Source: Kaistella montana
GTDB lineage: Bacteria > Bacteroidota > Bacteroidia > Flavobacteriales > Weeksellaceae
Direction: 5' to 3'
DNA: 64,000 bases
NCBI RefSeq assembly: GCF_024436175.1
Contig: NZ_JANFQP010000001.1
Location: forward strand, 806,001 to 870,000
The notes under the pieces: model-generated
The model's input: the letters and a program-made list of their open reading frames with translations, nothing else
Database searches by the model: none
Told to the model about the DNA's origin: nothing
Shown: in pieces, positions 1-64,000 of the stretch
Layout of the letters: every line of letters starts with the position of its first letter
Position numbering within the stretch: the first letter of the stretch is position 1
Position numbers and translations under genes: made by a program

Positions 1-2986
1 AATTGATTTCCGGATTTTCTTCAATTTTGTAACCGATTTTGGTGCGGACTCCGTTTTCTTCAAAATATTTCGCTGTGCCTTCTGTAGCCCAGATTTTAAA
101 ACCGATTTCCTGAAATCTTCTTGCAATATCGCAAGCTTCTTCTTTGTGTTTATCGGCTACTGTGAATAAAATTGCACCATGAAGCGGCACTTTTCTTCCG
201 GAACCGATTAATCCTTTGTAAAGTGCTTTTTCGAGCGTCGTATCTTTTCCCATTACTTCGCCGGTGGACTTCATTTCCGGACCGAGCGAAATATCAACTT
301 TGGTTAATTTTGAGAAGGAAAATACCGGAACTTTTACGAAAATTCCTTCTTTATTTGGGGCTAAACCGTTTTTATATCCTAAATCTTTTAATTTTTGGCC
401 AAGAATTACTTTGGTGGCCAAATTTGCCATCGGGATTTCGGTGATTTTCGAAAGGAACGGAACAGTTCTACTCGATCTAGGATTCACTTCAATCGCATAA
501 ACATTTCCTTCAGAAAGCACATACTGAATATTCATTAAACCAATGACATTCAGACCTTTTGCCAATCTTTCGGTATAATCTACTAAAGTTGCAATTTGTT
601 CCTCTGAAATATGTTGCGGCGGATATACTGCGATGGAATCTCCCGAGTGAACTCCCGCTCTTTCGATATGCTCCATGATTCCAGGGATTACGACGGTTTC
701 ACCATCAGAAATCGCATCTACTTCCACTTCTTTTCCGGTTAAGTAACGGTCGATCAAAATGGGATGTTCGGAATTTTCTTTTACCGCGTTGGTCATGTAA
801 TGTTCGAGTTCTTTCTCGTCATACACAATTTCCATCGCTCTTCCACCTAAAACATAACTCGGACGAACCAAAACCGGGAAGCCGATCTCGTTTGCGATAA
901 CCAACGCTTCTTCTTTGGTGAAACAGGTTTTTCCCAAAGGTTGCGGAATCCCAAGTTCTTGCAATGCCGCCTCAAATTTGTTTCGGTTTTCTGCACGATC
1001 CAAATCTTCAAGTGAAGTTCCCAAAATTTGAACGCCATGAGCAGCCAATTTATCAGCTAAATTGATTGCGGTTTGTCCGCCAAACTGTACTACCACGCCT
1101 TTTGGCTTTTCGAGCTCTATGATGTTCATGACATCTTCTTCCGTCAAAGGTTCAAAATATAATTTGTCGGAAATCGAGAAATCGGTGGAAACAGTTTCCG
1201 GATTATTATTGATGATAATCGCTTCGTAACCAAGCTCTTTAATCGCCCAAACCGAGTGAACCGTTGCGTAATCGAACTCCACACCTTGTCCAATACGAAT
1301 CGGACCCGAACCGAGAACGATAATTTTTTCACGATTTGAAGGAACACTTTCATTTTCTTCTTCGTAAGTTCCGTAGAAATACGGCGTTTCACTTTCAAAT
1401 TCAGCGGCGCAAGTGTCCACCATTTTGTAAACCGGCATTACTCCGTTATTTTTTCTAAAATCGAAAATTTCTTTCTGATTAGAATTCCACAAATGAGCGA
1501 TGTGAAGATCCGCAAATCCTAGTTTTTTAGCTTGAAGTAAAATTTCTTTGTTAAATTTATTTTCAGCAATGACTTTTTCAAAATCGATCAATTTCTTGAT
1601 TTTCCAGATGAAAAATTTATCAATTTTGCTCCATTCTACGATTTTTTCCCAATCGTAACCTCTTCGCAAAGCATCACCAATAATGAACAATCGCTCATCA
1701 TCACAAATGCGGATTCTTCTTTCGATTTCGGCATCGGTTAAAGCTTCTGCTTGTTTTGTTTTAAGGCCGATATGTCTTAACCCGGTTTCCAAAGAACGGA
1801 TGGCTTTTTGCAAAGATTCCTCGAAATTTCTTCCGATGGCCATCACTTCTCCCGTCGCTTTCATTTGTGTGGAAAGTCGGCGATCAGCGGTTTCAAATTT
1901 ATCGAAAGGGAAACGCGGAAACTTAGTCACCACATAATCCAAAGCCGGTTCGAAACACGCGTAAGTCTTTCCTGTAACCGGATTCATGATTTCATCTAAA
2001 GTTAATCCGACCGCAATTTTCGCAGCGATTTTCGCAATTGGGTAACCGGTTGCTTTACTCGCCAAAGCCGATGAACGCGAAACCCGTGGATTTACTTCGA
2101 TAATATAATAATCAAAAGAATGTGGATCCAAAGCCAGCTGAACATTGCAACCACCTTCAATTCCCAAAGCGCGAATGATTTTCAATGAAGAATTTCTCAG
2201 CATTTGATATTCCCGATCGGAAAGTGTTTGCGAAGGCGCAACCACGATGGAATCACCCGTGTGAACGCCTACCGGATCGATGTTTTCCATATTACAAACA
2301 ACAATTGCGTTGTCGTTTTTATCGCGCATTACTTCATATTCGATTTCTTTGAAACCGGCGATCGATTTTTCAATCAAACATTGCGTTACCGGTGAATATT
2401 TCAATCCGAAACTTGCGATTTCCTTCAGTTCTTCTTCGTTGTGAGCAATTCCGCCACCGGTTCCGCCCATCGTAAAAGCTGGACGAACAATGACCGGATA
2501 ACCGATGTTTTGGGCAAATTCCAATGCACCTTGAACAGTATTCACGATGTCGGATTCGGGAACTGGTTCGTTGAGTTCGTTCATTAATTCGCGGAATAAA
2601 TCGCGATCTTCTGCCTGATTAATCGCAGAAAGTTTAGTTCCTAAAACTTCTACTTTACATTCTTCCAGAATTCCAGATTTTTCCAATTCTACCGCCATGT
2701 TGAGGCCGGTTTGTCCGCCCAAAGTTGGCAAAAGTGCATCTGGTCGTTCTTTTCTGATGATGTGGCTCACAAACTGCAGCGAAATCGGTTCGATATAAAC
2801 TTTATCGGCGATTTCCACATCGGTCATGATGGTTGCAGGATTCGAGTTAATCAAAATCACTTTGTAACCTTCTTCTCTCAAAGCCAAGCAAGCCTGAGTT
2901 CCCGCGTAATCAAATTCCGCAGCTTGCCCGATGATGATTGGACCGGAACCGATTACAAGGATTGTTTTTATGTCGTTTCTTTTCAT
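1..2986 (-). CDS. carB: Carbamoyl-phosphate synthase large subunit, C-terminus cut by window edge
   Basis: This is the large subunit of cytoplasmic carbamoyl-phosphate synthase, which makes carbamoyl phosphate for pyrimidines and arginine from ammonia channelled from CarA. The reverse-strand frame opens at the ATG at 2986 and runs unbroken to the window edge, giving about 995 of the roughly 1060-1080 residues usual for the family. The start reads [20 protein letters not shown], the typical N-terminus with its glycine-rich loop, followed by [10 protein letters not shown] and [10 protein letters not shown]. Both ATP-grasp halves are present; only the end of the C-terminal allosteric domain is missing. 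It is the last gene of pyrB-carA-carB, separated from carA by a small inserted gene. Identification is very secure. Confidence 0.97.
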
Positions 2987-2997
2987 TTTTAAAATTA

Positions 2998-3436
2998 TTA
3001 GACAACAGATGTCAGATGTCAGATTCTAGACTATTTTTGTTTTAAATTACTTTTTAAATTTGCCTTGAAAGAATAAATCATTCTTTGAATTTCATTAAGT
3101 TTTGATATTAAACTATTGACTTTTTCTGCATCTAATAAATTTAATTCACGTGTCAGAATTAATTGTGTCTGTAATTCAAAAGAGGAAGCATTTGCAATTG
3201 CAAGAAAATGAAAAAATTCACTATCGTTGTTTCTTCCAGCTCCTTCTGCAATATTTGAGGGAATCGAAATTACCGATCTTTTAATTTGAGAAATCAAACC
3301 AAATTTTTCATCGTTTGGTAAATCTGCACAAACAATATAAACCTCCTTCAAAGGCTCAATTGATTTCTGCCAAAAAAGTAATTTCTCAAAATTATGCATA
3401 GTAAAGTCTGTTATCTGATGTCTAATATCTGAAATC
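2998..3436 (-). mobile_element. Candidate minimal element: four-helix-bundle gene between inverted TCTGA-rich arms
   Basis: The single ORF between carA and carB is bounded by two related sequences in inverted orientation. One arm (2998-3031) carries TTAGACA followed by repeats of CAGATGT. The other (3406-3436) reads GTCTGTTATCTGATGTCTAA and ends in ATCTGAAATC. Both are built from TCTGA-like words spaced 7-8 bases apart. The element starts five bases after the carA stop codon. A gene-free pair of similar arms lies between atpD and atpC (49502-49563). Mobility is inferred from this pattern; no target-site duplication or transposase was identified. Confidence 0.5.
3031..3399 (-). CDS. Four-helix-bundle protein, 23S rRNA intervening-sequence family
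   Basis: This 122-residue protein belongs to the four-helix-bundle family first known from ORFs inside 23S rRNA intervening sequences; the family also includes the accessory protein of diversity-generating retroelements. The signature is SIPSNIAEGAGR at residues 45-56, followed by FFHFLAIANAS, and the whole chain is helical. I chose the ATG at 3399 (MHNFEKLLFW) because the upstream in-frame TTG at 3438 lies inside the flanking repeat. It interrupts carA-carB in the same orientation and is probably co-transcribed. The molecular role is unknown; related proteins form basic pentamers that bind nucleic acid. Confidence 0.85.
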   Translation of the reverse strand: MHNFEKLLFWQKSIEPLKEVYIVCADLPNDEKFGLISQIKRSVISIPSNIAEGAGRNNDSEFFHFLAIANASSFELQTQLILTRELNLLDAEKVNSLISKLNEIQRMIYSFKANLKSNLKQK

Positions 3437-3441
3437 AAAAG

Positions 3442-4515
3442 TTATTTTTTAAACTCCTCCATCAACTCAATAAACTCATCAAACAAATAATTCGCGTCTT
3501 CCGGGCCTGGACTTGCTTCCGGGTGATATTGTACGCTGAAACATGGATGGATTTTATGCCTTAAACCTTCGTTGGTACGGTCGTTTAGGGCGATGTGGGT
3601 TTCTTCCAAATCGGTGTTTTTTAAACTTTCCTGATCTACTGCATACCCGTGATTTTGAGAAGTGATCGCCACTTTATTTTTAGCTAAATCTAAAACGGGA
3701 TGATTTCCACCTCTATGCCCGAATTTCAGTTTGTAAGTTTTCGCTCCACAAGCCAAAGCAATCAATTGATGTCCCAAACAAATTCCGAAAATTGGGACTT
3801 TTCCGAGTAATCCGTTGATCAATTCCGACGCTCCTTTCACATCTTGTGGATCTCCAGGACCATTGGAAAGCATGATTCCATCGGGATTCATCAACAAAAT
3901 CTCTTCGGCGGTAACATTTTGGGAAACCACTTTTACATCGCAATCTCTTTGGGCAAGTTCGCGCAGAATTCCGAGTTTAGAACCGAAATCCACTAAAACC
4001 ACGTTCAAACCTCTTCCTGGATTTGCATAAGCCGTTTTTGTCGAAACCATTTCCACCTGATTGGTTGGGAAATCGGTTGATTTTAAAGATTCAATTACTG
4101 TATTTTCTTCTGAGTTTTCAGCTACAATTTTACCTTTTACAACTCCTTTGCTGCGCAAAACTCTTGTTAGTCTTCTGGTATCAATTCCGGAAATTCCGGA
4201 TAATTTCTTTTTCTGAAAAAACTCATCCAAAGTGAGTTGATTTCTGAAATTCGAGGGGAAATCGCACAATTCTTTTACAATCAAACCTTTAATTGCGGGT
4301 TCGAGACTTTCATAATCGTCGCGGTTGATCCCATAATTTCCAATAAGCGGATAGGTCATACATACAATCTGTCCGCAATAGGACGGATCTGAAATAAGTT
4401 CCTGATAGCCAGTCATTCCGGTATTGAAAACCACTTCGCCGTCAATTTCTTGCTCTGCACCGAAACCTTCACCGTGGAAAACTTCACCAGATTCCAAAAC
4501 TAATTTTTTCTTCAT
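3442..4515 (-). CDS. carA: Carbamoyl-phosphate synthase small (glutaminase) subunit
   Basis: This subunit hydrolyses glutamine and passes ammonia to CarB. The 357 residues match the family length. The N-terminal small-subunit domain contains FNTGMTGYQE (about residues 30-39). The C-terminal class I glutamine amidotransferase domain contains GICLGHQL with nucleophile Cys246, LSNGPGDP near residue 217, and the His/Glu pair in SVQYHPEA near the end. It lies downstream of pyrB with a 48-base gap and upstream of the inserted four-helix-bundle gene and carB, so it belongs to the pyrimidine operon. The start is the ATG giving MKKKLVLESGEVFHG, the usual N-terminus. Confidence 0.97.
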   Translation of the reverse strand: MKKKLVLESGEVFHGEGFGAEQEIDGEVVFNTGMTGYQELISDPSYCGQIVCMTYPLIGNYGINRDDYESLEPAIKGLIVKELCDFPSNFRNQLTLDEFFQKKKLSGISGIDTRRLTRVLRSKGVVKGKIVAENSEENTVIESLKSTDFPTNQVEMVSTKTAYANPGRGLNVVLVDFGSKLGILRELAQRDCDVKVVSQNVTAEEILLMNPDGIMLSNGPGDPQDVKGASELINGLLGKVPIFGICLGHQLIALACGAKTYKLKFGHRGGNHPVLDLAKNKVAITSQNHGYAVDQESLKNTDLEETHIALNDRTNEGLRHKIHPCFSVQYHPEASPGPEDANYLFDEFIELMEEFKK

Positions 4516-4563
4516 TTTATCAATATTTCGGCGCTTTGCACCTTATTATTTAAGTTTATATTT

Positions 4564-5454
4564 TTATTTAAAGGAGAATCCTTTTTTTTCTAAAGCATCT
4601 TTTAAAATTGCCATTCTTGCGAACACTCCGTTTTCCATTTGTTTGAAAATTCTGGAGCGAGGAGATTCTATCAAATCATTATGAATCTCTACGCCTCTGT
4701 TGATGGGTGCAGGATGCATAATGATCGCATTTTTTTTCATCACTTTTTCTCTTTCCAGAGTTAATCCGAATTTTTTGTGATAATTATCGGTTGATATTTT
4801 CATTTTCTCATCATGTCGCTCGTGTTGAATTCTGAGCAACATCAGCACATCAACTTCTTTCACTAAATCATCGATAGAGAGATAAGTTCCGTTGATAATT
4901 GTTCCTTCATCAAACCATTTTTCAGGACCAGAAAAATAAACTTTTGCACCTAATTTTCTAAGAGCAACTGCATTAGAATTAGCTACTCTACTGTGTTTTA
5001 CATCACCTACAATTCCTATTTTCAAACCTTTGAATTTTCCGAATTCCTGTTGGATGGTCATCAAATCCAACAAAGTTTGCGAAGGATGGTTTCCGGTTCC
5101 GTCGCCACCATTGATGATAGGAATATCGATTTCTTTTAACTCCTCATAAAACTTATCTTGTTTATGGCGAATTACCAAAAGATTTACACCCAAACTTTTA
5201 AGAGTTTTCACAGTGTCATAAAGCGATTCTCCTTTATTTACCGAACTCGAAGTTACATCGAAAGGCACCACATTGAGTCCTAATTTACGTTCTGCGATAT
5301 GAAAACTGGTTTTGGTGCGCGTGCTGTCTTCAAAAAAAAGGTTGGAAACGTAAATTTCTTCTTGAGCTTTTAGAACTTTTCCTTTTGAAAATTCTTCGGC
5401 TGAAATTAATAAAGAATTAATTTTTTCTACGGTTAAGTCGGTGGTTGTAAGCAT
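4564..5454 (-). CDS. pyrB: Aspartate carbamoyltransferase catalytic subunit
   Basis: This enzyme condenses carbamoyl phosphate with aspartate, the committed step of pyrimidine synthesis. The carbamoyl-phosphate loop is FFEDSTRTKTSF near residues 41-52, followed by SSVNKGES (the 80s loop) and GNHPSQTLLD; MHPAPINRGVEI lies near the C-terminus. The length of 296 residues is slightly under the usual 305-310. No pyrI-type regulatory subunit is adjacent. It is the first gene of the operon, and a leader ORF, a U-rich stretch and an intrinsic terminator lie just upstream, which suggests control by transcription attenuation. Confidence 0.97.
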   Translation of the reverse strand: MLTTTDLTVEKINSLLISAEEFSKGKVLKAQEEIYVSNLFFEDSTRTKTSFHIAERKLGLNVVPFDVTSSSVNKGESLYDTVKTLKSLGVNLLVIRHKQDKFYEELKEIDIPIINGGDGTGNHPSQTLLDLMTIQQEFGKFKGLKIGIVGDVKHSRVANSNAVALRKLGAKVYFSGPEKWFDEGTIINGTYLSIDDLVKEVDVLMLLRIQHERHDEKMKISTDNYHKKFGLTLEREKVMKKNAIIMHPAPINRGVEIHNDLIESPRSRIFKQMENGVFARMAILKDALEKKGFSFK

Positions 5455-5473
5455 ATTTTTTTCAGTTTAGGTC

Positions 5474-5503
5474 AAAAAAAAACGAAGCCAAAAAAGCTTC
5501 GTT
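5474..5503 (-). terminator. Intrinsic terminator in the pyrB leader (candidate attenuator)
   Basis: On the minus strand AACGAAGC and GCTTCGTT form an 8-bp stem around a 7-base T-rich loop, followed by at least seven T. It ends about 20 bases before the pyrB start. No gene on this strand lies upstream, so the hairpin can only act on the pyr leader transcript. On the plus strand it lacks a T tract. Confidence 0.8.
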
Positions 5504-5576
5504 ATAAAAAACAAATATTGTTAATGTCGGCAAAATTGCCTGTCTGTAAATCGTCTAATGGAAATATTCTTTTCAT
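5502..5576 (-). CDS. pyrB leader peptide (24 residues), candidate
   Basis: A short ORF starts with ATG at 5576, begins MKRIFPLDDLQTGNF and ends in NNICFL before a TAA at 5504-5502, exactly at the foot of the terminator hairpin. The stretch TTTGTTTTTTATAAC just before the stop is U-rich in the RNA, like the UTP-sensitive pause region of the E. coli pyrBI leader. The ORF is out of frame with pyrB. The start lies only 6 bases after the promoter -7 element, so the leader would be almost or fully leaderless. Translation is not proven; position and architecture are the evidence. Confidence 0.55.
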   Translation of the reverse strand: MKRIFPLDDLQTGNFADINNICFL

Positions 5577-5582
5577 TAGGTG

Positions 5583-5611
5583 CAAAGATAGAAATTTATT
5601 TTGAACAACAA
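5583..5611 (-). promoter_or_regulatory. Promoter of the pyrB operon
   Basis: On the minus strand the -7 element TATCTTTG (5590-5583) matches the Bacteroidota consensus TAnnTTTG exactly. A TTG (5611-5609) lies 18 bases upstream, in the expected -33 position. Transcription would start near 5579-5576, at the leader ORF start. Confidence 0.7.
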
Positions 5612-5713
5612 AGATGATTTTTGAAACGAATTATTTAAAAATCTAATATTTCTTTAAATTGTAATCGTTAAAAGCTATTTACCAACCATAAAATCAAATT
5701 ATTAATAAAAAAT

Positions 5714-5746
5714 TTGTCCTTTCAATGCTAAATTAATATATATTTG
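5714..5746 (+). promoter_or_regulatory. Promoter of the zinc-ribbon/HTH gene
   Basis: TTG at 5714-5716 and TATATTTG at 5739-5746 are separated by 22 bases, fitting the TTG/TAnnTTTG promoter. The start codon at 5763 is about 16 bases downstream, so the 5' leader is very short. Confidence 0.6.
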
Positions 5747-5762
5747 CTAAAAAAGTATAGTT

Positions 5763-6179
5763 ATGTCCAATTCATGTCCGAAATGTCAACAAAAGAACAT
5801 CGTGAAAAGTGGAATCGTGAAAGAGCGACAACGCTTCCTGTGCAGAGATTGCAACTATTATTTCACCGTAAAAAAATTAGGGAAACAAATTGATGATTAT
5901 TACGTTACAAAAGCGCTACAATTGTATCTCGAAGGTTTGTCTTTCCGGGAAATTGAGAGAATTATCGGCGTTTCTCATGTTACGATAAGCTCTTGGATCA
6001 AAAAATACAATATCAAAAGACCACCACACTCTGAGTTTCATACCAGCTACAAAGTTTTCAAACAAAGCGAACTGATTTCCTTTATCCAAAACGAAGAAAA
6101 CATCAAAGGTTCCGGTCTCATTATCACTGAATTTGGAGATAAGTACATGATGATAAAATGGGAAAGATTTAAAAAATAA
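5763..6179 (+). CDS. Zinc-ribbon plus helix-turn-helix protein, IS1 InsA-like
   Basis: This 138-residue protein starts with a zinc ribbon (CPKCQQ near residue 5 and CRDCNYYF near residue 27) followed by an HTH reading ALQLYLEGLSFREIERIIGV and VSHVTISSWIKKY. This is the arrangement of the InsA/N-terminal part of IS1-family transposases. No DDE catalytic domain follows, no terminal inverted repeats are evident, and the gene has its own promoter. The last 50 residues (FKQSELISFIQNEENIKGSGLIITEFGDKY) do not resemble a transposase. I infer a domesticated DNA-binding regulator. It sits at the head of the carboxylate-uptake locus, whose porin starts 136 bases downstream. The target is unknown. Confidence 0.7.
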   Translation: MSNSCPKCQQKNIVKSGIVKERQRFLCRDCNYYFTVKKLGKQIDDYYVTKALQLYLEGLSFREIERIIGVSHVTISSWIKKYNIKRPPHSEFHTSYKVFKQSELISFIQNEENIKGSGLIITEFGDKYMMIKWERFKK

Positions 6180-6260
6180 TATAAGTTCCTATCAATTTAT
6201 TCAACAAAATTTCATTAAACTATACCATTACCATAAATATATATTAAATTTCTTAAAATA

Positions 6261-6307
6261 AATTTTTAGTTTCATTTTCGTTCCTGTAAAAATACCAACT
6301 AAAAATT
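6261..6307 (+). repeat. Perfect 11-bp inverted repeat in front of the porin gene
   Basis: AATTTTTAGTT at 6261-6271 is matched by its exact complement AACTAAAAATT at 6297-6307, with 25 bases between. The second arm ends 8 bases before the porin start codon. It could be a regulator site or a long hairpin masking the start region. The arms are AT-rich, so chance cannot be excluded. Confidence 0.45.
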
Positions 6308-6315
6308 ATTAAACT

Positions 6316-7635
6316 ATGAAGAAAATAACAGTTTTATTAGGAATTATTCCTTCGTTATTTCTACAATCTTTTTTGTATGCTCAGGAAACCCCTTCTAACG
6401 AAGAACTTTTGAAAAGAATTGAAGCGTTGGAAGCCGAAAAAAACAAACCTAAAGAATGGGACGCCTCTTTTTACGGCTGGGTAAGGACCGATTACAATTT
6501 CGATAGCCGACAATCCGCGTACTCTAGGGAATACAATTTGAATCTTTATCCTTTAGATGAAAAATTAGATGCAAACGGAAAAGACATCAACGATGCCGGT
6601 GGAAGCAACTTTCTTTCGATAACCACTCGAGTTGGAATGAAATTTAAAGGTCCGGATGTTTGGGGAGCCAAAGCTACCGGAAATATTGAAGCCGACTTTT
6701 TCGGAAATACCGAACTCAACAAAAGTTCAGCAGGAAGCGGAAGTATCGGTCTCATGAGACTTAGACACGCCACTGCGACGCTCACTTGGCCAAAAACAGC
6801 GCTTACATTTGGGCAAACTTGGTACCCAGCTTTTATTCCTGATGTTTTCCCAGGAGTTGCCAATTTCAATACCGGAATACTATTCAACCCTTTCGGTTGG
6901 GCCGGACAAGTAAAACTCACTCAAAAAATCACTCCTGAATTATCTTTCAGTGCTGTTGCCTACAAAGACCGCGAATTCCAAACCGCGAATGCAACCGGAG
7001 CTTCTACGAATTCCGCTACTTTTAATTCCTCAGTTCCTACTTTCCACGGTCAATTACAATTTAAAAATAAATCAATCCTCGCCGGAGCCGGCGCAGAATA
7101 TCAATCTTTGAAACCTGTAATAGAGTCTGGCGGATTGGTTTCTGATGAAAAAGTAAATTCTGAAATGTTTTTTGGATATTTTAAATATGCCAATGAAAAA
7201 GTAATCGCAAAGCTTTACGGAATTACTGGTGGAAACCTTCATCATTTGGTAATGATCGGTGGATTTGCTGGTTATGAAAATCCAAATGGAATTGAATCAT
7301 ATAAACCTACCAAAACATCCGCATTTTGGGTAGATCTTGCAAGTGCAAATCCTAAAATAGCACCTGGTGTTTTCTTCGGATACACCAAAAATTCGGGAGT
7401 AGATGCAGGATTTAAAAATCTTTACGTCAGAGGTGCATCCGGAACAAGAATTTTAGATCAAGTTTGGCGCGCATCTGCAAGAGTTGATTTTAAACAAAAC
7501 AAATTCAACATTTCACCGGAAATCGAATACACTGCCGCAACATGGGGAGATATGGACTCGGAAGCAACTGCAGCAAATAACCTGAAAGATGTAGGCAACT
7601 TACGAGCAATGGTAAGAGTGATGTATTCTTTCTAA
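6316..7635 (+). CDS. Outer-membrane porin, DcaP-like
   Basis: The 439-residue protein has a signal peptide (MKKITVLLGIIPSLFLQSFLYAQ), a short coiled-coil segment (NEELLKRIEALEAEKNKP, residues 28-45) and a beta-barrel beginning SFYGWVRTDYNFD. The N-terminal coiled coil followed by YGWVRTD and a barrel ending in ...AMVRVMYSF with a terminal Phe fits trimeric DcaP-type porins. FGQTWYPAFIPDVFPGVANF is also typical. It precedes an MHS-type permease and carboxylate activation enzymes, so it probably admits small organic acids across the outer membrane; that substrate is inferred from context only. Confidence 0.75.
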   Translation: MKKITVLLGIIPSLFLQSFLYAQETPSNEELLKRIEALEAEKNKPKEWDASFYGWVRTDYNFDSRQSAYSREYNLNLYPLDEKLDANGKDINDAGGSNFLSITTRVGMKFKGPDVWGAKATGNIEADFFGNTELNKSSAGSGSIGLMRLRHATATLTWPKTALTFGQTWYPAFIPDVFPGVANFNTGILFNPFGWAGQVKLTQKITPELSFSAVAYKDREFQTANATGASTNSATFNSSVPTFHGQLQFKNKSILAGAGAEYQSLKPVIESGGLVSDEKVNSEMFFGYFKYANEKVIAKLYGITGGNLHHLVMIGGFAGYENPNGIESYKPTKTSAFWVDLASANPKIAPGVFFGYTKNSGVDAGFKNLYVRGASGTRILDQVWRASARVDFKQNKFNISPEIEYTAATWGDMDSEATAANNLKDVGNLRAMVRVMYSF

Positions 7636-7679
7636 ATTTTAAAAATATTTTAATAAAAAAACACCAAATACAAAATACT

Positions 7680-9269
7680 ATGAATAACGACAATAACAAT
7701 CTGCAAAACTCAGTTTCGGTGGAAGACGAACGCACCAAAAACCGCACGATTTGGAACGTCATTATGGCGTCATCACTCGGAACCCTCATCGAATGGTATG
7801 ATTTCTTTATCTTCGGAAGTCTCGCTGTGGTACTTTCTACCAAATTTTTCCCATCAGATAATCCTACTGCCGCTTTCCTTTCTACGCTCGCTACTTTTGC
7901 TGCGGGATTTGTGGTAAGACCTTTCGGAGCACTGTTTTTCGGTCGTCTCGGCGACATGATCGGAAGAAAATATACTTTCTTAGTTACATTACTCATCATG
8001 GGTTTTTCTACTTTCCTTATCGGATGTGTACCAGCTTATGAAACCATCGGATTTATGGCGCCAGTTTTAGTTTTAATTTTAAGATTATTACAAGGACTTG
8101 CATTGGGTGGTGAATATGGCGGAGCGGCAACTTATGTAGCTGAATACGCACAACCACACCGAAGAGGATATTGGACTTCTTGGATTCAAACTACAGCAAC
8201 TGTAGGACTTTTCGTATCTCTCGCTGTGATTTTAGTGACCAAAACAACTTTAACCAAAGAAGAATTTTCCGCTTGGGGATGGAGAATCCCTTTCTGGATT
8301 TCAATTCTAATGGTAGGAGTTTCTTATGTCATCAGAAGAAATATGAAGGAATCTCCACTTTTTGCCGCTGCTAAAAAAGAAGGCAAAACTTCTTCAAACC
8401 CATTGAAAGAATCTTTCGGTAATAAATACAACTTCAAATTCGTACTTCTAGCTCTATTTGGTGCCACAATGGGACAAGGAGTTGTTTGGTACACCGGACA
8501 ATTCTATGCGATGAGCTTTCTCGGAAAAGTAATGAATGTAGACTCTACACAAGTAGATACCATCATGGCTGCATCATTATTCTTGGGGACTCCACTTTTC
8601 ATTTTATTCGGATGGCTTTCGGATAAAGTGGGCAGAAAATCAATCATCCTTTTAGGAATGTTGCTTGCGATTTTTGCGTACAGACCAATCTATCGCGCAA
8701 TGTACCACTCCGTGAATTTAACTGAAAAAACAGTGGTAAAAGATAGCGAAACATTGAAGAGAACCTCTAAAGTTCATGATAAAATTGCTACTGATAGCCT
8801 CATCACTTTCCATACCGAGAAAACCTTTACCGACGGGTCTTCATTGAAAAAAGATTCCATTGTTCATTGGGCTCCTACTGGACCTGTAATTAAAGACGGA
8901 AAACCTGAAGCTGCCAAAGTAGACGTTGCTGTAACCGTAGATCCTGCAACACGTTGGAAACTCATCGCTTTGCTTTTCCTTCAATTGGTATTTGTAACCA
9001 TGGTTTACGGACCTATCGCTGCTTTCCTTGTTGAAATGTTCCCAGTGCGCATTCGCTATACTTCAATGTCTTTGCCTTACCACATCGGAAATGGTATTTT
9101 CGGAGGATTACTTCCTGCCGTTGCAACTTATTTGGTAACCAATGCTAAAGACACAGGTCATGCAGAATGGTATCTGGAAGGACTTTGGTACCCGATTATT
9201 GTGGCAGCAGTTTCCTTAATCATCGGATTTTTCTACTTAAATGGTAAAGACCGCAATGTGGAAGATTAA
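7680..9269 (+). CDS. MFS transporter, metabolite:H+ symporter (MHS/ProP-like) family
   Basis: This 529-residue inner-membrane carrier has the MHS hallmarks GTLIEWYDFFIFG near residue 38, FVVRPFGALFFGRLGDMIGRK (the loop 2-3 motif) and LLQGLALGGEYGGAATYVAEY. A hydrophilic insertion of about 75 residues (roughly 345-420, rich in Thr, Lys and Asp) separates two membrane segments in the second half and is unusual for the family. It follows the porin by 44 bases and precedes a DUF6814-like small membrane protein, a frequent partner in Bacteroidota. With the acyl-CoA synthetases downstream, a monocarboxylate substrate (acetate, propionate or similar) is likely but inferred. Confidence 0.88.
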   Translation: MNNDNNNLQNSVSVEDERTKNRTIWNVIMASSLGTLIEWYDFFIFGSLAVVLSTKFFPSDNPTAAFLSTLATFAAGFVVRPFGALFFGRLGDMIGRKYTFLVTLLIMGFSTFLIGCVPAYETIGFMAPVLVLILRLLQGLALGGEYGGAATYVAEYAQPHRRGYWTSWIQTTATVGLFVSLAVILVTKTTLTKEEFSAWGWRIPFWISILMVGVSYVIRRNMKESPLFAAAKKEGKTSSNPLKESFGNKYNFKFVLLALFGATMGQGVVWYTGQFYAMSFLGKVMNVDSTQVDTIMAASLFLGTPLFILFGWLSDKVGRKSIILLGMLLAIFAYRPIYRAMYHSVNLTEKTVVKDSETLKRTSKVHDKIATDSLITFHTEKTFTDGSSLKKDSIVHWAPTGPVIKDGKPEAAKVDVAVTVDPATRWKLIALLFLQLVFVTMVYGPIAAFLVEMFPVRIRYTSMSLPYHIGNGIFGGLLPAVATYLVTNAKDTGHAEWYLEGLWYPIIVAAVSLIIGFFYLNGKDRNVED

Positions 9270-9307
9270 TTTTTCAATTAAATTTTACTAACTTTAAAAT
9301 TATAAAA

Positions 9308-9535
9308 ATGGACGGAATAAAAAAAATATTAGGAATAGTGTGGTTACTATTAGCACTTGTGGTAGCCTACTATGGCATCACAGAATTTGGTTGGCCAAAA
9401 ATCATGTCGGAGAAGCAAGACGACCAAGTATTCGGCTGGATCATCATGACGATTCTAATGCCAATTATTGTCGGTGGATTGGCCATTTTCGGATGGTACG
9501 CCATCAAAGGTGAATATTCGCAGGATAAACTGTAA
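9308..9535 (+). CDS. Small membrane protein, DUF6814-like partner of the MHS transporter
   Basis: This is a 75-residue protein with two predicted membrane helices: ILGIVWLLLALVVAYYGI (residues 7-24) and IIMTILMPIIVGGLAIFGW (residues 45-63), ending YAIKGEYSQDKL. The pattern resembles the small DUF6814 proteins found behind MFS carriers in Bacteroidota. It is 38 bases behind the transporter gene and followed by a terminator, so it closes the porin-transporter transcript. A role as accessory subunit of the carrier is inferred from conserved pairing; no biochemical function is known to me. Confidence 0.65.
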   Translation: MDGIKKILGIVWLLLALVVAYYGITEFGWPKIMSEKQDDQVFGWIIMTILMPIIVGGLAIFGWYAIKGEYSQDKL

Positions 9536-9556
9536 ATAAACATTTACTAAAAAATA

Positions 9557-9589
9557 AAAATTCCGGCATCATTCAAATGCCGGAATTTT
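9557..9589 (+). terminator. Intrinsic terminator after the transporter operon
   Basis: AAAATTCCGGCAT and ATGCCGGAATTTT form a 13-bp stem with a 7-base loop. The T run on the plus strand is short (TTTT then A), so some read-through into the following regulatory genes is possible. Confidence 0.75.
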
Positions 9590-9609
9590 AAAAAAACTTC
9601 AACAGAAAA

Positions 9610-9804
9610 ATGAAAAAGAGACACAAACAAAAGCTGGTAATTTTAAGCATTATTCTATTTGTGATGTTGAATGCGCCTATTTTGTTTTTATTCAACTCCT
9701 CCGAAATGCTTTGGGGAATACCGTTGATTTATGTGTATTTTTTCATGGTTTGGTTCAGCTCCAGTTTATTGTCATTTTTAATTTTCAAAAGATTCGATGA
9801 GTAG
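9610..9804 (+). CDS. Small membrane protein overlapping the transporter-fused kinase gene
   Basis: This 64-residue protein has a basic N-terminus (MKKRHKQK), two membrane helices (residues 9-28 and 38-58, the second after GIPLIYVYFFMVWF) and ends FKRFDE. The pattern resembles DUF3311/YhdT-like small partners of sodium:solute symporters. Its stop codon overlaps the kinase start by 8 bases (9797-9804), so the two are probably translationally coupled. In Pseudomonas a small hydrophobic protein (CbrX) is similarly coupled to the transporter-fused kinase CbrA; the equivalence here is inferred from arrangement and size, not sequence. Confidence 0.65.
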   Translation: MKKRHKQKLVILSIILFVMLNAPILFLFNSSEMLWGIPLIYVYFFMVWFSSSLLSFLIFKRFDE

Positions 9805-12451
9805 TCCATTGCTATTTATATTGGTAATTCTTTATCTGGGATTACTTTTCTTCATCGCTTTTTGGGCAGAAAAAAAGAAAAGTAATTTTTGGGTAAATAA
9901 TCCTTATATCTACGCGCTTTCGCTTGCCGTTTATTGTTCCGCGTGGACGTATTACGGAAGCATCGGTGTGGCAGCTAATCAGGGTTTAGAATATTTGGCA
10001 ATTTATATCGGTCCGGTTATCATTATTCCGGCTTGGATTTATATTAATTCAAAAATCATCAGAATTTCAAGGGTAAATAAAATAAGCAGCATTGCCGATT
10101 TTATTTCATTAAGATACGGAAACAGCAGATTTCTAGGAGCTTTGGTCGCTTTTGTCTGTATTTTGGCAGTTATTCCTTACATCGGATTGCAAATTAAAGC
10201 GATTTCGGAATCTTATCACCTGATTACCAAAACTGAAATTTCAAGCAACATTTTCTTTGATTCTGCGACATATGTTGTTATAATAATCGCTTTGTTTTCG
10301 GCATATTATGGCACTCGCTATGTAGATGCTTCAGAAAAAAGACTCGGAATTATTTCTGCGGTTGCTTTTGAAAGTTTCCTGAAACTTATATTCTTTTTAA
10401 TCTTCGGAATATTCGTTGTTTATGGAATTTTTAATGGGTTTGAAGATATTTATAAACAAGCTTCAAAACTTCCGGATTTTCATCAAAAAAATACTTTCAA
10501 TGGTTTAGAAGGTGGTTTTAATTGGTTCCTAATGTGCTTACTTTCCATGACGGCTATTTTCCTGTTACCGCGACAATTTCACTCCACCATTATCGAAAAT
10601 CGTACAGAAAAACATCTGAAAACAGCGATTTGGTTGTTTCCCCTTTACCTTTTATTGCTCAATTTTTTTGTTTTTCCGATTGCTTGGGGTGGCAAAATTC
10701 TTTTTGCAGGTCAAAACGTAAATCCCGAGTTTTTTTCCATTCTTATTCCGCAAAAATTCGGCAATACTTTCATCTCAGCGATGATCTTTTTCGGTGGATT
10801 AAGTGCGTGTATCTCGATGATCATTATCTCCAGTATTTCCCTATCGGTAATGCTTTCCAACAACATCATCATTCCATATGGCTTGCTGAACAATTTCAAA
10901 ACAGAAACCGAAAACACCAACAGCAAAACCATCGTCAACATACGGAAAATCAGTATTTTTTCGCTGATTATTCTGGGATTTGTCTTCTATAAATTTCTTA
11001 TCATCGGATCATCAATGTTTTCCGTAGGTCTTATTTCGTTTGTATTGATTGCGCAACTTGCACCTTCATTTTTCGGAGCTATTTTCTGGCGTCGAGGCAA
11101 TTTTTATGGCGCAATTACAGGAATTATTGTGGGGGTTTTCATCTGTTATTTCAATTTAATTCTTCCTAATTATTTCGAAACTACTTATCAAAACTCTTCG
11201 CTTTTTCTTTTTTTTAAAATTCCTTATTTATCGCCAGTTGCCAATGTTTTTTTCTGGAGTTTAATTGTTAATGCAAGCTTATTTCTCATCATTTCATCTT
11301 CCGTTATCGGGCATTATCGCGAAAGAAACTTCGCTGAAATCTATGTTGATATCGATGATTATATTCTGAATCATGAAAACGCTTATATCTGGAAAGGAAC
11401 GGCAAACATTTCCGATATCCGCAAAATTCTGACCCGCTTTTTGGGCGAGAAAAAAACAAAACAAGCACTGAATATTTTCAATCTCAAATACAATATTTCT
11501 GATGAAAACGACAGTGCAGATTCCCGTTTTATTAAGTTTTCCGAGAATTTACTCAGTGGAAGAATTGGAACAGCTTCTGCAAAAATTTTAATTGAAGGCG
11601 TTACCAAAGAAGACAAAATCACTTTGCCGGAAGTATTGAAAATTCTGGAAGAATCCAAGGAAAATATTTCGATGAACAAGCAACTTACCGAGCATTCCCA
11701 GCAACTCCGAAAACTCTCGGAAGAGTTGCAAAATGCCAACGAAACGCTCATCATCAAAGACAGACAGAAAGACGATTTTCTCGATTCTGTAGCTCATGAA
11801 CTTCGAACTCCGATTACGGCAATCCGTGCAACCAGCGAACTGCTTTTGGACGATGAAGAAATGCCTTTAGAAATTAAAAAAGATTTCCTCGGAAACATTA
11901 TTTCCGAAAGCGATCGCCTCGCTGAAATCATCAACGACATCCTCTATCTCGATAAATTAGAAGCCGGAACAACACCTCTAAATATTGAATATAAAAGCAT
12001 TACCGAAACTTATTATAAAGCACTGAAACCTTTGCAGCAGCTGTTTGACCAGAAACATCTTCATCATTCGGAAGTAAATCTTTTACAAGATGAACATTTT
12101 TATTTCGATGAAATGAAAATGATACAATTATTTCAGAATATTCTCGGAAATGCACTAAAATTCACCAATGAACAAGGAATGGTGCAAACCAAATTTCAAG
12201 AAAAAGATGGAACTCTGAAAATATCAATTTTCAACACGGGAAAAAACATCCCGGAAGAAGATCTAGATTTTGTTTTTGAAAAATTTTATCAAAGTAAAAA
12301 CCAAAACATACGAAAACCTCTCGGAAGCGGCCTTGGATTAGCAATTTGTAAAAAAATAATCACCGCACACAGCGGAAATATTACCGCAAAAAACAAAGAA
12401 ATAGGAGTAACTTTTGAAATATTCTTGCCCAATCAAACTGAAAGAAAATGA
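9797..12451 (+). CDS. SLC5-type transporter-fused sensor histidine kinase (CbrA/CrbS-like)
   Basis: This 884-residue protein joins a sodium:solute-symporter domain of about 13 membrane helices (residues 1-505, with WTYYGSIGVAANQGL and ADFISLRYGNSRFLGAL) to a soluble region resembling the STAC linker (YIWKGTANISDIRKILTRFLGE) and a histidine kinase. The H-box is SVAHELRTPITAI with His667, the N-box ILGNALKFTN, and the ATP lid GSGLGLAICKKI; FEKFYQSK is the F-box. CrbS and CbrA of gammaproteobacteria share this layout and control acetate or carbon use. The partner regulator follows with a 4-base overlap, and acetyl-CoA synthetase is nearby. Acetate or related sensing is inferred. Confidence 0.88.
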   Translation: MSSPLLFILVILYLGLLFFIAFWAEKKKSNFWVNNPYIYALSLAVYCSAWTYYGSIGVAANQGLEYLAIYIGPVIIIPAWIYINSKIIRISRVNKISSIADFISLRYGNSRFLGALVAFVCILAVIPYIGLQIKAISESYHLITKTEISSNIFFDSATYVVIIIALFSAYYGTRYVDASEKRLGIISAVAFESFLKLIFFLIFGIFVVYGIFNGFEDIYKQASKLPDFHQKNTFNGLEGGFNWFLMCLLSMTAIFLLPRQFHSTIIENRTEKHLKTAIWLFPLYLLLLNFFVFPIAWGGKILFAGQNVNPEFFSILIPQKFGNTFISAMIFFGGLSACISMIIISSISLSVMLSNNIIIPYGLLNNFKTETENTNSKTIVNIRKISIFSLIILGFVFYKFLIIGSSMFSVGLISFVLIAQLAPSFFGAIFWRRGNFYGAITGIIVGVFICYFNLILPNYFETTYQNSSLFLFFKIPYLSPVANVFFWSLIVNASLFLIISSSVIGHYRERNFAEIYVDIDDYILNHENAYIWKGTANISDIRKILTRFLGEKKTKQALNIFNLKYNISDENDSADSRFIKFSENLLSGRIGTASAKILIEGVTKEDKITLPEVLKILEESKENISMNKQLTEHSQQLRKLSEELQNANETLIIKDRQKDDFLDSVAHELRTPITAIRATSELLLDDEEMPLEIKKDFLGNIISESDRLAEIINDILYLDKLEAGTTPLNIEYKSITETYYKALKPLQQLFDQKHLHHSEVNLLQDEHFYFDEMKMIQLFQNILGNALKFTNEQGMVQTKFQEKDGTLKISIFNTGKNIPEEDLDFVFEKFYQSKNQNIRKPLGSGLGLAICKKIITAHSGNITAKNKEIGVTFEIFLPNQTERK

Positions 12452-12810
12452 AGAAAATATTAATTGCAGATGACGAACATAAGATTGTGATGACTTTGGA
12501 ATATGCTTTCCGGAAAGCCGGTTACGAAGTTTTCATCGCAAGAGACGGATCCGAAGTTTTAGAAATCTTAAAAGAACAAATTCCGGATGCCATTTTACTC
12601 GATGTGATGATGCCCAATCTGGATGGATATTCCACCCTGACTGAGATTAAAAAAAATGAAAAATTAAGCAACATAAAAATCATATTTCTCTCAGCCAAAA
12701 CCGGTGAAAGCGACATCAAAAAAGGTCTAGATTTAGGCGCAGATGCTTATATCACAAAGCCTTATTCCATCAAGAAACTCACCGAAAAAGTTGAAGAACT
12801 TTTGAAATAA
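12448..12810 (+). CDS. Receiver-only response regulator
   Basis: This 120-residue CheY-like protein has all receiver residues: acidic pair D8-D9 (ILIADDE), phospho-acceptor D52 (LLDVMMPNLDGY), S82 (IIFLSAK) and K104 (YITKPYS). The chain ends at the receiver's last helix, so there is no DNA-binding or enzymatic output. CrbR-type partners of CrbS carry a LuxR HTH, so the loss of output is noteworthy. Its ATG overlaps the kinase stop by 4 bases, marking it as the cognate partner. It may pass the signal by protein contact or act as a phosphate sink. Confidence 0.9.
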   Translation: MKKILIADDEHKIVMTLEYAFRKAGYEVFIARDGSEVLEILKEQIPDAILLDVMMPNLDGYSTLTEIKKNEKLSNIKIIFLSAKTGESDIKKGLDLGADAYITKPYSIKKLTEKVEELLK

Positions 12811-12852
12811 TGGTCTATTAAATTTTAATTTAAAATCTAAATAACTAATAAA

Positions 12853-14754
12853 ATGGATGCAAATGAAATGTTCCGCGAAAGTGTGGAAAATAAAGAACAG
12901 TTTTGGGCATCACAAGCCGAAAATATCGAATGGTTCCGAAAACCAAAAACAATCATCACCGATGATGGCGAAAACTACCCTACTTGGTTTGCTGATGGCG
13001 AATTAAACACTTGTTATTTGGCACTTGATAAACATATTAATGACGGTTTTGGCGATCAAACAGCAATTATTTATGATTCTCCGGTAACCAATCGTATTTT
13101 AAAATTCACTTTCAGTGAAGTGAGGGAACAAGTCGCTAAACTCGCAGGTGGTTTGCAGAAATTAGGCCTGCAAAAAGGCGATACCGCAATTATTTACATG
13201 CCGATGATTCCTCAATCAGTATTTGCAATGCTTGCTTGCGCAAGATTAGGAGTAACGCATTCGGTCGTTTTTGGAGGTTTTGCACCTACAGAACTTGCCA
13301 TAAGAATTGATGATTGCAACCCAAAAGCCATCCTTACTGCAAGCTCCGGAATGGAGGTTTCGCGCAGAATTCCTTATATCCCATTCGTGAGAGAAGCCAT
13401 CGAAATTGCAGATCATCAACCGGAACATATCGTTGCTTTCGACAGAAAACTTCTTGGAAATACCATTGATTTTGAAAACGAAAAAGACCTCACCGATTTC
13501 GAAAAACTTATCGCAGAATCCGATCCTGCAGATTGCGTTCCGGTGGAATCTACCCATCCGTTATATATTTTGTACACCTCCGGAACAACCGGAAAACCAA
13601 AAGGTGTAGTTCGCGACAATGGTGGTCATGCAGTAGCATTGAAATTTGCCATCACCAATATTTATGGAGCAAAACAAGGCGAAACTTTTTGGGCTGCATC
13701 CGACATTGGTTGGGCAGTAGGTCATAGTTTTTCGGTTTACGGACCATTAATTAATAGAAATACCACCATTATTTTTGAAGGAAAACCTATCGGAACTCCT
13801 GATGCAGGTACTTTCTGGAGAGTGATTCAGGATCATAAAGTTTCGGTAATGTTTACAGCTCCAACTGCAATTAGAGCTATTAAAAAAGAAGATCCTGATG
13901 GTAATTTGGTAAAAAAATACGATTTATCTTCCCTAAGAACACAGTTTTTGGCCGGCGAAAGGTGCGATGTTGCCACACTCGATTGGTATGATGAACACGT
14001 AGGAGTTCCAGCGATTGATCATTGGTGGCAAACAGAATCGGGTTGGCCGATGTTGGGATTAATGCCGGGTGTGCAAGAAGTAAAAATAAAACGTGCGTCT
14101 GCAGGAAAACCAATTCCTGGCTACGATATTAAAATTTTCAGCGAAGAAGGCTATGAACTCGATGCCCACAAAGAAGGTTATCTGGTAATCAAACTTCCGT
14201 TGGGTCCGGGTGCTTTATCCGGAATTTGGAATGATCCGGAACGTTTTAAATTCGGTTATTTATCGAGGTTCCCGGGTTATTATTTCTCTGGAGATGGCGC
14301 TATACAGGACGAAGATGGCTATATTTTCGTCACTGGAAGAGTTGACGACGTCATCAATGTAGCAGGACACCGACTATCAACCGCTGAAATGGAAGAAGTT
14401 GTTTCCGCTCATAAAGATGTTGCCGAATGTTGCGTTGTAGGGATTGATGATGATCTTCGCGGGCAGGTTCCTTTTGCAATTGCCGTTTTAAAATCAGGTT
14501 CCAAAGTCAATCAGGAAGACTTAGAGAAAGATATCGTCGCATTGGTACGCGAAAAAATCGGCGCAGTAGCTTGCCTAAGAAATGCAATGGTGGTGAACCG
14601 ATTACCTAAAACCCGTTCCGGAAAAATCCTCAGAAAACTGATCCGAACAATGCTCGATGGAAAAGATTACCAAATGCCTTCAACCATCGATGATGAAAGC
14701 ATCGTAGAGGAATTACAACAAAGGATTAATGCGTACGGAAATGAAAAAAAATAA
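12853..14754 (+). CDS. prpE: Acyl-CoA synthetase, propionyl-CoA synthetase (PrpE)-like
   Basis: This cytoplasmic AMP-forming synthetase activates a short-chain acid with ATP and CoA. The 633 residues carry the P-loop YTSGTTGKPKGVVRD (near residue 236), the acetyl/propionyl-CoA synthetase core WWQTESGWPM (near 395) and the C-terminal PKTRSGKILRK with the acetylatable Lys591. HSVVFGGFAPTELAIRIDDCNPKAIL matches PrpE and ACSS3-type enzymes better than Acs, which has GFSA(S/E)A at this site. It lies 42 bases after the response regulator. Propionate is the likely substrate; other short-chain acids are possible. Confidence 0.82.
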   Translation: MDANEMFRESVENKEQFWASQAENIEWFRKPKTIITDDGENYPTWFADGELNTCYLALDKHINDGFGDQTAIIYDSPVTNRILKFTFSEVREQVAKLAGGLQKLGLQKGDTAIIYMPMIPQSVFAMLACARLGVTHSVVFGGFAPTELAIRIDDCNPKAILTASSGMEVSRRIPYIPFVREAIEIADHQPEHIVAFDRKLLGNTIDFENEKDLTDFEKLIAESDPADCVPVESTHPLYILYTSGTTGKPKGVVRDNGGHAVALKFAITNIYGAKQGETFWAASDIGWAVGHSFSVYGPLINRNTTIIFEGKPIGTPDAGTFWRVIQDHKVSVMFTAPTAIRAIKKEDPDGNLVKKYDLSSLRTQFLAGERCDVATLDWYDEHVGVPAIDHWWQTESGWPMLGLMPGVQEVKIKRASAGKPIPGYDIKIFSEEGYELDAHKEGYLVIKLPLGPGALSGIWNDPERFKFGYLSRFPGYYFSGDGAIQDEDGYIFVTGRVDDVINVAGHRLSTAEMEEVVSAHKDVAECCVVGIDDDLRGQVPFAIAVLKSGSKVNQEDLEKDIVALVREKIGAVACLRNAMVVNRLPKTRSGKILRKLIRTMLDGKDYQMPSTIDDESIVEELQQRINAYGNEKK

Positions 14755-14888
14755 TCCTAAATACTTTTAAAACTTATCAATTTATTTTAAATTTAAACTC
14801 AATTTTTCAACCGAAGTTTGACTATTTTCCAGAACGAAAAACTAAACTAAAAAATACGATCAACTTCAATTAATAAAAATCAATAGAC

Positions 14889-16796
14889 ATGAAGAATTAT
14901 TTCATTGATGACCTACCCGATTATTTTAAACAGTATAAAAAATCCATCAAAAACCCTAAAAAATTCTGGGACAAAATCGCCGACGAAAATTTCGTTTGGT
15001 ACCAAAGATGGAGCAAAGTGGTAGATTATGATATGCAGGAAGCCAAAATCAAATGGTTTAAAAATGCAAAACTCAACATCACTAAAAACTGTATCGACCG
15101 TCATTTGAATCTTCGCGGCGACAAAACTGCGATTATTTGGGAACCCAACAATCCTGAAGAAGAAGCGCAACATATTTCCTACAACGAGCTGCGCGACAGG
15201 GTTTGCAAAATGGCAAATGTTTTACGCGATATGGGAATCGAAAAAGGCGATCGCGTGTGCATCTACCTTCCGATGATTCCGGAACTTGCTGTTACCATGT
15301 TGGCTTGCGCAAGATTGGGAGCAGTGCATTCTGTGATTTTTGCAGGATTTTCTGCTTCTGCAGTTGCTTCAAGAGTAAACGATTGTGGAGCGAAACTGGT
15401 AATTTGTTCAGACGGAAGTTATCGTGCCAACAAAGCCATCGATTTGAAAGGAATCATCGATGAAGCGATGGAAAAATGCCCAACAGTAGAAAAAGTTTTA
15501 GTTGTAAAAAGAACCGGCGGCCCTCTAAAAATGAAGGAAGGCAGAGATTTCTGGCTTGAGCCTTTATATGAAAAAGCACCTGCAGATTTTATTTCTGTAA
15601 TTATGGATGCCGAAGATCCTTTATTTATCCTTTACACTTCAGGTTCAACCGGAAAACCAAAAGGAATGTTACATACTTGCGCAGGATATATGGTTTATAC
15701 CGCCTATACCTTCAAAAATGTATTCAATTATAAAGAAAATGATGTTTATTGGTGTACCGCAGATATCGGTTGGATTACCGGACATTCTTACATTTTGTAT
15801 GGTCCGCTTGCGAATGGTGCTACGACGGTAATTTTTGAAGGTGTTCCTACTTATCCGGAACCAGATCGTTTTTGGCAAGTAATTGAAAAACACAAAGTTA
15901 CCCAATTCTACACCGCTCCTACTGCAATTCGTTCTTTAGCAAAAGAATCCTACGAATGGGTTGAAAAACATGATTTATCGAGTTTAAGAGTCATAGGTTC
16001 TGTTGGTGAACCTATTAATGATGAAGCTTGGCATTGGTATAACGATCATGTCGGAAAGAAAAAATGCCCAATTGTCGATACTTGGTGGCAAACCGAAACC
16101 GGCGGAATCATGATTTCACCAATTCCTTTTGTTACACCAACTAAACCTACTTATGCTACCCTACCATTGCCGGGAATTCAACCTGTTTTGATGGATGATA
16201 AACGAAACGAAATCACCGGAAATCAGGTAGATGGAAACCTTTGTATTCGTTTTCCATGGCCGGGAATTGCACGCACAATTTGGGGCGATCATCAGCGATA
16301 CAAAGAAACTTATTTCACTGCTTTTCCTGGGAAATATTTTACCGGAGACGGCGCATTGCGTGATGAAGTGGGATATTATAGAATTACCGGTCGTGTAGAT
16401 GATGTGATTATCGTTTCTGGTCATAATCTTGGTACAGCGCCTATTGAAGACAGCATCAACCAACATCCGGCGGTTGCGGAATCTGCGATTGTGGGTTATC
16501 CTCATGATATCAAAGGAAGTGCACTTTATGGTTATGTAATTTTAAAAGATACCGGTGAAGGAAGAGATCGCGATAACTTAAGAAAAGAAATCAACCAAGT
16601 AATCAGCGATACAGTCGGGCCAATCGCAAAACTCGACAAAATACAGTTTGTAACAGCATTACCAAAAACCCGTTCCGGAAAAATTATGCGTAGAATTCTA
16701 AGAAAAATTGCTGAAGGCGATTTCGCTAATTTTGGTGATACTTCTACCCTGTTAAACCCAGAAATTGTGGATGAAATTAAAAATGAGAGAATTTAA
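14889..16796 (+). CDS. acs: Acetyl-CoA synthetase
   Basis: This enzyme makes acetyl-CoA from acetate, ATP and CoA. Its 635 residues include HSVIFAGFSASAVASRVNDCGAKL (near 145), the P-loop YTSGSTGKPKGMLHT (near 250), WWQTETGGIM (near 403) and PKTRSGKIMRR with Lys598, the usual acetylation site that inactivates the enzyme. GRVDDVIIVSGHNLGTAPIE is typical of Acs. It follows the PrpE-like gene after 134 bases, so it may have its own promoter. Its location beside a CrbS/CbrA-like kinase matches the acetate switch of other bacteria, where the kinase system controls acs. Confidence 0.95.
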   Translation: MKNYFIDDLPDYFKQYKKSIKNPKKFWDKIADENFVWYQRWSKVVDYDMQEAKIKWFKNAKLNITKNCIDRHLNLRGDKTAIIWEPNNPEEEAQHISYNELRDRVCKMANVLRDMGIEKGDRVCIYLPMIPELAVTMLACARLGAVHSVIFAGFSASAVASRVNDCGAKLVICSDGSYRANKAIDLKGIIDEAMEKCPTVEKVLVVKRTGGPLKMKEGRDFWLEPLYEKAPADFISVIMDAEDPLFILYTSGSTGKPKGMLHTCAGYMVYTAYTFKNVFNYKENDVYWCTADIGWITGHSYILYGPLANGATTVIFEGVPTYPEPDRFWQVIEKHKVTQFYTAPTAIRSLAKESYEWVEKHDLSSLRVIGSVGEPINDEAWHWYNDHVGKKKCPIVDTWWQTETGGIMISPIPFVTPTKPTYATLPLPGIQPVLMDDKRNEITGNQVDGNLCIRFPWPGIARTIWGDHQRYKETYFTAFPGKYFTGDGALRDEVGYYRITGRVDDVIIVSGHNLGTAPIEDSINQHPAVAESAIVGYPHDIKGSALYGYVILKDTGEGRDRDNLRKEINQVISDTVGPIAKLDKIQFVTALPKTRSGKIMRRILRKIAEGDFANFGDTSTLLNPEIVDEIKNERI

Positions 16797-16866
16797 ATAA
16801 CCTTCTCATTCTTACTAATGAATTTCGGAATTATAAAATTTTTAGTTCATTTACTTTAAATACAAA

Positions 16867-16898
16867 AAAAATCATCTCTATATTAGAGATGATTTTTT
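16867..16898. terminator. Bidirectional terminator between acs and gpmI
   Basis: AAAATCATCTCT and AGAGATGATTTT pair around TATAT, with an A tract before and a T tract after, so it can end both the plus-strand acs and minus-strand gpmI transcripts. Confidence 0.85.
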
Positions 16899-16942
16899 TT
16901 AATTATTAATGTATTTAAAAACACTAATAAAACATAATGTTT

Positions 16943-18472
16943 TTAACTCACCAAAACTTCTCCGGCCATTATTTCAGGGATTTCAACGCCCATCACTTTC
17001 AAAATGGAAGGTGCGACATCACCTAATTTTCCGGGTTTAAGTTTCCAAGTATGATCTTTATCCATCACAATCAAAGGAACGAGATTGGTTGAATGCTGTG
17101 TATTCGGGCTTCCATCTGGATTTTTCATCACATCGGAATTTCCGTGATCGGCAAGAATAAATACTGCGTAACCATGTTCGTAAGCCGCTGTAGCAACTTT
17201 TTCAATGCATTTATCCACCGTTTCTGCTGCTTTTACCGCTGCTTCAAAAACTCCGGTATGTCCTACCATATCAGTATTGGCAAAATTTAAACAGATAAAA
17301 TCGGCAGTTTCATTTTCAATTTCAGGAAGAATTTTTTCGGTAATATCATATGCGGACATTTCCGGTTTGAAATCGTAGGTTGGTACATCTTTCGGACTCG
17401 GACAAAGCAATCTTTTTTCACCTAAAAATTCGGCTTCACGACCACCTGAGAAGAAAAATGTAACGTGCGGATATTTTTCAGTTTCGGCAACTCTGATTTG
17501 GGTTTTCCCGTTTCTTTCGAGAATTTCGCCCATTGTTCCTTCCAAAACATTTTCATCAAAAACAACTTTTACATTTTTGAAATCTTTATCATAGTTGGTC
17601 ATCGTCACATAATAAAGATTCAAATGGTGCATGCCATAATCCGGAAAATCCTGCTGTGAAAGCACTTCTGTGATTTCTCTACCCCGATCAGTACGGAAAT
17701 TGAAACAGAAAACAACATCTTCCTCATCAATCGTTGCAACAGGAAGGTGACCATCTTTAAGACAGACAATCGGTTTCAAAAATTCATCGGTAACTCCTTC
17801 TGCATAAGATTTCTCAATTAATGAAAGAACATCTCGAGTTTCTTCTCCCACTCCATTTACCATCACATCATAAGCCAATTTCACTCTTTCCCATCTTTTA
17901 TCACGATCCATCGCGTAATAACGTCCAATCACAGATGCCAATTTTCCGGTAGTATTTTTCATGTGATCTAGAAGATCTTCAATGAATCCTTTCCCAGAAT
18001 GTGGATCACAATCGCGACCATCGGTGAAAGCGTGTACATAAACCTTATCATTGAGACCATATTCGTGTGCAGCACTAAGCAATCCTTTCAAATGGTTGAT
18101 ATGAGAATGCACTCCACCATCAGAAACCAAACCTATAAAATGGACTTTTTTATTATTTTTTGAAGCATATTCAAATGCCTGAGTAATCACATTTTCTTTG
18201 CCTAAAGTTGCGTTTTCCACGGCCATATTGAGCTTTACCAAATTCTGGTAAACTACTCTACCCGCACCCAGATTCATGTGTCCAACTTCTGAATTCCCCA
18301 TCTGTCCGAAAGGTAGTCCTACCGCAATTCCGCTTGCTTCAAGCGTAGTGTGAGGAAATTTTTCATAACAAGAATCTATAAATGGTGTGTTGGCTTGCGC
18401 GATGGCCGAAACTTCTGGATTAAGGCCGATGCCCCATCCATCAAGTATTGCTAAAATGGCTTTTTTTGACAT
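16943..18472 (-). CDS. gpmI: 2,3-bisphosphoglycerate-independent phosphoglycerate mutase
   Basis: This dimanganese glycolytic enzyme interconverts 3- and 2-phosphoglycerate. The 509 residues match the family. The N-terminal metal motif AILDGWG appears at residues 7-13 and the catalytic serine in QMGNSEVGHMNLGAGR (Ser near 62). FTDGRDCDP (near 149) and LADHGNSDVM (near 445) bring further substrate and metal ligands. It is a single gene convergent with acs and shares the terminator there. The start MSKKAILAI agrees with the family. Confidence 0.97.
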   Translation of the reverse strand: MSKKAILAILDGWGIGLNPEVSAIAQANTPFIDSCYEKFPHTTLEASGIAVGLPFGQMGNSEVGHMNLGAGRVVYQNLVKLNMAVENATLGKENVITQAFEYASKNNKKVHFIGLVSDGGVHSHINHLKGLLSAAHEYGLNDKVYVHAFTDGRDCDPHSGKGFIEDLLDHMKNTTGKLASVIGRYYAMDRDKRWERVKLAYDVMVNGVGEETRDVLSLIEKSYAEGVTDEFLKPIVCLKDGHLPVATIDEEDVVFCFNFRTDRGREITEVLSQQDFPDYGMHHLNLYYVTMTNYDKDFKNVKVVFDENVLEGTMGEILERNGKTQIRVAETEKYPHVTFFFSGGREAEFLGEKRLLCPSPKDVPTYDFKPEMSAYDITEKILPEIENETADFICLNFANTDMVGHTGVFEAAVKAAETVDKCIEKVATAAYEHGYAVFILADHGNSDVMKNPDGSPNTQHSTNLVPLIVMDKDHTWKLKPGKLGDVAPSILKVMGVEIPEIMAGEVLVS

Positions 18473-18550
18473 TTTTAAAGTGTATTTAATAACTGCAAAT
18501 TTAGTGAATTGTGATGAATAAAGCTTTTAATCTTCACATACATTTTAAAC

Positions 18551-19072
18551 TCATCGACAGATAATTTTCTCGAATGCTTTTCTGGCTGAACCTCGAAAAT
18601 AAACCTCTCCGCAATAAGTATATCCTAATTTTTCAAGGATTTTAAGCATCGAAATATTGTCGAAATTAGTGTCTACTTTAATACTGAAAACTTGTTGTGC
18701 TTTTGCTATTTTTTCTATTTCTTCAAAAAAATGAGTTGCAACTCCTTTGCCTGCAAACTCGTTTGATACAGCAACTCTGTGTATTACAACATAAGGTTCA
18801 TTACTAAGCCAGTTGCCTTCTATCTCCTCATAAGCTGGCTCTATATCGAATATTATTGCTGCATAGGCTGCTATTTTCCCGTCAATTTCGAGAAGGTATC
18901 CATAATTGTTTTCGATATCAGATTGAACGGTTTCCAAATTAGGATAACCATTTTGCCATTGGGAACTTCCGTCTTGTTTTCTTCTTTCAATGGCTTGTTG
19001 AAGGATTTTCCAGATGTCTTGTTGGTCGGCTGTTGTTGCTTTTCTTAACGAATAATTTTCTTTAAAATCCAT
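18551..19072 (-). CDS. GNAT family N-acetyltransferase
   Basis: This 173-residue acetyltransferase begins YSLRKATTADQQDIWKIL and carries the acetyl-CoA loop region VIHRVAVSNEFAGKGVATHFF (Q/RxxGxG/A form, FAGKGVA near residue 133), then IKVDTNFDNISMLKILEKLGY. These are the A and B motifs of GNAT enzymes. The substrate cannot be told. It is monocistronic with its own TAAATTTG promoter element. Next to it on the far side is the decayed LuxR-type regulator. Confidence 0.85.
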   Translation of the reverse strand: MDFKENYSLRKATTADQQDIWKILQQAIERRKQDGSSQWQNGYPNLETVQSDIENNYGYLLEIDGKIAAYAAIIFDIEPAYEEIEGNWLSNEPYVVIHRVAVSNEFAGKGVATHFFEEIEKIAKAQQVFSIKVDTNFDNISMLKILEKLGYTYCGEVYFRGSARKAFEKIICR

Positions 19073-19088
19073 CCTTTTTTTTATTTTA

Positions 19089-19096
19089 CAAATTTA
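19089..19096 (-). promoter_or_regulatory. -7 element of the GNAT gene promoter
   Basis: On the minus strand TAAATTTG matches TAnnTTTG and lies 16 bases before the start codon at 19072. I do not see a clear TTG in the -33 position. Confidence 0.45.
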
Positions 19097-19198
19097 AAGA
19101 TGTTTTTCTTTTATTTTTAAATTAAAAAAACAGATTATCTAACGACAAAACACACTTTTTCAGTAAAGGTTCTATTTTTATTGCAAAAAATACAATTC

Positions 19199-19361
19199 CT
19201 ATTCTAATTTCATGTTAAACTTATAAATATGAAGCCTCTCTAGCCATCTATTTATTCCGTTATTCATTCCCATTTGCTCGGCAATTTTCCAATATTTAAG
19301 CTCGGAACAAACCAACTTGATAAACTCGAGTTCCCATGAGGGAAATTAATTTTGCTTTCAT
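19199..19361 (-). pseudogene. Remnant of a LuxR-type response regulator (start plus HTH, receiver lost)
   Basis: In the 380-base gap between 19072 and 19453, the minus strand encodes WELEFIKLVCSELKYWKIAE followed by QMGMNNGINRWLERLHIYKF (19336 down to about 19217; stop TAG at 19201-19199). The first part matches the start of LuxR-type HTH domains of Bacteroidota regulators, typically ExEFLKLVCSELTYKEIAE; the second matches the recognition and final helices poorly, as expected for decay. A stop codon sits directly upstream of the HTH in frame. An out-of-frame ATG at 19361 (MKAKLIS) lies 46 bases from a palindromic box also found before an intact regulator gene, so this looks like a regulator that lost its receiver by internal deletion. 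Confidence 0.6.
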
Positions 19362-19388
19362 AGTTCTTATATTTATTCAAATTTACTT

Positions 19389-19396
19389 TATATTTG
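19389..19396 (+). promoter_or_regulatory. -7 element of the yggS promoter
   Basis: TATATTTG matches TAnnTTTG and lies 56 bases before the yggS start. No clear TTG lies at -33. The palindromic box at 19408 is just downstream, so that box could also affect this transcript. Confidence 0.4.
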
Positions 19397-19407
19397 AAAA
19401 GAATAAT

Positions 19408-19421
19408 AGGTGAAAACACCC
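19408..19421. promoter_or_regulatory. Palindromic box AGGTGAAAACACCC, copy 1
   Basis: GGTG-AAAA-CACC is a perfect 4+4+4 palindromic arrangement. The same 14 bases occur at 30367-30380. This copy lies 46 bases from the out-of-frame ATG of the regulator remnant on the minus strand and 31 bases before yggS on the plus strand. Confidence 0.55.
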
Positions 19422-19452
19422 TTTTTGCTCAACACTTCATTTATTTTATAAA

Positions 19453-20121
19453 ATGTCTTTAGAAAATATCAGTAAAAATTACGAGAAAATCAGCCATTCT
19501 TTGCCGGAAAATGTACAACTTGTGGCGGTTTCAAAAACTCATCCTGTAGAAAAAATTCTAAATGTTTATCAGTTAGGACAAAGGGTTTTCGGGGAAAATA
19601 AAGTTCAGGAACTTACCGAAAAATATCCGCTTCTGCCCAAAGATATTCAGTGGCATCTCATCGGACATTTGCAAACCAACAAAGTAAAATATATTGCCGA
19701 ATTTATCGATACAATCCAAAGTGTAGATTCTGAGAAACTACTCGAAGAAGTAGATAAACAAGCAGCAAAACACAACCGAAAAATTAAAGTGTTGTTGCAA
19801 GTGAAAATTGCAGAAGAGGAAACCAAATTCGGGCTCGAAATTCACGAAGCCAAAGAACTTTTTCAGGATTATATGAACGGGAAATTCCCCAATGTAGAAA
19901 TTACCGGGTTGATGGGAATGGCCACTTTCACGGATGACAAAAAACAAATCGCCAAAGAATTCACCCTGCTCAAACAAATTTTCGATAAACTTTCGCTTCA
20001 GAAAAAACTCGATACCCTTTCAATGGGAATGAGCGACGATTATCAATTAGCCATCGAATGTGGAGCCAACTCCGTAAGAATTGGTTCTGCCATTTTCGGA
20101 TACAGACAATATGACGTATAA
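19453..20121 (+). CDS. YggS/PROSC family PLP-homeostasis protein
   Basis: This 222-residue cytoplasmic protein binds pyridoxal 5'-phosphate and helps keep its pool balanced. The PLP lysine is in LVAVSKTHP (near residue 27), followed by FGENKVQEL, WHLIGHLQTNK, LMGMATF and LSMGMSDDYQLAIECGANSVRIGSAIFG, all standard for the family. It is a single gene, 80 bases before the sigma-54 activator gene, and a GG-N10-GC sequence lies between them. Confidence 0.93.
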   Translation: MSLENISKNYEKISHSLPENVQLVAVSKTHPVEKILNVYQLGQRVFGENKVQELTEKYPLLPKDIQWHLIGHLQTNKVKYIAEFIDTIQSVDSEKLLEEVDKQAAKHNRKIKVLLQVKIAEEETKFGLEIHEAKELFQDYMNGKFPNVEITGLMGMATFTDDKKQIAKEFTLLKQIFDKLSLQKKLDTLSMGMSDDYQLAIECGANSVRIGSAIFGYRQYDV

Positions 20122-20129
20122 ACCGTTTT

Positions 20130-20145
20130 AGGTACGATTATTGCT
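20130..20145 (+). promoter_or_regulatory. Sigma-54-type promoter before the sigma-54 activator gene
   Basis: AGGTACG-ATTA-TTGCT has GG at 20131-20132 and GC at 20143-20144 with exactly 10 bases between, differing from TGGCACG-N4-TTGCW at two positions. Transcription would start near 20156, about 46 bases before the ATG. This would place the activator under sigma-54. Confidence 0.55.
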
Positions 20146-20201
20146 GAATAATTTGCAAATTTTAAATAGAATTTTTATTAAATCCATAATTTTTATACTT
20201 A

Positions 20202-21386
20202 ATGCAAAGAATCTTAATTGTAGAAGATGAAAAAGCCATTTCAGGCGTACTCCAAAGCATCTTATCTGATGAATTACCTGATTACGAATTTGCCATTGCT
20301 GAAGACGGTTTAGAAGGCTATAAACTTATTGAAAAAGAAGATTTCGCTTTGGTTGTTTCCGATATTAAAATGCCCAAACTTTCCGGCACCGAATTGTTGA
20401 AACAAGCTTTACAAATAAAACCAGACACCACTTTCGTGATGATTTCCGGCCACGCAGATATTGATACTGCCGTTGCATGTCTGAAAGAAGGTGCTTATGA
20501 TTTCATTTCAAAACCTATCGACATCAACCGATTGATTATCAGTGTTAAAAACGCTTTAGATAAAAGAATTCTTCAAAAAACCAATCAAGTACTGAATGTT
20601 GAAAATTCTACTTTAAAAAAGAAAGTCAACAAAAAATACCAAATGATCGGCCAATCTCCTGCATTGAAAAAAATTCAGGATATGATCGAAAAAGTAGCGA
20701 CTTCAGATGCACGAGTGCTCATCACAGGTCCCAACGGCGCAGGAAAAGAATTGGTTGCTCATGCTATTCATTCGCAAAGTGACCGTAGCAAAGGCCCAAT
20801 GATTGAAGTAAATTGTGCTGCAATTCCTTCAGAACTCATCGAATCTGAACTTTTTGGTCATGTGAAAGGTAGTTTTACCGGTGCAATTAAAGATAAACAA
20901 GGAAAATTCGAACTTGCTCATAACGGAACCATTTTCCTCGATGAAATTGGTGACATGAGCCTTATTGCACAAGCGAAAGTGCTTCGTGCGCTTCAGGAAA
21001 GCAAAGTTTCGCCGGTAGGAAGCGACAAAGAAATCAGAGTTGATGTAAGAGTTTTGGCTGCTACCAACAAAAATATGCAGAAAGAAATCGCTGAAGGGAA
21101 ATTCCGTGAAGACCTTTATCACCGACTTTCTGTAATTGAAATTTACGTACCGCCATTGGATGAGAGAAAAGAAGATATCAAACTTTTGGTAGAACATTTC
21201 TCTAAAATAATTTCTGATGAACACGGAACTGCCAAAAAAGAATTCGATGAGAAAGCCATCAAAGCCCTCGAAAATTTCAGTTGGACCGGAAATATCCGCG
21301 AGCTGAGAAACGTGATCGAAAGACTCATTATTTTAGGATCGAATCCGGTTTCCGCAGAGGATGTTGCGAGTTTCGTGAGAAAATAA
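20202..21386 (+). CDS. Sigma-54-dependent response regulator without a DNA-binding domain
   Basis: This 394-residue protein has an N-terminal receiver (E9-D10 in LIVEDE, D54 in VVSDIKMPK, K near 105 in ISKPID) and an AAA+ sigma-54-interacting domain: Walker A GPNGAGKE near 176, the contact loop GSFTGA near 223 (the usual form is GAFTGA), Walker B TIFLDEIGDM near 244, and FREDLYHRLSV. The chain ends at VASFVRK right after the AAA+ lid, so the Fis-type HTH of NtrC proteins is absent. It must find its promoters by other means or act from solution. A candidate sigma-54 promoter precedes it. Confidence 0.9.
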   Translation: MQRILIVEDEKAISGVLQSILSDELPDYEFAIAEDGLEGYKLIEKEDFALVVSDIKMPKLSGTELLKQALQIKPDTTFVMISGHADIDTAVACLKEGAYDFISKPIDINRLIISVKNALDKRILQKTNQVLNVENSTLKKKVNKKYQMIGQSPALKKIQDMIEKVATSDARVLITGPNGAGKELVAHAIHSQSDRSKGPMIEVNCAAIPSELIESELFGHVKGSFTGAIKDKQGKFELAHNGTIFLDEIGDMSLIAQAKVLRALQESKVSPVGSDKEIRVDVRVLAATNKNMQKEIAEGKFREDLYHRLSVIEIYVPPLDERKEDIKLLVEHFSKIISDEHGTAKKEFDEKAIKALENFSWTGNIRELRNVIERLIILGSNPVSAEDVASFVRK

Positions 21387-21423
21387 TTATCATTAAATTA
21401 AAAGAAATAGAAGAAGTTTGCAG

Positions 21424-21431
21424 TATTTTTG
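21424..21431 (+). promoter_or_regulatory. -7 element of the MATE gene promoter
   Basis: TATTTTTG matches TAnnTTTG and lies 16 bases before the ATG at 21448, which supports that start over the upstream ATG at 21418 and implies a very short leader. Confidence 0.5.
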
Positions 21432-21447
21432 CCGCAAACTTTTTTTT

Positions 21448-22824
21448 ATGAAAATACTCAATAAAGAATACACTAAAGCTTGCCTTACCCTCGCTCTTCC
21501 TGTAATGATTACACAAGTAGGTCAGGTTTCTGTTAATTTATTCGATAATATTATTGTTGGTAAACTTTTGGGAGCACAAGCATTAGCATCGGTTTCCTTA
21601 GGAAATGCCGTGTTTTTCTCGATTTTTGTATTTGCTTTAGGATTTTCATTTGCCATTCCGCCTTTGGTTTCCGAGGCGCATTCTCAGGATAAGCACGACA
21701 CTATTAATTCTGTATTCCGACATGGATTTGTCATTAATTTGGGAATCGGTTTTCTACTGATGTTGTTGCTGTTTTTCTCTTTACCACTTCTCTACCACAT
21801 GGATCAACCGAAGGAAATTATTCCCGACACCATTGGTTTTTTGGGGATTATGACTTTAAGTATTCTGCCTTTTATGGCATTTCAAACGTTGCGCGAAGTG
21901 TCCGAAGGTTTGTCTTACACCATCGGAGTTACTAAAGCGACGATAATTGCCAACGTCATCAATGTTGCATTAAATTATGTTTTCATCAAAGGAATGTTCG
22001 GTATTTCACCGATGGGCGTTGAAGGTTCGGCACTTGCGAGCTTAATTGCAAGAATTTTCATGATGGTATTTCTCTATTATGTACTCTTAAAAGAAGAAAA
22101 AACAAGAAGATACATTAAAGATTTCTCATTGAAAATTTCCGAATTTTCTAAGGCGATGTTTACCAAAATGTTGAAAATCGGATTCCCTACTGCATTGCAA
22201 ATGTTTTTTGAAGTTACTGCCTTTGCAGGAGCAGCATTTATCTGTGGATTAATCTCTGCGAAAGACATTGCTTCACACCAAATTGCGCTTTCTATGGCGT
22301 CTTTTACCTTTAATCTTTGTGTCGGATTCAGTGTTGCTTCTACCGTTCTAATCGGAAGAAAATTGGGTGAACAAGATTATACTGGTTTGAAAAAAGTCGG
22401 CATCAACAACCTGAAAATTGTTTTCATCTTCATGTTTGCTTGTGGCCTCATCTTCATCTTCGGACGACACATTCTTCCGACTTTTTTCACCAAAGCTGAA
22501 GACGTGGCGGTGATTCAACTGGCTGCGCAATTGATGATTATCGCTGCATTATTTCAACTTTCAGATGGAATTCAGGTCGTGGCATTGGGTAGTTTAAGAG
22601 GTATTCAGGATGTGAAAATTCCTTCTATCATTACCTTTATCGCTTATTGGGTGATTGCCATTCCATTAGGATATTTTCTTTGTGTAACCATGAAAATGGG
22701 AGCTTTCGGGATGTGGATCGCTTTGGGATTAGGCCTTACTGTTTCTGCAGTTCTTTTGGTAACGAGGTTTCTTACGCTTTCTCAAAAGAAAATTAATGCC
22801 TTCGAAAAAGGTAAACTGGCTTAA
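21448..22824 (+). CDS. MATE family efflux transporter
   Basis: This is a 458-residue inner-membrane exporter of cationic drugs or metabolites with about 12 membrane helices. MITQVGQVSVNLFDNIIVGKLLG near the N-terminus and the repeated half in LKIGFPTALQMFFEVTAFAGA are characteristic of the MATE fold. I place the start at the ATG at 21448 (MKILNKEYTK), not the ATG at 21418, because a TAnnTTTG promoter element lies between the two and the shorter N-terminus fits the family. It is monocistronic with its own terminator. Substrates cannot be deduced. Confidence 0.92.
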   Translation: MKILNKEYTKACLTLALPVMITQVGQVSVNLFDNIIVGKLLGAQALASVSLGNAVFFSIFVFALGFSFAIPPLVSEAHSQDKHDTINSVFRHGFVINLGIGFLLMLLLFFSLPLLYHMDQPKEIIPDTIGFLGIMTLSILPFMAFQTLREVSEGLSYTIGVTKATIIANVINVALNYVFIKGMFGISPMGVEGSALASLIARIFMMVFLYYVLLKEEKTRRYIKDFSLKISEFSKAMFTKMLKIGFPTALQMFFEVTAFAGAAFICGLISAKDIASHQIALSMASFTFNLCVGFSVASTVLIGRKLGEQDYTGLKKVGINNLKIVFIFMFACGLIFIFGRHILPTFFTKAEDVAVIQLAAQLMIIAALFQLSDGIQVVALGSLRGIQDVKIPSIITFIAYWVIAIPLGYFLCVTMKMGAFGMWIALGLGLTVSAVLLVTRFLTLSQKKINAFEKGKLA

Positions 22825-22862
22825 TTATCCTTCAGAATTAGAATTATTTAAATAAAAAATCA

Positions 22863-22896
22863 GAGTTTGAAAAATTGTTTCAAACTCTTTTTTTGC
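22863..22896 (+). terminator. Intrinsic terminator after the MATE gene
   Basis: AGAGTTTGAAA and TTTCAAACTCT form an 11-bp stem around AATTG, followed by six or more T. Confidence 0.85.
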
Positions 22897-22950
22897 TTTA
22901 GACTCAAAATTATTAAAACCATTTTTATAGGATGCGGAATCATTTCCCCT

Positions 22951-23013
22951 CATCGTTAAACCTTTTTAATTCATCGCTGAATCTTTTTAATTCAACGTTG
23001 AATTCTTTAAATT
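22951..23013. repeat. Three tandem 21-bp direct repeats
   Basis: Units start at 22951, 22972 and 22993. Each follows the pattern CA(T/A)CG(T/C)T(A/G)AA followed by a T-rich half ending in AATT. They fill most of the gap between the MATE terminator and the terminator of the RND operon, and encode nothing visible. A binding-site cluster or simple tandem duplication are both possible. Confidence 0.7.
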
Positions 23014-23031
23014 ATCAAAACCTATAAAATA

Positions 23032-23063
23032 AAAAAGCCGCTTCAAATGAATGAAACGGCTTT
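23032..23063 (-). terminator. Terminator of the RND efflux operon
   Basis: On the minus strand AAAGCCG-TTTCA and TGAAG-CGGCTTT pair with one mismatch around a 6-base loop, followed by TTTTTT. It lies 26 bases after the permease stop codon. Confidence 0.75.
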
Positions 23064-23088
23064 CTATTAACAATAAAAAAACTATAAA

Positions 23089-26000
23089 TTATACTATATG
23101 TTTCGGTGTGAAACCATCGTCGCTGAGTTCTTGATGCTCATAATCGGCTTTTATTTCAGCTTCGTAATCGATCTTTTCATGTTTGCCCATTCTTCTAAGC
23201 AATGAATCGAAAAGCGAGTAAACTACCGGTACAATGATCAAAGTAAGGAACAAAGATGATGTTAAACCTCCGATAATTACCCAAGCCAAACCGTTGTTCA
23301 TCTCGGCTCCGGCTCCTTTCGCCAAAGCAATTGGAAGCATCCCGAAGATCATCGCAATGGTGGTCATCAAAATCGGACGAAGACGTGCGTGATTCGCCTG
23401 AATCAATGCATCATGAGTATTGGCTCCTGCGGCTTTTCTCATATTGGCAAAATCGACAATCATAATCGCATTTTTCGCTACCAAACCAATCAACATAATC
23501 ATTCCGAGCATAGTAAAGATGTTCAATGAATTTCCTGTCAATGCAAGAATCACCATCACCCCAATTAATGCCAAAGGAATTGAGAACAATACCACGAAAG
23601 GATACACAAAACTGTCGTAAAGCGAAACCATTACCAAATAAACTAAAATAATAGCGGCCAACAAAGCAATTCCTAAAGTTCCGAAACCTTCAGTTTGGTT
23701 TTCCATATCGCCGCTCCAAATGTAGTTTACGCCTGCTGGTTTTGTTTTTTCATTATCCATGAACATGGCAGACCATTCGGTGGCTACATCACCTACCGGA
23801 CGACCTACAACTTTGGAAAGTACTTTCACCGAAGGCGATTTGTCTCTACGCTGAAGCAAACTTGGTCCTGAACTCATTTCTACGTTGGCAAACTGGCTGA
23901 GTCGGATTTGTTCGCCTTTAATATTCGTGAACATCAGATTTCTTACATCTTCAATGGATTTTCTGTTGTTATCTGCAAATCGGATGTTGATGTCGTATTC
24001 ATACTCACCAGCTCTGAATTTTCCGTCTGTGTTTCCATTAAATGCTGTTTGCATCGCTTGTCCCACGCTTGAAAGATTTAAACCTAACGCAGACATTTTA
24101 TCTCGGTCAATATTCACCTTTACCTCTGGGCTTCCGGTATCGGTAGATAACTCAGAATCTACAGCTCCAGGAACTTTTTTCAACAATTCGAGAATTCTGT
24201 TCGCCTCTTTGTTTGCGGTTTCGTTATCAGGAGCGGTTACTACCATTTCGATTGGGGCATTATCAGCTCCCATCAATCCGATTGGTGCTGTTTTAAATTC
24301 TACACCGGTGAATTTTTCTTCTAAATCTCTTTTGAATTTAGCCGACATGATATCGGTACTTTCAGAACGTTCGGATTTATCATTCAAAATTACCTGAACT
24401 TCGGATTGATAAGCCGTTGCCTGTGCTCCACCAAAACCGGATGATTGCTGACCAACGGTGGTAATTAAATTTACTACATTCGGGTTGTTTCTCAAATATT
24501 TTTCAACTTGAAGGGTAACCTGGTTGGTTTTTTCGATGGTAGCATCTTTAGGCAATTCCATTTGAACAAGGAACTGTCCGCGGTCCGTTTTCGGGAAAAA
24601 TTCACCCCCAATAAATCCGAAAGCCACCAACAACATTGATGAAATTAAGATGATAAAGGTAATAACCACTGTCATGATTCTTCTTAAACCGGTTTTCAGA
24701 CACCATTCCAAAATTCCCGTAATCCAATGAGTGAATTGGTCTAATTTCGTTTCAAACCAAAGGATGAATTTTTCAAAAGGATTTTTACCGGTAAGGTGTA
24801 CTACTTTCCCAAATCTAGATGACAACCAAGGAATAATGGTAAATGAAGACAACAAAGAGAACAATGTGGCAATAACTACCGTAACACAAAACTGCGCTAA
24901 AATATTGGAAACCAAACCGGAACTCATCGCGATTGGTAAAAATACCACGACAATTACCAAAGTAATCGCTGTTACTGTAAAACCAATTTCGGAAGCTCCG
25001 TCGTATGCTGCACGAATTCGGCTTTTACCCATTTCCATGTGACGGTAAACGTTTTCTAAAACCACAATCGCATCATCCACAAGAATACCTACTACTAAGG
25101 AAAGCCCAAGTAAACTCATCAAGTTCAAAGTATATCCCATTAAATACATTCCGATGAACGTCGAAATCAACGAGATTGGGATGGAAACCATTACGATAAA
25201 TGCGTTTCGGATATTGTGAAGGAACAACAACATTACAATCGCTACCAAGATAATTGCCAAAACCAAATCGAAGATTACGTGATCAGCAGATTCTAAGGTA
25301 AAATCAGTAGTATCATCTACAATATTTAATTTTACACCCTGAACTTTGTAATTATTGGTTACCTCAGCCATTGTTTTTTGAATGCTTTCGGAAACTGCTA
25401 CGGCATTCGCATCAGATTGTTTTTTCACCTGCATCAAAATCGTAGGATTCTGGTTGTATCTCGCAATTTTATCAACATCTTTCTGCGTATCGAAAACGGT
25501 TGCAATATCCGATAAACGAATTTGCGCTCCATTTTTAGAAGAAATGACAAGATTATTCATTTCTTCAACAGATTTGTATTTTCCGGATAATCTGATGGTA
25601 GATTTTGAGGTTCTGGATTTTAAACTTCCAGTCGGGAAATCAAGGTTTGATGAAAGAATTGCTTGTTGCACTTCACCGATACTGAGACCGTAACCTTCCA
25701 GTTTTTTATCATCAATACTCACTTGGATTTCTCTTTCCTGACCACCGATAAGATCAACCTGCGCTACCCCATTTACACGGGAAAAAATCGGTTCAATTTT
25801 CTTATCAAGCAAATCATAAAGTTCTTTGCTGTTCAGCTTATCACTCGAAATACTCATCGTGATGATAGGAAGATCATCCAATGAAAATTTATTGAGTGAA
25901 GGCGCATCCGCATCATCCGGAAGTTGAGATAAAATGGCGTTTACTTTACGCTGAGCATCATTCAAGGCATAATTTACATCAGCACCTGCATTCAGCTGCA

Positions 26001-26277
26001 CCATAATTACCGAAAGACTTTCGTAAGAAGAAGATTCTACTTTTTTTACGTTTTCTAAAGCACCTACAGCATCTTCGATTTTTCTTGTTACCGAAGTTTC
26101 CACTTCACTTGGTGACGCTCCAGGATACACTGTGGAAATCGTCACCATATTGGTTTCAAATTTCGGGATGAGCTCGTATCCCATCATGGAATAACTAAGC
26201 AAACCACCTAAAGTAAGTATCGTAAACAAAACGATAATTAGCGATGGTCTTTTAATTGATATTTCTGCTAATTTCAT
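23089..26277 (-). CDS. RND efflux permease (HAE1/AcrB type)
   Basis: This is a 1062-residue proton-driven inner-membrane pump with 12 membrane helices and two large periplasmic loops. It starts MKLAEISIKRPSLIIVLFTI; GGLLSYSMMGYELIPKFETN, PGASPSEVETSVTRKIED and LVVGILVDDAIVVLENVYRH (the TM4 Asp pair for proton transfer) are standard. Length and spacing are normal. It is the last gene of a four-gene set (TetR, TolC-type channel, adaptor, permease) transcribed leftwards, five bases behind the adaptor. Substrates are probably amphiphilic compounds, but this cannot be read from the sequence. Confidence 0.96.
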   Translation of the reverse strand: MKLAEISIKRPSLIIVLFTILTLGGLLSYSMMGYELIPKFETNMVTISTVYPGASPSEVETSVTRKIEDAVGALENVKKVESSSYESLSVIMVQLNAGADVNYALNDAQRKVNAILSQLPDDADAPSLNKFSLDDLPIITMSISSDKLNSKELYDLLDKKIEPIFSRVNGVAQVDLIGGQEREIQVSIDDKKLEGYGLSIGEVQQAILSSNLDFPTGSLKSRTSKSTIRLSGKYKSVEEMNNLVISSKNGAQIRLSDIATVFDTQKDVDKIARYNQNPTILMQVKKQSDANAVAVSESIQKTMAEVTNNYKVQGVKLNIVDDTTDFTLESADHVIFDLVLAIILVAIVMLLFLHNIRNAFIVMVSIPISLISTFIGMYLMGYTLNLMSLLGLSLVVGILVDDAIVVLENVYRHMEMGKSRIRAAYDGASEIGFTVTAITLVIVVVFLPIAMSSGLVSNILAQFCVTVVIATLFSLLSSFTIIPWLSSRFGKVVHLTGKNPFEKFILWFETKLDQFTHWITGILEWCLKTGLRRIMTVVITFIILISSMLLVAFGFIGGEFFPKTDRGQFLVQMELPKDATIEKTNQVTLQVEKYLRNNPNVVNLITTVGQQSSGFGGAQATAYQSEVQVILNDKSERSESTDIMSAKFKRDLEEKFTGVEFKTAPIGLMGADNAPIEMVVTAPDNETANKEANRILELLKKVPGAVDSELSTDTGSPEVKVNIDRDKMSALGLNLSSVGQAMQTAFNGNTDGKFRAGEYEYDINIRFADNNRKSIEDVRNLMFTNIKGEQIRLSQFANVEMSSGPSLLQRRDKSPSVKVLSKVVGRPVGDVATEWSAMFMDNEKTKPAGVNYIWSGDMENQTEGFGTLGIALLAAIILVYLVMVSLYDSFVYPFVVLFSIPLALIGVMVILALTGNSLNIFTMLGMIMLIGLVAKNAIMIVDFANMRKAAGANTHDALIQANHARLRPILMTTIAMIFGMLPIALAKGAGAEMNNGLAWVIIGGLTSSLFLTLIIVPVVYSLFDSLLRRMGKHEKIDYEAEIKADYEHQELSDDGFTPKHIV

Positions 26278-26281
26278 TTTA

Positions 26282-27343
26282 TTACTTTACAATTTTTATT
26301 TTTGATCCGTTCTCTAAATTGATTTGTCCGCTGGTGATTACTTGTTCTCCGCCATTCAAACCACTGATGATTTGCACTTTATCACCATATACTTTTCCTG
26401 TTTGTACTTTCACAAGTTTCGCAGTACCATTTTGAACGATGAATAACTGGCCAGAACTTACTCCGTTTACGAAAGCTTCCGCTGGAACAACGAGCATATT
26501 TTGGTTTTCAGCACCATAATTAGTTTTGAACAATGCGGTTGCATACATACCAGCTTTTAAGCTTCCATTGTTGGCTACTTCTACTTCTACTGGGAAATTG
26601 AGGGATGCATCACTTTTTGGAGCGATAAATGAAATTCTACCGGTGAAAGTTTCATCAGGCAAAACATTAACGTTAATAGCAACTTGCTGACCGATTTGGA
26701 TTCTTCCAACTTGGCTTTCATCCACCAAAACGGAGAGTTTCAAACTATTAATATTAACGATTTCAAACAAAGGTGTTCCTGGAGAAACTACTGCTCCCGG
26801 CTCTACCATTTTTTTATTGATCGTTCCGCTGATACCGGCTCTCACTTTGGTATCATTCATTTTTACACCTTGAGCTCTTAATGCCGCTTGTGCATTTTTC
26901 AGCTGAAGTCTGGAGTTATCCAATTGTTGCTTGGTAACACCGCCTGTTTTGTAGGCATTTTCGTAACGTTGGTTATCGATAATTGCGTTTTGTAAATTAT
27001 TTTGAGCTTGGGTTACATCAACCTCAATCGCATCTCTTTTAATACTTGCCAAAACTTGTCCGGCTCCTACTCGCGATCCTTCTTTTACGTAAACACTCAC
27101 CACACGTCCGGAAATATCCGCAGATTGATTGGTTTCTTGTTTCGGAATGAAAGTTCCGTTGGCGGAATAATCGGTATTGATGTTTTCGCGGGTTGCGGTG
27201 ATTACATTTACATTGATTTTGTCAACTTGTCTTGCTACTTCAGCAACTTCTTTTTCTTGTTTTGCTTTATTTCCTGCAATTTTATAGGCTCCCAAACCGA
27301 TGAGTACCGCTGCTACGATGATATATATTAAAGTTTTCTTCAT
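26282..27343 (-). CDS. RND efflux periplasmic adaptor
   Basis: This 353-residue membrane-fusion protein links the RND permease to the outer-membrane channel. It has an N-terminal membrane anchor (LIYIIVAAVLIGLGAYKIA), a biotinyl-lipoyl-like half (SGRVVSVYVKEGSRVGAGQVLASI), a helical hairpin (residues about 107-150, rich in Gln and Asn), a second lipoyl half (AGISGTINKKMVEPGAVVSPGTPLFEIV) and a beta-barrel plus membrane-proximal domain. This order is usual. It is between the TolC-type gene (7-base gap) and the permease (4-base gap), so the three are co-expressed. Confidence 0.94.
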   Translation of the reverse strand: MKKTLIYIIVAAVLIGLGAYKIAGNKAKQEKEVAEVARQVDKINVNVITATRENINTDYSANGTFIPKQETNQSADISGRVVSVYVKEGSRVGAGQVLASIKRDAIEVDVTQAQNNLQNAIIDNQRYENAYKTGGVTKQQLDNSRLQLKNAQAALRAQGVKMNDTKVRAGISGTINKKMVEPGAVVSPGTPLFEIVNINSLKLSVLVDESQVGRIQIGQQVAINVNVLPDETFTGRISFIAPKSDASLNFPVEVEVANNGSLKAGMYATALFKTNYGAENQNMLVVPAEAFVNGVSSGQLFIVQNGTAKLVKVQTGKVYGDKVQIISGLNGGEQVITSGQINLENGSKIKIVK

Positions 27344-27350
27344 GATCGTT

Positions 27351-28700
27351 TTATTTTAAATAAGTTTTAAGTTCTCCTTTTGCTTTGTAATATTGAATTT
27401 CTGCGATTTTGTATTCTAAAACAGCGTTACTGTAGTTGTTTTTTGCTTCTACCAAGGCGTTTTCAGCTTCTAATAATTCGGTAAGCGTCGCTAAACCATA
27501 TTGATAATTATGCTTGGTATTTGAAGTTACCGTTTCAGCAAGACTTACGTTGGCTTTTTGATTTTCTAAAGCCAAAAGACTGTTCTCGATTTGCGATTTT
27601 GCATTTTGATAAGACAAATTTAAACTGAGTTTAGTGTCCTTGAGATTCACTTCCAACTTATCCAATTCTATTTGTGCCATTTCAACACGAGCTTTCGTAG
27701 CAAAACCATTAAAAATAGGAATATTCACGCCCAAAGTAATCGCAGAATAATCTGCCCAATAAACACCGTTTTTCTCGCCATTGGTCAAAGGAAATTTATT
27801 ACCCAATCCTTGCCAGCTGTAATTGGCATTGAGGTTTACTGTTGGATAATACGCTGCTTCTACGGCTTTCTTATTGTATTGCAAAAGTTCTTTTTGCTTG
27901 TTCAATATTTTAATCTCGGATCTTTCGTCGGTTCCTACAGTTTCATCCAACAAATGTGGAGTAATTTCCATATCAGATTTTACCAATTCTATTTTGTTCT
28001 CAATCGGCATTCCCATATAGAATTTCAAAGCATTTTCTGCCTGATTAATGGCATTTTGCTGTTGCTTCAGAAGTGTATTAATGTTGGTAAGATTCACGTT
28101 GGTTCTGTCCAAATCTATTTTTTTAGCCAGCCCGTTATCAAATAAACTTTTAATGATATTTCTAGCCTTCTCGGTACTCGCATAGCTGCTTTCCAAAGTT
28201 TCTTTCTTTTGCTGAATGGTAAATACCTGAAAATATGCATTGGAAACTCTCTCGATAATCTGCTCTTCAGTAAGTTCCGCATTGAGTTGATAAAATTCTT
28301 TAGTCGATTTCGCAGCTTTAAGACCTACAAACACTTGCTGATTAAATAATGCTTGAGACAATTGCAACCCTGCGCCGGCGTTCCATTTTTGGCCCATCGT
28401 AATCAACTGAATATTACTTGGTCCACCGCTGAATGCGCCCACATCTAATGCGGTAGTTTGCAAAATTGGGTTGTAAGTAACGTTGGCAACGCCATTAATT
28501 TTTGGTAGTGCGCCTGCTTTCGCTTCCATGATTTGATAATCGGCATTGCGAATATCCAGTTTTGCATTTTGTGCTTCTGCCTTATTTTGCAGCGCATACT
28601 CGATGGCTTGTTTCAGGGTAACAGTTTGCTGCGCCTGCAACTCGGTAATCGAGAAAGCAAAAAGCAGCACTCCGAGCGCCATTTTTCTCCAGTTAGTCAT
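27351..28700 (-). CDS. TolC family outer-membrane efflux channel
   Basis: This 449-residue protein forms the trimeric outer-membrane exit duct of the pump. It has a signal peptide (MALGVLLFAFSITELQAQ after a short basic start) and the two internal repeats typical of the TolC fold, each with a long helical stretch; QTVTLKQAIEYALQNKAEAQNA opens the first repeat and TLTELLEAENALVEAKNNYSN closes the second. It is the first structural gene behind the TetR regulator (45-base gap). No lipobox cysteine follows the signal peptide. Confidence 0.93.
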   Translation of the reverse strand: MTNWRKMALGVLLFAFSITELQAQQTVTLKQAIEYALQNKAEAQNAKLDIRNADYQIMEAKAGALPKINGVANVTYNPILQTTALDVGAFSGGPSNIQLITMGQKWNAGAGLQLSQALFNQQVFVGLKAAKSTKEFYQLNAELTEEQIIERVSNAYFQVFTIQQKKETLESSYASTEKARNIIKSLFDNGLAKKIDLDRTNVNLTNINTLLKQQQNAINQAENALKFYMGMPIENKIELVKSDMEITPHLLDETVGTDERSEIKILNKQKELLQYNKKAVEAAYYPTVNLNANYSWQGLGNKFPLTNGEKNGVYWADYSAITLGVNIPIFNGFATKARVEMAQIELDKLEVNLKDTKLSLNLSYQNAKSQIENSLLALENQKANVSLAETVTSNTKHNYQYGLATLTELLEAENALVEAKNNYSNAVLEYKIAEIQYYKAKGELKTYLK

Positions 28701-28745
28701 TATCTATTGAGTTATTATTTGTTAATAATTTTGTTATTTTTTTCC

Positions 28746-29357
28746 TTAAATCGTTTCTCCTTTACATACCGTATTTTTCAGATAATCCTTACCTTTTTCA
28801 GTGGTGATGGCGTACATGAAAAATTTCATCGCTTCATTATTAAAATAGGTTCTTTCGATTTTTTCTGTATTGAAAAAAGGAGAACTGTCGTAGGACATGA
28901 TCAATTGAAAAAACATCTTACCATACAGTTTCTCATCAAAATCGTGTCGGTAATACCCTTGTTCTCTACCTCTTAAAATATTATGGATGATTACTTCGGA
29001 GAATCTTTCAGAAAAATGCATCATATGTTGATTGAAAATCGCCGGATAATATTTAATCAACTGGCGAATGAGCAATGATTTATTGGTTTCAACAGCCTTT
29101 TCGATCTCTTCATCGCGGCAGAACATTCTTTCGATTGCATTTTCAACTTCAATATCCAACTGGTTAAGTTTTTCAATTACTCCATCTAATTTAAATTGAA
29201 GAACATCACTTAAAAGCGCATCTTTGTTGGTATATTTTTGATAAAGAGTTTTCTTGGACATTCCGAATTCTTTGGCAATATCATCCATCGTCAACGTTTT
29301 TGCACCGTTTTCGATAAACAGATCAGCTACTTTTTCTAAAAATTTTTTATCCATCAT
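28746..29357 (-). CDS. TetR/AcrR family regulator of the efflux operon
   Basis: This one-component regulator of about 203 residues has an N-terminal HTH reading LFIENGAKTLTMDDIAKEFG followed by MSKKTLYQKYTNKDALLSDV, the TetR signature. The ligand domain is helical and not recognisable. I set the start at the first ATG at 29357 (MMDKKFLEKV); an in-frame TTG at 29375 lies against the TATTTTTG promoter element (29380-29373) and is unlikely to be used. It heads the efflux gene set and probably represses its own transcript; no operator palindrome was located with confidence. Confidence 0.9.
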   Translation of the reverse strand: MMDKKFLEKVADLFIENGAKTLTMDDIAKEFGMSKKTLYQKYTNKDALLSDVLQFKLDGVIEKLNQLDIEVENAIERMFCRDEEIEKAVETNKSLLIRQLIKYYPAIFNQHMMHFSERFSEVIIHNILRGREQGYYRHDFDEKLYGKMFFQLIMSYDSSPFFNTEKIERTYFNNEAMKFFMYAITTEKGKDYLKNTVCKGETI

Positions 29358-29667
29358 TACAATTTGAAGCGGCAAAAATACAAAAGAAAACTAAAAAACA
29401 AAAAAAGTTTCCTAGTTTATTTTAATTTAATTGTCGAAAATTTTTCACTGGAAACTTTATTTAATATTTTCATTAAGAATTCATATCAAAAAACCACCAA
29501 AGTTGCATTATCAAAAGAAAATCTCTGGCATTTACATTGATATTTTTTTAGACGTTACTGTCGATCATTTTACTTTAAATCATTCTGATAATTATCTTCC
29601 ATTTTAAGTTCATCACAAAAAAAGCAGAATTCATCATTCTGCTTTTTTGTATAAGTTATGTTCTTTT
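29358..29667. other. Intergenic region between tetR and the LuxR-type regulator gene
   Basis: About 310 bases. It holds the tetR promoter element (TATTTTTG on the minus strand, 29373-29380) and the terminator of the upstream minus-strand gene (29617-29648). The AT-rich middle (about 29395-29600) shows no ORF, palindrome or repeat that I can support. Confidence 0.6.
29617..29648 (-). terminator. Terminator of the LuxR-type regulator gene
   Basis: On the minus strand AAAAGCAGAAT and ATTCTGCTTTT pair around a short loop and are followed by T residues; it lies 20 bases after the stop codon at 29668. Confidence 0.8.
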
Positions 29668-30321
29668 TTATTTCACCAAACTATGATCAATGGCAAACTT
29701 TACCAGTTTTGAAGAATTATTGATATTCAGTTTCAGCATGATATTTCTTCGGTGAGACTCCACGGTATGAATCCTGATAAAGAGTTTTTCGGTAATTTCT
29801 TTCGTTCGCAAACCTTCACAAATGAGATTCAGCACACCAATTTCTCTGGCAGTAAGTTCTTCTATTCCACCTTCTTTTTTTTCATTATCACTTACGTTAC
29901 AGATGTAATTGAACAAATCGTTTTTAGTATTTTCATTGATATAAATTCTTCCGCCAAGTGCACATTGAAGCGATTGCAAAAACTCAGCGGAATTGGTATC
30001 TTTTCCTAAATAACCTTTTATTCCTTTTTCAAAATATTTTTTGATCGTTTTCATATCCGAATTCCCCGACAATATAATCATTTTCAAATCTTTATTCATC
30101 GAAAGCCATTGTTCGATATGTTCAAAAGATTCTAAAATACTTTCACCGGTTAGATTAAGAATTAAAATCTCCGTTTCGGTTGAAATGTGTTGTTCAATCT
30201 CTTCTGAATGAGTAACATGAACAATTTTGTGAGATTTCGTGAATCCGTTTTTTTCAAGAAATTCCTGTATTAATTCCAGGAAAAACAGATGATTTCCGTA
30301 AATAGTAATTTCTTTTTTCAT
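29668..30321 (-). CDS. LuxR-type response regulator with an atypical receiver
   Basis: This is a 217-residue regulator with an N-terminal receiver-like domain and a C-terminal LuxR HTH (LTAREIGVLNLICEGLRTKE and ITEKLFIRIHTVESHRRNI). The receiver departs from the norm: the acidic pair after strand 1 is replaced (ITIYGNHLFF), and the phospho-acceptor Asp of the usual LLDL is Asn in ILILNLTGES. Ser (IILSGNS) and Lys (GYLGKDT) are kept. Phosphorylation at the usual site is therefore unlikely. I chose ATG 30321 (MKKEITIYG), which lies 45 bases from a palindromic box. It is downstream of holB. Confidence 0.85.
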   Translation of the reverse strand: MKKEITIYGNHLFFLELIQEFLEKNGFTKSHKIVHVTHSEEIEQHISTETEILILNLTGESILESFEHIEQWLSMNKDLKMIILSGNSDMKTIKKYFEKGIKGYLGKDTNSAEFLQSLQCALGGRIYINENTKNDLFNYICNVSDNEKKEGGIEELTAREIGVLNLICEGLRTKEITEKLFIRIHTVESHRRNIMLKLNINNSSKLVKFAIDHSLVK

Positions 30322-30366
30322 GATTTTTGTTTTGGCTAAGCTACTAAAAATCATTTAATTATAACA

Positions 30367-30380
30367 AGGTGAAAACACCC
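30367..30380. promoter_or_regulatory. Palindromic box AGGTGAAAACACCC, copy 2
   Basis: Identical to the box at 19408-19421. It is 45 bases upstream of the regulator start at 30321 and downstream of the holB stop. A distance of 45-46 bases to a LuxR-type regulator ATG in both cases points to an autoregulatory site. Confidence 0.55.
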
Positions 30381-30425
30381 ATTTTTTTATTTAATGAGAA
30401 ATTTATAAGAATATTTAATGAAAAA

Positions 30426-31544
30426 CTAAGCAGATTTATGGATATAACGGGAAAGTTTAATTCCCAGATCCGTCCATACAATTTTTGAATTGGCGTTTCT
30501 TTCCAGATGATAATCGGCGGCAGAAATTTCCTCCAAAATAGCTTCAATATTGGCTCCATGAATAAATTTGGAAAAACTTTCCCATTTGAAACCTCCAGAA
30601 TCTATTTTTTTATACACCAATGTTTCGCTTCCGTAATTCTGAAGCAAAGCCAGACGAAACATTTCGGCACAATAATCTAAAAAACTTTTCTGTTTTTCGC
30701 GGTTCCAACTTGCGATATTGCGTCCCCAGAAAACAATATTTTTCAAAAATTCAGGCTTCTTTTTTACTTGGAAAGCTTCGCGTACCCAGTTGATAAATAG
30801 TTGTTCAAACTCAGAATCTGTATTTTCAGTAAGCAAAAGTTTCTGCGCAGCATTCCAATTTCCTTGGGATTGAAAAACAATTTCTTTTAGTTTTTCTTCA
30901 CTGACGCCATGGTTTTTTGATAGGAAAGTCTCAAGATCTTCGTCTTGAATTCTGGGAATTTCCACCAGTTGGGTTCGGGAGAGAATGGTGGGCAAAATAT
31001 TATCGATATTTTCGGCAGTGAGGATGATGATAGTATCTTTCGGTGGCTCTTCTAAAAATTTCAGGAACTTATTAGCGGCAGAAATATTCATTTTATCTGC
31101 TTGCCATACGATGAGAATTTTACTTCCTCCTTCGAAGCTTTTCAATGCGAATTTTTTGTTCAGCTCATCGATTTCATCAGCATAAATCGTGAGTTGCTTA
31201 TTCTCCGACTCCAAAATCCGGCTCCAATCTTCGTTGTTGGCATAAGGATTTTCAAGGATCATTTCTCTGAAGTTTTCTCTGAAATTATCCGCAAGGCCAC
31301 TGTTTTTTTCTTTAAAAACCGGAAAACTAAAATGCAAATCCAAATGATTCAAATGCTCCACTTTCGTTGACGAATGTTCGTTTTCTTTATGGAAAATTTC
31401 TTTAGCAAAAGCCATTGCCAACGGCAAAGTACCGTAACCTGCCTTTCCTATGAAAAGTTGGGCATGACCTACTCTATTATTGTAAATGCTTTCTTTGAGG
31501 AGATTTTTCAGTTTTTCCTGACCTACGATTTGTTCCCAGTTCAT
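30426..31544 (-). CDS. holB: DNA polymerase III clamp-loader subunit delta'
   Basis: This 372-residue protein belongs to the AAA+ clamp-loader family and helps load the sliding clamp. MNWEQIVGQEKLKNLLKESI opens the AAA+ domain; ANKFLKFLEEPPKDTIIILTAEN and LPTILSRTQLVEIP (SRC-like motif) are the conserved core. The Walker A region reads GKAGYGTLPLA, where the Lys-Thr pair is absent, and the zinc-binding cysteines of DnaX are also missing, as expected of a delta' subunit without ATPase activity. The gene's promoter -7 element (TATCTTTG) ends four bases before the ATG, so the mRNA is probably leaderless. Confidence 0.88.
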   Translation of the reverse strand: MNWEQIVGQEKLKNLLKESIYNNRVGHAQLFIGKAGYGTLPLAMAFAKEIFHKENEHSSTKVEHLNHLDLHFSFPVFKEKNSGLADNFRENFREMILENPYANNEDWSRILESENKQLTIYADEIDELNKKFALKSFEGGSKILIVWQADKMNISAANKFLKFLEEPPKDTIIILTAENIDNILPTILSRTQLVEIPRIQDEDLETFLSKNHGVSEEKLKEIVFQSQGNWNAAQKLLLTENTDSEFEQLFINWVREAFQVKKKPEFLKNIVFWGRNIASWNREKQKSFLDYCAEMFRLALLQNYGSETLVYKKIDSGGFKWESFSKFIHGANIEAILEEISAADYHLERNANSKIVWTDLGIKLSRYIHKSA

Positions 31545-31548
31545 TTTT

Positions 31549-31556
31549 CAAAGATA
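31549..31556 (-). promoter_or_regulatory. -7 element of the holB promoter (leaderless)
   Basis: On the minus strand TATCTTTG is followed by only four bases before the holB ATG, so transcription would start at or next to the start codon. Confidence 0.55.
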
Positions 31557-31761
31557 AATAATTTTTGACTGAAAATATCTTTAGAAAATTCGCAAACCAA
31601 AAGTTTAAAATCCATTCGTTATTATTTTCTCATTATCTTGTGGTTTATCAGTAAACCAAGGGGTTTATCATTATAAAAGCCCTTAACAAACTTTAACCAA
31701 AGTAAATTTCCTCAATTCAGTAATATTTAGGATATTTGCGCATTATTTTTAAAAATAGAGA

Positions 31762-33036
31762 ATGAAAAAAATTTTTGTATTACCTCTCGTTGCAGCCGGA
31801 TTTTTCCTCAATGCGCAATCGGTTGGTAATTCTCCTTACGCTGCCTTCGGAATCGGGGATGTGAAGTATGATAACACAACTGATGTGAGTGCGATGGGCG
31901 GCATTTCTACTGCATATATCTGGGACTTCAACAATAATTTTAATTTCAGTAACCCTGCTGCAAATAAAAATTTAGAACTTACTACCGTAAAAATTGAAGG
32001 AACTAATGAGAATAATTTCTTCAAATCGAATTACGATAACATGAATGTTACCAAACATTCTACCTATCTTTCAAATATTGCAGTTGCCTTCCCTATTTCA
32101 AGTAAAATAAAATTTGGTTTAGGTTACCAACCTTACAGTTCTAAGAAATATTCAGTTCTTTCCCAGGAAACTTTAACTGATGGTACCGTCAAAGCAAATC
32201 TTTTCCGTGGTGAAGGAACTTTGAGTACCGTACAAGCTGCATTTTCTTATCAAGTTTCTCCGGAATTGGGATTTGGTTTCAGAACGAATTTCTACTTCGG
32301 AAATCTTTATGATATTAATGAGCTTACTTATTTAAATGCAGATCTTATTAATGGCTACGAGACCAAAAACAAAATAAAAACATTTAATTTTACCCTTGGT
32401 TCTGCTTACCAGAAAAAACTCGCTAACGACAAAAAACTTACTCTAGGAGCTACTTATACTTTTGGTACTACCGGACAAATGGATACCAATTATACCAACA
32501 GTACCTATTATTATGTTGATAATGTTAACAAGACCAACATCAGCATCATCGACCAAGATTTCAGTTCAGACAAAAACCTTATTCCTATGGAATTCTCATT
32601 AGGAGCTGGTTACGGTCATGATACGAAATGGTTTGTAGGAACTCAGTTTGATTTCAAAAAAGGTGAAACCATTCAGTTTTTAGGGCAACCTTTTGCTAAC
32701 CAAAATTCTTACAAAATTGCAGCAGGTGGTTGGTTTTTACCAAATTACAATAACTTCAGAAACTATTTCTCTAGAGTTGTTTATCGTTACGGAGCTTATT
32801 ACGAAAAAGGAAATCTTGCGATCAACGGAACCAATATCAACCAGTTTGCTTTAACCGGCGGCGTTACTTTACCTTTCGAAAATCGAAATGTGAACAGAAT
32901 GAGCGGGATTGATTTAGGAATAGAAATCGGAAAAAGAGGAACTTTGGATAACAATATGATTCGCCAAAATTTTATTAACCTTAAAGTCGGAATCAATTTT
33001 GCCGATAAGTGGTTCATAAAACGTCTTTATGATTAA
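31762..33036 (+). CDS. Outer-membrane beta-barrel protein of unknown function
   Basis: This 424-residue protein has a signal peptide (MKKIFVLPLVAAGFFLNAQ) followed by YAAFGIGDVKYDNTTDVSAMGG and barrel-like strands with alternating aromatic residues. The opening pattern NSPYAAFGIGD and PAANKNLE is reminiscent of FadL/OmpP1-type and PorV-like barrels of Bacteroidota, but I cannot assign a family with confidence. Its stop is 3 bases before the lptC-like gene, so the two are cotranscribed; an envelope-assembly role is possible but unproven. Two GGTTTATCA sequences 20 bases apart lie about 100 bases upstream. Confidence 0.7.
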   Translation: MKKIFVLPLVAAGFFLNAQSVGNSPYAAFGIGDVKYDNTTDVSAMGGISTAYIWDFNNNFNFSNPAANKNLELTTVKIEGTNENNFFKSNYDNMNVTKHSTYLSNIAVAFPISSKIKFGLGYQPYSSKKYSVLSQETLTDGTVKANLFRGEGTLSTVQAAFSYQVSPELGFGFRTNFYFGNLYDINELTYLNADLINGYETKNKIKTFNFTLGSAYQKKLANDKKLTLGATYTFGTTGQMDTNYTNSTYYYVDNVNKTNISIIDQDFSSDKNLIPMEFSLGAGYGHDTKWFVGTQFDFKKGETIQFLGQPFANQNSYKIAAGGWFLPNYNNFRNYFSRVVYRYGAYYEKGNLAINGTNINQFALTGGVTLPFENRNVNRMSGIDLGIEIGKRGTLDNNMIRQNFINLKVGINFADKWFIKRLYD

Positions 33037-33039
33037 AAA

Positions 33040-33630
33040 ATGAAGTTTTTCAAACAAATAATACATCAAAATATAGCCGCCTTTTTGGGTTGTGCTATAT
33101 TTTTTGGTTTAATTTCTTGCGACGAAGATCTTACTCAAGTCAATAAAAATAAAAACACCAATTTTCCTTCACAAATCATTAATAATGCAAAGATTGTTCA
33201 GCGCGATTCGGGGATGGTAAAGTTACGCGCTACTGCGCCGTTGATTGAAAAATACGAGTTTATCGATTCGCCGTATATTGTAGCGAAAAAAGGAATCAAT
33301 ATTCTTTTCTACGATAAGAAAAAACCAAAAATTCCTGGAAAAATCAGTGCAAAATATGCCAAGTTTAACGAAAAAAAGAAGTTCTACGAAGCAAAAGGAA
33401 ATGTGAGAATCATCACCAACGAAAACCAGATTTTCGCCATGCAATCGGTGTATTGGGATCAGATAAAAAGAGTAATTTATACTTCAGACACTGTTTTCGT
33501 GACTGATAAAGACGGCTCTACCCTTGTTGGCGCCAATGGAATGAAGGCCAAAGACGATTTCTCAGAATACACTTTCTACAACAATTCCGGAAACATTAAT
33601 GCCAAGAAAATCCCCGAAAAAGGAAAATAA
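33040..33630 (+). CDS. lptC: LPS export periplasmic protein LptC
   Basis: This 196-residue protein should bridge the inner-membrane LptBFG transporter and LptA in lipopolysaccharide export. It has a lipoprotein-type signal with the lipobox LISC near residue 28, unlike the membrane-anchored LptC of E. coli; this is usual in Bacteroidota. The OstA/LptC-like fold is suggested by KISAKYAKFNEKKKFYEAKG, NVRIITNENQIFAMQSVYWD and IYTSDTVFVTDKDGSTLVG with its repeated short strands. It is cotranscribed with the upstream barrel gene, with a 3-base gap, and followed by anmK. Confidence 0.88.
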   Translation: MKFFKQIIHQNIAAFLGCAIFFGLISCDEDLTQVNKNKNTNFPSQIINNAKIVQRDSGMVKLRATAPLIEKYEFIDSPYIVAKKGINILFYDKKKPKIPGKISAKYAKFNEKKKFYEAKGNVRIITNENQIFAMQSVYWDQIKRVIYTSDTVFVTDKDGSTLVGANGMKAKDDFSEYTFYNNSGNINAKKIPEKGK

Positions 33631-33659
33631 TTTTTCGTAAATTCGGGAAAATATTTTCT

Positions 33660-34706
33660 ATGACCTTTAACGCAATCGGATTAATGTCGGGAACAAGTCT
33701 TGACGGACTTGATATTTGTTGCGCAACATTCACCAAAGAAAATTCCCGTTGGAAATTCAAGATTCAACATGCGGAAACCCTTTCCTATTCTACAACCTGG
33801 GAAGATAAGCTTAGAAATTCCATTCATTTAAAACCTGAAGAACTTTTAGCTTTAAACTCCGAATACGGATTTTATTTGGGTGAAAAAGTGAAGGAATTTA
33901 TCAACAAACATTCCTTAAAAAACATCGATTTAATCGCTTCTCACGGTCACACGGTTTTTCATCAACCACAAAAAAAATTTACACTCCAAATTGGCGACGG
34001 AAGAGCAATTAAAATTTTAAATAAAATTCCTGTCGTTTATGATTTTCGAAGTCAAGATGTTTTGATGGGCGGAAACGGTGCTCCATTGGTTCCGATTGGT
34101 GATGAACTGCTTTTTTCTGAATTTGATGCGTGCTTAAATCTCGGTGGATTTTCGAATATTTCATTTAAAAAAGAAGGAAAACGAATCGCTTTCGATATTG
34201 GTTCTGTTAATATTGTTTTAAACAAATTTGCACAACTTCTTCACCAAAAATACGATGAAAGCGGAAATATCGCCAAAAAAGGAAACATCAATCAAGAAAT
34301 TTTATCATTATTAAATTCCATGGAATTTTACCAAAAAACGCCACCAAAATCTTTAGGAATTGAATGGGTGAATAAACATATTTTTCCAAAATTATCTAGC
34401 GAAACTCCCGAAAATGTTTTAGCAACTTTCACGGAACATGCTGCAGACCAAATTGCTAAAGTTTTCAATGATTTTAATTTAAAAAATGTACTATTTACGG
34501 GCGGCGGAACGTATAATACTTATTTATTGGAAAGCATAAAACGCAAAACCGAAACCGAAATCATTGTTCCTGAAAAAGGAATTATTGACTTCAAAGAGGC
34601 TTTAATCTTTGCATTGATGGGCGTTTTAAAACTCAATAATGAAATAAATGTGTTGAGTTCTGCCACAGGAAGTTCCGAAAATCATTCTTCCGGAATTGTC
34701 ATTTAA
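33660..34706 (+). CDS. anmK: Anhydro-N-acetylmuramic acid kinase
   Basis: This cytoplasmic kinase phosphorylates and opens 1,6-anhydroMurNAc released by cell-wall turnover. At 348 residues it is close to the usual 350-380. The N-terminal ATP-binding motif is IGLMSGTSLDGLDICC (residues 5-20); DLIASHGHTVFHQP, IGDGRAIK, NLGGFSNIS and FTGGGTYN are also diagnostic. It lies 29 bases behind lptC. No murQ-type etherase is in the window. Confidence 0.95.
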   Translation: MTFNAIGLMSGTSLDGLDICCATFTKENSRWKFKIQHAETLSYSTTWEDKLRNSIHLKPEELLALNSEYGFYLGEKVKEFINKHSLKNIDLIASHGHTVFHQPQKKFTLQIGDGRAIKILNKIPVVYDFRSQDVLMGGNGAPLVPIGDELLFSEFDACLNLGGFSNISFKKEGKRIAFDIGSVNIVLNKFAQLLHQKYDESGNIAKKGNINQEILSLLNSMEFYQKTPPKSLGIEWVNKHIFPKLSSETPENVLATFTEHAADQIAKVFNDFNLKNVLFTGGGTYNTYLLESIKRKTETEIIVPEKGIIDFKEALIFALMGVLKLNNEINVLSSATGSSENHSSGIVI

Positions 34707-34733
34707 CCAAATTATGTAATAAAATAAAAATTT

Positions 34734-36251
34734 ATGCAAATAGATATCAGAAAACTCTCCATTGAGGATTACGACGAATTGAAAGAGACCATGCTGAAAG
34801 CCTATCCCACGATGTCGGAAAGTATTTGGTCGAAAAAAAGTATCCAAAAACTATTGAAAATCTTCCGCGATGGTCAAATTTGCATTACTGTTGACGGAAA
34901 AATCGCTGCGGTCGCGCTTTCGCTAATCGTACAATATGAACTGTACGGAGACGATCATACTTATAAAGAAATTACAGGAAATTATACGTTCAACACGCAT
35001 TCCGACACGGGAAATGTGTTGTATGGAATTGAAGTTTTTGTCGATCCGGAATACCGAAAATTGCGTTTGGCGCGCCGACTTTATGATGTAAGAAAAGAAC
35101 TTTGCGAAACCCTGAATTTGAAATCGATCATGGTTGGTGGAAGAATTCCAAATTATCATCTTCACAGCGCTGAACTTTCGCCAAGAGCGTACATCCAAAA
35201 AGTGAGAAATAAGGAACTTTACGATCCGGTTTTAAGTTTTCAATTGGCAAATAATTTTCTACCAGTAAGAATTCTAAAAAATTATCTTCCAGAAGATTTA
35301 CATTCCGAGGAAAATGCCGTTTTGTTGCAATGGAACAACATTTATTACAGTAAAAAGCCCAATACGATGCAGGATTCCGTAATCCGACTTGGGTTGGTAC
35401 AATGGCAAATGCGACATTTCAAAACCATTGATGCGTTTTATGAGCAAGTTGAATTTTTCGTGAATGTAATGGCAGATTACAAATCGGATTTCATTTTGTT
35501 TCCGGAGCTTTTCAATACGCCTTTGCTTGCACCTTTTAACCATCTTTCGGAAAGAGAAAGTATGTTTAAATTGGCAGAACTTACCGAAGAAATTAAATTG
35601 AAACTTTCGGAATTTGCGATTGGTTACAACATTAATATCATCGCCGGAAGTATGCCGCTTGTGGATAATGGTGAACTTTACAACATCAGTTATTTGCTTC
35701 ATCGCGACGGAAAAATTGATGAACACCGAAAAATTCACATTACGCCGAACGAGAAAAAATATTACGGCATGAAAGGCGGAAACGAAATAAAAGTCATCGA
35801 TACCGATTGCGGAAAAGTTGGTTTGGTGATTTGTTATGATGTAGAATTCCCGGAACTGCCAAGGATTTTGGCAGATCAAGGGATGAAAATTCTCTTCGTT
35901 CCTTATCTTACCGATACGCAAAATGCATATACTCGCGTTCGTCATTGTGCGGCAGCGAGAGCCATTGAAAACGAATGTTATGTCGCGATCGCGGGTTGCG
36001 TAGGAAATTTGCCTGGTGTGAATAATATGGACATTCAATTTGGTCAAGCTGCGGTTTTCACACCTTCTGACTTTGCGTTTCCTTCGAATGCAATCAAAGG
36101 TGAAGCCACGCCAAATACCGAAACCACATTGATTGTGGATGTCGATTTGAATTTGTTGAAAGAACTTCATCATTACGGCGCTGTACGAACGATGAGCGAC
36201 CGAAGAAAAGATTTATACGACACAATCAATCTGAATTCCGAAACAGAATAA
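34734..36251 (+). CDS. Fused GNAT acetyltransferase and nitrilase-superfamily amidohydrolase
   Basis: This 505-residue fusion has an N-terminal GNAT domain (residues 1-190; GIEVFVDPEYRKLRLARRLYD carries the acetyl-CoA loop, in a degenerate form) and a C-terminal nitrilase domain (about 215-500). The catalytic triad of the latter is visible: Glu in FILFPELFNTPL, Lys in HRKIHITPNE and Cys in GLVICYDVEFPELPR. Such fusions are widespread, but substrates are unknown; omega-amidase-like or acyl-amide hydrolysis is plausible. It lies 27 bases behind anmK and ends at a strong bidirectional terminator. Confidence 0.9.
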   Translation: MQIDIRKLSIEDYDELKETMLKAYPTMSESIWSKKSIQKLLKIFRDGQICITVDGKIAAVALSLIVQYELYGDDHTYKEITGNYTFNTHSDTGNVLYGIEVFVDPEYRKLRLARRLYDVRKELCETLNLKSIMVGGRIPNYHLHSAELSPRAYIQKVRNKELYDPVLSFQLANNFLPVRILKNYLPEDLHSEENAVLLQWNNIYYSKKPNTMQDSVIRLGLVQWQMRHFKTIDAFYEQVEFFVNVMADYKSDFILFPELFNTPLLAPFNHLSERESMFKLAELTEEIKLKLSEFAIGYNINIIAGSMPLVDNGELYNISYLLHRDGKIDEHRKIHITPNEKKYYGMKGGNEIKVIDTDCGKVGLVICYDVEFPELPRILADQGMKILFVPYLTDTQNAYTRVRHCAAARAIENECYVAIAGCVGNLPGVNNMDIQFGQAAVFTPSDFAFPSNAIKGEATPNTETTLIVDVDLNLLKELHHYGAVRTMSDRRKDLYDTINLNSETE

Positions 36252-36253
36252 AA

Positions 36254-36287
36254 AAAATCCCGAAGTTATTAATTTCGGGATTTTTTA
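36254..36287. terminator. Bidirectional terminator
   Basis: AAAATCCCGAA and TTTCGGGATTTT pair around a short AT loop with A and T tracts on either side, serving the GNAT-nitrilase gene and the convergent TonB-dependent receptor gene. Confidence 0.85.
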
Positions 36288-36298
36288 TGTTTAAATTA

Positions 36299-38728
36299 TT
36301 AAAGTTTAAAATCAAGTTTTACATTGAAAAATCTACCTGTTAATCGAACCGGAACCGGATAATTGTAATTGGTAGAAACATCATTAATCCACTGATTTGC
36401 GACCGTATTGCTGATGTTAAATGCGTTGAAAATCTGAACTCCCAAAGTCAATTCTTTGAAATTCCCCCAAAAACCACCGTTTACTTTATTGTCTTTTTGA
36501 TCAATGAAAACTTTGGATAAACCGATGTCAACTCTTTTATAAGAAGGCAAAGTTCTTTGATATTGATAAGGCGCAGAAAAATCAGGTTTTCCATTTTCGT
36601 CTAAAGAAATTGGCGTTCCGGAAGGCAATCCGTTGGCGTAAGTTAAAGTTAGATTTACTCGCATCGAAGGGAATTTCGGCATGTAATCTTGATAAAACAT
36701 TGAAAAACGAAAACGCGGGTCGGTTGGTCTTGGAATGTATCCTTTTCCATCAATATTTTCGTAAACTCTTGCGTAACTCGCAGAAATCCAAGAATCAACT
36801 CCTGGAACAAACTCTCCGAATAATCTCGCATCCACTCCGTACGCGTAACCTTCGGAATTATTTTTCCCAGAATAACGAATTCTCACATTATCTAAATAGT
36901 ATGGAATTAAGTTATCCATTTTCTTATAATACGCTTCAGTAGTGAGTTTGAAAGGTCTATCAACCATTCGGAATTCAAAATCATTCGACAAAATAACCTG
37001 CATCGAACGTTGGGATTTAATCTCCGAATTGAAATTTCCGTCTAAATCTTTAATCTCTTTATAGAAAGGTGATTGATAATAAAATCCACCAGAAATTTTA
37101 AACAACATATCCATATCCCAATCTGGTTTTATGGCAAATTGTGCTCTCGGTGAAATTATGGTTTCATCATTGAAATCCCAGTGAGAAGCTCTCACACCTG
37201 CGTTGACGAAAATTCGGTTAGTTCCCCAATAGAATTTTTTCGAAAACTGCGCGTAACCGGAAAATCTTGTCGGCTGAATATGATTGGAACCTGCAATGAT
37301 GAAACGCAAACGCAAATCGGCTGCATTCAAAGTTCCCGGTGTTGTATAATCAATCGGAGTGCTGTATCCCAAAGAATCTACAAGTTGCCATTCGTTGGTA
37401 AGATCTTTCAAATCTTCTTTTTCAAATTTAACTCCGACTTCAAAATCGGTATTTACATCAGGAGAAAAACGAGATTTAAGTTGTGTTCCGTAGGTTTTCA
37501 CCAATAAATCGTTTCTCGCATGATCGATTTGTCCGCCCACATCGTACGAAGTTATAGGTTCGCCGGTAATCGGATCGAAAGTTTGCAATCGATACGCCGA
37601 AGAAATCGAATAATATTCTCTTTCGCGGTTTTGATAAGCAAAATTATCTAAAGTAAATGACCATTTTTTGTTGGGTTTAAAATTGATTGATGCCGTTCCC
37701 ATCATGTTTTTGTAGGCATCATCTTCTTTTCCGTCATAGAAAACAGTGAGTTTCAAGGGCGTTTGCAAACTTCCAAAATCTACTTCCTTTACTTTCGGAA
37801 CCATTTCGTAATCGTTTTTGCTAAAATATCCGATGAATGAAATATTCCATTTGTCATTAAATTTATAATTAATATTCGACTGAAAATCCATGTATTGCGG
37901 ATTAAAATCGGTATCTTCATTTAAAGTATTCAGAACCAAATTGGTATTTCTATAACGCCCGGAAAACAAAGCGGAAAGTTTCTTATTCTTGGAAGCAAAT
38001 CCTGTTGAAAGTCTTCCACCGATTAAACTCGCTTCTCCTGAAACTTCAAATTTTGTTGGTTGGCGATAATAAATATTCAATGCAGAAGACATTTTGTCTC
38101 CATATTTCGCCTCAAAACCACCCGCAGAAAAGTTAATCGCCTGAACCATATCCGGATTGATAATGCTCATTCCTTCTTGCAAAGAATTTCGGATCAAAAA
38201 CGGACGATAAATTTCAATATCATTAATGTAGATAAGGTTTTCATCATAGTTTCCACCTCTTACCATGTATTGCGAAGAAAGTTCGGTATTGGAATTCACG
38301 GAAGGCAAAGTCTTTAAAAGTCCTTCAACACCGCCGGAAAGCGATGAAACTTGTTGCGCTTCTTTCGCTGAAATTTCAATTGAAGTTAAATCCGTAATTT
38401 TTGGCTTCCCTTTTTTCTGAAAAACAACTTCCTGAATTTGCGATTCTCTTTCAGCTTTCACAAACAAAACATTGATGTTCTGAACTTTAGGATTTATTTT
38501 AATCGTTTTATTAAAACCTCTAAAACTTTGCTTTTCCACAGAAAGTGTTTGCTCCGAATTGGCAATTGGAATCTTCACAAAACCCATTTCATTGGTAATG
38601 AAATTCTGGTTATTATACGAAACATTGGCTTGTGAAACAGGAGTTCCGTTTTCGTCGAGAACCTTTAGACTTATTTGCGAAAATGCAAAAGCCGGCAACA
38701 GCGCAAGAAGTAAAAGAGTTTTTTTCAA
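36299..38728 (-). CDS. TonB-dependent receptor with carboxypeptidase-regulatory-like domain
   Basis: This 809-residue outer-membrane transporter has a signal peptide (MKKTLLLLALLPAFAFSQ), an Ig-like CarboxypepD_reg domain (about 20-85: LKVLDENGTPVSQANVSY), a plug domain (EISAKEAQQVSSLSGGVEGL, YMVRGGNYDENLIYINDIEI) and a C-terminal barrel ending VKLDFKL. No SusD partner is adjacent, so it is not a polysaccharide-locus SusC; small receptors of this size often take up metal chelates, vitamins or peptides, but the substrate cannot be inferred. It may be cotranscribed with kdsA upstream, with a 34-base gap. Confidence 0.93.
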   Translation of the reverse strand: MKKTLLLLALLPAFAFSQISLKVLDENGTPVSQANVSYNNQNFITNEMGFVKIPIANSEQTLSVEKQSFRGFNKTIKINPKVQNINVLFVKAERESQIQEVVFQKKGKPKITDLTSIEISAKEAQQVSSLSGGVEGLLKTLPSVNSNTELSSQYMVRGGNYDENLIYINDIEIYRPFLIRNSLQEGMSIINPDMVQAINFSAGGFEAKYGDKMSSALNIYYRQPTKFEVSGEASLIGGRLSTGFASKNKKLSALFSGRYRNTNLVLNTLNEDTDFNPQYMDFQSNINYKFNDKWNISFIGYFSKNDYEMVPKVKEVDFGSLQTPLKLTVFYDGKEDDAYKNMMGTASINFKPNKKWSFTLDNFAYQNREREYYSISSAYRLQTFDPITGEPITSYDVGGQIDHARNDLLVKTYGTQLKSRFSPDVNTDFEVGVKFEKEDLKDLTNEWQLVDSLGYSTPIDYTTPGTLNAADLRLRFIIAGSNHIQPTRFSGYAQFSKKFYWGTNRIFVNAGVRASHWDFNDETIISPRAQFAIKPDWDMDMLFKISGGFYYQSPFYKEIKDLDGNFNSEIKSQRSMQVILSNDFEFRMVDRPFKLTTEAYYKKMDNLIPYYLDNVRIRYSGKNNSEGYAYGVDARLFGEFVPGVDSWISASYARVYENIDGKGYIPRPTDPRFRFSMFYQDYMPKFPSMRVNLTLTYANGLPSGTPISLDENGKPDFSAPYQYQRTLPSYKRVDIGLSKVFIDQKDNKVNGGFWGNFKELTLGVQIFNAFNISNTVANQWINDVSTNYNYPVPVRLTGRFFNVKLDFKL

Positions 38729-38762
38729 TGCGAATGATTTAAGTTTTTTAAATAATAAAAAT

Positions 38763-39572
38763 TTATAGAATCGCTTCTCTCACTCTAGTTAATTTTTGAA
38801 GTAAATCTTCTAGTTTATCAAGTTGCAACATATTTGCGCCATCCGAAAGTGCAGTAGCTGGAGTTGGGTGTGTTTCGATGAAAAGTCCGTCTGCTCCTAC
38901 AGCAATTCCTGCTTTGGCGATGGTTTCGATCAGTTCCGGACGTCCACCAGTAACACCAGAATTTTGGTTAGGCTGCTGCAAAGAATGCGTCACATCTAAA
39001 ATTACCGGTGCATAATTTCTCATCGTTGGAATTCCGCGGAAGTCAACGACTAAATCGGTATATCCGAAAGAATTTCCTCTTTCGATAATCGCGGTTTTGT
39101 TGTTACCTGAATCAACCACTTTTTCCACAGCAAATTTCATGGATTCCGGAGAAAGAAACTGTCCTTTTTTCAGGGTAATACATTTTCCGGTTTTGGCTGC
39201 AGCCACCAACAAATCGGTTTGTCGAACCAAAAAAGCGGGAATTTGCAACACATCAACGTAATTTGCAGCTAAAGCAGCGTGTTCGTTTTCGTGAATATCG
39301 GTGGTGGTTGGAATATTGAAAGTCTCTCCTACTTTTTTCAGAATTTCCAAAGATTTTTCTTCACCAATCGTGGTAAAAGAATCTACTCGGCTTCGGTTAG
39401 CTTTCTTGAAACTTCCTTTAAAAATGTATGGAATTTCGAATTTATTAGTAAGTTCTACCACTTTTTCAGCAATTCTCAGCGCCATATCTTCGCCTTCGAT
39501 GATGCACGGACCAGCAATAAGGAAGAAATTTTTGGAATCTTTGTGGTGAATGTTTTCTAAGTATTGAATCAT
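38763..39572 (-). CDS. kdsA: 3-deoxy-8-phosphooctulonate synthase
   Basis: This enzyme condenses arabinose 5-phosphate with phosphoenolpyruvate to give KDO-8-phosphate for the lipopolysaccharide core. The 269 residues match the family. FLIAGPCIIEGEDMAL opens the barrel; FKGSFKKANRSRVDSF, TDIHE, QIPAFLVRQTDLL, KKGQFLSPE and DVTHSLQQPN carry PEP and sugar-phosphate ligands. The residue just before the catalytic GPC motif is Ala. It has its own TATTTTTG promoter element and a REP-like repeat lies upstream. Confidence 0.96.
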   Translation of the reverse strand: MIQYLENIHHKDSKNFFLIAGPCIIEGEDMALRIAEKVVELTNKFEIPYIFKGSFKKANRSRVDSFTTIGEEKSLEILKKVGETFNIPTTTDIHENEHAALAANYVDVLQIPAFLVRQTDLLVAAAKTGKCITLKKGQFLSPESMKFAVEKVVDSGNNKTAIIERGNSFGYTDLVVDFRGIPTMRNYAPVILDVTHSLQQPNQNSGVTGGRPELIETIAKAGIAVGADGLFIETHPTPATALSDGANMLQLDKLEDLLQKLTRVREAIL

Positions 39573-39608
39573 GAATGAATTTTTGAATGTTTAAAACAAA
39601 TTGAATTA

Positions 39609-39616
39609 CAAAAATA
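39609..39616 (-). promoter_or_regulatory. -7 element of the kdsA promoter
   Basis: On the minus strand TATTTTTG lies 36 bases before the kdsA start. No clear -33 TTG accompanies it. Confidence 0.45.
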
Positions 39617-39647
39617 CGGATTTTTTTGATGTACCTATTTTTAAGTT

Positions 39648-39711
39648 TTGGCTAAAGCCGATTGATAGAGTTTAATAAAAAAGGCGGGCTAAAGCCCGCT
39701 CCTATTGATCT
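39648..39711. repeat. Pair of REP-like palindromes with core GGCTAAAGCC
   Basis: GGCTAAAGCC (39650-39659) and GCGGGCTAAAGCCCGC (39684-39699) share the core and are flanked by inverted copies of CTATTGAT/ATTGATAG. Such paired, strongly folded units resemble REP/REPIN sequences that are mobilised by RAYT transposases. No RAYT gene is in the window. Confidence 0.55.
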
Positions 39712-39719
39712 TTGTAGAA

Positions 39720-40244
39720 TTAAAATTTCTTCACTATTTTTTCAATGGTATTCAAATTTCGGGAAGTAATTTGATCTTTCAACGATTTTTTTCCTAAAAT
39801 TTTACCGAAAGCAGAATCTAAGGTATTGCCTTTTGAAACTTGCCAGTAGAAAATATTTTCAACAATTTGTGCATTTTCATTTTCTGCTTTTTGCGAACGA
39901 TTAAATTCTTCCAAAAGAATTTTCTCAGAATTTTCAGTTCCGACAAAAGCGTAAATATGAGCATCATCCGATTTCTGAAACGGAGAATTTTCAAAAATAG
40001 CTTTCACTTCTTTTTCGGTTTTAATGAAAAGAAATGCTTCATAATTGAAATATTCCGACATGGCTTTTTCCAAAATAATTTTCAATTCAGAACTGAGTTT
40101 TTCAGAGGAAAAAAAAATGTTTCCAGACGCTAAAACCGAAGAAACTTCTTTCATTCCTGCATCGGAAAAAACTTTGCAAACATCCACCATTTTCATGAAA
40201 GTTCCGTTCACATTAACGCCACGAAGAAATGCACAAAACTTCAT
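39720..40244 (-). CDS. DUF1697 family protein
   Basis: This 174-residue protein starts MKFCAFLRGVNVNGTFMKMVD and continues CKVFSDAGMKEVSSVLASGN, the characteristic opening of DUF1697 (YouTube-like small cytoplasmic proteins with no established activity are not implied; the family simply lacks a known function). SGNIFFSSE and NLNTIEKIVKKF near the end are also typical; the NTIEK motif is conserved. It is 1 base downstream of the DUF2723 gene's stop codon (40246), so the pair is translated from one message. Confidence 0.85.
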   Translation of the reverse strand: MKFCAFLRGVNVNGTFMKMVDVCKVFSDAGMKEVSSVLASGNIFFSSEKLSSELKIILEKAMSEYFNYEAFLFIKTEKEVKAIFENSPFQKSDDAHIYAFVGTENSEKILLEEFNRSQKAENENAQIVENIFYWQVSKGNTLDSAFGKILGKKSLKDQITSRNLNTIEKIVKKF

Positions 40245-40245
40245 T

Positions 40246-43200
40246 TTACTGAGTTGCTTTCATGATGGCGTTTGTAATCTGACTTTCTTTTTCCTGAGAA
40301 AACGTAGAATCATAAGGATTCATCACATCGAAAAGATAAGTGTAGAAATGCGTAATTTTCTGTACTTTTTCAGCTTCTTTATACGCTTTTTCTTTGCCCA
40401 TTGCTTGCAAATTTTTCGTAAAATCATTGAAACGCTTATCAATTGGTTCGATGGATTTTACCAAATAATCGTATCCCTTATTTTTTTGACCGATTTTGTT
40501 GTAAGCATCCGAAACAGCTGCAATTACCAAAGAATATTCCATTGGTTTGGTACGCATTTGCTTCGCGACGAAACGTTGTTCATCTGCGGAAAGACTGCTG
40601 TAATAATCGTATTCCGTAAAGATTCCTTTCTTGAGTTCTTCGGCCAATTTCAAGCCTTTTTGCTCCTGTCCGGAAACGATATAACCGTAAACTATTGAAC
40701 TCAATGAACGTGGATCATCATATTTAGCCACCGGAATTTCTCTGGAAGCCAAATCTAAAACTTCAATTGCTTTTGCTTTTTGTCCGGAAAGCGCAAGCGC
40801 TTCTGCAGCGCGACTCGCGGAACTTCTGTAACTTACAATATTTTGGGTACAAGTTTCATCAAAATGAACGTTTAAATCTTTGAAATTTCCCCATTTGTAA
40901 TTTTTAACAATATTGTATAGGGAATTAGCATCTACTCTACCCATTTCACCGTCTTCACGCTCCGGAGTATGGATAGGAACCAAACGGTAACTGAAACCAT
41001 CATATTGCAAATAATCTCCCAAATAGAAAATATTTTCAGGATCATAAATTCCACCAGTGGAGAAATTAATTGGTCTTTTCCAATCGAAATTGGCAAGAAT
41101 ATCGAGCATCATCAAATTGTTTTTGAACATGCTATTGCTCTTATAATCGATGATGATTTGATCAACCGCTTGTGCGGCATCGTTAACATTCATAATTCCT
41201 GATTTCACCGCATTAGCTTTATTAACAGGTAAAATAAATTTAGAAACCGGAAGGAAATTGAATTTCTCGTATTTCTCTTCACCATAAAGCATTTTTAGGA
41301 TTTGATCTTTGTCATCAGATTTTGTTTTGATGAAGTTCATTGCTTCTTTTAAGGTCATTGAATCCTGGGTAAGAAACTTTCTGAAACCTGCGAAAGCAGT
41401 ATCAGGAGCTCCTTGATCCTTCAGATTTGCGAAAACATTTTCCCAATCATCTTTAGACATCAAATAGATCTGATCGTTGGTTCCGTCGCGGTAATCTTCA
41501 TGTTTCAATATGGAAGGAACCGGCATCGAATTATAGGTTCTTCTTTTCACTTGATCGATGTTCCAAGGTGTTGAAAGCAAGGTGAAATTTACTACTTTCA
41601 CGTCGTCTCGCAATCCGGAAGTTTCCTGCATTCCCCAAATTGGATAGGTGTCATTATCTCCATAAACAAAGAGAATGTCGTCTTTCGGTAGAGATTTTAA
41701 AGTAGAATATGCATAATCATAAGCGGTATATCTTTCGCTTCTGTCGTGTACGTTATAGTTCTGGAAGCCCATCATTAAAGGAATTCCCAAAAGAACAATT
41801 CCTGCAACGGTATTGACTGCATTCGATTTTATTTTTTCTTGAATAAACCAAAGAATCGCTGCGGCGCCAAGTCCGATCCAGATGGCAAAAGCGTAGAAAG
41901 ATCCTACCATCGCGTAATCTCTTTCACGAACTTCGAAAGGTTTTACTCCGGTATAAAAAACAATTCCAACGCTGGTTAAAATAAACAATGATAAAATCGC
42001 ATAAAACCTTCCGAAATCCTTATTGAGTTGGAAAAAGAATCCGATTAAACCAAGTAATAACGGTAAAAAGAAAAATGCAACCGTACTTTCATTTTTGAAT
42101 TTTGCGGGCATTTTTCTTTGGTCTCCCCATAACGCATTATCGATAAATGGAATTCCGGAAATCCAGTTTCCGCGGTTGTTTTCCATGTGTCCTTCAAGGT
42201 CGTTTTGTCTTCCCACGAAATTCCACATCAGGTATCTCACGAAATAATATCCGTTTTGGAAAGTGAAGAAATAATCTAAATTTTGGCTTAAAGAAGGTCT
42301 TTGAACATTAATTAAATTATAAGGTTTTACTGAAAGATAATCTTCTGCTTTGATGCTTCCTTCCTCATATTTTTTGCGCAAATCATCAAAAATCTTTTTA
42401 GCTTCAGGGCTATCTGCAACATCTTCATTTGCATAATTAAATGAGAAATCTGGCGCTCCGTACATTGAAATATAGTTCGCCATCACATCTTTATCTTCGC
42501 TGAACATTCTCGGCATAAAACTGATATGGTCAGTGCTGTAGAGATAGTTAAAACGCTCGCCTACTTTTCGGTAAGATCCGGTTTGGACATCTTTTTCATA
42601 CACATCGCCGGTTTTTTGGGTTTTATAACTTCCGTCTTCGTTTTTCTGAATTCCATTAGCATCCAAATAAGCGGTATAATTTTGACCATAAGAAGTTGGC
42701 CAATCACCATATTGTTCACGATTATAATAATCGAGCATTCCAATTGCGTTATCCGGATTATTAAGGTTCATTGGTGGATTAGCATTTGCACGAATCGGAA
42801 TCACCATCCAACAAGAGAAACCAATAATCATGAAAATCACAGAAAGCGCAATCGTTTGATAGATTTTTTTACTTGATTTTTTAGCATATTTTAAAGCAAA
42901 ATAACACATAGAAATCAAGATGATAAATGCGATAATCGTTCCTGAATGGAAAGGCAAACCGATACCATTGACAGCGAAAATTTCCATTTTCCCGAAAAGA
43001 GTCATAATCAATGGGAAAATTCCTTTAAAAACGATAGCTAAAATGATCAACGTAACCACATTTGCCCAAAGAAAACTTTTCCAAGTAAATTCGTAATTTC
43101 TGGCATAATAAATTAAACAAACTGCCGGAATCGCAAGCATTCCCATCATGTGAACCCCGATGGATAAACCAGTTACGAAGAATATTAAAATAATCCATCT

Positions 43201-43731
43201 TTCATTATCGGAATCGTGATATTCGTTTTCCCACTTGGTAATCAACCAAACAAGAAGTGCGATAAACATTGACGCCATCGAATATACTTCACCTTCAACC
43301 GCTGAAAACCAAAACGTATCTGAAAAAGTGAAACATAAAGCACCAATAGCACCTGCAAAAAGAATTGAAATTTCTTGGTGTGTAGTAATTTGATCGAAAT
43401 CTTTATTAAGAAGTCTTCTTACCAAATGAGTAATCGTCCAGAAGAGAAAAAGAATCGTAAATGCACTAAAAAGCGCAGACATTGCATTAATTACCACCGA
43501 ATAGTACTCCCCATTACCAAAGGCAAACATCGCTGCAACAGCGCCTATCAACTGGAAAAGCGCCGCACCCGGAGCGTGAGTAACTTCTAGTTTTACTGCA
43601 GAAGAAATATATTCTCCGCAATCCCAAAAACTGAAATTTGGTTCAATCGTTGACAAATAAGTAAAAAATGCAATAACGAAAATCACCCATCCTGTGAGGG
43701 TATTCCATTGTTTAAAAGACCAATTTTTCAT
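40246..43731 (-). CDS. DUF2723 membrane protein, GT117-type O-mannosyltransferase-like
   Basis: This 1161-residue protein has an N-terminal set of membrane helices (roughly residues 10-310 and 560-690) and a long C-terminal soluble part with helical repeats (TPR-like, after residue 1000: ALALSGQKAKAIEVLDLASREI). YLSTIEPNFSFWDCGEYISSAVKLEVTHAPGA is the DUF2723 signature; the acidic residues in it resemble the catalytic loop of GT-C glycosyltransferases. The family is linked to protein O-glycosylation in Bacteroidota. It is followed directly by DUF1697. Confidence 0.9.
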   Translation of the reverse strand: MKNWSFKQWNTLTGWVIFVIAFFTYLSTIEPNFSFWDCGEYISSAVKLEVTHAPGAALFQLIGAVAAMFAFGNGEYYSVVINAMSALFSAFTILFLFWTITHLVRRLLNKDFDQITTHQEISILFAGAIGALCFTFSDTFWFSAVEGEVYSMASMFIALLVWLITKWENEYHDSDNERWIILIFFVTGLSIGVHMMGMLAIPAVCLIYYARNYEFTWKSFLWANVVTLIILAIVFKGIFPLIMTLFGKMEIFAVNGIGLPFHSGTIIAFIILISMCYFALKYAKKSSKKIYQTIALSVIFMIIGFSCWMVIPIRANANPPMNLNNPDNAIGMLDYYNREQYGDWPTSYGQNYTAYLDANGIQKNEDGSYKTQKTGDVYEKDVQTGSYRKVGERFNYLYSTDHISFMPRMFSEDKDVMANYISMYGAPDFSFNYANEDVADSPEAKKIFDDLRKKYEEGSIKAEDYLSVKPYNLINVQRPSLSQNLDYFFTFQNGYYFVRYLMWNFVGRQNDLEGHMENNRGNWISGIPFIDNALWGDQRKMPAKFKNESTVAFFFLPLLLGLIGFFFQLNKDFGRFYAILSLFILTSVGIVFYTGVKPFEVRERDYAMVGSFYAFAIWIGLGAAAILWFIQEKIKSNAVNTVAGIVLLGIPLMMGFQNYNVHDRSERYTAYDYAYSTLKSLPKDDILFVYGDNDTYPIWGMQETSGLRDDVKVVNFTLLSTPWNIDQVKRRTYNSMPVPSILKHEDYRDGTNDQIYLMSKDDWENVFANLKDQGAPDTAFAGFRKFLTQDSMTLKEAMNFIKTKSDDKDQILKMLYGEEKYEKFNFLPVSKFILPVNKANAVKSGIMNVNDAAQAVDQIIIDYKSNSMFKNNLMMLDILANFDWKRPINFSTGGIYDPENIFYLGDYLQYDGFSYRLVPIHTPEREDGEMGRVDANSLYNIVKNYKWGNFKDLNVHFDETCTQNIVSYRSSASRAAEALALSGQKAKAIEVLDLASREIPVAKYDDPRSLSSIVYGYIVSGQEQKGLKLAEELKKGIFTEYDYYSSLSADEQRFVAKQMRTKPMEYSLVIAAVSDAYNKIGQKNKGYDYLVKSIEPIDKRFNDFTKNLQAMGKEKAYKEAEKVQKITHFYTYLFDVMNPYDSTFSQEKESQITNAIMKATQ

Positions 43732-43915
43732 ATATAAAATTCAATCTTGCGAAAATAAGGTTTTTCATTTATTAACAGTTGATTTTAACAAAATTTAAAT
43801 GAATATTCCTCATTTATTGTTCTGAAAATGGCACATTTTTTTGTTAATAAGTATAAATTTATGATACAAAAAAACAGATCTATTAAGATTATTTATTCTA
43901 TTATTTTATTTTTAG

Positions 43916-43923
43916 TATTTTTG
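43916..43923 (+). promoter_or_regulatory. -7 element before the cysteine-synthase-like gene
   Basis: TATTTTTG lies 31 bases before the ATG at 43955 and matches TAnnTTTG. No TTG is obvious at -33. Confidence 0.45.
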
Positions 43924-43954
43924 CAGACGGATTTATAGAGAAAAATGAAGAAAA

Positions 43955-44992
43955 ATGACTAATGTTCACGATAATATTCTGGGATTAATAGGAAAAACGC
44001 CTTTAGTAAAACTAAATGCTGTTACAAAAGAAATTCCAGCCACGGTTTATGCCAAACTAGAATCATATAATCCAGGTCACTCTACCAAAGACAGAATTGC
44101 CATTCACATTATAGAAGCTGCCGAAAGAAAAGGCCTTCTAAAACCCGGTTCTACCATTGTAGAAACTACTTCTGGGAATACCGGTTTTTCAATTGCGATG
44201 GTATCTATCATCAAAGGTTACAAATGTATTTTAGCAGTAAGCAACAAGACCAAGAAGGAAAAAATCGCTTATCTGAAAGCTTTGGGTGCTACGGTATACA
44301 TTTGCCCTGCAAATGTTCCTGCGGACGATCCTAGGTCTTATTATGAAGTAGCGAAAAGAATCGCTTCAGAAACGCCTAACTCTATCTATATCAACCAGTA
44401 TTTCAACGAGTTGAATATTGATGCCCATTACCAAACAACCGGCCCGGAAATTTGGGAACAAACCGATGGAAAAATCACTCACCTTATTGCGTGTACCGGA
44501 ACTGGCGGAACATTATCGGGATCGGCAAAATTCTTAAAAGAAAAGAATCCCAACATTAAAGTAATCGGTGTTGATGCTTCCGGATCTATTTTGAAAGGTT
44601 TCCACGAAACAGGAAAAATCAACAAAGACGAGATTCACCCTTACCAAATTGAAGGGATGGGAAAAAATTTAATCCCAACCGCATTGCTTTTTGATAAAGT
44701 AGATGAATTCGTAAGAGTAAACGATGAACTGTCGGCGTACAGAACTCGCGAAATCGCTTTGAAAGAAGCCATTATGGGAGGTTATACCACCGGAGCAGTT
44801 ACTCAAGGACTTATACAATATGCCAATTCTCATGAGTTCTCCAAAGATGATGTGGTAGTTGCAATCTTCCCAGATCATGGTTCCAGATACATCACCAAAG
44901 TTTACAGTGATAAATGGATGGAAGAACAAGGATTCATCAATAATTGCGTTCATAATTACGATGAAGTTTTCAAAACAGAAATCATCAAGTAA
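43955..44992 (+). CDS. PLP-dependent cysteine-synthase-family enzyme, candidate cysteate synthase
   Basis: This 345-residue fold-type II PLP enzyme has the Schiff-base Lys45 in NPGHSTKDRIAI, the substrate loop ETTSGNTGFSIAM (the usual cysteine synthase has EPTSGNTGIG) and the phosphate-binding loop TGTGGTLSG. The changed residues around the lysine and substrate loop suggest it is not plain CysK. It sits beside a serine-palmitoyltransferase-like gene. In sulfonolipid-forming Bacteroidota, such a pair makes cysteate from O-phosphoserine and sulfite, then acylates it. I favour cysteate synthase; O-acetylserine or cystathionine activity are alternatives. Confidence 0.75.
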   Translation: MTNVHDNILGLIGKTPLVKLNAVTKEIPATVYAKLESYNPGHSTKDRIAIHIIEAAERKGLLKPGSTIVETTSGNTGFSIAMVSIIKGYKCILAVSNKTKKEKIAYLKALGATVYICPANVPADDPRSYYEVAKRIASETPNSIYINQYFNELNIDAHYQTTGPEIWEQTDGKITHLIACTGTGGTLSGSAKFLKEKNPNIKVIGVDASGSILKGFHETGKINKDEIHPYQIEGMGKNLIPTALLFDKVDEFVRVNDELSAYRTREIALKEAIMGGYTTGAVTQGLIQYANSHEFSKDDVVVAIFPDHGSRYITKVYSDKWMEEQGFINNCVHNYDEVFKTEIIK

Positions 44993-45014
44993 TTCATAAA
45001 TAAAAAAAACAATA

Positions 45015-45048
45015 GAAAACCTTTTTGTATCGTACAAAAAGGTTTTTC
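45015..45048 (+). terminator. Intrinsic terminator after the cysteine-synthase-like gene
   Basis: AAAACCTTTTTGTA and TACAAAAAGGTTTT form a 14-bp stem around TCG, followed by T. It separates the gene from the next one, which has its own promoter element. Confidence 0.8.
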
Positions 45049-45062
45049 ATATCAAATTTTGT

Positions 45063-45070
45063 TAACTTTG
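45063..45070 (+). promoter_or_regulatory. -7 element before the SPT-like gene
   Basis: TAACTTTG matches TAnnTTTG and lies 35 bases before the ATG at 45106. It follows the preceding terminator. Confidence 0.5.
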
Positions 45071-45105
45071 TTCAATACTTAATTTTTTATTAAAATAAAT
45101 ACATA

Positions 45106-46380
45106 ATGACAGATATTTTTGATCGATTACGACAAAACCCTGGACCTCTTGGCCAGTTTGCTGAATATGCAGAAGGATATTTCGTTTTTCCAAAATTAGA
45201 AGGACCAATCGGCCCAAGAATGAGATTTCAGGGAAGAGAAGTTGTTTTCTGGAGTGCTAATGACTATTTGGGACTTTGTAACCACCCCGAAGTTTTAGAA
45301 GCAGATGCTAAAGCAGCTGCTGAGTTTGGTATGTTCTATCCAATGGGAGCTAGAGCAATGTCCGGAGAAACTGAACAACATCAGCAACTAGAAAAAGAGC
45401 TTGCAGAATTTGTTGGTAAAGAATCAGCTTATCTTTTAAACTTTGGTTATCAAGGAATGGTTTCTACCATTGATGCATTGGTTTCTCGCCATGATGTTAT
45501 CGTATATGATGCCGATTCACACGCTTGTATCGTGGATGGTGTACGTCTTCACATGGGTAAAAGTTTTACCTTTAAACATAATGATATCGCAAGTTTAGAA
45601 AAAAATCTTGAACGTGCAACCAAAGTAGCCGAAGAACAAGGCGGAGGAATCTTAGTTGTTACTGAAGGCGTTTTCGGAATGCGTGGAATGCAAGGTAAAA
45701 TCAAGGAAATATGCGAATTGAAATCTAAATTCAACTTTCGACTTTTGGTGGATGATGCACACGGTTTCGGAACTTTAGGCGCAACTGGTGCTGGTGCTGG
45801 TGAAGAACAAGGTTGTCAAGATCAAATCGATGTCTATTTCTCAACTTTCGCTAAATCAATGGCTGGTTTTGGTGCATTTATCGCGGGAGATAAAGATATT
45901 ATCGGAATTCTAAAATACAATCTTCGTTCACAAGTTTTTGCTAAATCTTTAACAATGCCAATGGTAATCGGAGGTTTGAAAAGATTGGATTTGCTACGTT
46001 CAAGACCTGAAATCAAAGCAAAACTTTGGGAAAATGTAAATAAATTACAAAACGGACTGAAAGAAAGAGGATTCAATTTAGGAAATACCAATACTTGCGT
46101 AACTCCTGTAATGATGCAAGGCTCAACTGTTGAAGCTACTCTACTTGTAAAAGATTTAAGAGAAAACTACGGAATCTTCACTTCAGTGGTAATTTATCCG
46201 GTAATTCCGAAGGGAATGATCCTTTTGAGATTGATCCCAACTGCATCTCACACCGATGCTGAAATTAACGAAACATTAGAGGCATTCGAAGCAATTCACG
46301 ATAAATTAACTTCCGGTATCTACAAAGAGCAGGAACAAAAATTATTGGAAGAAAAAGGTTTGTCCTTTAAAGAATCATAG
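45106..46380 (+). CDS. Serine-palmitoyltransferase-like alpha-oxoamine synthase, candidate cysteate acyltransferase
   Basis: This 424-residue PLP enzyme belongs to the alpha-oxoamine synthases, which condense an amino acid with an acyl thioester. The PLP lysine is Lys250 in STFAKSMAGFGAF; His140 (DADSHACIVDG) stacks on the cofactor, and Asp217/His219 are in VDDAHGFG. It is longer than KBL and BioF (about 395) because of an N-terminal extension as in bacterial SPT. Beside a cysteine-synthase-like gene, cysteate is a more likely substrate than serine; the product would be the 3-oxo precursor of capnine. Sphingolipid synthesis is the alternative. Confidence 0.8.
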   Translation: MTDIFDRLRQNPGPLGQFAEYAEGYFVFPKLEGPIGPRMRFQGREVVFWSANDYLGLCNHPEVLEADAKAAAEFGMFYPMGARAMSGETEQHQQLEKELAEFVGKESAYLLNFGYQGMVSTIDALVSRHDVIVYDADSHACIVDGVRLHMGKSFTFKHNDIASLEKNLERATKVAEEQGGGILVVTEGVFGMRGMQGKIKEICELKSKFNFRLLVDDAHGFGTLGATGAGAGEEQGCQDQIDVYFSTFAKSMAGFGAFIAGDKDIIGILKYNLRSQVFAKSLTMPMVIGGLKRLDLLRSRPEIKAKLWENVNKLQNGLKERGFNLGNTNTCVTPVMMQGSTVEATLLVKDLRENYGIFTSVVIYPVIPKGMILLRLIPTASHTDAEINETLEAFEAIHDKLTSGIYKEQEQKLLEEKGLSFKES

Positions 46381-46410
46381 AATTATTCAAAAAAATTTAT
46401 ATAATAATAT

Positions 46411-46441
46411 AAACCGCTTGAAAAATTCAGGCGGTTTTTTT
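46411..46441 (+). terminator. Intrinsic terminator after the SPT-like gene
   Basis: AAACCGCTTGAA and TTCAGGCGGTTT pair with one G-T pair around a short A loop, followed by a T run. Confidence 0.8.
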
Positions 46442-46466
46442 ATACCATCACAAAAAATATCTTATC

Positions 46467-46877
46467 ATGAAACAAATATTAATTACCAAACAAGATTTTA
46501 CCCGTATTCATAAATCCATCAGCGATGCAAAACAGAAAAACAGCATCAAAAAAGAAGATGCCGAAAAATTGCTCAATGAACTACACGCTGCAAAAATTGT
46601 GGAATCCGAAGAAATTCCGGCAGATGTTGTTACCATGAATTCTGTGGTAAAAATTCATTTTGAAAATAACAAAACCGTCACCGAATTCAAAATTGTTTAC
46701 CCTGACCAAGCCGATATAAAAGCGAAAAAAATATCTATTTTCTCGCCGGTTGCATCAGCACTAATCGGATATCGAGTGAAAGATGAAATCGATTGGATCG
46801 TTCCTTCTGGATTGACCAAAATTATCATCGATGAAATCATTTATCAACCCGAAGCTGCCGGAGATTTCGACTTGTAA
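46467..46877 (+). CDS. GreA/GreB-like C-terminal domain protein, Rnk type
   Basis: This 136-residue protein has a short helical N-terminus and a C-terminal FKBP-like domain of the transcript-cleavage factor family: VTMNSVVKIHFENNKTVTEF, IVYPDQADIKAKKISIFSP, VASALIGYRVKDEIDWIVPS and IIYQPEAAGDFDL match Rnk. The long coiled coil of GreA that enters the RNA polymerase channel is replaced by a short one. Rnk competes with Gre factors on RNA polymerase in E. coli; the same role here is inferred. It has its own terminators on both sides. Confidence 0.88.
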   Translation: MKQILITKQDFTRIHKSISDAKQKNSIKKEDAEKLLNELHAAKIVESEEIPADVVTMNSVVKIHFENNKTVTEFKIVYPDQADIKAKKISIFSPVASALIGYRVKDEIDWIVPSGLTKIIIDEIIYQPEAAGDFDL

Positions 46878-46889
46878 GACATCTATTAA

Positions 46890-46921
46890 AAAACTGGTTG
46901 ATCATTTCAATCAGTTTTTTT
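46890..46921 (+). terminator. Intrinsic terminator after the Rnk-like gene
   Basis: AAACTGGTTGA and TCAATCAGTTT pair with one G-T pair, followed by seven T. Confidence 0.75.
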
Positions 46922-46968
46922 GTTCCAATAAATCCGAATATTTAAAATAAATTTGCAAAAATAATCTT

Positions 46969-49149
46969 GTGAAAGACCTGCTCCTCATCACCCCTCCTTT
47001 TACGCAACTCAACACGCCTTATCCGGCGACGGCTTACTTGAAGGGATTTCTCAATACGAAACAAATTTCCAATTTTCAAATCGATTTGGGCATTGATGTT
47101 ATTCTGGAATTATTTTCTGCAGAAGGTTTGCAACTTGTTTTTAATCAGAATTTACCTAAAAATATTTCGCCCAATTCCCAAAGAATTTTTGCTTTAAAAG
47201 ATCAATACATCAAAACAATTGATCAGGTAATTCTTTTTCTACAAGGCAATAATCCGACTTTGGCTAGACAGATTTGCAGCCATAATTTTCTGCCTGAAGC
47301 TTCACGTTTTCAGCAGCTCGATGATATGGAATATGCATTTGGAAACATGGGTTTACAAGACAAAGCCAAACATCTCGCAACGCTTTATTTAGAAGATTTA
47401 TCCGATTTTATTGTTGAAAATATTGATGAAAATTTTGGTTTCAGTCGTTACGCAGAAAGATTAGGAAGAAGCGCCAATTCTTTCGATGAAATTTATGAGC
47501 AACTCATCGGACCGCCCACTTTTATTGATGAAATTACCTTAAAAATTCTTCAAGAAAGAATGGACATTATTCAACCGAAACTGGTTTGCTTTTCGGTTCC
47601 TTTTCCCGGAAATTTATATTCCGCTTTTCGATGTGCAGAATTTATTAAAAATAATTATAAAGACACCAAAGTCGCAATGGGCGGCGGTTTTCCAAATACG
47701 GAATTAAGAGAACTTAATGATCCTCGAGTTTTTGAGTTTATTGATTTCATCAGTTTGGATGATGGCGAATTACCGGTAGAATTGATTTTTGAAAACTTAA
47801 AATCTGAAAATCCGGAATTTAAAAGAACTTTTTTGTTGGAAAATGGACAAGTTGTTTATAAAAATAATTCTTCCAGAAACGATTATCGCCAATCGGAAAT
47901 CGGGACTCCAGATTATGCCGATCTTCCACTCCATCGATATATTTCGGTAATCGAAATCGCCAATCCAATGCACAGTTTGTGGAGCGACGGAAGATGGAAC
48001 AAACTCACCATGGCGCACGGTTGCTATTGGGGAAAATGTACTTTTTGCGATATTTCTTTAGATTATATTAAAATTTACGAACCGATTTCGGCGAAAATTC
48101 TTGTAGATCGAATCGAAGAATTAATCGCTACCACCGGCGAAACTGGATTTCATTTTGTAGATGAAGCTGCTCCTCCTGCGTTGATGCGTGAAGTCGCCTT
48201 GGAAATATTGCGAAGAAATTTGGTCGTAACTTGGTGGACCAACATTCGATTCGAGAAAAGTTTCACGGCAGATTTATGTTATTTGCTGAAACTTTCAGGT
48301 TGTGTAGCTGTTTCCGGAGGTTTGGAAGTCGCTTCTGATCGTTTGCTTAAACTCATCAAAAAAGGAGTTTCGGTAGCGCAAGTTGCCCAAGTAACCAAGA
48401 ATTTTACCGAAGCTGGAATAATGGTTCATGCGTATTTGATGTATGGCTATCCGACTCAAACCGAACAGGAGACCATTGATTCATTGGAAATGGTAAGACA
48501 AATGTTTGAAATGGGAATCTTGCAAAGTGGTTTCTGGCATCAGTTTGCGATGACTGCTCATTCGCCTATCGGTTTGAAACCCGAAGAATTTGGCGTAACA
48601 CCCGTGATTAAGGAAATCAGTTTTGCCAATAATGATATTGAATTCACCGACAAAACAAATATTGATCATTCTAAATTCAGTTTTGGACTAAAAAAATCAC
48701 TTTTCAATTACCTTCACGGAATTAATTTTGAAATTCCGTTGCAGGATTGGTTTGATTTTAAAATTCCAAAAACAACTGTAGATCCGAATTATATTCATGA
48801 TTGCCTTTTGGATGACGAAAATTTCAAGTTTAATGGAAATTCAAAACTGGTCTTTCCAATCAATCATTTCATTTCGGAAACGGTCATTAAAACTAAAAAA
48901 AATATTTCCTATCAGAATACAAAACTTACTTTTCATTTGAAAACCAATTTACTTTCCATCATTTTGGAAGAGGAGAAAGCATCTTGGTTGACGAAAATTT
49001 TAAAGGAAAATTCGATTCAGAATTCCAAATTGATCACTTTGCAACAATTAAAAGAGGATTATGAAAAAACAATGGAAGATTTCGAATTGTTTTGGTTCTC
49101 GAAACCGATGATGCAACTTAAGGAAAACGGAATCATCTTAATTTTATAA
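46969..49149 (+). CDS. B12-binding-domain radical SAM protein of unknown function
   Basis: This 726-residue protein has an N-terminal cobalamin-binding-like domain (residues 1-300: DLLLITPPFTQLNTPYPATA, KVAMGGGFPNTELRELNDPR) and a radical SAM domain with the cluster motif CYWGKCTFC (near 348-356) and HFVDEAAPP, SGGLEVASDRLLKLIKKGVS, YLMYGYPTQTEQETIDSLEM. The start is GTG at 46969 (MKDLLLITPP); no ATG fits. Such proteins methylate or rearrange unactivated carbons, but the substrate is unknown. It lies near the sulfonolipid-type genes, though its own terminators and distance argue against a shared transcript. Confidence 0.82.
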   Translation: MKDLLLITPPFTQLNTPYPATAYLKGFLNTKQISNFQIDLGIDVILELFSAEGLQLVFNQNLPKNISPNSQRIFALKDQYIKTIDQVILFLQGNNPTLARQICSHNFLPEASRFQQLDDMEYAFGNMGLQDKAKHLATLYLEDLSDFIVENIDENFGFSRYAERLGRSANSFDEIYEQLIGPPTFIDEITLKILQERMDIIQPKLVCFSVPFPGNLYSAFRCAEFIKNNYKDTKVAMGGGFPNTELRELNDPRVFEFIDFISLDDGELPVELIFENLKSENPEFKRTFLLENGQVVYKNNSSRNDYRQSEIGTPDYADLPLHRYISVIEIANPMHSLWSDGRWNKLTMAHGCYWGKCTFCDISLDYIKIYEPISAKILVDRIEELIATTGETGFHFVDEAAPPALMREVALEILRRNLVVTWWTNIRFEKSFTADLCYLLKLSGCVAVSGGLEVASDRLLKLIKKGVSVAQVAQVTKNFTEAGIMVHAYLMYGYPTQTEQETIDSLEMVRQMFEMGILQSGFWHQFAMTAHSPIGLKPEEFGVTPVIKEISFANNDIEFTDKTNIDHSKFSFGLKKSLFNYLHGINFEIPLQDWFDFKIPKTTVDPNYIHDCLLDDENFKFNGNSKLVFPINHFISETVIKTKKNISYQNTKLTFHLKTNLLSIILEEEKASWLTKILKENSIQNSKLITLQQLKEDYEKTMEDFELFWFSKPMMQLKENGIILIL

Positions 49150-49151
49150 AA

Positions 49152-49189
49152 AAAAATCCCATCTTAATTAAAAGACGGGATTTTTTTTA
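49152..49189. terminator. Bidirectional terminator between the radical SAM gene and atpC
   Basis: AAAATCCC-TCTT and AAGA-GGGATTTT (with a C-A mismatch) pair, with A and T tracts on both sides. Confidence 0.75.
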
Positions 49190-49202
49190 TGATTCAAAAT
49201 AA

Positions 49203-49484
49203 TTATTCAGCGAGAATAATTCCTTTGTTATTATTAAATTCAATAACGCCACTTTTCACAGGGAAAGAAAATACGCTTTCTTTTTCGTTTTCTTTAGTGA
49301 AATGTTTTTCGTATTTCTCATCGATCTGGTTAGTAAAAACTCTTACTTTACCACCGATTAATGATGCTACGATTGCGGCGTGATCTTTCATGATATGGAA
49401 ATCGCCATTTTTTCCGGGAAGCAAAACAGATTTTACTTCGCCTTCAAAAACTACAAATTCCGGGGTTAAAATTTTTATATTCAT
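49203..49484 (-). CDS. atpC: ATP synthase F1 epsilon subunit (N-terminal domain form)
   Basis: This 93-residue subunit couples the rotor to F1. MNIKILTPEFVVFEGEVKSV, LLPGKNGDFHIMKDHAAIVA and VFTNQIDEKYEKHFTKE represent the beta-sandwich. It stops after the sandwich, so the C-terminal helical pair that inhibits ATPase activity in longer epsilon subunits is missing; short forms of this kind are usual in Bacteroidota. It lies behind atpD in the same direction, with an inverted-repeat element between them. Confidence 0.95.
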   Translation of the reverse strand: MNIKILTPEFVVFEGEVKSVLLPGKNGDFHIMKDHAAIVASLIGGKVRVFTNQIDEKYEKHFTKENEKESVFSFPVKSGVIEFNNNKGIILAE

Positions 49485-49501
49485 TTCTATTTAGATTTAA
49501 A

Positions 49502-49563
49502 GATTTCAGATTTCAGATTTCAGACAAAAGTCTAATGTCTGTTTTCTGATGTCTTGTGTCTAA
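49502..49563. repeat. Gene-free copy of the TCTGA-rich inverted-repeat element
   Basis: One arm is ATTTCAG repeated three times and ending AGAC (49503-49525), then AAAA, then the other arm GTCTAATGTCTG... ending GTCTAA at 49563. The inner ends TTAGAC/GTCTGA pair directly around TTTT. The words and polarity match the arms that flank the four-helix-bundle gene at 2998-3436. It begins directly after the atpD stop codon, as the other copy does after carA. Confidence 0.65.
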
Positions 49564-52092
<2,529 letters not shown>

Positions 52093-52096
<4 letters not shown>

Positions 52097-52446
52097 GCAT
52101 TCAAAACCTCTTCTCTTTTCTTTTTGGTCAAAGAATTTAAAATTAAATCATAGGAATGATCGATCATTTCTTTAATTAAATTAGGCTTTAATCCTTCACA
52201 CAACACCGAATTCCAGTGGGTTTTATTCATGTGATAAGCTCCGGCAATCTGCGGATATTTTTCACGGAGTTCTTCGCTCCACTCCGGATCGGTTTTTACC
52301 GCAATACTTAATGGCTGTTTTTCCAGCGACATGAGCAGAAACATTTTACCACCAACTTTCAGCACCAAAGTTTCTTTATCAAAGGGAAAAGTTTCTTCAA
52401 CCGCTTTCTTTGCGAGGCAATAATCCAGTATTTCGTTGGCATCCAT
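52093..52446 (-). CDS. MmcQ/YjbR family protein
   Basis: This 117-residue protein is in the YjbR family (CyaY-like fold, double-stranded-DNA binding was proposed). It starts MDANEILDYCLAKKAVEETF; KVGGKMFLLMS, LKTDPEWSEELREKYPQ (here VKTDPEWSEEL) and GAYHMNKTHWNSVLCE are conserved, and IDHSYDLILNSLTKKKRE closes it. The stop overlaps the end of ribF by 4 bases on the opposite strand (convergent). The cellular role is not established. Confidence 0.9.
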
Positions 52447-52549
52447 AATTTTAATTGAAGATAAATACGATTTTTAAAACAACTATTTCAAACAAATTTA
52501 GTAATTTTAAAGAAGAAAAAATATTCCTCAATTATTAATTCAATAAAAA

Positions 52550-53206
52550 ATGAAAGCACTCGTAATCGGCGCAACCGGCGCTACAGGAAAAGATTTGGTT
52601 TATAAATTATTGAATGATAAAGATTATGAAGAAGTAAATGTCTTCGTGCGAAAACCGATGAGCTTTGAACATCCGAAACTAAAAACCCATGTTGTCGATT
52701 TTGAAAATCCTGAGAAATGGCGAGATTTGGTAAAAGGCGACGTGGCTTTTTCATGCCTCGGAACCACGTTGAAAGCAGCCGGAAGCAAGGAAGCTCAGCG
52801 AAAAGTGGATTATGATTATCAATACAATTTTGCGAAAGTAGCTAAGGAAAACGAGGTGGAAGATTATATTTTGGTTTCATCTTATGGAGCCAGCCCGAAA
52901 TCGAAAATTTTTTATTCGCGGATGAAAGGCGAATTGGAACAAAGCATAAAATCTCTTCATTTCAATAAAATTACGATTTTTCAACCCGGAATGCTCGATC
53001 GAAAAGATACCGAAAGAACCGGTGAAGTTTTGGGTGGAAAAATCATTAAATTCGCTAATAAATTTGGAATTTTAACTCAGCAAAAACCTTTACCAACCGA
53101 TATTTTAGCGCAGGCAATGATCAATTCTTCTAAAATAAAATCTTATGGTTATTCCAAAATAAAACTCGGAAGTATTTTCGGTTTTGCAGAAAAAACCAAT
53201 GGTTAA
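52550..53206 (+). CDS. NAD(P)-binding oxidoreductase, HTATIP2/YbjT-like
   Basis: This 218-residue atypical short-chain dehydrogenase/reductase has a Rossmann N-terminus (MKALVIGATGATGKDLVYKL, residues 1-20) and CLGTTLKAAGSKEAQRKVDY followed by YILVSSYGASPKSKIFYSRMKGELEQ, in which the Tyr-x3-Lys pair is YSRMK. These are features of HTATIP2 and YbjT-like proteins. Some family members serve as redox sensors or act in respiratory-chain assembly; the role here is unknown. Monocistronic, ending at a bidirectional terminator. Confidence 0.85.
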   Translation: MKALVIGATGATGKDLVYKLLNDKDYEEVNVFVRKPMSFEHPKLKTHVVDFENPEKWRDLVKGDVAFSCLGTTLKAAGSKEAQRKVDYDYQYNFAKVAKENEVEDYILVSSYGASPKSKIFYSRMKGELEQSIKSLHFNKITIFQPGMLDRKDTERTGEVLGGKIIKFANKFGILTQQKPLPTDILAQAMINSSKIKSYGYSKIKLGSIFGFAEKTNG

Positions 53207-53213
53207 AAAACAA

Positions 53214-53242
53214 AAAAAGCCCCGAAAATTCAGGGCTTTTAT
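53214..53242. terminator. Bidirectional terminator
   Basis: AAAGCCCCGAA and TTCAGGGCTTT pair with one mismatch, flanked by A and T tracts; it serves the oxidoreductase gene and frr. Confidence 0.75.
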
Positions 53243-53263
53243 CTTTAAAAATCATTTTCAAAG

Positions 53264-53818
53264 TTATACTTTCATGATTTCTGCTTCTTTCACTTTCAAA
53301 TGATCGTCGCAAGCTTTCACGTATTGATCGGTAAGATCCTGAATTCTCGCTTCAATACCTTTGATCAAATCTTCTGAAACGCCATCTTGTTTTTTCAGTT
53401 CTTTCATTCCGTCTTGTCGGGCATTTCTTACAGTTACTTTGGTTGCTTCTGCTTCAGTTTTTGCAGTTTTCGCTAATTCGCGTCTTCTTTCTTCAGTTAA
53501 AGGCGGAACATTAAGAATAATGTTTTCACCATTATTCATCGGAGCAAAACCAAGATTTGAATTGATAATCGCTTTTTCAATAGCGCCAATTGCAGTTCTG
53601 TCCCAAGGTTGGATAGAAATCGTCATCGCATCCGGAACCATCACGTTAGCAACTTGGTTAAGAGGCGTCGGAGCGCCATAATATTCTACCATCACATCCT
53701 GAACCATCGCTGTAGAAGCTCTTCCGGCTCTGATTTTCTGAAAAGCATGATCCAAATGCTTAATTGCTGCATTCATTTCCTGCTTCACCACGTCCACAAT
53801 AAGTTCTAATTCTTCCAT
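53264..53818 (-). CDS. frr: Ribosome-recycling factor
   Basis: This 184-residue factor splits post-termination ribosomes with EF-G. HLDHAFQKIRAGRASTAMVQ, VMVEYYGAPTPLNQVANVMV, WDRTAIGAIEKAIINSNLGF and PPLTEERRRELAKTAKTEAE are the standard motifs; the final helix reads LTDQYVKACDDHLKVKEAEI. Length is normal. It is downstream of pyrH on the same strand, with a 104-base gap, which is the conserved bacterial order. Confidence 0.97.
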   Translation of the reverse strand: MEELELIVDVVKQEMNAAIKHLDHAFQKIRAGRASTAMVQDVMVEYYGAPTPLNQVANVMVPDAMTISIQPWDRTAIGAIEKAIINSNLGFAPMNNGENIILNVPPLTEERRRELAKTAKTEAEATKVTVRNARQDGMKELKKQDGVSEDLIKGIEARIQDLTDQYVKACDDHLKVKEAEIMKV

Positions 53819-53922
53819 AAATTTTTAATTCTGGGGTTGAAAATATTATTCACCTCTATAAAATTGGTTGTGAATAAACTTTTTAATTTTAATTTAATGA
53901 TCCCAACGCGAAAATCGGGGAT

Positions 53923-54642
53923 TTATTTTTCTTTATTAACATTCACCAAAGTACCAATGTTTTCGCCTTCAACAATTTTCAGCAAGTTGCCTTCTTTGTT
54001 CATATCAAAAACGATAATGGGTAAATTATTTTCATGACTTAAGGTAAATGCAGTCATATCCATTACTTTCAATCCTTTCTCGTAAACTTCATCAAAAGTA
54101 AGGGAATTAAATTTCACAGCGTCATCATTTTTTTCTGGATCAGAATCGTAAATTCCATCCACTCTTGTTCCTTTTAAAATGACATCTGCACCAATTTCGA
54201 TGGCTCTCAAAGTAGCTGCGGTATCGGTTGTGAAATATGGATTTCCTGTTCCTGCTCCGAAAATGACCACTCTGCCTTTCTCCAAATGTCTTGTTGCTTT
54301 TCTTTTGATGAAAGGTTCTGCCACTTTGTCCATTTCGATGGCAGATTGTAATCTTGTAAAAATTCCGGCATCTTCCAAAGCGCCTTGCAACGCCATCCCG
54401 TTGATAACGGTTGCCAACATTCCCATATAATCACCCTGAACTCTGTCCATTCCTTTTGCAGCACCGGCTAAACCACGGAAGATATTTCCACCACCGATTA
54501 CGATTGCAACTTGGCAACCTTTGTCAACTACTTTTTTTATTTCTGCGGCATATTCTTTCAGTCGGTCATTATCAATTCCGTACTGTCGGTTTCCCATTAG
54601 AGCTTCGCCACTAAGTTTGAGAAGAATTCGTTTGTATTTCAT
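53923..54642 (-). CDS. pyrH: Uridylate kinase
   Basis: This hexameric kinase makes UDP from UMP. The 239 residues start [72 protein letters not shown] and the UMP-binding loop [18 protein letters not shown] match PyrH. It is upstream of frr. A TATATTTG promoter element lies just upstream (54678-54671). It belongs to pyrimidine supply together with the pyr operon at the left edge and cmk nearby. Confidence 0.97.
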
Positions 54643-54670
54643 TTTTACGTATGTTACTTTTTTTGCTTTG

Positions 54671-54678
54671 CAAATATA
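54671..54678 (-). promoter_or_regulatory. -7 element of the pyrH-frr promoter
   Basis: On the minus strand TATATTTG lies 28 bases before the pyrH ATG at 54642 and fits TAnnTTTG. Confidence 0.5.
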
Positions 54679-54728
54679 AGGAAACGCAAATAATTCCGTT
54701 AATAGATTTATATTTACTGAGAAATATT

Positions 54729-54756
54729 TTGAAAAAAATTAAAAAAATTATTTTTG
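54729..54756 (+). promoter_or_regulatory. Promoter of the porQ-like gene
   Basis: TTG (54729-54731) and TATTTTTG (54749-54756) are 17 bases apart, matching the Bacteroidota promoter. This argues that translation begins downstream at TTG 54774, not at the upstream ATG. Confidence 0.6.
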
Positions 54757-54773
54757 CAAACATAAATACAGAT

Positions 54774-55772
54774 TTGAAAAAACTAACTGCCGTTTCAGCA
54801 CTCCTTATTTCAACCGTTTTCTTGGCTCAAGAAGGTAGCAATGTGTACGCTTTTCTCAACACTCCAGTTTCCGCACGACAAGCTGCGTTGGGAGGTGATG
54901 CGGTATCTATTCGGGATTATGATGTGAGTTTTGTGGCAGCGAATCCTGGTTTGATGAATCTGGAACAAGACAAAATGATTTCTCTAAATTACGCTTCTTA
55001 TCTCGCTGATTCAAAATACGGAACGATTAGCTATGTAAAAGATTTGCAAGAAGGACATTTGATTTCATTGAGTGCAAAATACATTGATTATGGAAGGATG
55101 CCGAGAACCGATGAAAGTGGAGTTATTGATGGTGAATTTGGAGCGATGGACGCATCTGTCGGGGTTGGATATGCTTATCAGTTTGAAGAAAACTGGACCG
55201 TTGGAGGAAGCGCCAATTTCGTAAGTTCCAAAATCGACAATTACACTTCGATGGCCGTTGTCGGGAATGCCGGAATTACCTATCATAATAACAAGACGAA
55301 TGAAACTTTGGCCTTAGTTTTCAGAAATTTTGGTTATCAATTTAAAACCTACAATGGAATGCGGGAAAATGTAGCTTTCCGAGTAGATTTGGGCTATACC
55401 AAAATTTTAGAGGAATTCCCTTTGGCATTTACTATTACCGCACACGATCTGCAAAAACTAAATATTTCACAAGATTATAACAACAATGGTCAGGAAATCA
55501 ACTGGACAAGAAAATTTGCTGATCATCTTTCACTCGGTGCAGAACTTTTTCCTCAGCAAGCATTTAACATTCGATTTGGTTACAATATAAAACGCGGAAA
55601 CGAGCTCGCTGTACTGGATCAAAGAAGTTTTGCAGGACTTTCTGCAGGTTTTGGAATTAAAATTTCTTCTTTCCGTTTCGACTATTCTCATGTGAGGTAT
55701 CATAATTCTTCTAATGTGAATATGTTTGGATTGACTTTAGATTTAATCGAAGTTGGCGGAAACCGTCGTTAA
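54774..55772 (+). CDS. porQ: Type IX secretion system protein PorQ
   Basis: PorQ works with PorU, PorV and PorZ in the outer-membrane attachment complex of the type IX secretion system. This 332-residue protein has a signal peptide (MKKLTAVSALLISTVFLAQ) if started at TTG 54774, then YAFLNTPVSARQAALGGDAV and VSFVAANPGLMNLEQDKMIS, hallmarks of PorQ/PorV-like barrels. The ATG at 54651 would add 41 residues across the promoter and spoil the signal peptide. The neighbour cmk is conserved beside porQ in other Bacteroidota. No other type IX gene is in the window. Confidence 0.88.
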   Translation: MKKLTAVSALLISTVFLAQEGSNVYAFLNTPVSARQAALGGDAVSIRDYDVSFVAANPGLMNLEQDKMISLNYASYLADSKYGTISYVKDLQEGHLISLSAKYIDYGRMPRTDESGVIDGEFGAMDASVGVGYAYQFEENWTVGGSANFVSSKIDNYTSMAVVGNAGITYHNNKTNETLALVFRNFGYQFKTYNGMRENVAFRVDLGYTKILEEFPLAFTITAHDLQKLNISQDYNNNGQEINWTRKFADHLSLGAELFPQQAFNIRFGYNIKRGNELAVLDQRSFAGLSAGFGIKISSFRFDYSHVRYHNSSNVNMFGLTLDLIEVGGNRR

Positions 55773-55845
55773 AATACAATTCAAAATTATTTTTTTTCCT
55801 TTTTAATCATTTCTCAAATTCAAAAAAATTGATGAAATTTGCGGT

Positions 55846-56514
55846 ATGAGAAAACCCGTAATCGCCATTGATGGCTATTCATCTACCGGAAAAAGTTCAA
55901 TCTCCAAAGTCATCGCCAAAAAACTCGGGCTGATTCACATGGATACCGGCGCGCTTTACAGAGGCGTTACCTTCTTCGCAATCAACGAATGCTCCGACGA
56001 AAACGGAAAAATTGATCTAGAAAAACTCTTCAAAAAATTGAATGACATTCATCTCGAATTCAAGAAAATTGATGAAGAACTAATTCTGTTTCTCAATGGA
56101 AACGATATTTCTAAAGAAATCCGAACCAACGAAGTTTCTGGAAATGTAAGTCTAATTGCCTGCCAAAAAGAGGTGCGCGATTATTTGATGGAAACCCAAC
56201 GTTCGATTGCCCAAAAAGGTGGCGTAATCATGGATGGAAGAGATATCGGAACCGTAGTTCTACCCGATGCTGATTACAAATTTTTTCTTACCGCAAGTAT
56301 TGATGAACGTACGAAAAGACGTTTTCTGGAATTGCAAAGTTTAGGAATTGAAAACAGCGAAACCGAAGTAAGAGAAAACCTGATTTCCCGTGATAAAATT
56401 GACAGTGAAAGAGCAGTCGCTCCTTTAAAAAAAGCAGACGATGCAATCTTGGTAGATAACTCCAAAATGACCAAAGAGGAAACAATTGATTATATCCTTT
56501 CCTTCATTTCTTAA
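55846..56514 (+). CDS. cmk: Cytidylate kinase
   Basis: This kinase phosphorylates CMP and dCMP. The 222 residues begin MRKPVIAIDGYSSTGKSSIS (P-loop GYSSTGKS, where the first Gly is usually followed by P/T), with DTGALYRGVTFFAI, the CMP-binding insert (about 60-130), GRDIGTVVLPDADYKFFLTA and RDKIDSERAVAPLKKADDAI. Length matches. It follows the porQ-like gene and precedes the YtxH cluster. The -7-like GAAATTTG just upstream of the ATG is a weak match to TAnnTTTG and may give a short leader. Confidence 0.95.
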   Translation: MRKPVIAIDGYSSTGKSSISKVIAKKLGLIHMDTGALYRGVTFFAINECSDENGKIDLEKLFKKLNDIHLEFKKIDEELILFLNGNDISKEIRTNEVSGNVSLIACQKEVRDYLMETQRSIAQKGGVIMDGRDIGTVVLPDADYKFFLTASIDERTKRRFLELQSLGIENSETEVRENLISRDKIDSERAVAPLKKADDAILVDNSKMTKEETIDYILSFIS

Positions 56515-56549
56515 ATTTAACAAAAATTTAAGACTGACATAATTTTCTT

Positions 56550-56565
56550 TGGTATGTAAATTGCA
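56550..56565 (+). promoter_or_regulatory. Sigma-54-type promoter of the YtxH operon
   Basis: TGGTATG-TAAA-TTGCA has GG at 56551-56552 and GC at 56563-56564 with exactly 10 bases between, differing from TGGCACG-N4-TTGCA at two positions. Transcription would start near 56576, about 52 bases before the YtxH start. No TAnnTTTG element lies close by. Confidence 0.6.
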
Positions 56566-56627
56566 ACTTTAGAGAGAGTTGAAAAAAAACACATTACAAA
56601 ATTTATTAACTATTAAAAATTATCAAA

Positions 56628-57011
56628 ATGTCTAAAAAAGGAAATAATGCAGCAGGAGTTTTAGCGGGTTTACTTGCAGGTGCTGCAGCTGGAGTAGTTT
56701 TAGGAATGCTTTACGCTCCAGAAGAAGGTAAAGAAACCAGAAAAAAAATTAAAACCAAAGCCAACGACCTAAAAGATCAGGCTGCCGATCAGTACGGAAA
56801 GGTATCTGAAAAAGCAAAAGAACAATTTCAGGAAGTATCTGGAAAAGTAAAAGATCAGTATGGTACCATTTCTTCTCAAGTAAAAGAAACTGCTGAAAAA
56901 GTAGTATCTTCTGTAAAAGAAGGATATGATAAATACAAAGATCAAGCAATCGCAAAAACAACAGAAGTTGTAAAAGATGTAGAAAACGAATTAGACGGAT
57001 TGAAATCTTAA
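56628..57011 (+). CDS. YtxH domain protein
   Basis: This 127-residue protein has one N-terminal membrane segment with glycine/alanine packing (AGVLAGLLAGAAAGVVLGML, residues 9-28), then YAPEEGKETRKKIKTKAND, the YtxH signature. The rest is an amphipathic charged helix with repeats of about 11 residues (QYGKVSEKAKEQFQEVSGKV and similar), as in LEA-like or apolipoprotein-like proteins. YtxH proteins are linked with general stress. It is first of three small genes probably read from a sigma-54-type promoter. Its own function is unknown. Confidence 0.85.
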   Translation: MSKKGNNAAGVLAGLLAGAAAGVVLGMLYAPEEGKETRKKIKTKANDLKDQAADQYGKVSEKAKEQFQEVSGKVKDQYGTISSQVKETAEKVVSSVKEGYDKYKDQAIAKTTEVVKDVENELDGLKS

Positions 57012-57035
57012 GTTTCCGTTTTATTCAATAAAATA

Positions 57036-57067
57036 AAAAGGAACTTTCTCTTAAGTTCCTTTTTTTG
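57036..57067 (+). terminator. Intrinsic terminator after the YtxH gene
   Basis: AAAAGGAACTT and AAGTTCCTTTT pair around TCTCTT, followed by a T run. It may be partial, as the next small gene follows closely without a clear promoter. Confidence 0.8.
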
Positions 57068-57086
57068 TAACTTTAAAAAAAATATT

Positions 57087-57395
57087 ATGCTCGACCTTGT
57101 AAAAGAATATGCATCAAAAAGATTAGACCTCCTGAAAATGGAAGCCGCAGAGAAATCTTCTGTAACCGCAGGAACCCTTACCTTTCTGATAATGGCCGCT
57201 ATCGCAGGTTTTTTCTTTATTGTATTACTCAATATTGGTCTTGGATTACTTATAGGATCCTATCTAGGAAACTACGCATACGGATTACTCATCATGTCGG
57301 GATTTTACCTTCTGCTTCTTCTTATTGTAATCTTCACGAGAAAAAATATTAAAAATACCATCGCCAATAAGATTATTAAATCATTAAACGACTAA
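57087..57395 (+). CDS. Holin-X (phage-holin-III-like) membrane protein
   Basis: This 102-residue protein has an amphipathic N-terminus (LDLVKEYASKRLDLLKMEAA) and two to three membrane segments (LTFLIMAAIAGFFFIVLLNI, GLGLLIGSYLGNYAYGLLIM and YLLLLLIVIFT). The ExxRLxLLKxE start and helical arrangement resemble putative Actinobacteria-type Holin-X proteins, which in Bacteroidota are normal chromosomal envelope proteins beside YtxH. No phage genes are nearby. It is followed by a related small protein gene with a 3-base gap. Confidence 0.75.
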   Translation: MLDLVKEYASKRLDLLKMEAAEKSSVTAGTLTFLIMAAIAGFFFIVLLNIGLGLLIGSYLGNYAYGLLIMSGFYLLLLLIVIFTRKNIKNTIANKIIKSLND

Positions 57396-57398
57396 ATT

Positions 57399-57896
57399 AT
57401 GGGATCGAAATACAGCAGCCTGGAAGAACTCCGTAGAAAAAAAGCACTTCTGAAACAAGAAGTAGCTGAGATAGAGGATCTGATTACTTTCGACAATGCC
57501 AAGGAAAGTTTAAGCGCATTCACCAACGGTTTTACTGACAAATTTCTAAAAGAAGAAACCAAACCCGATGGCGAGAAAACAATTGCGATCAACACCAACG
57601 AAATTGTAAAAGAATTCTCGAACAGCGTGAAAGATAAAGTGCTCAACCGTAATTCTGTATATGGTTTTGCCAAAAGCGATGCAGGAATGAGTTTGGTAGA
57701 AAACGCTTTGAAAATTGGAGCCGTTTCTTTTGTCGGAAATTATGCAAAAAAAAGCCTCTACAACAGCAGTTGGAAGAAAAAAATAATTGGTTTGGCGCTT
57801 ATTTATTTAGCTCCTATCGCCTTAAGATTTATCCGACAAAAACTGGAAAATTACCAAAGAAATAAAACCGCCTCAAGTTTGGAGCAATTGATATAA
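57399..57896 (+). CDS. Conserved small-operon protein of unknown function
   Basis: This 165-residue protein begins with a coiled-coil region (SSLEELRRKKALLKQEVAEI, residues 6-25), carries a low-complexity Lys/Asn-rich middle, and has a hydrophobic stretch near the C-terminus (IIGLALIYLAPIALRFI, near 131-147), so it is probably membrane-anchored at the tail. I do not recognise a family. It lies 3 bases downstream of the holin-like gene and is therefore cotranscribed; with the YtxH protein it forms a membrane-stress-like set by association only. Confidence 0.7.
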   Translation: MGSKYSSLEELRRKKALLKQEVAEIEDLITFDNAKESLSAFTNGFTDKFLKEETKPDGEKTIAINTNEIVKEFSNSVKDKVLNRNSVYGFAKSDAGMSLVENALKIGAVSFVGNYAKKSLYNSSWKKKIIGLALIYLAPIALRFIRQKLENYQRNKTASSLEQLI

Positions 57897-57900
57897 ACTC

Positions 57901-57926
57901 AAACCGCAATAAAGCGGTTTTTTTTA
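57901..57926. terminator. Bidirectional terminator
   Basis: AAACCGC and GCGGTTT pair around AATAAA, followed by eight T on the plus strand. It lies between the small-protein operon and the methyltransferase gene. Confidence 0.8.
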
Positions 57927-58652
57927 TTTTTCAGAAAAAATTTGTCCCAGAATAATTCCCGCTGCCATCGAAACATTCAAACTTTCCGTAGATTTCGATT
58001 TTCCAAATCTTGGAATCGTTATTTTATGAGTTAAAAGTTGTTCAATATTCGGACGGATTCCGTTTCCTTCATTTCCGAAAATTAAATTAAACTTTTCAGG
58101 GAAATCAAACTGATAAAAATTTTCACCATCCATATCGGTTCCGATAATTGCAGCGCCGGAATTTTGAAGGTAATTTTCAATATTTTGATAATTGATATTG
58201 ACGCGGAGAAAAGATCCCATACTTGCTTGAATCACTTTCGGATTATAAAAATCCACCGTGTCTTCGCTACAAATGATCTGCTCAATTCCGAACCAATCGG
58301 CAAGCCGAATGATGGTTCCCAAATTCCCGGGATCCTGAATTCCATCTAAAATCAATTGCACAGGAACATCTTGAGAAAAAACAGGCTCGAGAAGCTCACA
58401 AACCGCCACGGAATCTTTCGGATGCTGCAAAAAACTTATTTTTTTAAGTTCATTTGGCGTAATTTCTGTAGTGCTAATTTCTTTAATGCCCAATTCGCTG
58501 GGATTCACAGAGAATATTTCACTGATTTTGTAGCGAGAAAGGGGAATTTCTTTGATGGTTTTATTACCTTCAACCAAAAACAAATTGTATTTTTGTCTGA
58601 ACTTCTTTTTGTCTAAAGACTGTAAAATTTTTATTTTATGAGCCGTAAGCAT
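57924..58652 (-). CDS. SpoU/TrmH-type RNA 2'-O-methyltransferase
   Basis: This 242-residue SPOUT methyltransferase has an N-terminal substrate-binding domain (KILQSLDKKKFRQKYNLFLV) and a knotted C-terminal domain: LILDGIQDPGNLGTIIRLAD (motif 1), FGNEGNGIR (motif 2) and IPRFGKSKSTESLNVSMAAG (motif 3). These are TrmH-family motifs. The RNA target (23S rRNA or tRNA) is not clear. Its start at 58652 overlaps the divergent tamL start by 15 bases. The start MLTAHKIKILQSL is the usual N-terminus. Confidence 0.9.
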   Translation of the reverse strand: MLTAHKIKILQSLDKKKFRQKYNLFLVEGNKTIKEIPLSRYKISEIFSVNPSELGIKEISTTEITPNELKKISFLQHPKDSVAVCELLEPVFSQDVPVQLILDGIQDPGNLGTIIRLADWFGIEQIICSEDTVDFYNPKVIQASMGSFLRVNINYQNIENYLQNSGAAIIGTDMDGENFYQFDFPEKFNLIFGNEGNGIRPNIEQLLTHKITIPRFGKSKSTESLNVSMAAGIILGQIFSEK

Positions 58653-61214
58653 ATATCAAAATATTTTCAAAAGTATTACTTATTTTTCGCTTCTGCAATT
58701 ACCATAGGATTTCTCTATGCCTGCAGCACCACAAAAAAAGTCCCTGATGGCGAATTTTTACTTACCAAAAATACTTTCCGATTTGAAGACGGTAAAATTC
58801 ATGAAGATGAAGTTCCCAATTATGTAAGCCAAAAACCCAATAAAAAACAGCTTTTTCTTTTCCCTGTCGGACTATGGATGTATAATACTACGAATCCGAA
58901 ATACGATTCAATCTTGAATGAATATATGACTTATCCGTCGGAGATGAGAAATCAGAATTTGCGGGATTCGCTTTTCATCAAATACAATCATCCTGAATAT
59001 GTAGGAAAAGGTCTTTTTTATGAAAGATTTATGCATAATATTGGTCAGCCACCGGTAATTTTAGATCAGGGAAAAACTGAAACTAGCGCCAACTCAATCC
59101 GAAAATTCTTTGTATTTAAAGGATATTGGGATGCAGATGTAAAATTCAGTCACGATTTAGATTCAGCTTCAAAAAAAGCTCAGGTAAATTATTTAATCAC
59201 TCATAAAGATCCTACTTATATCAGCGATTATTACTACAACATTCCCGATCCGGCGATCAAAAGTATCTACGAAGAAGATTTATCTAAAAGTTTGGTGAAA
59301 GGAAAAGAAATTCTGGACCAAAGTGTTCTGGAAAAAGAGGTGAAAAGATTAAGCGATCTGATGAAAGACCGTGGTTATTATAAATTCAACTCGACCAACG
59401 AAGAAATTTATTTCACCGCAGACACTTTGCAAAGCAGAAAACAGGTTCCGCTTACCATGGACATCCATAGCGATTCCTTGGACACACCGTATCGAATTAC
59501 CACGATTGGTGATATCAAAGTTCATTATATCGAAAAATTATCCGATACTTTAGAAACTGCGAAGGATTCGCTTTTAGGAATTAATTTCTACAAACTCGAC
59601 GATCAGTATAAAACAATGTCACTTTGGCGACCAATTATTTTGAAAAAAGGCGATGTTTATCAGCAGCGAAATCTCGATCTTACGAAAAGAAACTTTGCTT
59701 CGATGAACAATTTCAATATTTTGAAGTATAACGAAACCCTTCGCAAAGATAACGACAGTATTTTGGATGTGAGTTATTACCTTGCTCCACTTGCGAAATA
59801 CGATTTCAAAGTAGCTACTGACATCAATTATTCTCAAATTCTCAACTTTGGAGTCTCTCCATCGGTTGATCTTACGACGAGAAATATTTTTGGCGGCGCA
59901 GAAAACCTTACCACAAGTATTTCCGGAATTTTCGGATCGGTTGTCAATACAAAAGATGATACCAAGCGAAGTTTAGCATACGAAATCTCTGCACAAGCTT
60001 CGTTAAATTTCCCTAGACTTCTGCTGCCATTCCAATCCTGGAAGGTGATTCCCAAACGCTACTCTCCTACTTCGTCTATCGTTTTGGGAACTTCGGTTCA
60101 AGACAATATTGGATTGGGAAGAATTGGTTTTAATGCTGGTTTAAATTATTTTGCCAATGTAAATGATATCGTTTCGCATCGATTGACACTTTTCAACAGT
60201 CAGCTGAGTTTAACTCGAAACAAGGACCGTTACTACGATTTCTTTCCGAACGATCGTTTGGCAGTAAATGATGTTCATCAAATTTATTTCCAGTCGCATC
60301 CTGAATTACAAACCCAGTTGAATAATGGCGAAATTAGCTTCGATGATGTTTCTGCTACCATCAACCAAGATGCCAGTTTCCAACAAAGCTTAAATCCTGA
60401 ACAGCAAAACAAATATTCCACTTTCCTACAGTCATTGATTAATAAAGATCGCCAAACTCAGGATGTTTTGATTTCATCATTAATTTATAATTTTATTTAT
60501 AACGAAATCGGAAAAAAAGACCGTCCGAATCCTTTTTATTTCAATGCAAAATTTGAGTCAGCCGGAAATATTTTCAGCATCTTCAACGCGTCAGAAAAGC
60601 AAACAGGAGTTGTCTCCGGAACTTCAAAGAAAATTTTCGATATCCCTTATTCTCAATTTGTGAAATTCGATTTTGATGTAAGAAAATATTTTAGTTTTTT
60701 CAATGACAAACATACTTTGGCGCTACGCCAATTCATCGGAATCGGAATTCCTTATGGAAATTCTTCTACAATGCCGTTCGTGAGATCTTATTTCAATGGT
60801 GGATCCAATGATATTCGGGCGTGGAGAGTTTACGGCGGTTTAGGACCTGCAGATTCGCAATTGGACGAAAAAGTTCGCTCTTATATTATGGATAATTTAA
60901 AACTCACCACCAATATCGAGTACCGAATGCCGTTTACCAAAATGTTTGAAGGCGCTGCTTTTGTCGATGCCGGAAACATTTGGAGTTTGAAAGACAATGG
61001 CTTTGGTGACGAATTTAAATTCAATAAATTCCTCTCTCAAATGGGAGTTGGAACTGGTATCGGTTTAAGGATAAATGTGGCCTACATCACCCTTCGTTTG
61101 GATGCTGCTTATAAAGTATATGATCCCAATAAACCTATTGGTGATCGATGGGTCATTCAAAAATGGCAACCTTTGAAACCGGTTCTCAATTTTGCCTTTG
61201 GTTATCCTTTTTAA
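58638..61214 (+). CDS. tamL: Translocation and assembly module lipoprotein TamL
   Basis: This 858-residue BamA-superfamily protein of Bacteroidota has a lipoprotein signal with the lipobox LYAC near residue 29, several POTRA-like domains (about 30-400, with VPDGEFLLTKNTFRFEDGKI and GKGLFYERFMHNIGQPPVIL) and a C-terminal Omp85 barrel; FVRSYFNGGSNDIRAWRVYG is the conserved Omp85 region, and VLNFAFGYPF ends with the terminal Phe. It is thought to pair with TamB in delivery of outer-membrane lipids or proteins. TamB is not in the window. Confidence 0.88.
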   Translation: MSRKHISKYFQKYYLFFASAITIGFLYACSTTKKVPDGEFLLTKNTFRFEDGKIHEDEVPNYVSQKPNKKQLFLFPVGLWMYNTTNPKYDSILNEYMTYPSEMRNQNLRDSLFIKYNHPEYVGKGLFYERFMHNIGQPPVILDQGKTETSANSIRKFFVFKGYWDADVKFSHDLDSASKKAQVNYLITHKDPTYISDYYYNIPDPAIKSIYEEDLSKSLVKGKEILDQSVLEKEVKRLSDLMKDRGYYKFNSTNEEIYFTADTLQSRKQVPLTMDIHSDSLDTPYRITTIGDIKVHYIEKLSDTLETAKDSLLGINFYKLDDQYKTMSLWRPIILKKGDVYQQRNLDLTKRNFASMNNFNILKYNETLRKDNDSILDVSYYLAPLAKYDFKVATDINYSQILNFGVSPSVDLTTRNIFGGAENLTTSISGIFGSVVNTKDDTKRSLAYEISAQASLNFPRLLLPFQSWKVIPKRYSPTSSIVLGTSVQDNIGLGRIGFNAGLNYFANVNDIVSHRLTLFNSQLSLTRNKDRYYDFFPNDRLAVNDVHQIYFQSHPELQTQLNNGEISFDDVSATINQDASFQQSLNPEQQNKYSTFLQSLINKDRQTQDVLISSLIYNFIYNEIGKKDRPNPFYFNAKFESAGNIFSIFNASEKQTGVVSGTSKKIFDIPYSQFVKFDFDVRKYFSFFNDKHTLALRQFIGIGIPYGNSSTMPFVRSYFNGGSNDIRAWRVYGGLGPADSQLDEKVRSYIMDNLKLTTNIEYRMPFTKMFEGAAFVDAGNIWSLKDNGFGDEFKFNKFLSQMGVGTGIGLRINVAYITLRLDAAYKVYDPNKPIGDRWVIQKWQPLKPVLNFAFGYPF

Positions 61215-61218
61215 TGAT

Positions 61219-61257
61219 AAAAAACCGTCTCACAGCATGTTGAGACGGTTTTTTTTA
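61219..61257. terminator. Bidirectional terminator between tamL and parC
   Basis: AAAAACCGTCTCA and TGAGACGGTTTTT pair around a 7-base loop, with A and T tracts on both sides. Confidence 0.9.
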
Positions 61258-61271
61258 AATTCTACTCCAAT

Positions 61272-63881
61272 TTATTCTCCGAAATCAAAAAGTTCACCGA
61301 TGGTTCCTTCTTCTGGGAAATCTTCGTCCTTCACATCTTGGTCAATAAAACTAATGTGTCCCTCGGTAGATTCCACCGAATCGAAACCTTCATTGATTTC
61401 TTCTTCCGGTTCCGGAATGGTGATGTTGATGCTTTTCACCTTATTTTTGGTCAATTGATTTCCGATGGCTTTGATGCCTTTCACAGCGATAAATTCGTCG
61501 GTTGTAATTGTTTCCGGGTCTTTCACTTTATCTTTTTCTTTCGCAAAAACGAGTTCCAAAGTAGAATTATTGGCCACTACCACATTTTCTATAAAAGACT
61601 TCGGATGATCGGAAGGCATAAAATGCTGAACATTCGTCGTATTATCGAGCAAAAATCGTTTGATGAAATAAATTTGTTTTTCGCCATCAAAATAAATACA
61701 AATTATCGGCTGTTCCGGTTTCCATTTTTCGAGGATCAAATATTCATCATCAAAGCGGTTCATCAAATCAAATGAAACCAATTTCGCTTCTCCCTGAGAA
61801 TTGATGGTCAAAATTTTATCATCTCCTTTGAAACTTCCAAGCAAAGTTCCTCTTGCATCAGCATTTAAACGTCTCACGGTATCATCAAACCAGATTTTTC
61901 GAGGCGCCAAAGTGGAATGACCCTCTTCTTTTAAATCCACTTTTTTCACTGCATATTTCGTCACCAAATTTCCTTTGGAATCTCGACCTTTAATAGCAAG
62001 ATCGGAGAAATCGATTTCAATTTTGTTCTTTCTAACTCTTGCGTTGGGTTTCAATAAAACAGTTACCAATTCCGCTTCACCATTTGGATTGGCAGAAAAA
62101 TAAAGCATTTCCGAACCCTTCTTGTCGGAAGCCAATTTGTAATCCGTATTTCGGGTTACTCCAGTTACAGAAAAGCGTTTCATATAATACGGTCCAGAGC
62201 TTCCTTCGCGGTAAATCATGTTGTAAACCGTGCGTTTATCGTTCTTTTTCCAAACGGCAACATGCACAATATTTTTTCCGATAAAGGTTTTGGCTTCTAC
62301 TTTCACGACTTTCATCGTTCCATCTTTTTGGAAAGTAATGATGTCGTCGATATCCGAACAATCAAACAAATACTGGTCTTTTTTCAATGAAGTTCCAATG
62401 AAACCTTCCTCGAAATTAGCATAAAATTTTTCGTTCGCCACCGCAACTTTCGTCGCATCAATGGTATCGAAAACGCGCAATTCGGTTTTTCGCTCTTTAC
62501 CTTTACCGTATTTTTTTTGAATATTAGTGTAATAATCTATCGCATAAGCAATTAGATTCTCCAAATGGTATTTTACCTGCTCTATTTTTCCTTCAAGAGC
62601 GAGGATATTTTCTTTAAATTTATCAAGATCGAAACGGGAAATTCTTTTAATTCTAATCTCCGTCAATCTCAAAATATCTTCTTCGGTTACGGCACGAAGC
62701 AAATGTTTGGTATGCGGTTTTAGACCTTTATCAATGGTCGCAATCACTTCTTCCCAAGATTTTACCTCTTCGATGTCGTGGTAAATTCTATTCTCGATGA
62801 AAATACGTTCCAATGAAGCAAAATGCCAGTTTTCCAGTAACTCATGAAGTTCAATTTCAAGCTCTTTTTTAAGCAAAGAAACGGTGTGATTGGTATTTCT
62901 TCTAAGGATTTCAGAAACCGTCAAAAATTCAGGTTTATCGCCAACAATCACGCATGCATTCGGAGAAATCGGGATTTCACAATCGGTGAAAGCATACAGT
63001 GCATCAATGGTTTTATCGGGAGAAACATCGTTGGTAAGGTGAATATTGATTTCTACCGTATCCGAAGTATTATCCTCGATTTTTTTGATCTTTATTTTCC
63101 CTTTCTCATTGGCTTTGATAATCGAATCAATGAGGTCGCCGGTATTTTTACCAAACGGAAGTTCAGTGATGCAAAGGATATTTTTATCTTTATGAACAAT
63201 TCTTGCTCTCGCTCGAATTCTTCCACCTCTTTCGCCGTCGTTGTAATTGGAAACATCGAGCATTCCACCGGTGATGAAATCGGGGAAAAGTTCGAATTTT
63301 TTACCTTTTAAATGTGCGATGGAAGCATTAATTAGTTCATTGAAATTATGAGGCATAATTTTCGTGGAAAGTCCAACGCCAATTCCTTCCACGCCGGAAG
63401 CAAGTAATAATGGAAATTTTACGGGAAGATCGACCGGTTCATTGTTTCGTCCGTCATAAGATTTAGACCAATGTGTGGTTTTCGGATTGAAAACAACTTC
63501 CAAAGCGAAAGGCGTCAATCTTGCCTCGATGTATCTCGCTGCAGCGGCAGAATCTCCGGTGTAGATATTTCCCCAGTTTCCTTGAGTATCGATGAGAAGT
63601 TCCTTTTGCCCGATTTGTACCATAGCATCGGTAATTGAAGCGTCACCATGCGGGTGATATTTCATGGTATTCCCTACGATATTGGCCACTTTATTGTAGC
63701 GCCCGTCTTCCAACTCGCGCATGGAATGCATAATTCTGCGCTGAACCGGTTTGAAACCATCAAAAATAGAAGGAATCGCCCGATCCAAAATAACGTAGGA
63801 GGCGTAATCTAAAAACCAATCTTTATAAAGGCCGGAAACTTTTTTCAGTGATTCTTCGTGGTGATTTTCTTGTTCTTCCAT
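61272..63881 (-). CDS. parC: DNA topoisomerase IV subunit A
   Basis: This 869-residue subunit cuts and rejoins DNA to unlink chromosomes. The active Tyr117 is in SAAAARYIEARLTP; the quinolone pocket reads KYHPHGDASITDAM, with Ala81 where E. coli has Ser80 and Asp85 where it has Glu84. I take the ATG at 63881; the in-frame TTG just upstream is less likely. The GyrA-box-like C-terminal wheel (residues about 490-800) follows, with a long acidic tail (EINEGFDSVESTEGHISFID), typical for Flavobacteriia. It starts one base inside the preceding gene's stop codon. Its parE partner is not in the window. Confidence 0.93.
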   Translation of the reverse strand: MEEQENHHEESLKKVSGLYKDWFLDYASYVILDRAIPSIFDGFKPVQRRIMHSMRELEDGRYNKVANIVGNTMKYHPHGDASITDAMVQIGQKELLIDTQGNWGNIYTGDSAAAARYIEARLTPFALEVVFNPKTTHWSKSYDGRNNEPVDLPVKFPLLLASGVEGIGVGLSTKIMPHNFNELINASIAHLKGKKFELFPDFITGGMLDVSNYNDGERGGRIRARARIVHKDKNILCITELPFGKNTGDLIDSIIKANEKGKIKIKKIEDNTSDTVEINIHLTNDVSPDKTIDALYAFTDCEIPISPNACVIVGDKPEFLTVSEILRRNTNHTVSLLKKELEIELHELLENWHFASLERIFIENRIYHDIEEVKSWEEVIATIDKGLKPHTKHLLRAVTEEDILRLTEIRIKRISRFDLDKFKENILALEGKIEQVKYHLENLIAYAIDYYTNIQKKYGKGKERKTELRVFDTIDATKVAVANEKFYANFEEGFIGTSLKKDQYLFDCSDIDDIITFQKDGTMKVVKVEAKTFIGKNIVHVAVWKKNDKRTVYNMIYREGSSGPYYMKRFSVTGVTRNTDYKLASDKKGSEMLYFSANPNGEAELVTVLLKPNARVRKNKIEIDFSDLAIKGRDSKGNLVTKYAVKKVDLKEEGHSTLAPRKIWFDDTVRRLNADARGTLLGSFKGDDKILTINSQGEAKLVSFDLMNRFDDEYLILEKWKPEQPIICIYFDGEKQIYFIKRFLLDNTTNVQHFMPSDHPKSFIENVVVANNSTLELVFAKEKDKVKDPETITTDEFIAVKGIKAIGNQLTKNKVKSINITIPEPEEEINEGFDSVESTEGHISFIDQDVKDEDFPEEGTIGELFDFGE

Positions 63882-64000
63882 CAATTATTTTCTCTCTCTT
63901 TATTGGTTTTAATCACTTTGCTTAATGACATTTTCAAGTCTTTCAATTCATTTTTGGTAAGATAAGAAATGTCGTATTTCAAAATAATAGAATGACTTTT
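63881..64000 (-). CDS. C-terminal fragment of an unidentified protein upstream of parC
   Basis: The minus-strand frame entering from the right edge encodes 39 residues (KSHSIILKYDISYLTKNELK and on to TNKERENN) and ends at a TGA whose last base is the first base of the parC ATG. The overlap of stop and start means the two genes are translationally coupled. The tail is basic and helical. I do not recognise the family from this fragment. Confidence 0.7.
   Translation of the reverse strand, partial: KSHSIILKYDISYLTKNELKDLKMSLSKVIKTNKERENN

Follow-up and report, generated by a model that had tools for sequence, protein, structure and literature searches.

The window analysed here, a stretch of 64,000 nucleotides of Kaistella montana DNA, carries on its minus strand a pyrimidine operon composed of pyrB (4564–5454; aspartate carbamoyltransferase catalytic subunit; NF002032, 360 bits against a cut-off of 263), carA (3442–4515; carbamoyl-phosphate synthase small subunit; TIGR01368, 486 bits) and carB (2–2986; the large subunit; NF003671, 1582 bits), the last of which runs off the window. 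All three exceed the cut-offs of curated NCBIfam models, which bears out the identities given to them in an earlier sequence-only reading of this DNA. Between carA and carB, within the operon, lies a gene for a four-helix-bundle protein (3031–3438, minus strand; TIGR02436, 115 bits), a family commonly encountered within intervening sequences of 23S rRNA. An IS1-family-like protein of 138 amino acids, scoring 81 bits and thus under the family cut-off of 100, is encoded divergently from the pyrB leader (5763–6179, plus strand). A similar upstream sequence (TTGGACATAACTATA...) adjoins pyrB in many members of Kaistella, a genus formerly classed as Chryseobacterium, and the gene may be a long-resident, domesticated or broken part of a transposase.

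The pyrB start codon, at 5454, is preceded by a compact leader, all elements of which are on the minus strand. A promoter composed of a -33 element TTG (5609–5611), an 18-nt spacer and a -7 element TATCTTTG of the Bacteroidota sigma-A form TAnnTTTG (5583–5590) is followed, 6 bases further, by the ATG (5576–5574) of a near-leaderless open reading frame (ORF) of 24 codons (MKRIFPLDDLQTGNFADINNICFL; 5502–5576). The TAA stop of this ORF (5504–5502) has 2 bases in common with the stem of an intrinsic terminator (5481–5503), in which AACGAAGC and GCTTCGTT (5503–5496 with 5488–5481) form eight Watson–Crick pairs, with one G–T pair closing the loop; a T tract follows (5474–5480). The distance from the stop to the pyrB start is 47 nt, the terminator lying between. 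Promoter, ATG, ORF, stop overlap, terminator and pyrB start had all been described from the sequence, and each was found where it had been placed. The U-rich tract ATATTTGTTTTTTAT (5504–5518), a candidate UTP-sensitive pause region, occupies the end of the ORF. Beyond the elements described earlier, the ORF holds two hairpins. In P1, a 5' arm CTAATG that holds the start codon (5574–5579) pairs with a 3' arm CATTAG (5555–5560); P2, GGCA-ATTT-TGCC (5529–5540), is a candidate pause hairpin. The leader RNA as a whole is more stably folded than shuffled versions of it (z -3.1).

DNA before pyrB was read in the genus Kaistella, in the family Weeksellaceae, in the order and in named genomes. The leader was read at 176 Weeksellaceae loci and is carried by about 25 genera. 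Its parts follow a common order in these family leaders: TAnnTTTG, 5–7 nt, ATG, the ORF, a hairpin, a U-rich tract, a stop at the terminator foot and pyrB. The ORF has 18–26 codons in most of them, the terminator is of the CGAAG..CTTCG type with pyrB 20–27 nt beyond it, and in every leader found the ATG stands 13–15 nt past the first base of the -7 box. The proposed Bacteroidota promoter fared unevenly in this comparison: the TA..TTTG of the -7 box is invariant in the family alignment, but the TTG at -33 is weakly conserved and could not be traced clearly among relatives. When the leader was searched for with a covariance model, each of the 36 members of the genus gave a single strong site, in every case ahead of pyrB, and no credible site turned up outside Weeksellaceae in samples of 196 genomes from the order and 295 from the class. 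Two marginal matches in the latter sample (E 0.002 and 0.005) are at chance level. Secondary matches in the genus (E 0.01–1) were considered as possible leaders before other genes and rejected, the seven inspected being ordinary terminators elsewhere. For quantitative tests, 90 leaders were reduced to 42 representatives that are less than 85% similar from ATG to terminator; because relatives share ancestry, p-values overstate independence even in this set, related sequences being treated as more independent than they really are.

In genus g17 (L201–L208 and L088), which has a divergent PyrB, the leader ORF begins with TTG, is longer and extends across another terminator, AAACATCTT..AAGATGTTT, overlapping the pyrB start in some loci; a hairpin and a U-run precede this terminator in most of the g17 loci. 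Judging by these features, we regard the g17 leader as a variant of the same plan. Five other genera of the family (g10, g19, g22, g28 and g29) gave no PyrB match in nearly all sampled genomes, though these are nearly complete. Such genera may be without de novo pyrimidine synthesis or may possess an unrelated enzyme.

The leader terminator is the only terminator present between 5400 and 5800 (0.1 expected in shuffled sequences). In the family alignment, 99.5% of the cells of its stem are paired and three pairs have changed on both sides, the kind of covariation by which the sequence-only reading had proposed to judge the hairpin. In all 42 representatives, the ORF frame remains open until at most 14 nt before the terminator, against 12.9 expected from dinucleotide shuffles; in 30 of them the stop is placed -4 to +2 nt from the terminator foot, against 1.7 expected. 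The same position is occupied by the stop in 159 of the 176 family leaders; nearly all the remaining stops lie past the terminator, the ORF running through it, and no ORF among the family leaders read ends more than 14 nt before it. It could have been that neither the frame nor the hairpin is conserved in relatives; frame, stop position, U-tract and terminator proved to be kept across about 25 genera.

The position of the stop bears on the idea that the ORF is a mere translational enhancer, with ribosomes re-initiating at pyrB and the hairpin incidental. Leader ORFs of small size are often seen next to structural genes, in Bacteroidetes too, but a ribosome at a stop codon reaches about 12 nt downstream (PMC4833913), and here 47 nt with an intervening terminator separate the stop from pyrB. 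Moreover, it is with the terminator foot, and not with the pyrB start, that the stop keeps a fixed spacing. We give this explanation almost no credence.

Conservation of the ORF through synonymous substitutions, which the sequence-only reading had proposed as a check, was not found. The dN/dS-like ratio of 0.76 is indistinguishable from the null value of 0.85 (108 of 300 simulations were as low), purifying selection on the leader peptide was undetected and the peptide appears free to change. Since this is so, it is the frame and the stop position that argue for translation of the leader ORF, which we infer to take place. With frame and stop conserved and the amino acids unconstrained, the feature that is kept would be a frame delivering the ribosome to the terminator, and not a peptide.

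The U-rich stretch noticed at the end of the K. montana ORF is kept near the terminator across clades, whatever the reading frame. In almost all clades, its ATATTT motif begins 10–17 nt ahead of the foot of the terminator. The frame phase over this motif is 1 in most leaders, 0 in L019, L067, L079, L200 and leaders akin to them, and 2 in genus g7 and L016. Although the nucleotides are identical or closely similar, the leader peptides end variously in NIYFI, KIFIF, KTIFI, QYFY, RYCYY or FIQYLFLL. We take the U-tract to act as nucleotides, not as codons. U makes up 50% on average of the last 22 nt before the foot as compared with 28% of the rest of the leader. Over the whole ORF it amounts to 36–37% (36% in the window, from AAUG to the terminator foot), versus 49% U-requiring in E. 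coli pyrL (PMC10135430), a lower content that counts against a pyrL-like mechanism.

These observations leave little room for attenuation of the trp, his or TnaC style, in which the ribosome would stall on the nascent peptide or for want of a scarce aminoacyl-tRNA. A leader ORF does exist and many of the ORFs end in N/D-I-Y/F; this ending, however, is a by-product of the nucleotide motif, as the shifted-frame clades end in KIFIF, RYCYY, KTIFI or FIQYLFLL. Selection on the peptide was not detected, and the leader has neither a run of a single codon nor an antiterminator. Stalling of this type is in our opinion scarcely credible.

The P2 hairpin is found in 42 of 42 representatives with sequences that differ among them (GGCAATTTTGCC, GGGCGAAAGCGCCC, GAAGGGCAAGGTCCTTC, ATGGCTTACCAGCCAT and others), and of the 31 representatives having an exact ATATTT motif, 30 carry it 4–11 nt upstream of that motif. 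Three of its four pairs show changes on both sides in an alignment that was not fitted to the structure, and a shuffle test over the 42 representatives gave a combined p of about 4e-17, a value that ignores their kinship. Together, P2 and the U-tract form a candidate pause site for RNA polymerase, which we infer to be sensitive to UTP.

A search for an antiterminator in the 42 representatives was negative: with the 3' arm removed, the terminator 5' arm pairs upstream at 0.25, versus 0.37 in shuffles, and a rank of 0.05 was reached by 2 of the 42. This absence favours ribosome occlusion over a switch between RNA structures. Only two chance matches below the gathering score, and no PyrR element, were obtained in an Rfam scan of the leader. 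The PyrR protein was found over the cut-off in none of 120 Weeksellaceae genomes. As a positive control, 92 of the 146 genomes from the order have this protein over the cut-off, none belonging to Weeksellaceae among the matches listed. In ten loci read from other families of the order, pyrB begins right where pyrR ends and a leader is lacking between them.

The conserved and covarying P1 and P2 could suggest an RNA that binds a ligand, or one bound by a protein in the manner of a riboswitch or of PyrR, the open frame being coincidental. Such a leader would have to function without any Rfam match, the PyrR element included, in a family from which PyrR is absent, with hairpin sequences and loops that vary freely and a terminator arm that has no alternative pairing. 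The model also leaves unexplained the rule that the stop lies at the terminator foot. We therefore hold it to be very improbable.

No other PyrB in the class and phylum samples (Bacteroidota) exceeds 47% identity with the PyrB of Weeksellaceae, which is 55–100% identical within the family. By these values it is a separate branch, either a long branch or an acquired gene, that coincides with the loss of PyrR.

In Flavobacterium psychrophilum, the -7 box occupies positions -12 to -5 relative to the transcription start site and leaderless messages (5.5%) are known (PMC9723704). By analogy with the position of the box in that species, transcription would start at the leader ATG or 0–4 nt before it, and ribosome loading onto the nascent RNA could therefore be immediate. 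The RNA polymerase would then slow at the U-rich tract before the terminator, aided by the upstream P2 hairpin, and would do so more at lower UTP. A slow polymerase would allow the pioneer ribosome to finish the ORF during synthesis of the terminator and to cover the terminator 5' arm, for which the ribosome reach of about 12 nt should suffice, and transcription would read through into pyrB. With plentiful UTP, the polymerase would outrun the ribosome, the terminator would fold and the operon would be off. Neither an antiterminator nor a ligand-binding RNA nor the PyrR protein would be needed. The statement of the E. coli mechanism is similar: UTP-dependent pausing, at a hairpin pause, lets the ribosome block the terminator (PMC10135430).

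Thus, we consider it likely, on evidence read from DNA, that the leader is a translation-coupled transcription attenuator of pyrB-carA-carB that works like E. coli pyrL, with a terminator that is presumably conditional and a presumed response to UTP. The pyrL-type logic had been proposed from the K. montana sequence, and it has been strengthened by the pause-type hairpin, the lack of an antiterminator, the independence of the U-tract from the frame and the loss of PyrR in exactly Weeksellaceae. The evidence favours attenuation through ribosome occlusion with pausing over the sensing of codons, of a peptide or of a ligand by a riboswitch.

The P1 hairpin is common, not universal. At least four of the five bases from -2 to +3 are paired downstream in 26 of the 42 representatives, and P1 is missing in about 16. 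The pairing beats 95% of shuffles in 22 of the 42, and it covaries, the pair at -2 being U–A in 11 representatives and C–G in 13. The inverted repeat CTAATG...CATTAG could also be read as a DNA operator in place of P1. This reading is disfavoured because the two arms change in concert and are separated by anything from 4 to more than 30 nt, depending on the clade.

In Bacteroidia, start codons with little structure are favoured for initiation (PMC9976891). Once the leader is finished, P1 would stand in the way of its translation, which counts as evidence against the pyrL-like attenuator. The hairpin may restrict loading to nascent RNA, keep terminated leader fragments silent, or respond to the choice of start site as in pyrC. 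It probably closes the window for ribosome loading once about 20–30 nt of the ORF have emerged, only a prompt ribosome then counting.

The presence of the start codon in a covarying hairpin in 26 of the 42 representatives, the sensitivity of Bacteroidia initiation to structure at that codon (PMC9976891) and a whole leader with just 36–37% U would also suit the same coupled attenuator gated by initiation at P1 (or by translation capacity, initiation factors or GTP) and not by UTP-dependent polymerase speed, so that the operon would follow the growth or translation state. However, P1 is missing in about 16 of the 42 whereas nearly all representatives have the U-tract and P2, the genes controlled are specifically pyrimidine genes, and the leader was found before no other operon in these genomes. 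We rate gating of this kind as unlikely. It is possible, though we incline against it, that P1 and UTP-dependent pausing are parts of a two-stage, regulator-free pyrimidine switch, in which the 5'-terminal hairpin would serve as a timer (or be set by nucleotide-dependent start-site choice) and the U-tract and terminator would read the timely loading of the pioneer ribosome. If so, access to the start codon on a near-leaderless RNA would be a sensor of polymerase speed that replaced PyrR at the root of Weeksellaceae.

PyrL-type attenuation is a textbook case of transcription–translation coupling used as a nucleotide sensor and, to our knowledge, is known for enterobacteria and their relatives. 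We found no earlier description of a leader such as this one in the open-access literature. Since PyrR is absent from the family genomes searched and the leader was not found outside the family in the order and class samples, the Weeksellaceae leader is apparently a new, convergent variant of the pyrL attenuator. The ribosomes of Bacteroidota ignore Shine–Dalgarno sequences. If the pyrL-like reading is true, polymerase and ribosome would be kinetically coupled in Bacteroidota too, and the regulation of pyrimidine synthesis in a whole family after the loss of PyrR would be explained. The family also offers dozens of natural variants in which the features that matter (stop position, U-tract, hairpins) could be tested against one that does not (the peptide).

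The Weeksellaceae leader resembles the pyrBI–PyrL system of E. coli and Salmonella in that it controls pyrB and has a short promoter-proximal ORF and an intrinsic terminator just before pyrB. In E. coli pyrL, a GCGTCTGAAAAAAGACGC hairpin is followed after 10 nt by a U run, a layout matched by P2 and the U-tract. In both systems, the ORF reaches or crosses the terminator, an antiterminator is lacking and the peptide sequence is apparently irrelevant. However, pyrL has 44 codons and crosses the terminator, whereas the Weeksellaceae ORF has 18–26 codons and mostly stops at the foot. The Shine–Dalgarno start of pyrL is replaced in Weeksellaceae by a near-leaderless one, the operon is pyrB-carA-carB and U is concentrated next to the terminator. 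The Weeksellaceae start codon, unlike that of pyrL, lies within a covarying 5' hairpin; we know of no such 5'-terminal start-codon hairpin in E. coli pyrL. Sequence kinship with enterobacterial pyrL is not evident, the order and class samples yielded no credible leader outside Weeksellaceae, and the likeness would be one of function, homology being unsupported.

PyrR attenuation, as in Bacillus subtilis, likewise places pyrimidine operons under a conditional terminator, and PyrR adjoins pyrB in other families of the order Flavobacteriales; Weeksellaceae, in contrast, have no PyrR gene, PyrR-binding element (Rfam) or antiterminator. Attenuators of the trp and his type share the combination of a leader ORF and a terminator with the present leader, which differs in having no codon run, antiterminator or peptide constraint. 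In E. coli pyrC and pyrD, a 5' hairpin controls the start codon of the enzyme gene itself through nucleotide-dependent choice of the start site. A hairpin at the RNA 5' end covers a start codon in Weeksellaceae as well (26 of the 42 representatives), and its outermost pairs would involve nucleotides at the likely start site. The Weeksellaceae hairpin, however, would act on a leader ORF ahead of a terminator and not on the start of the enzyme gene.
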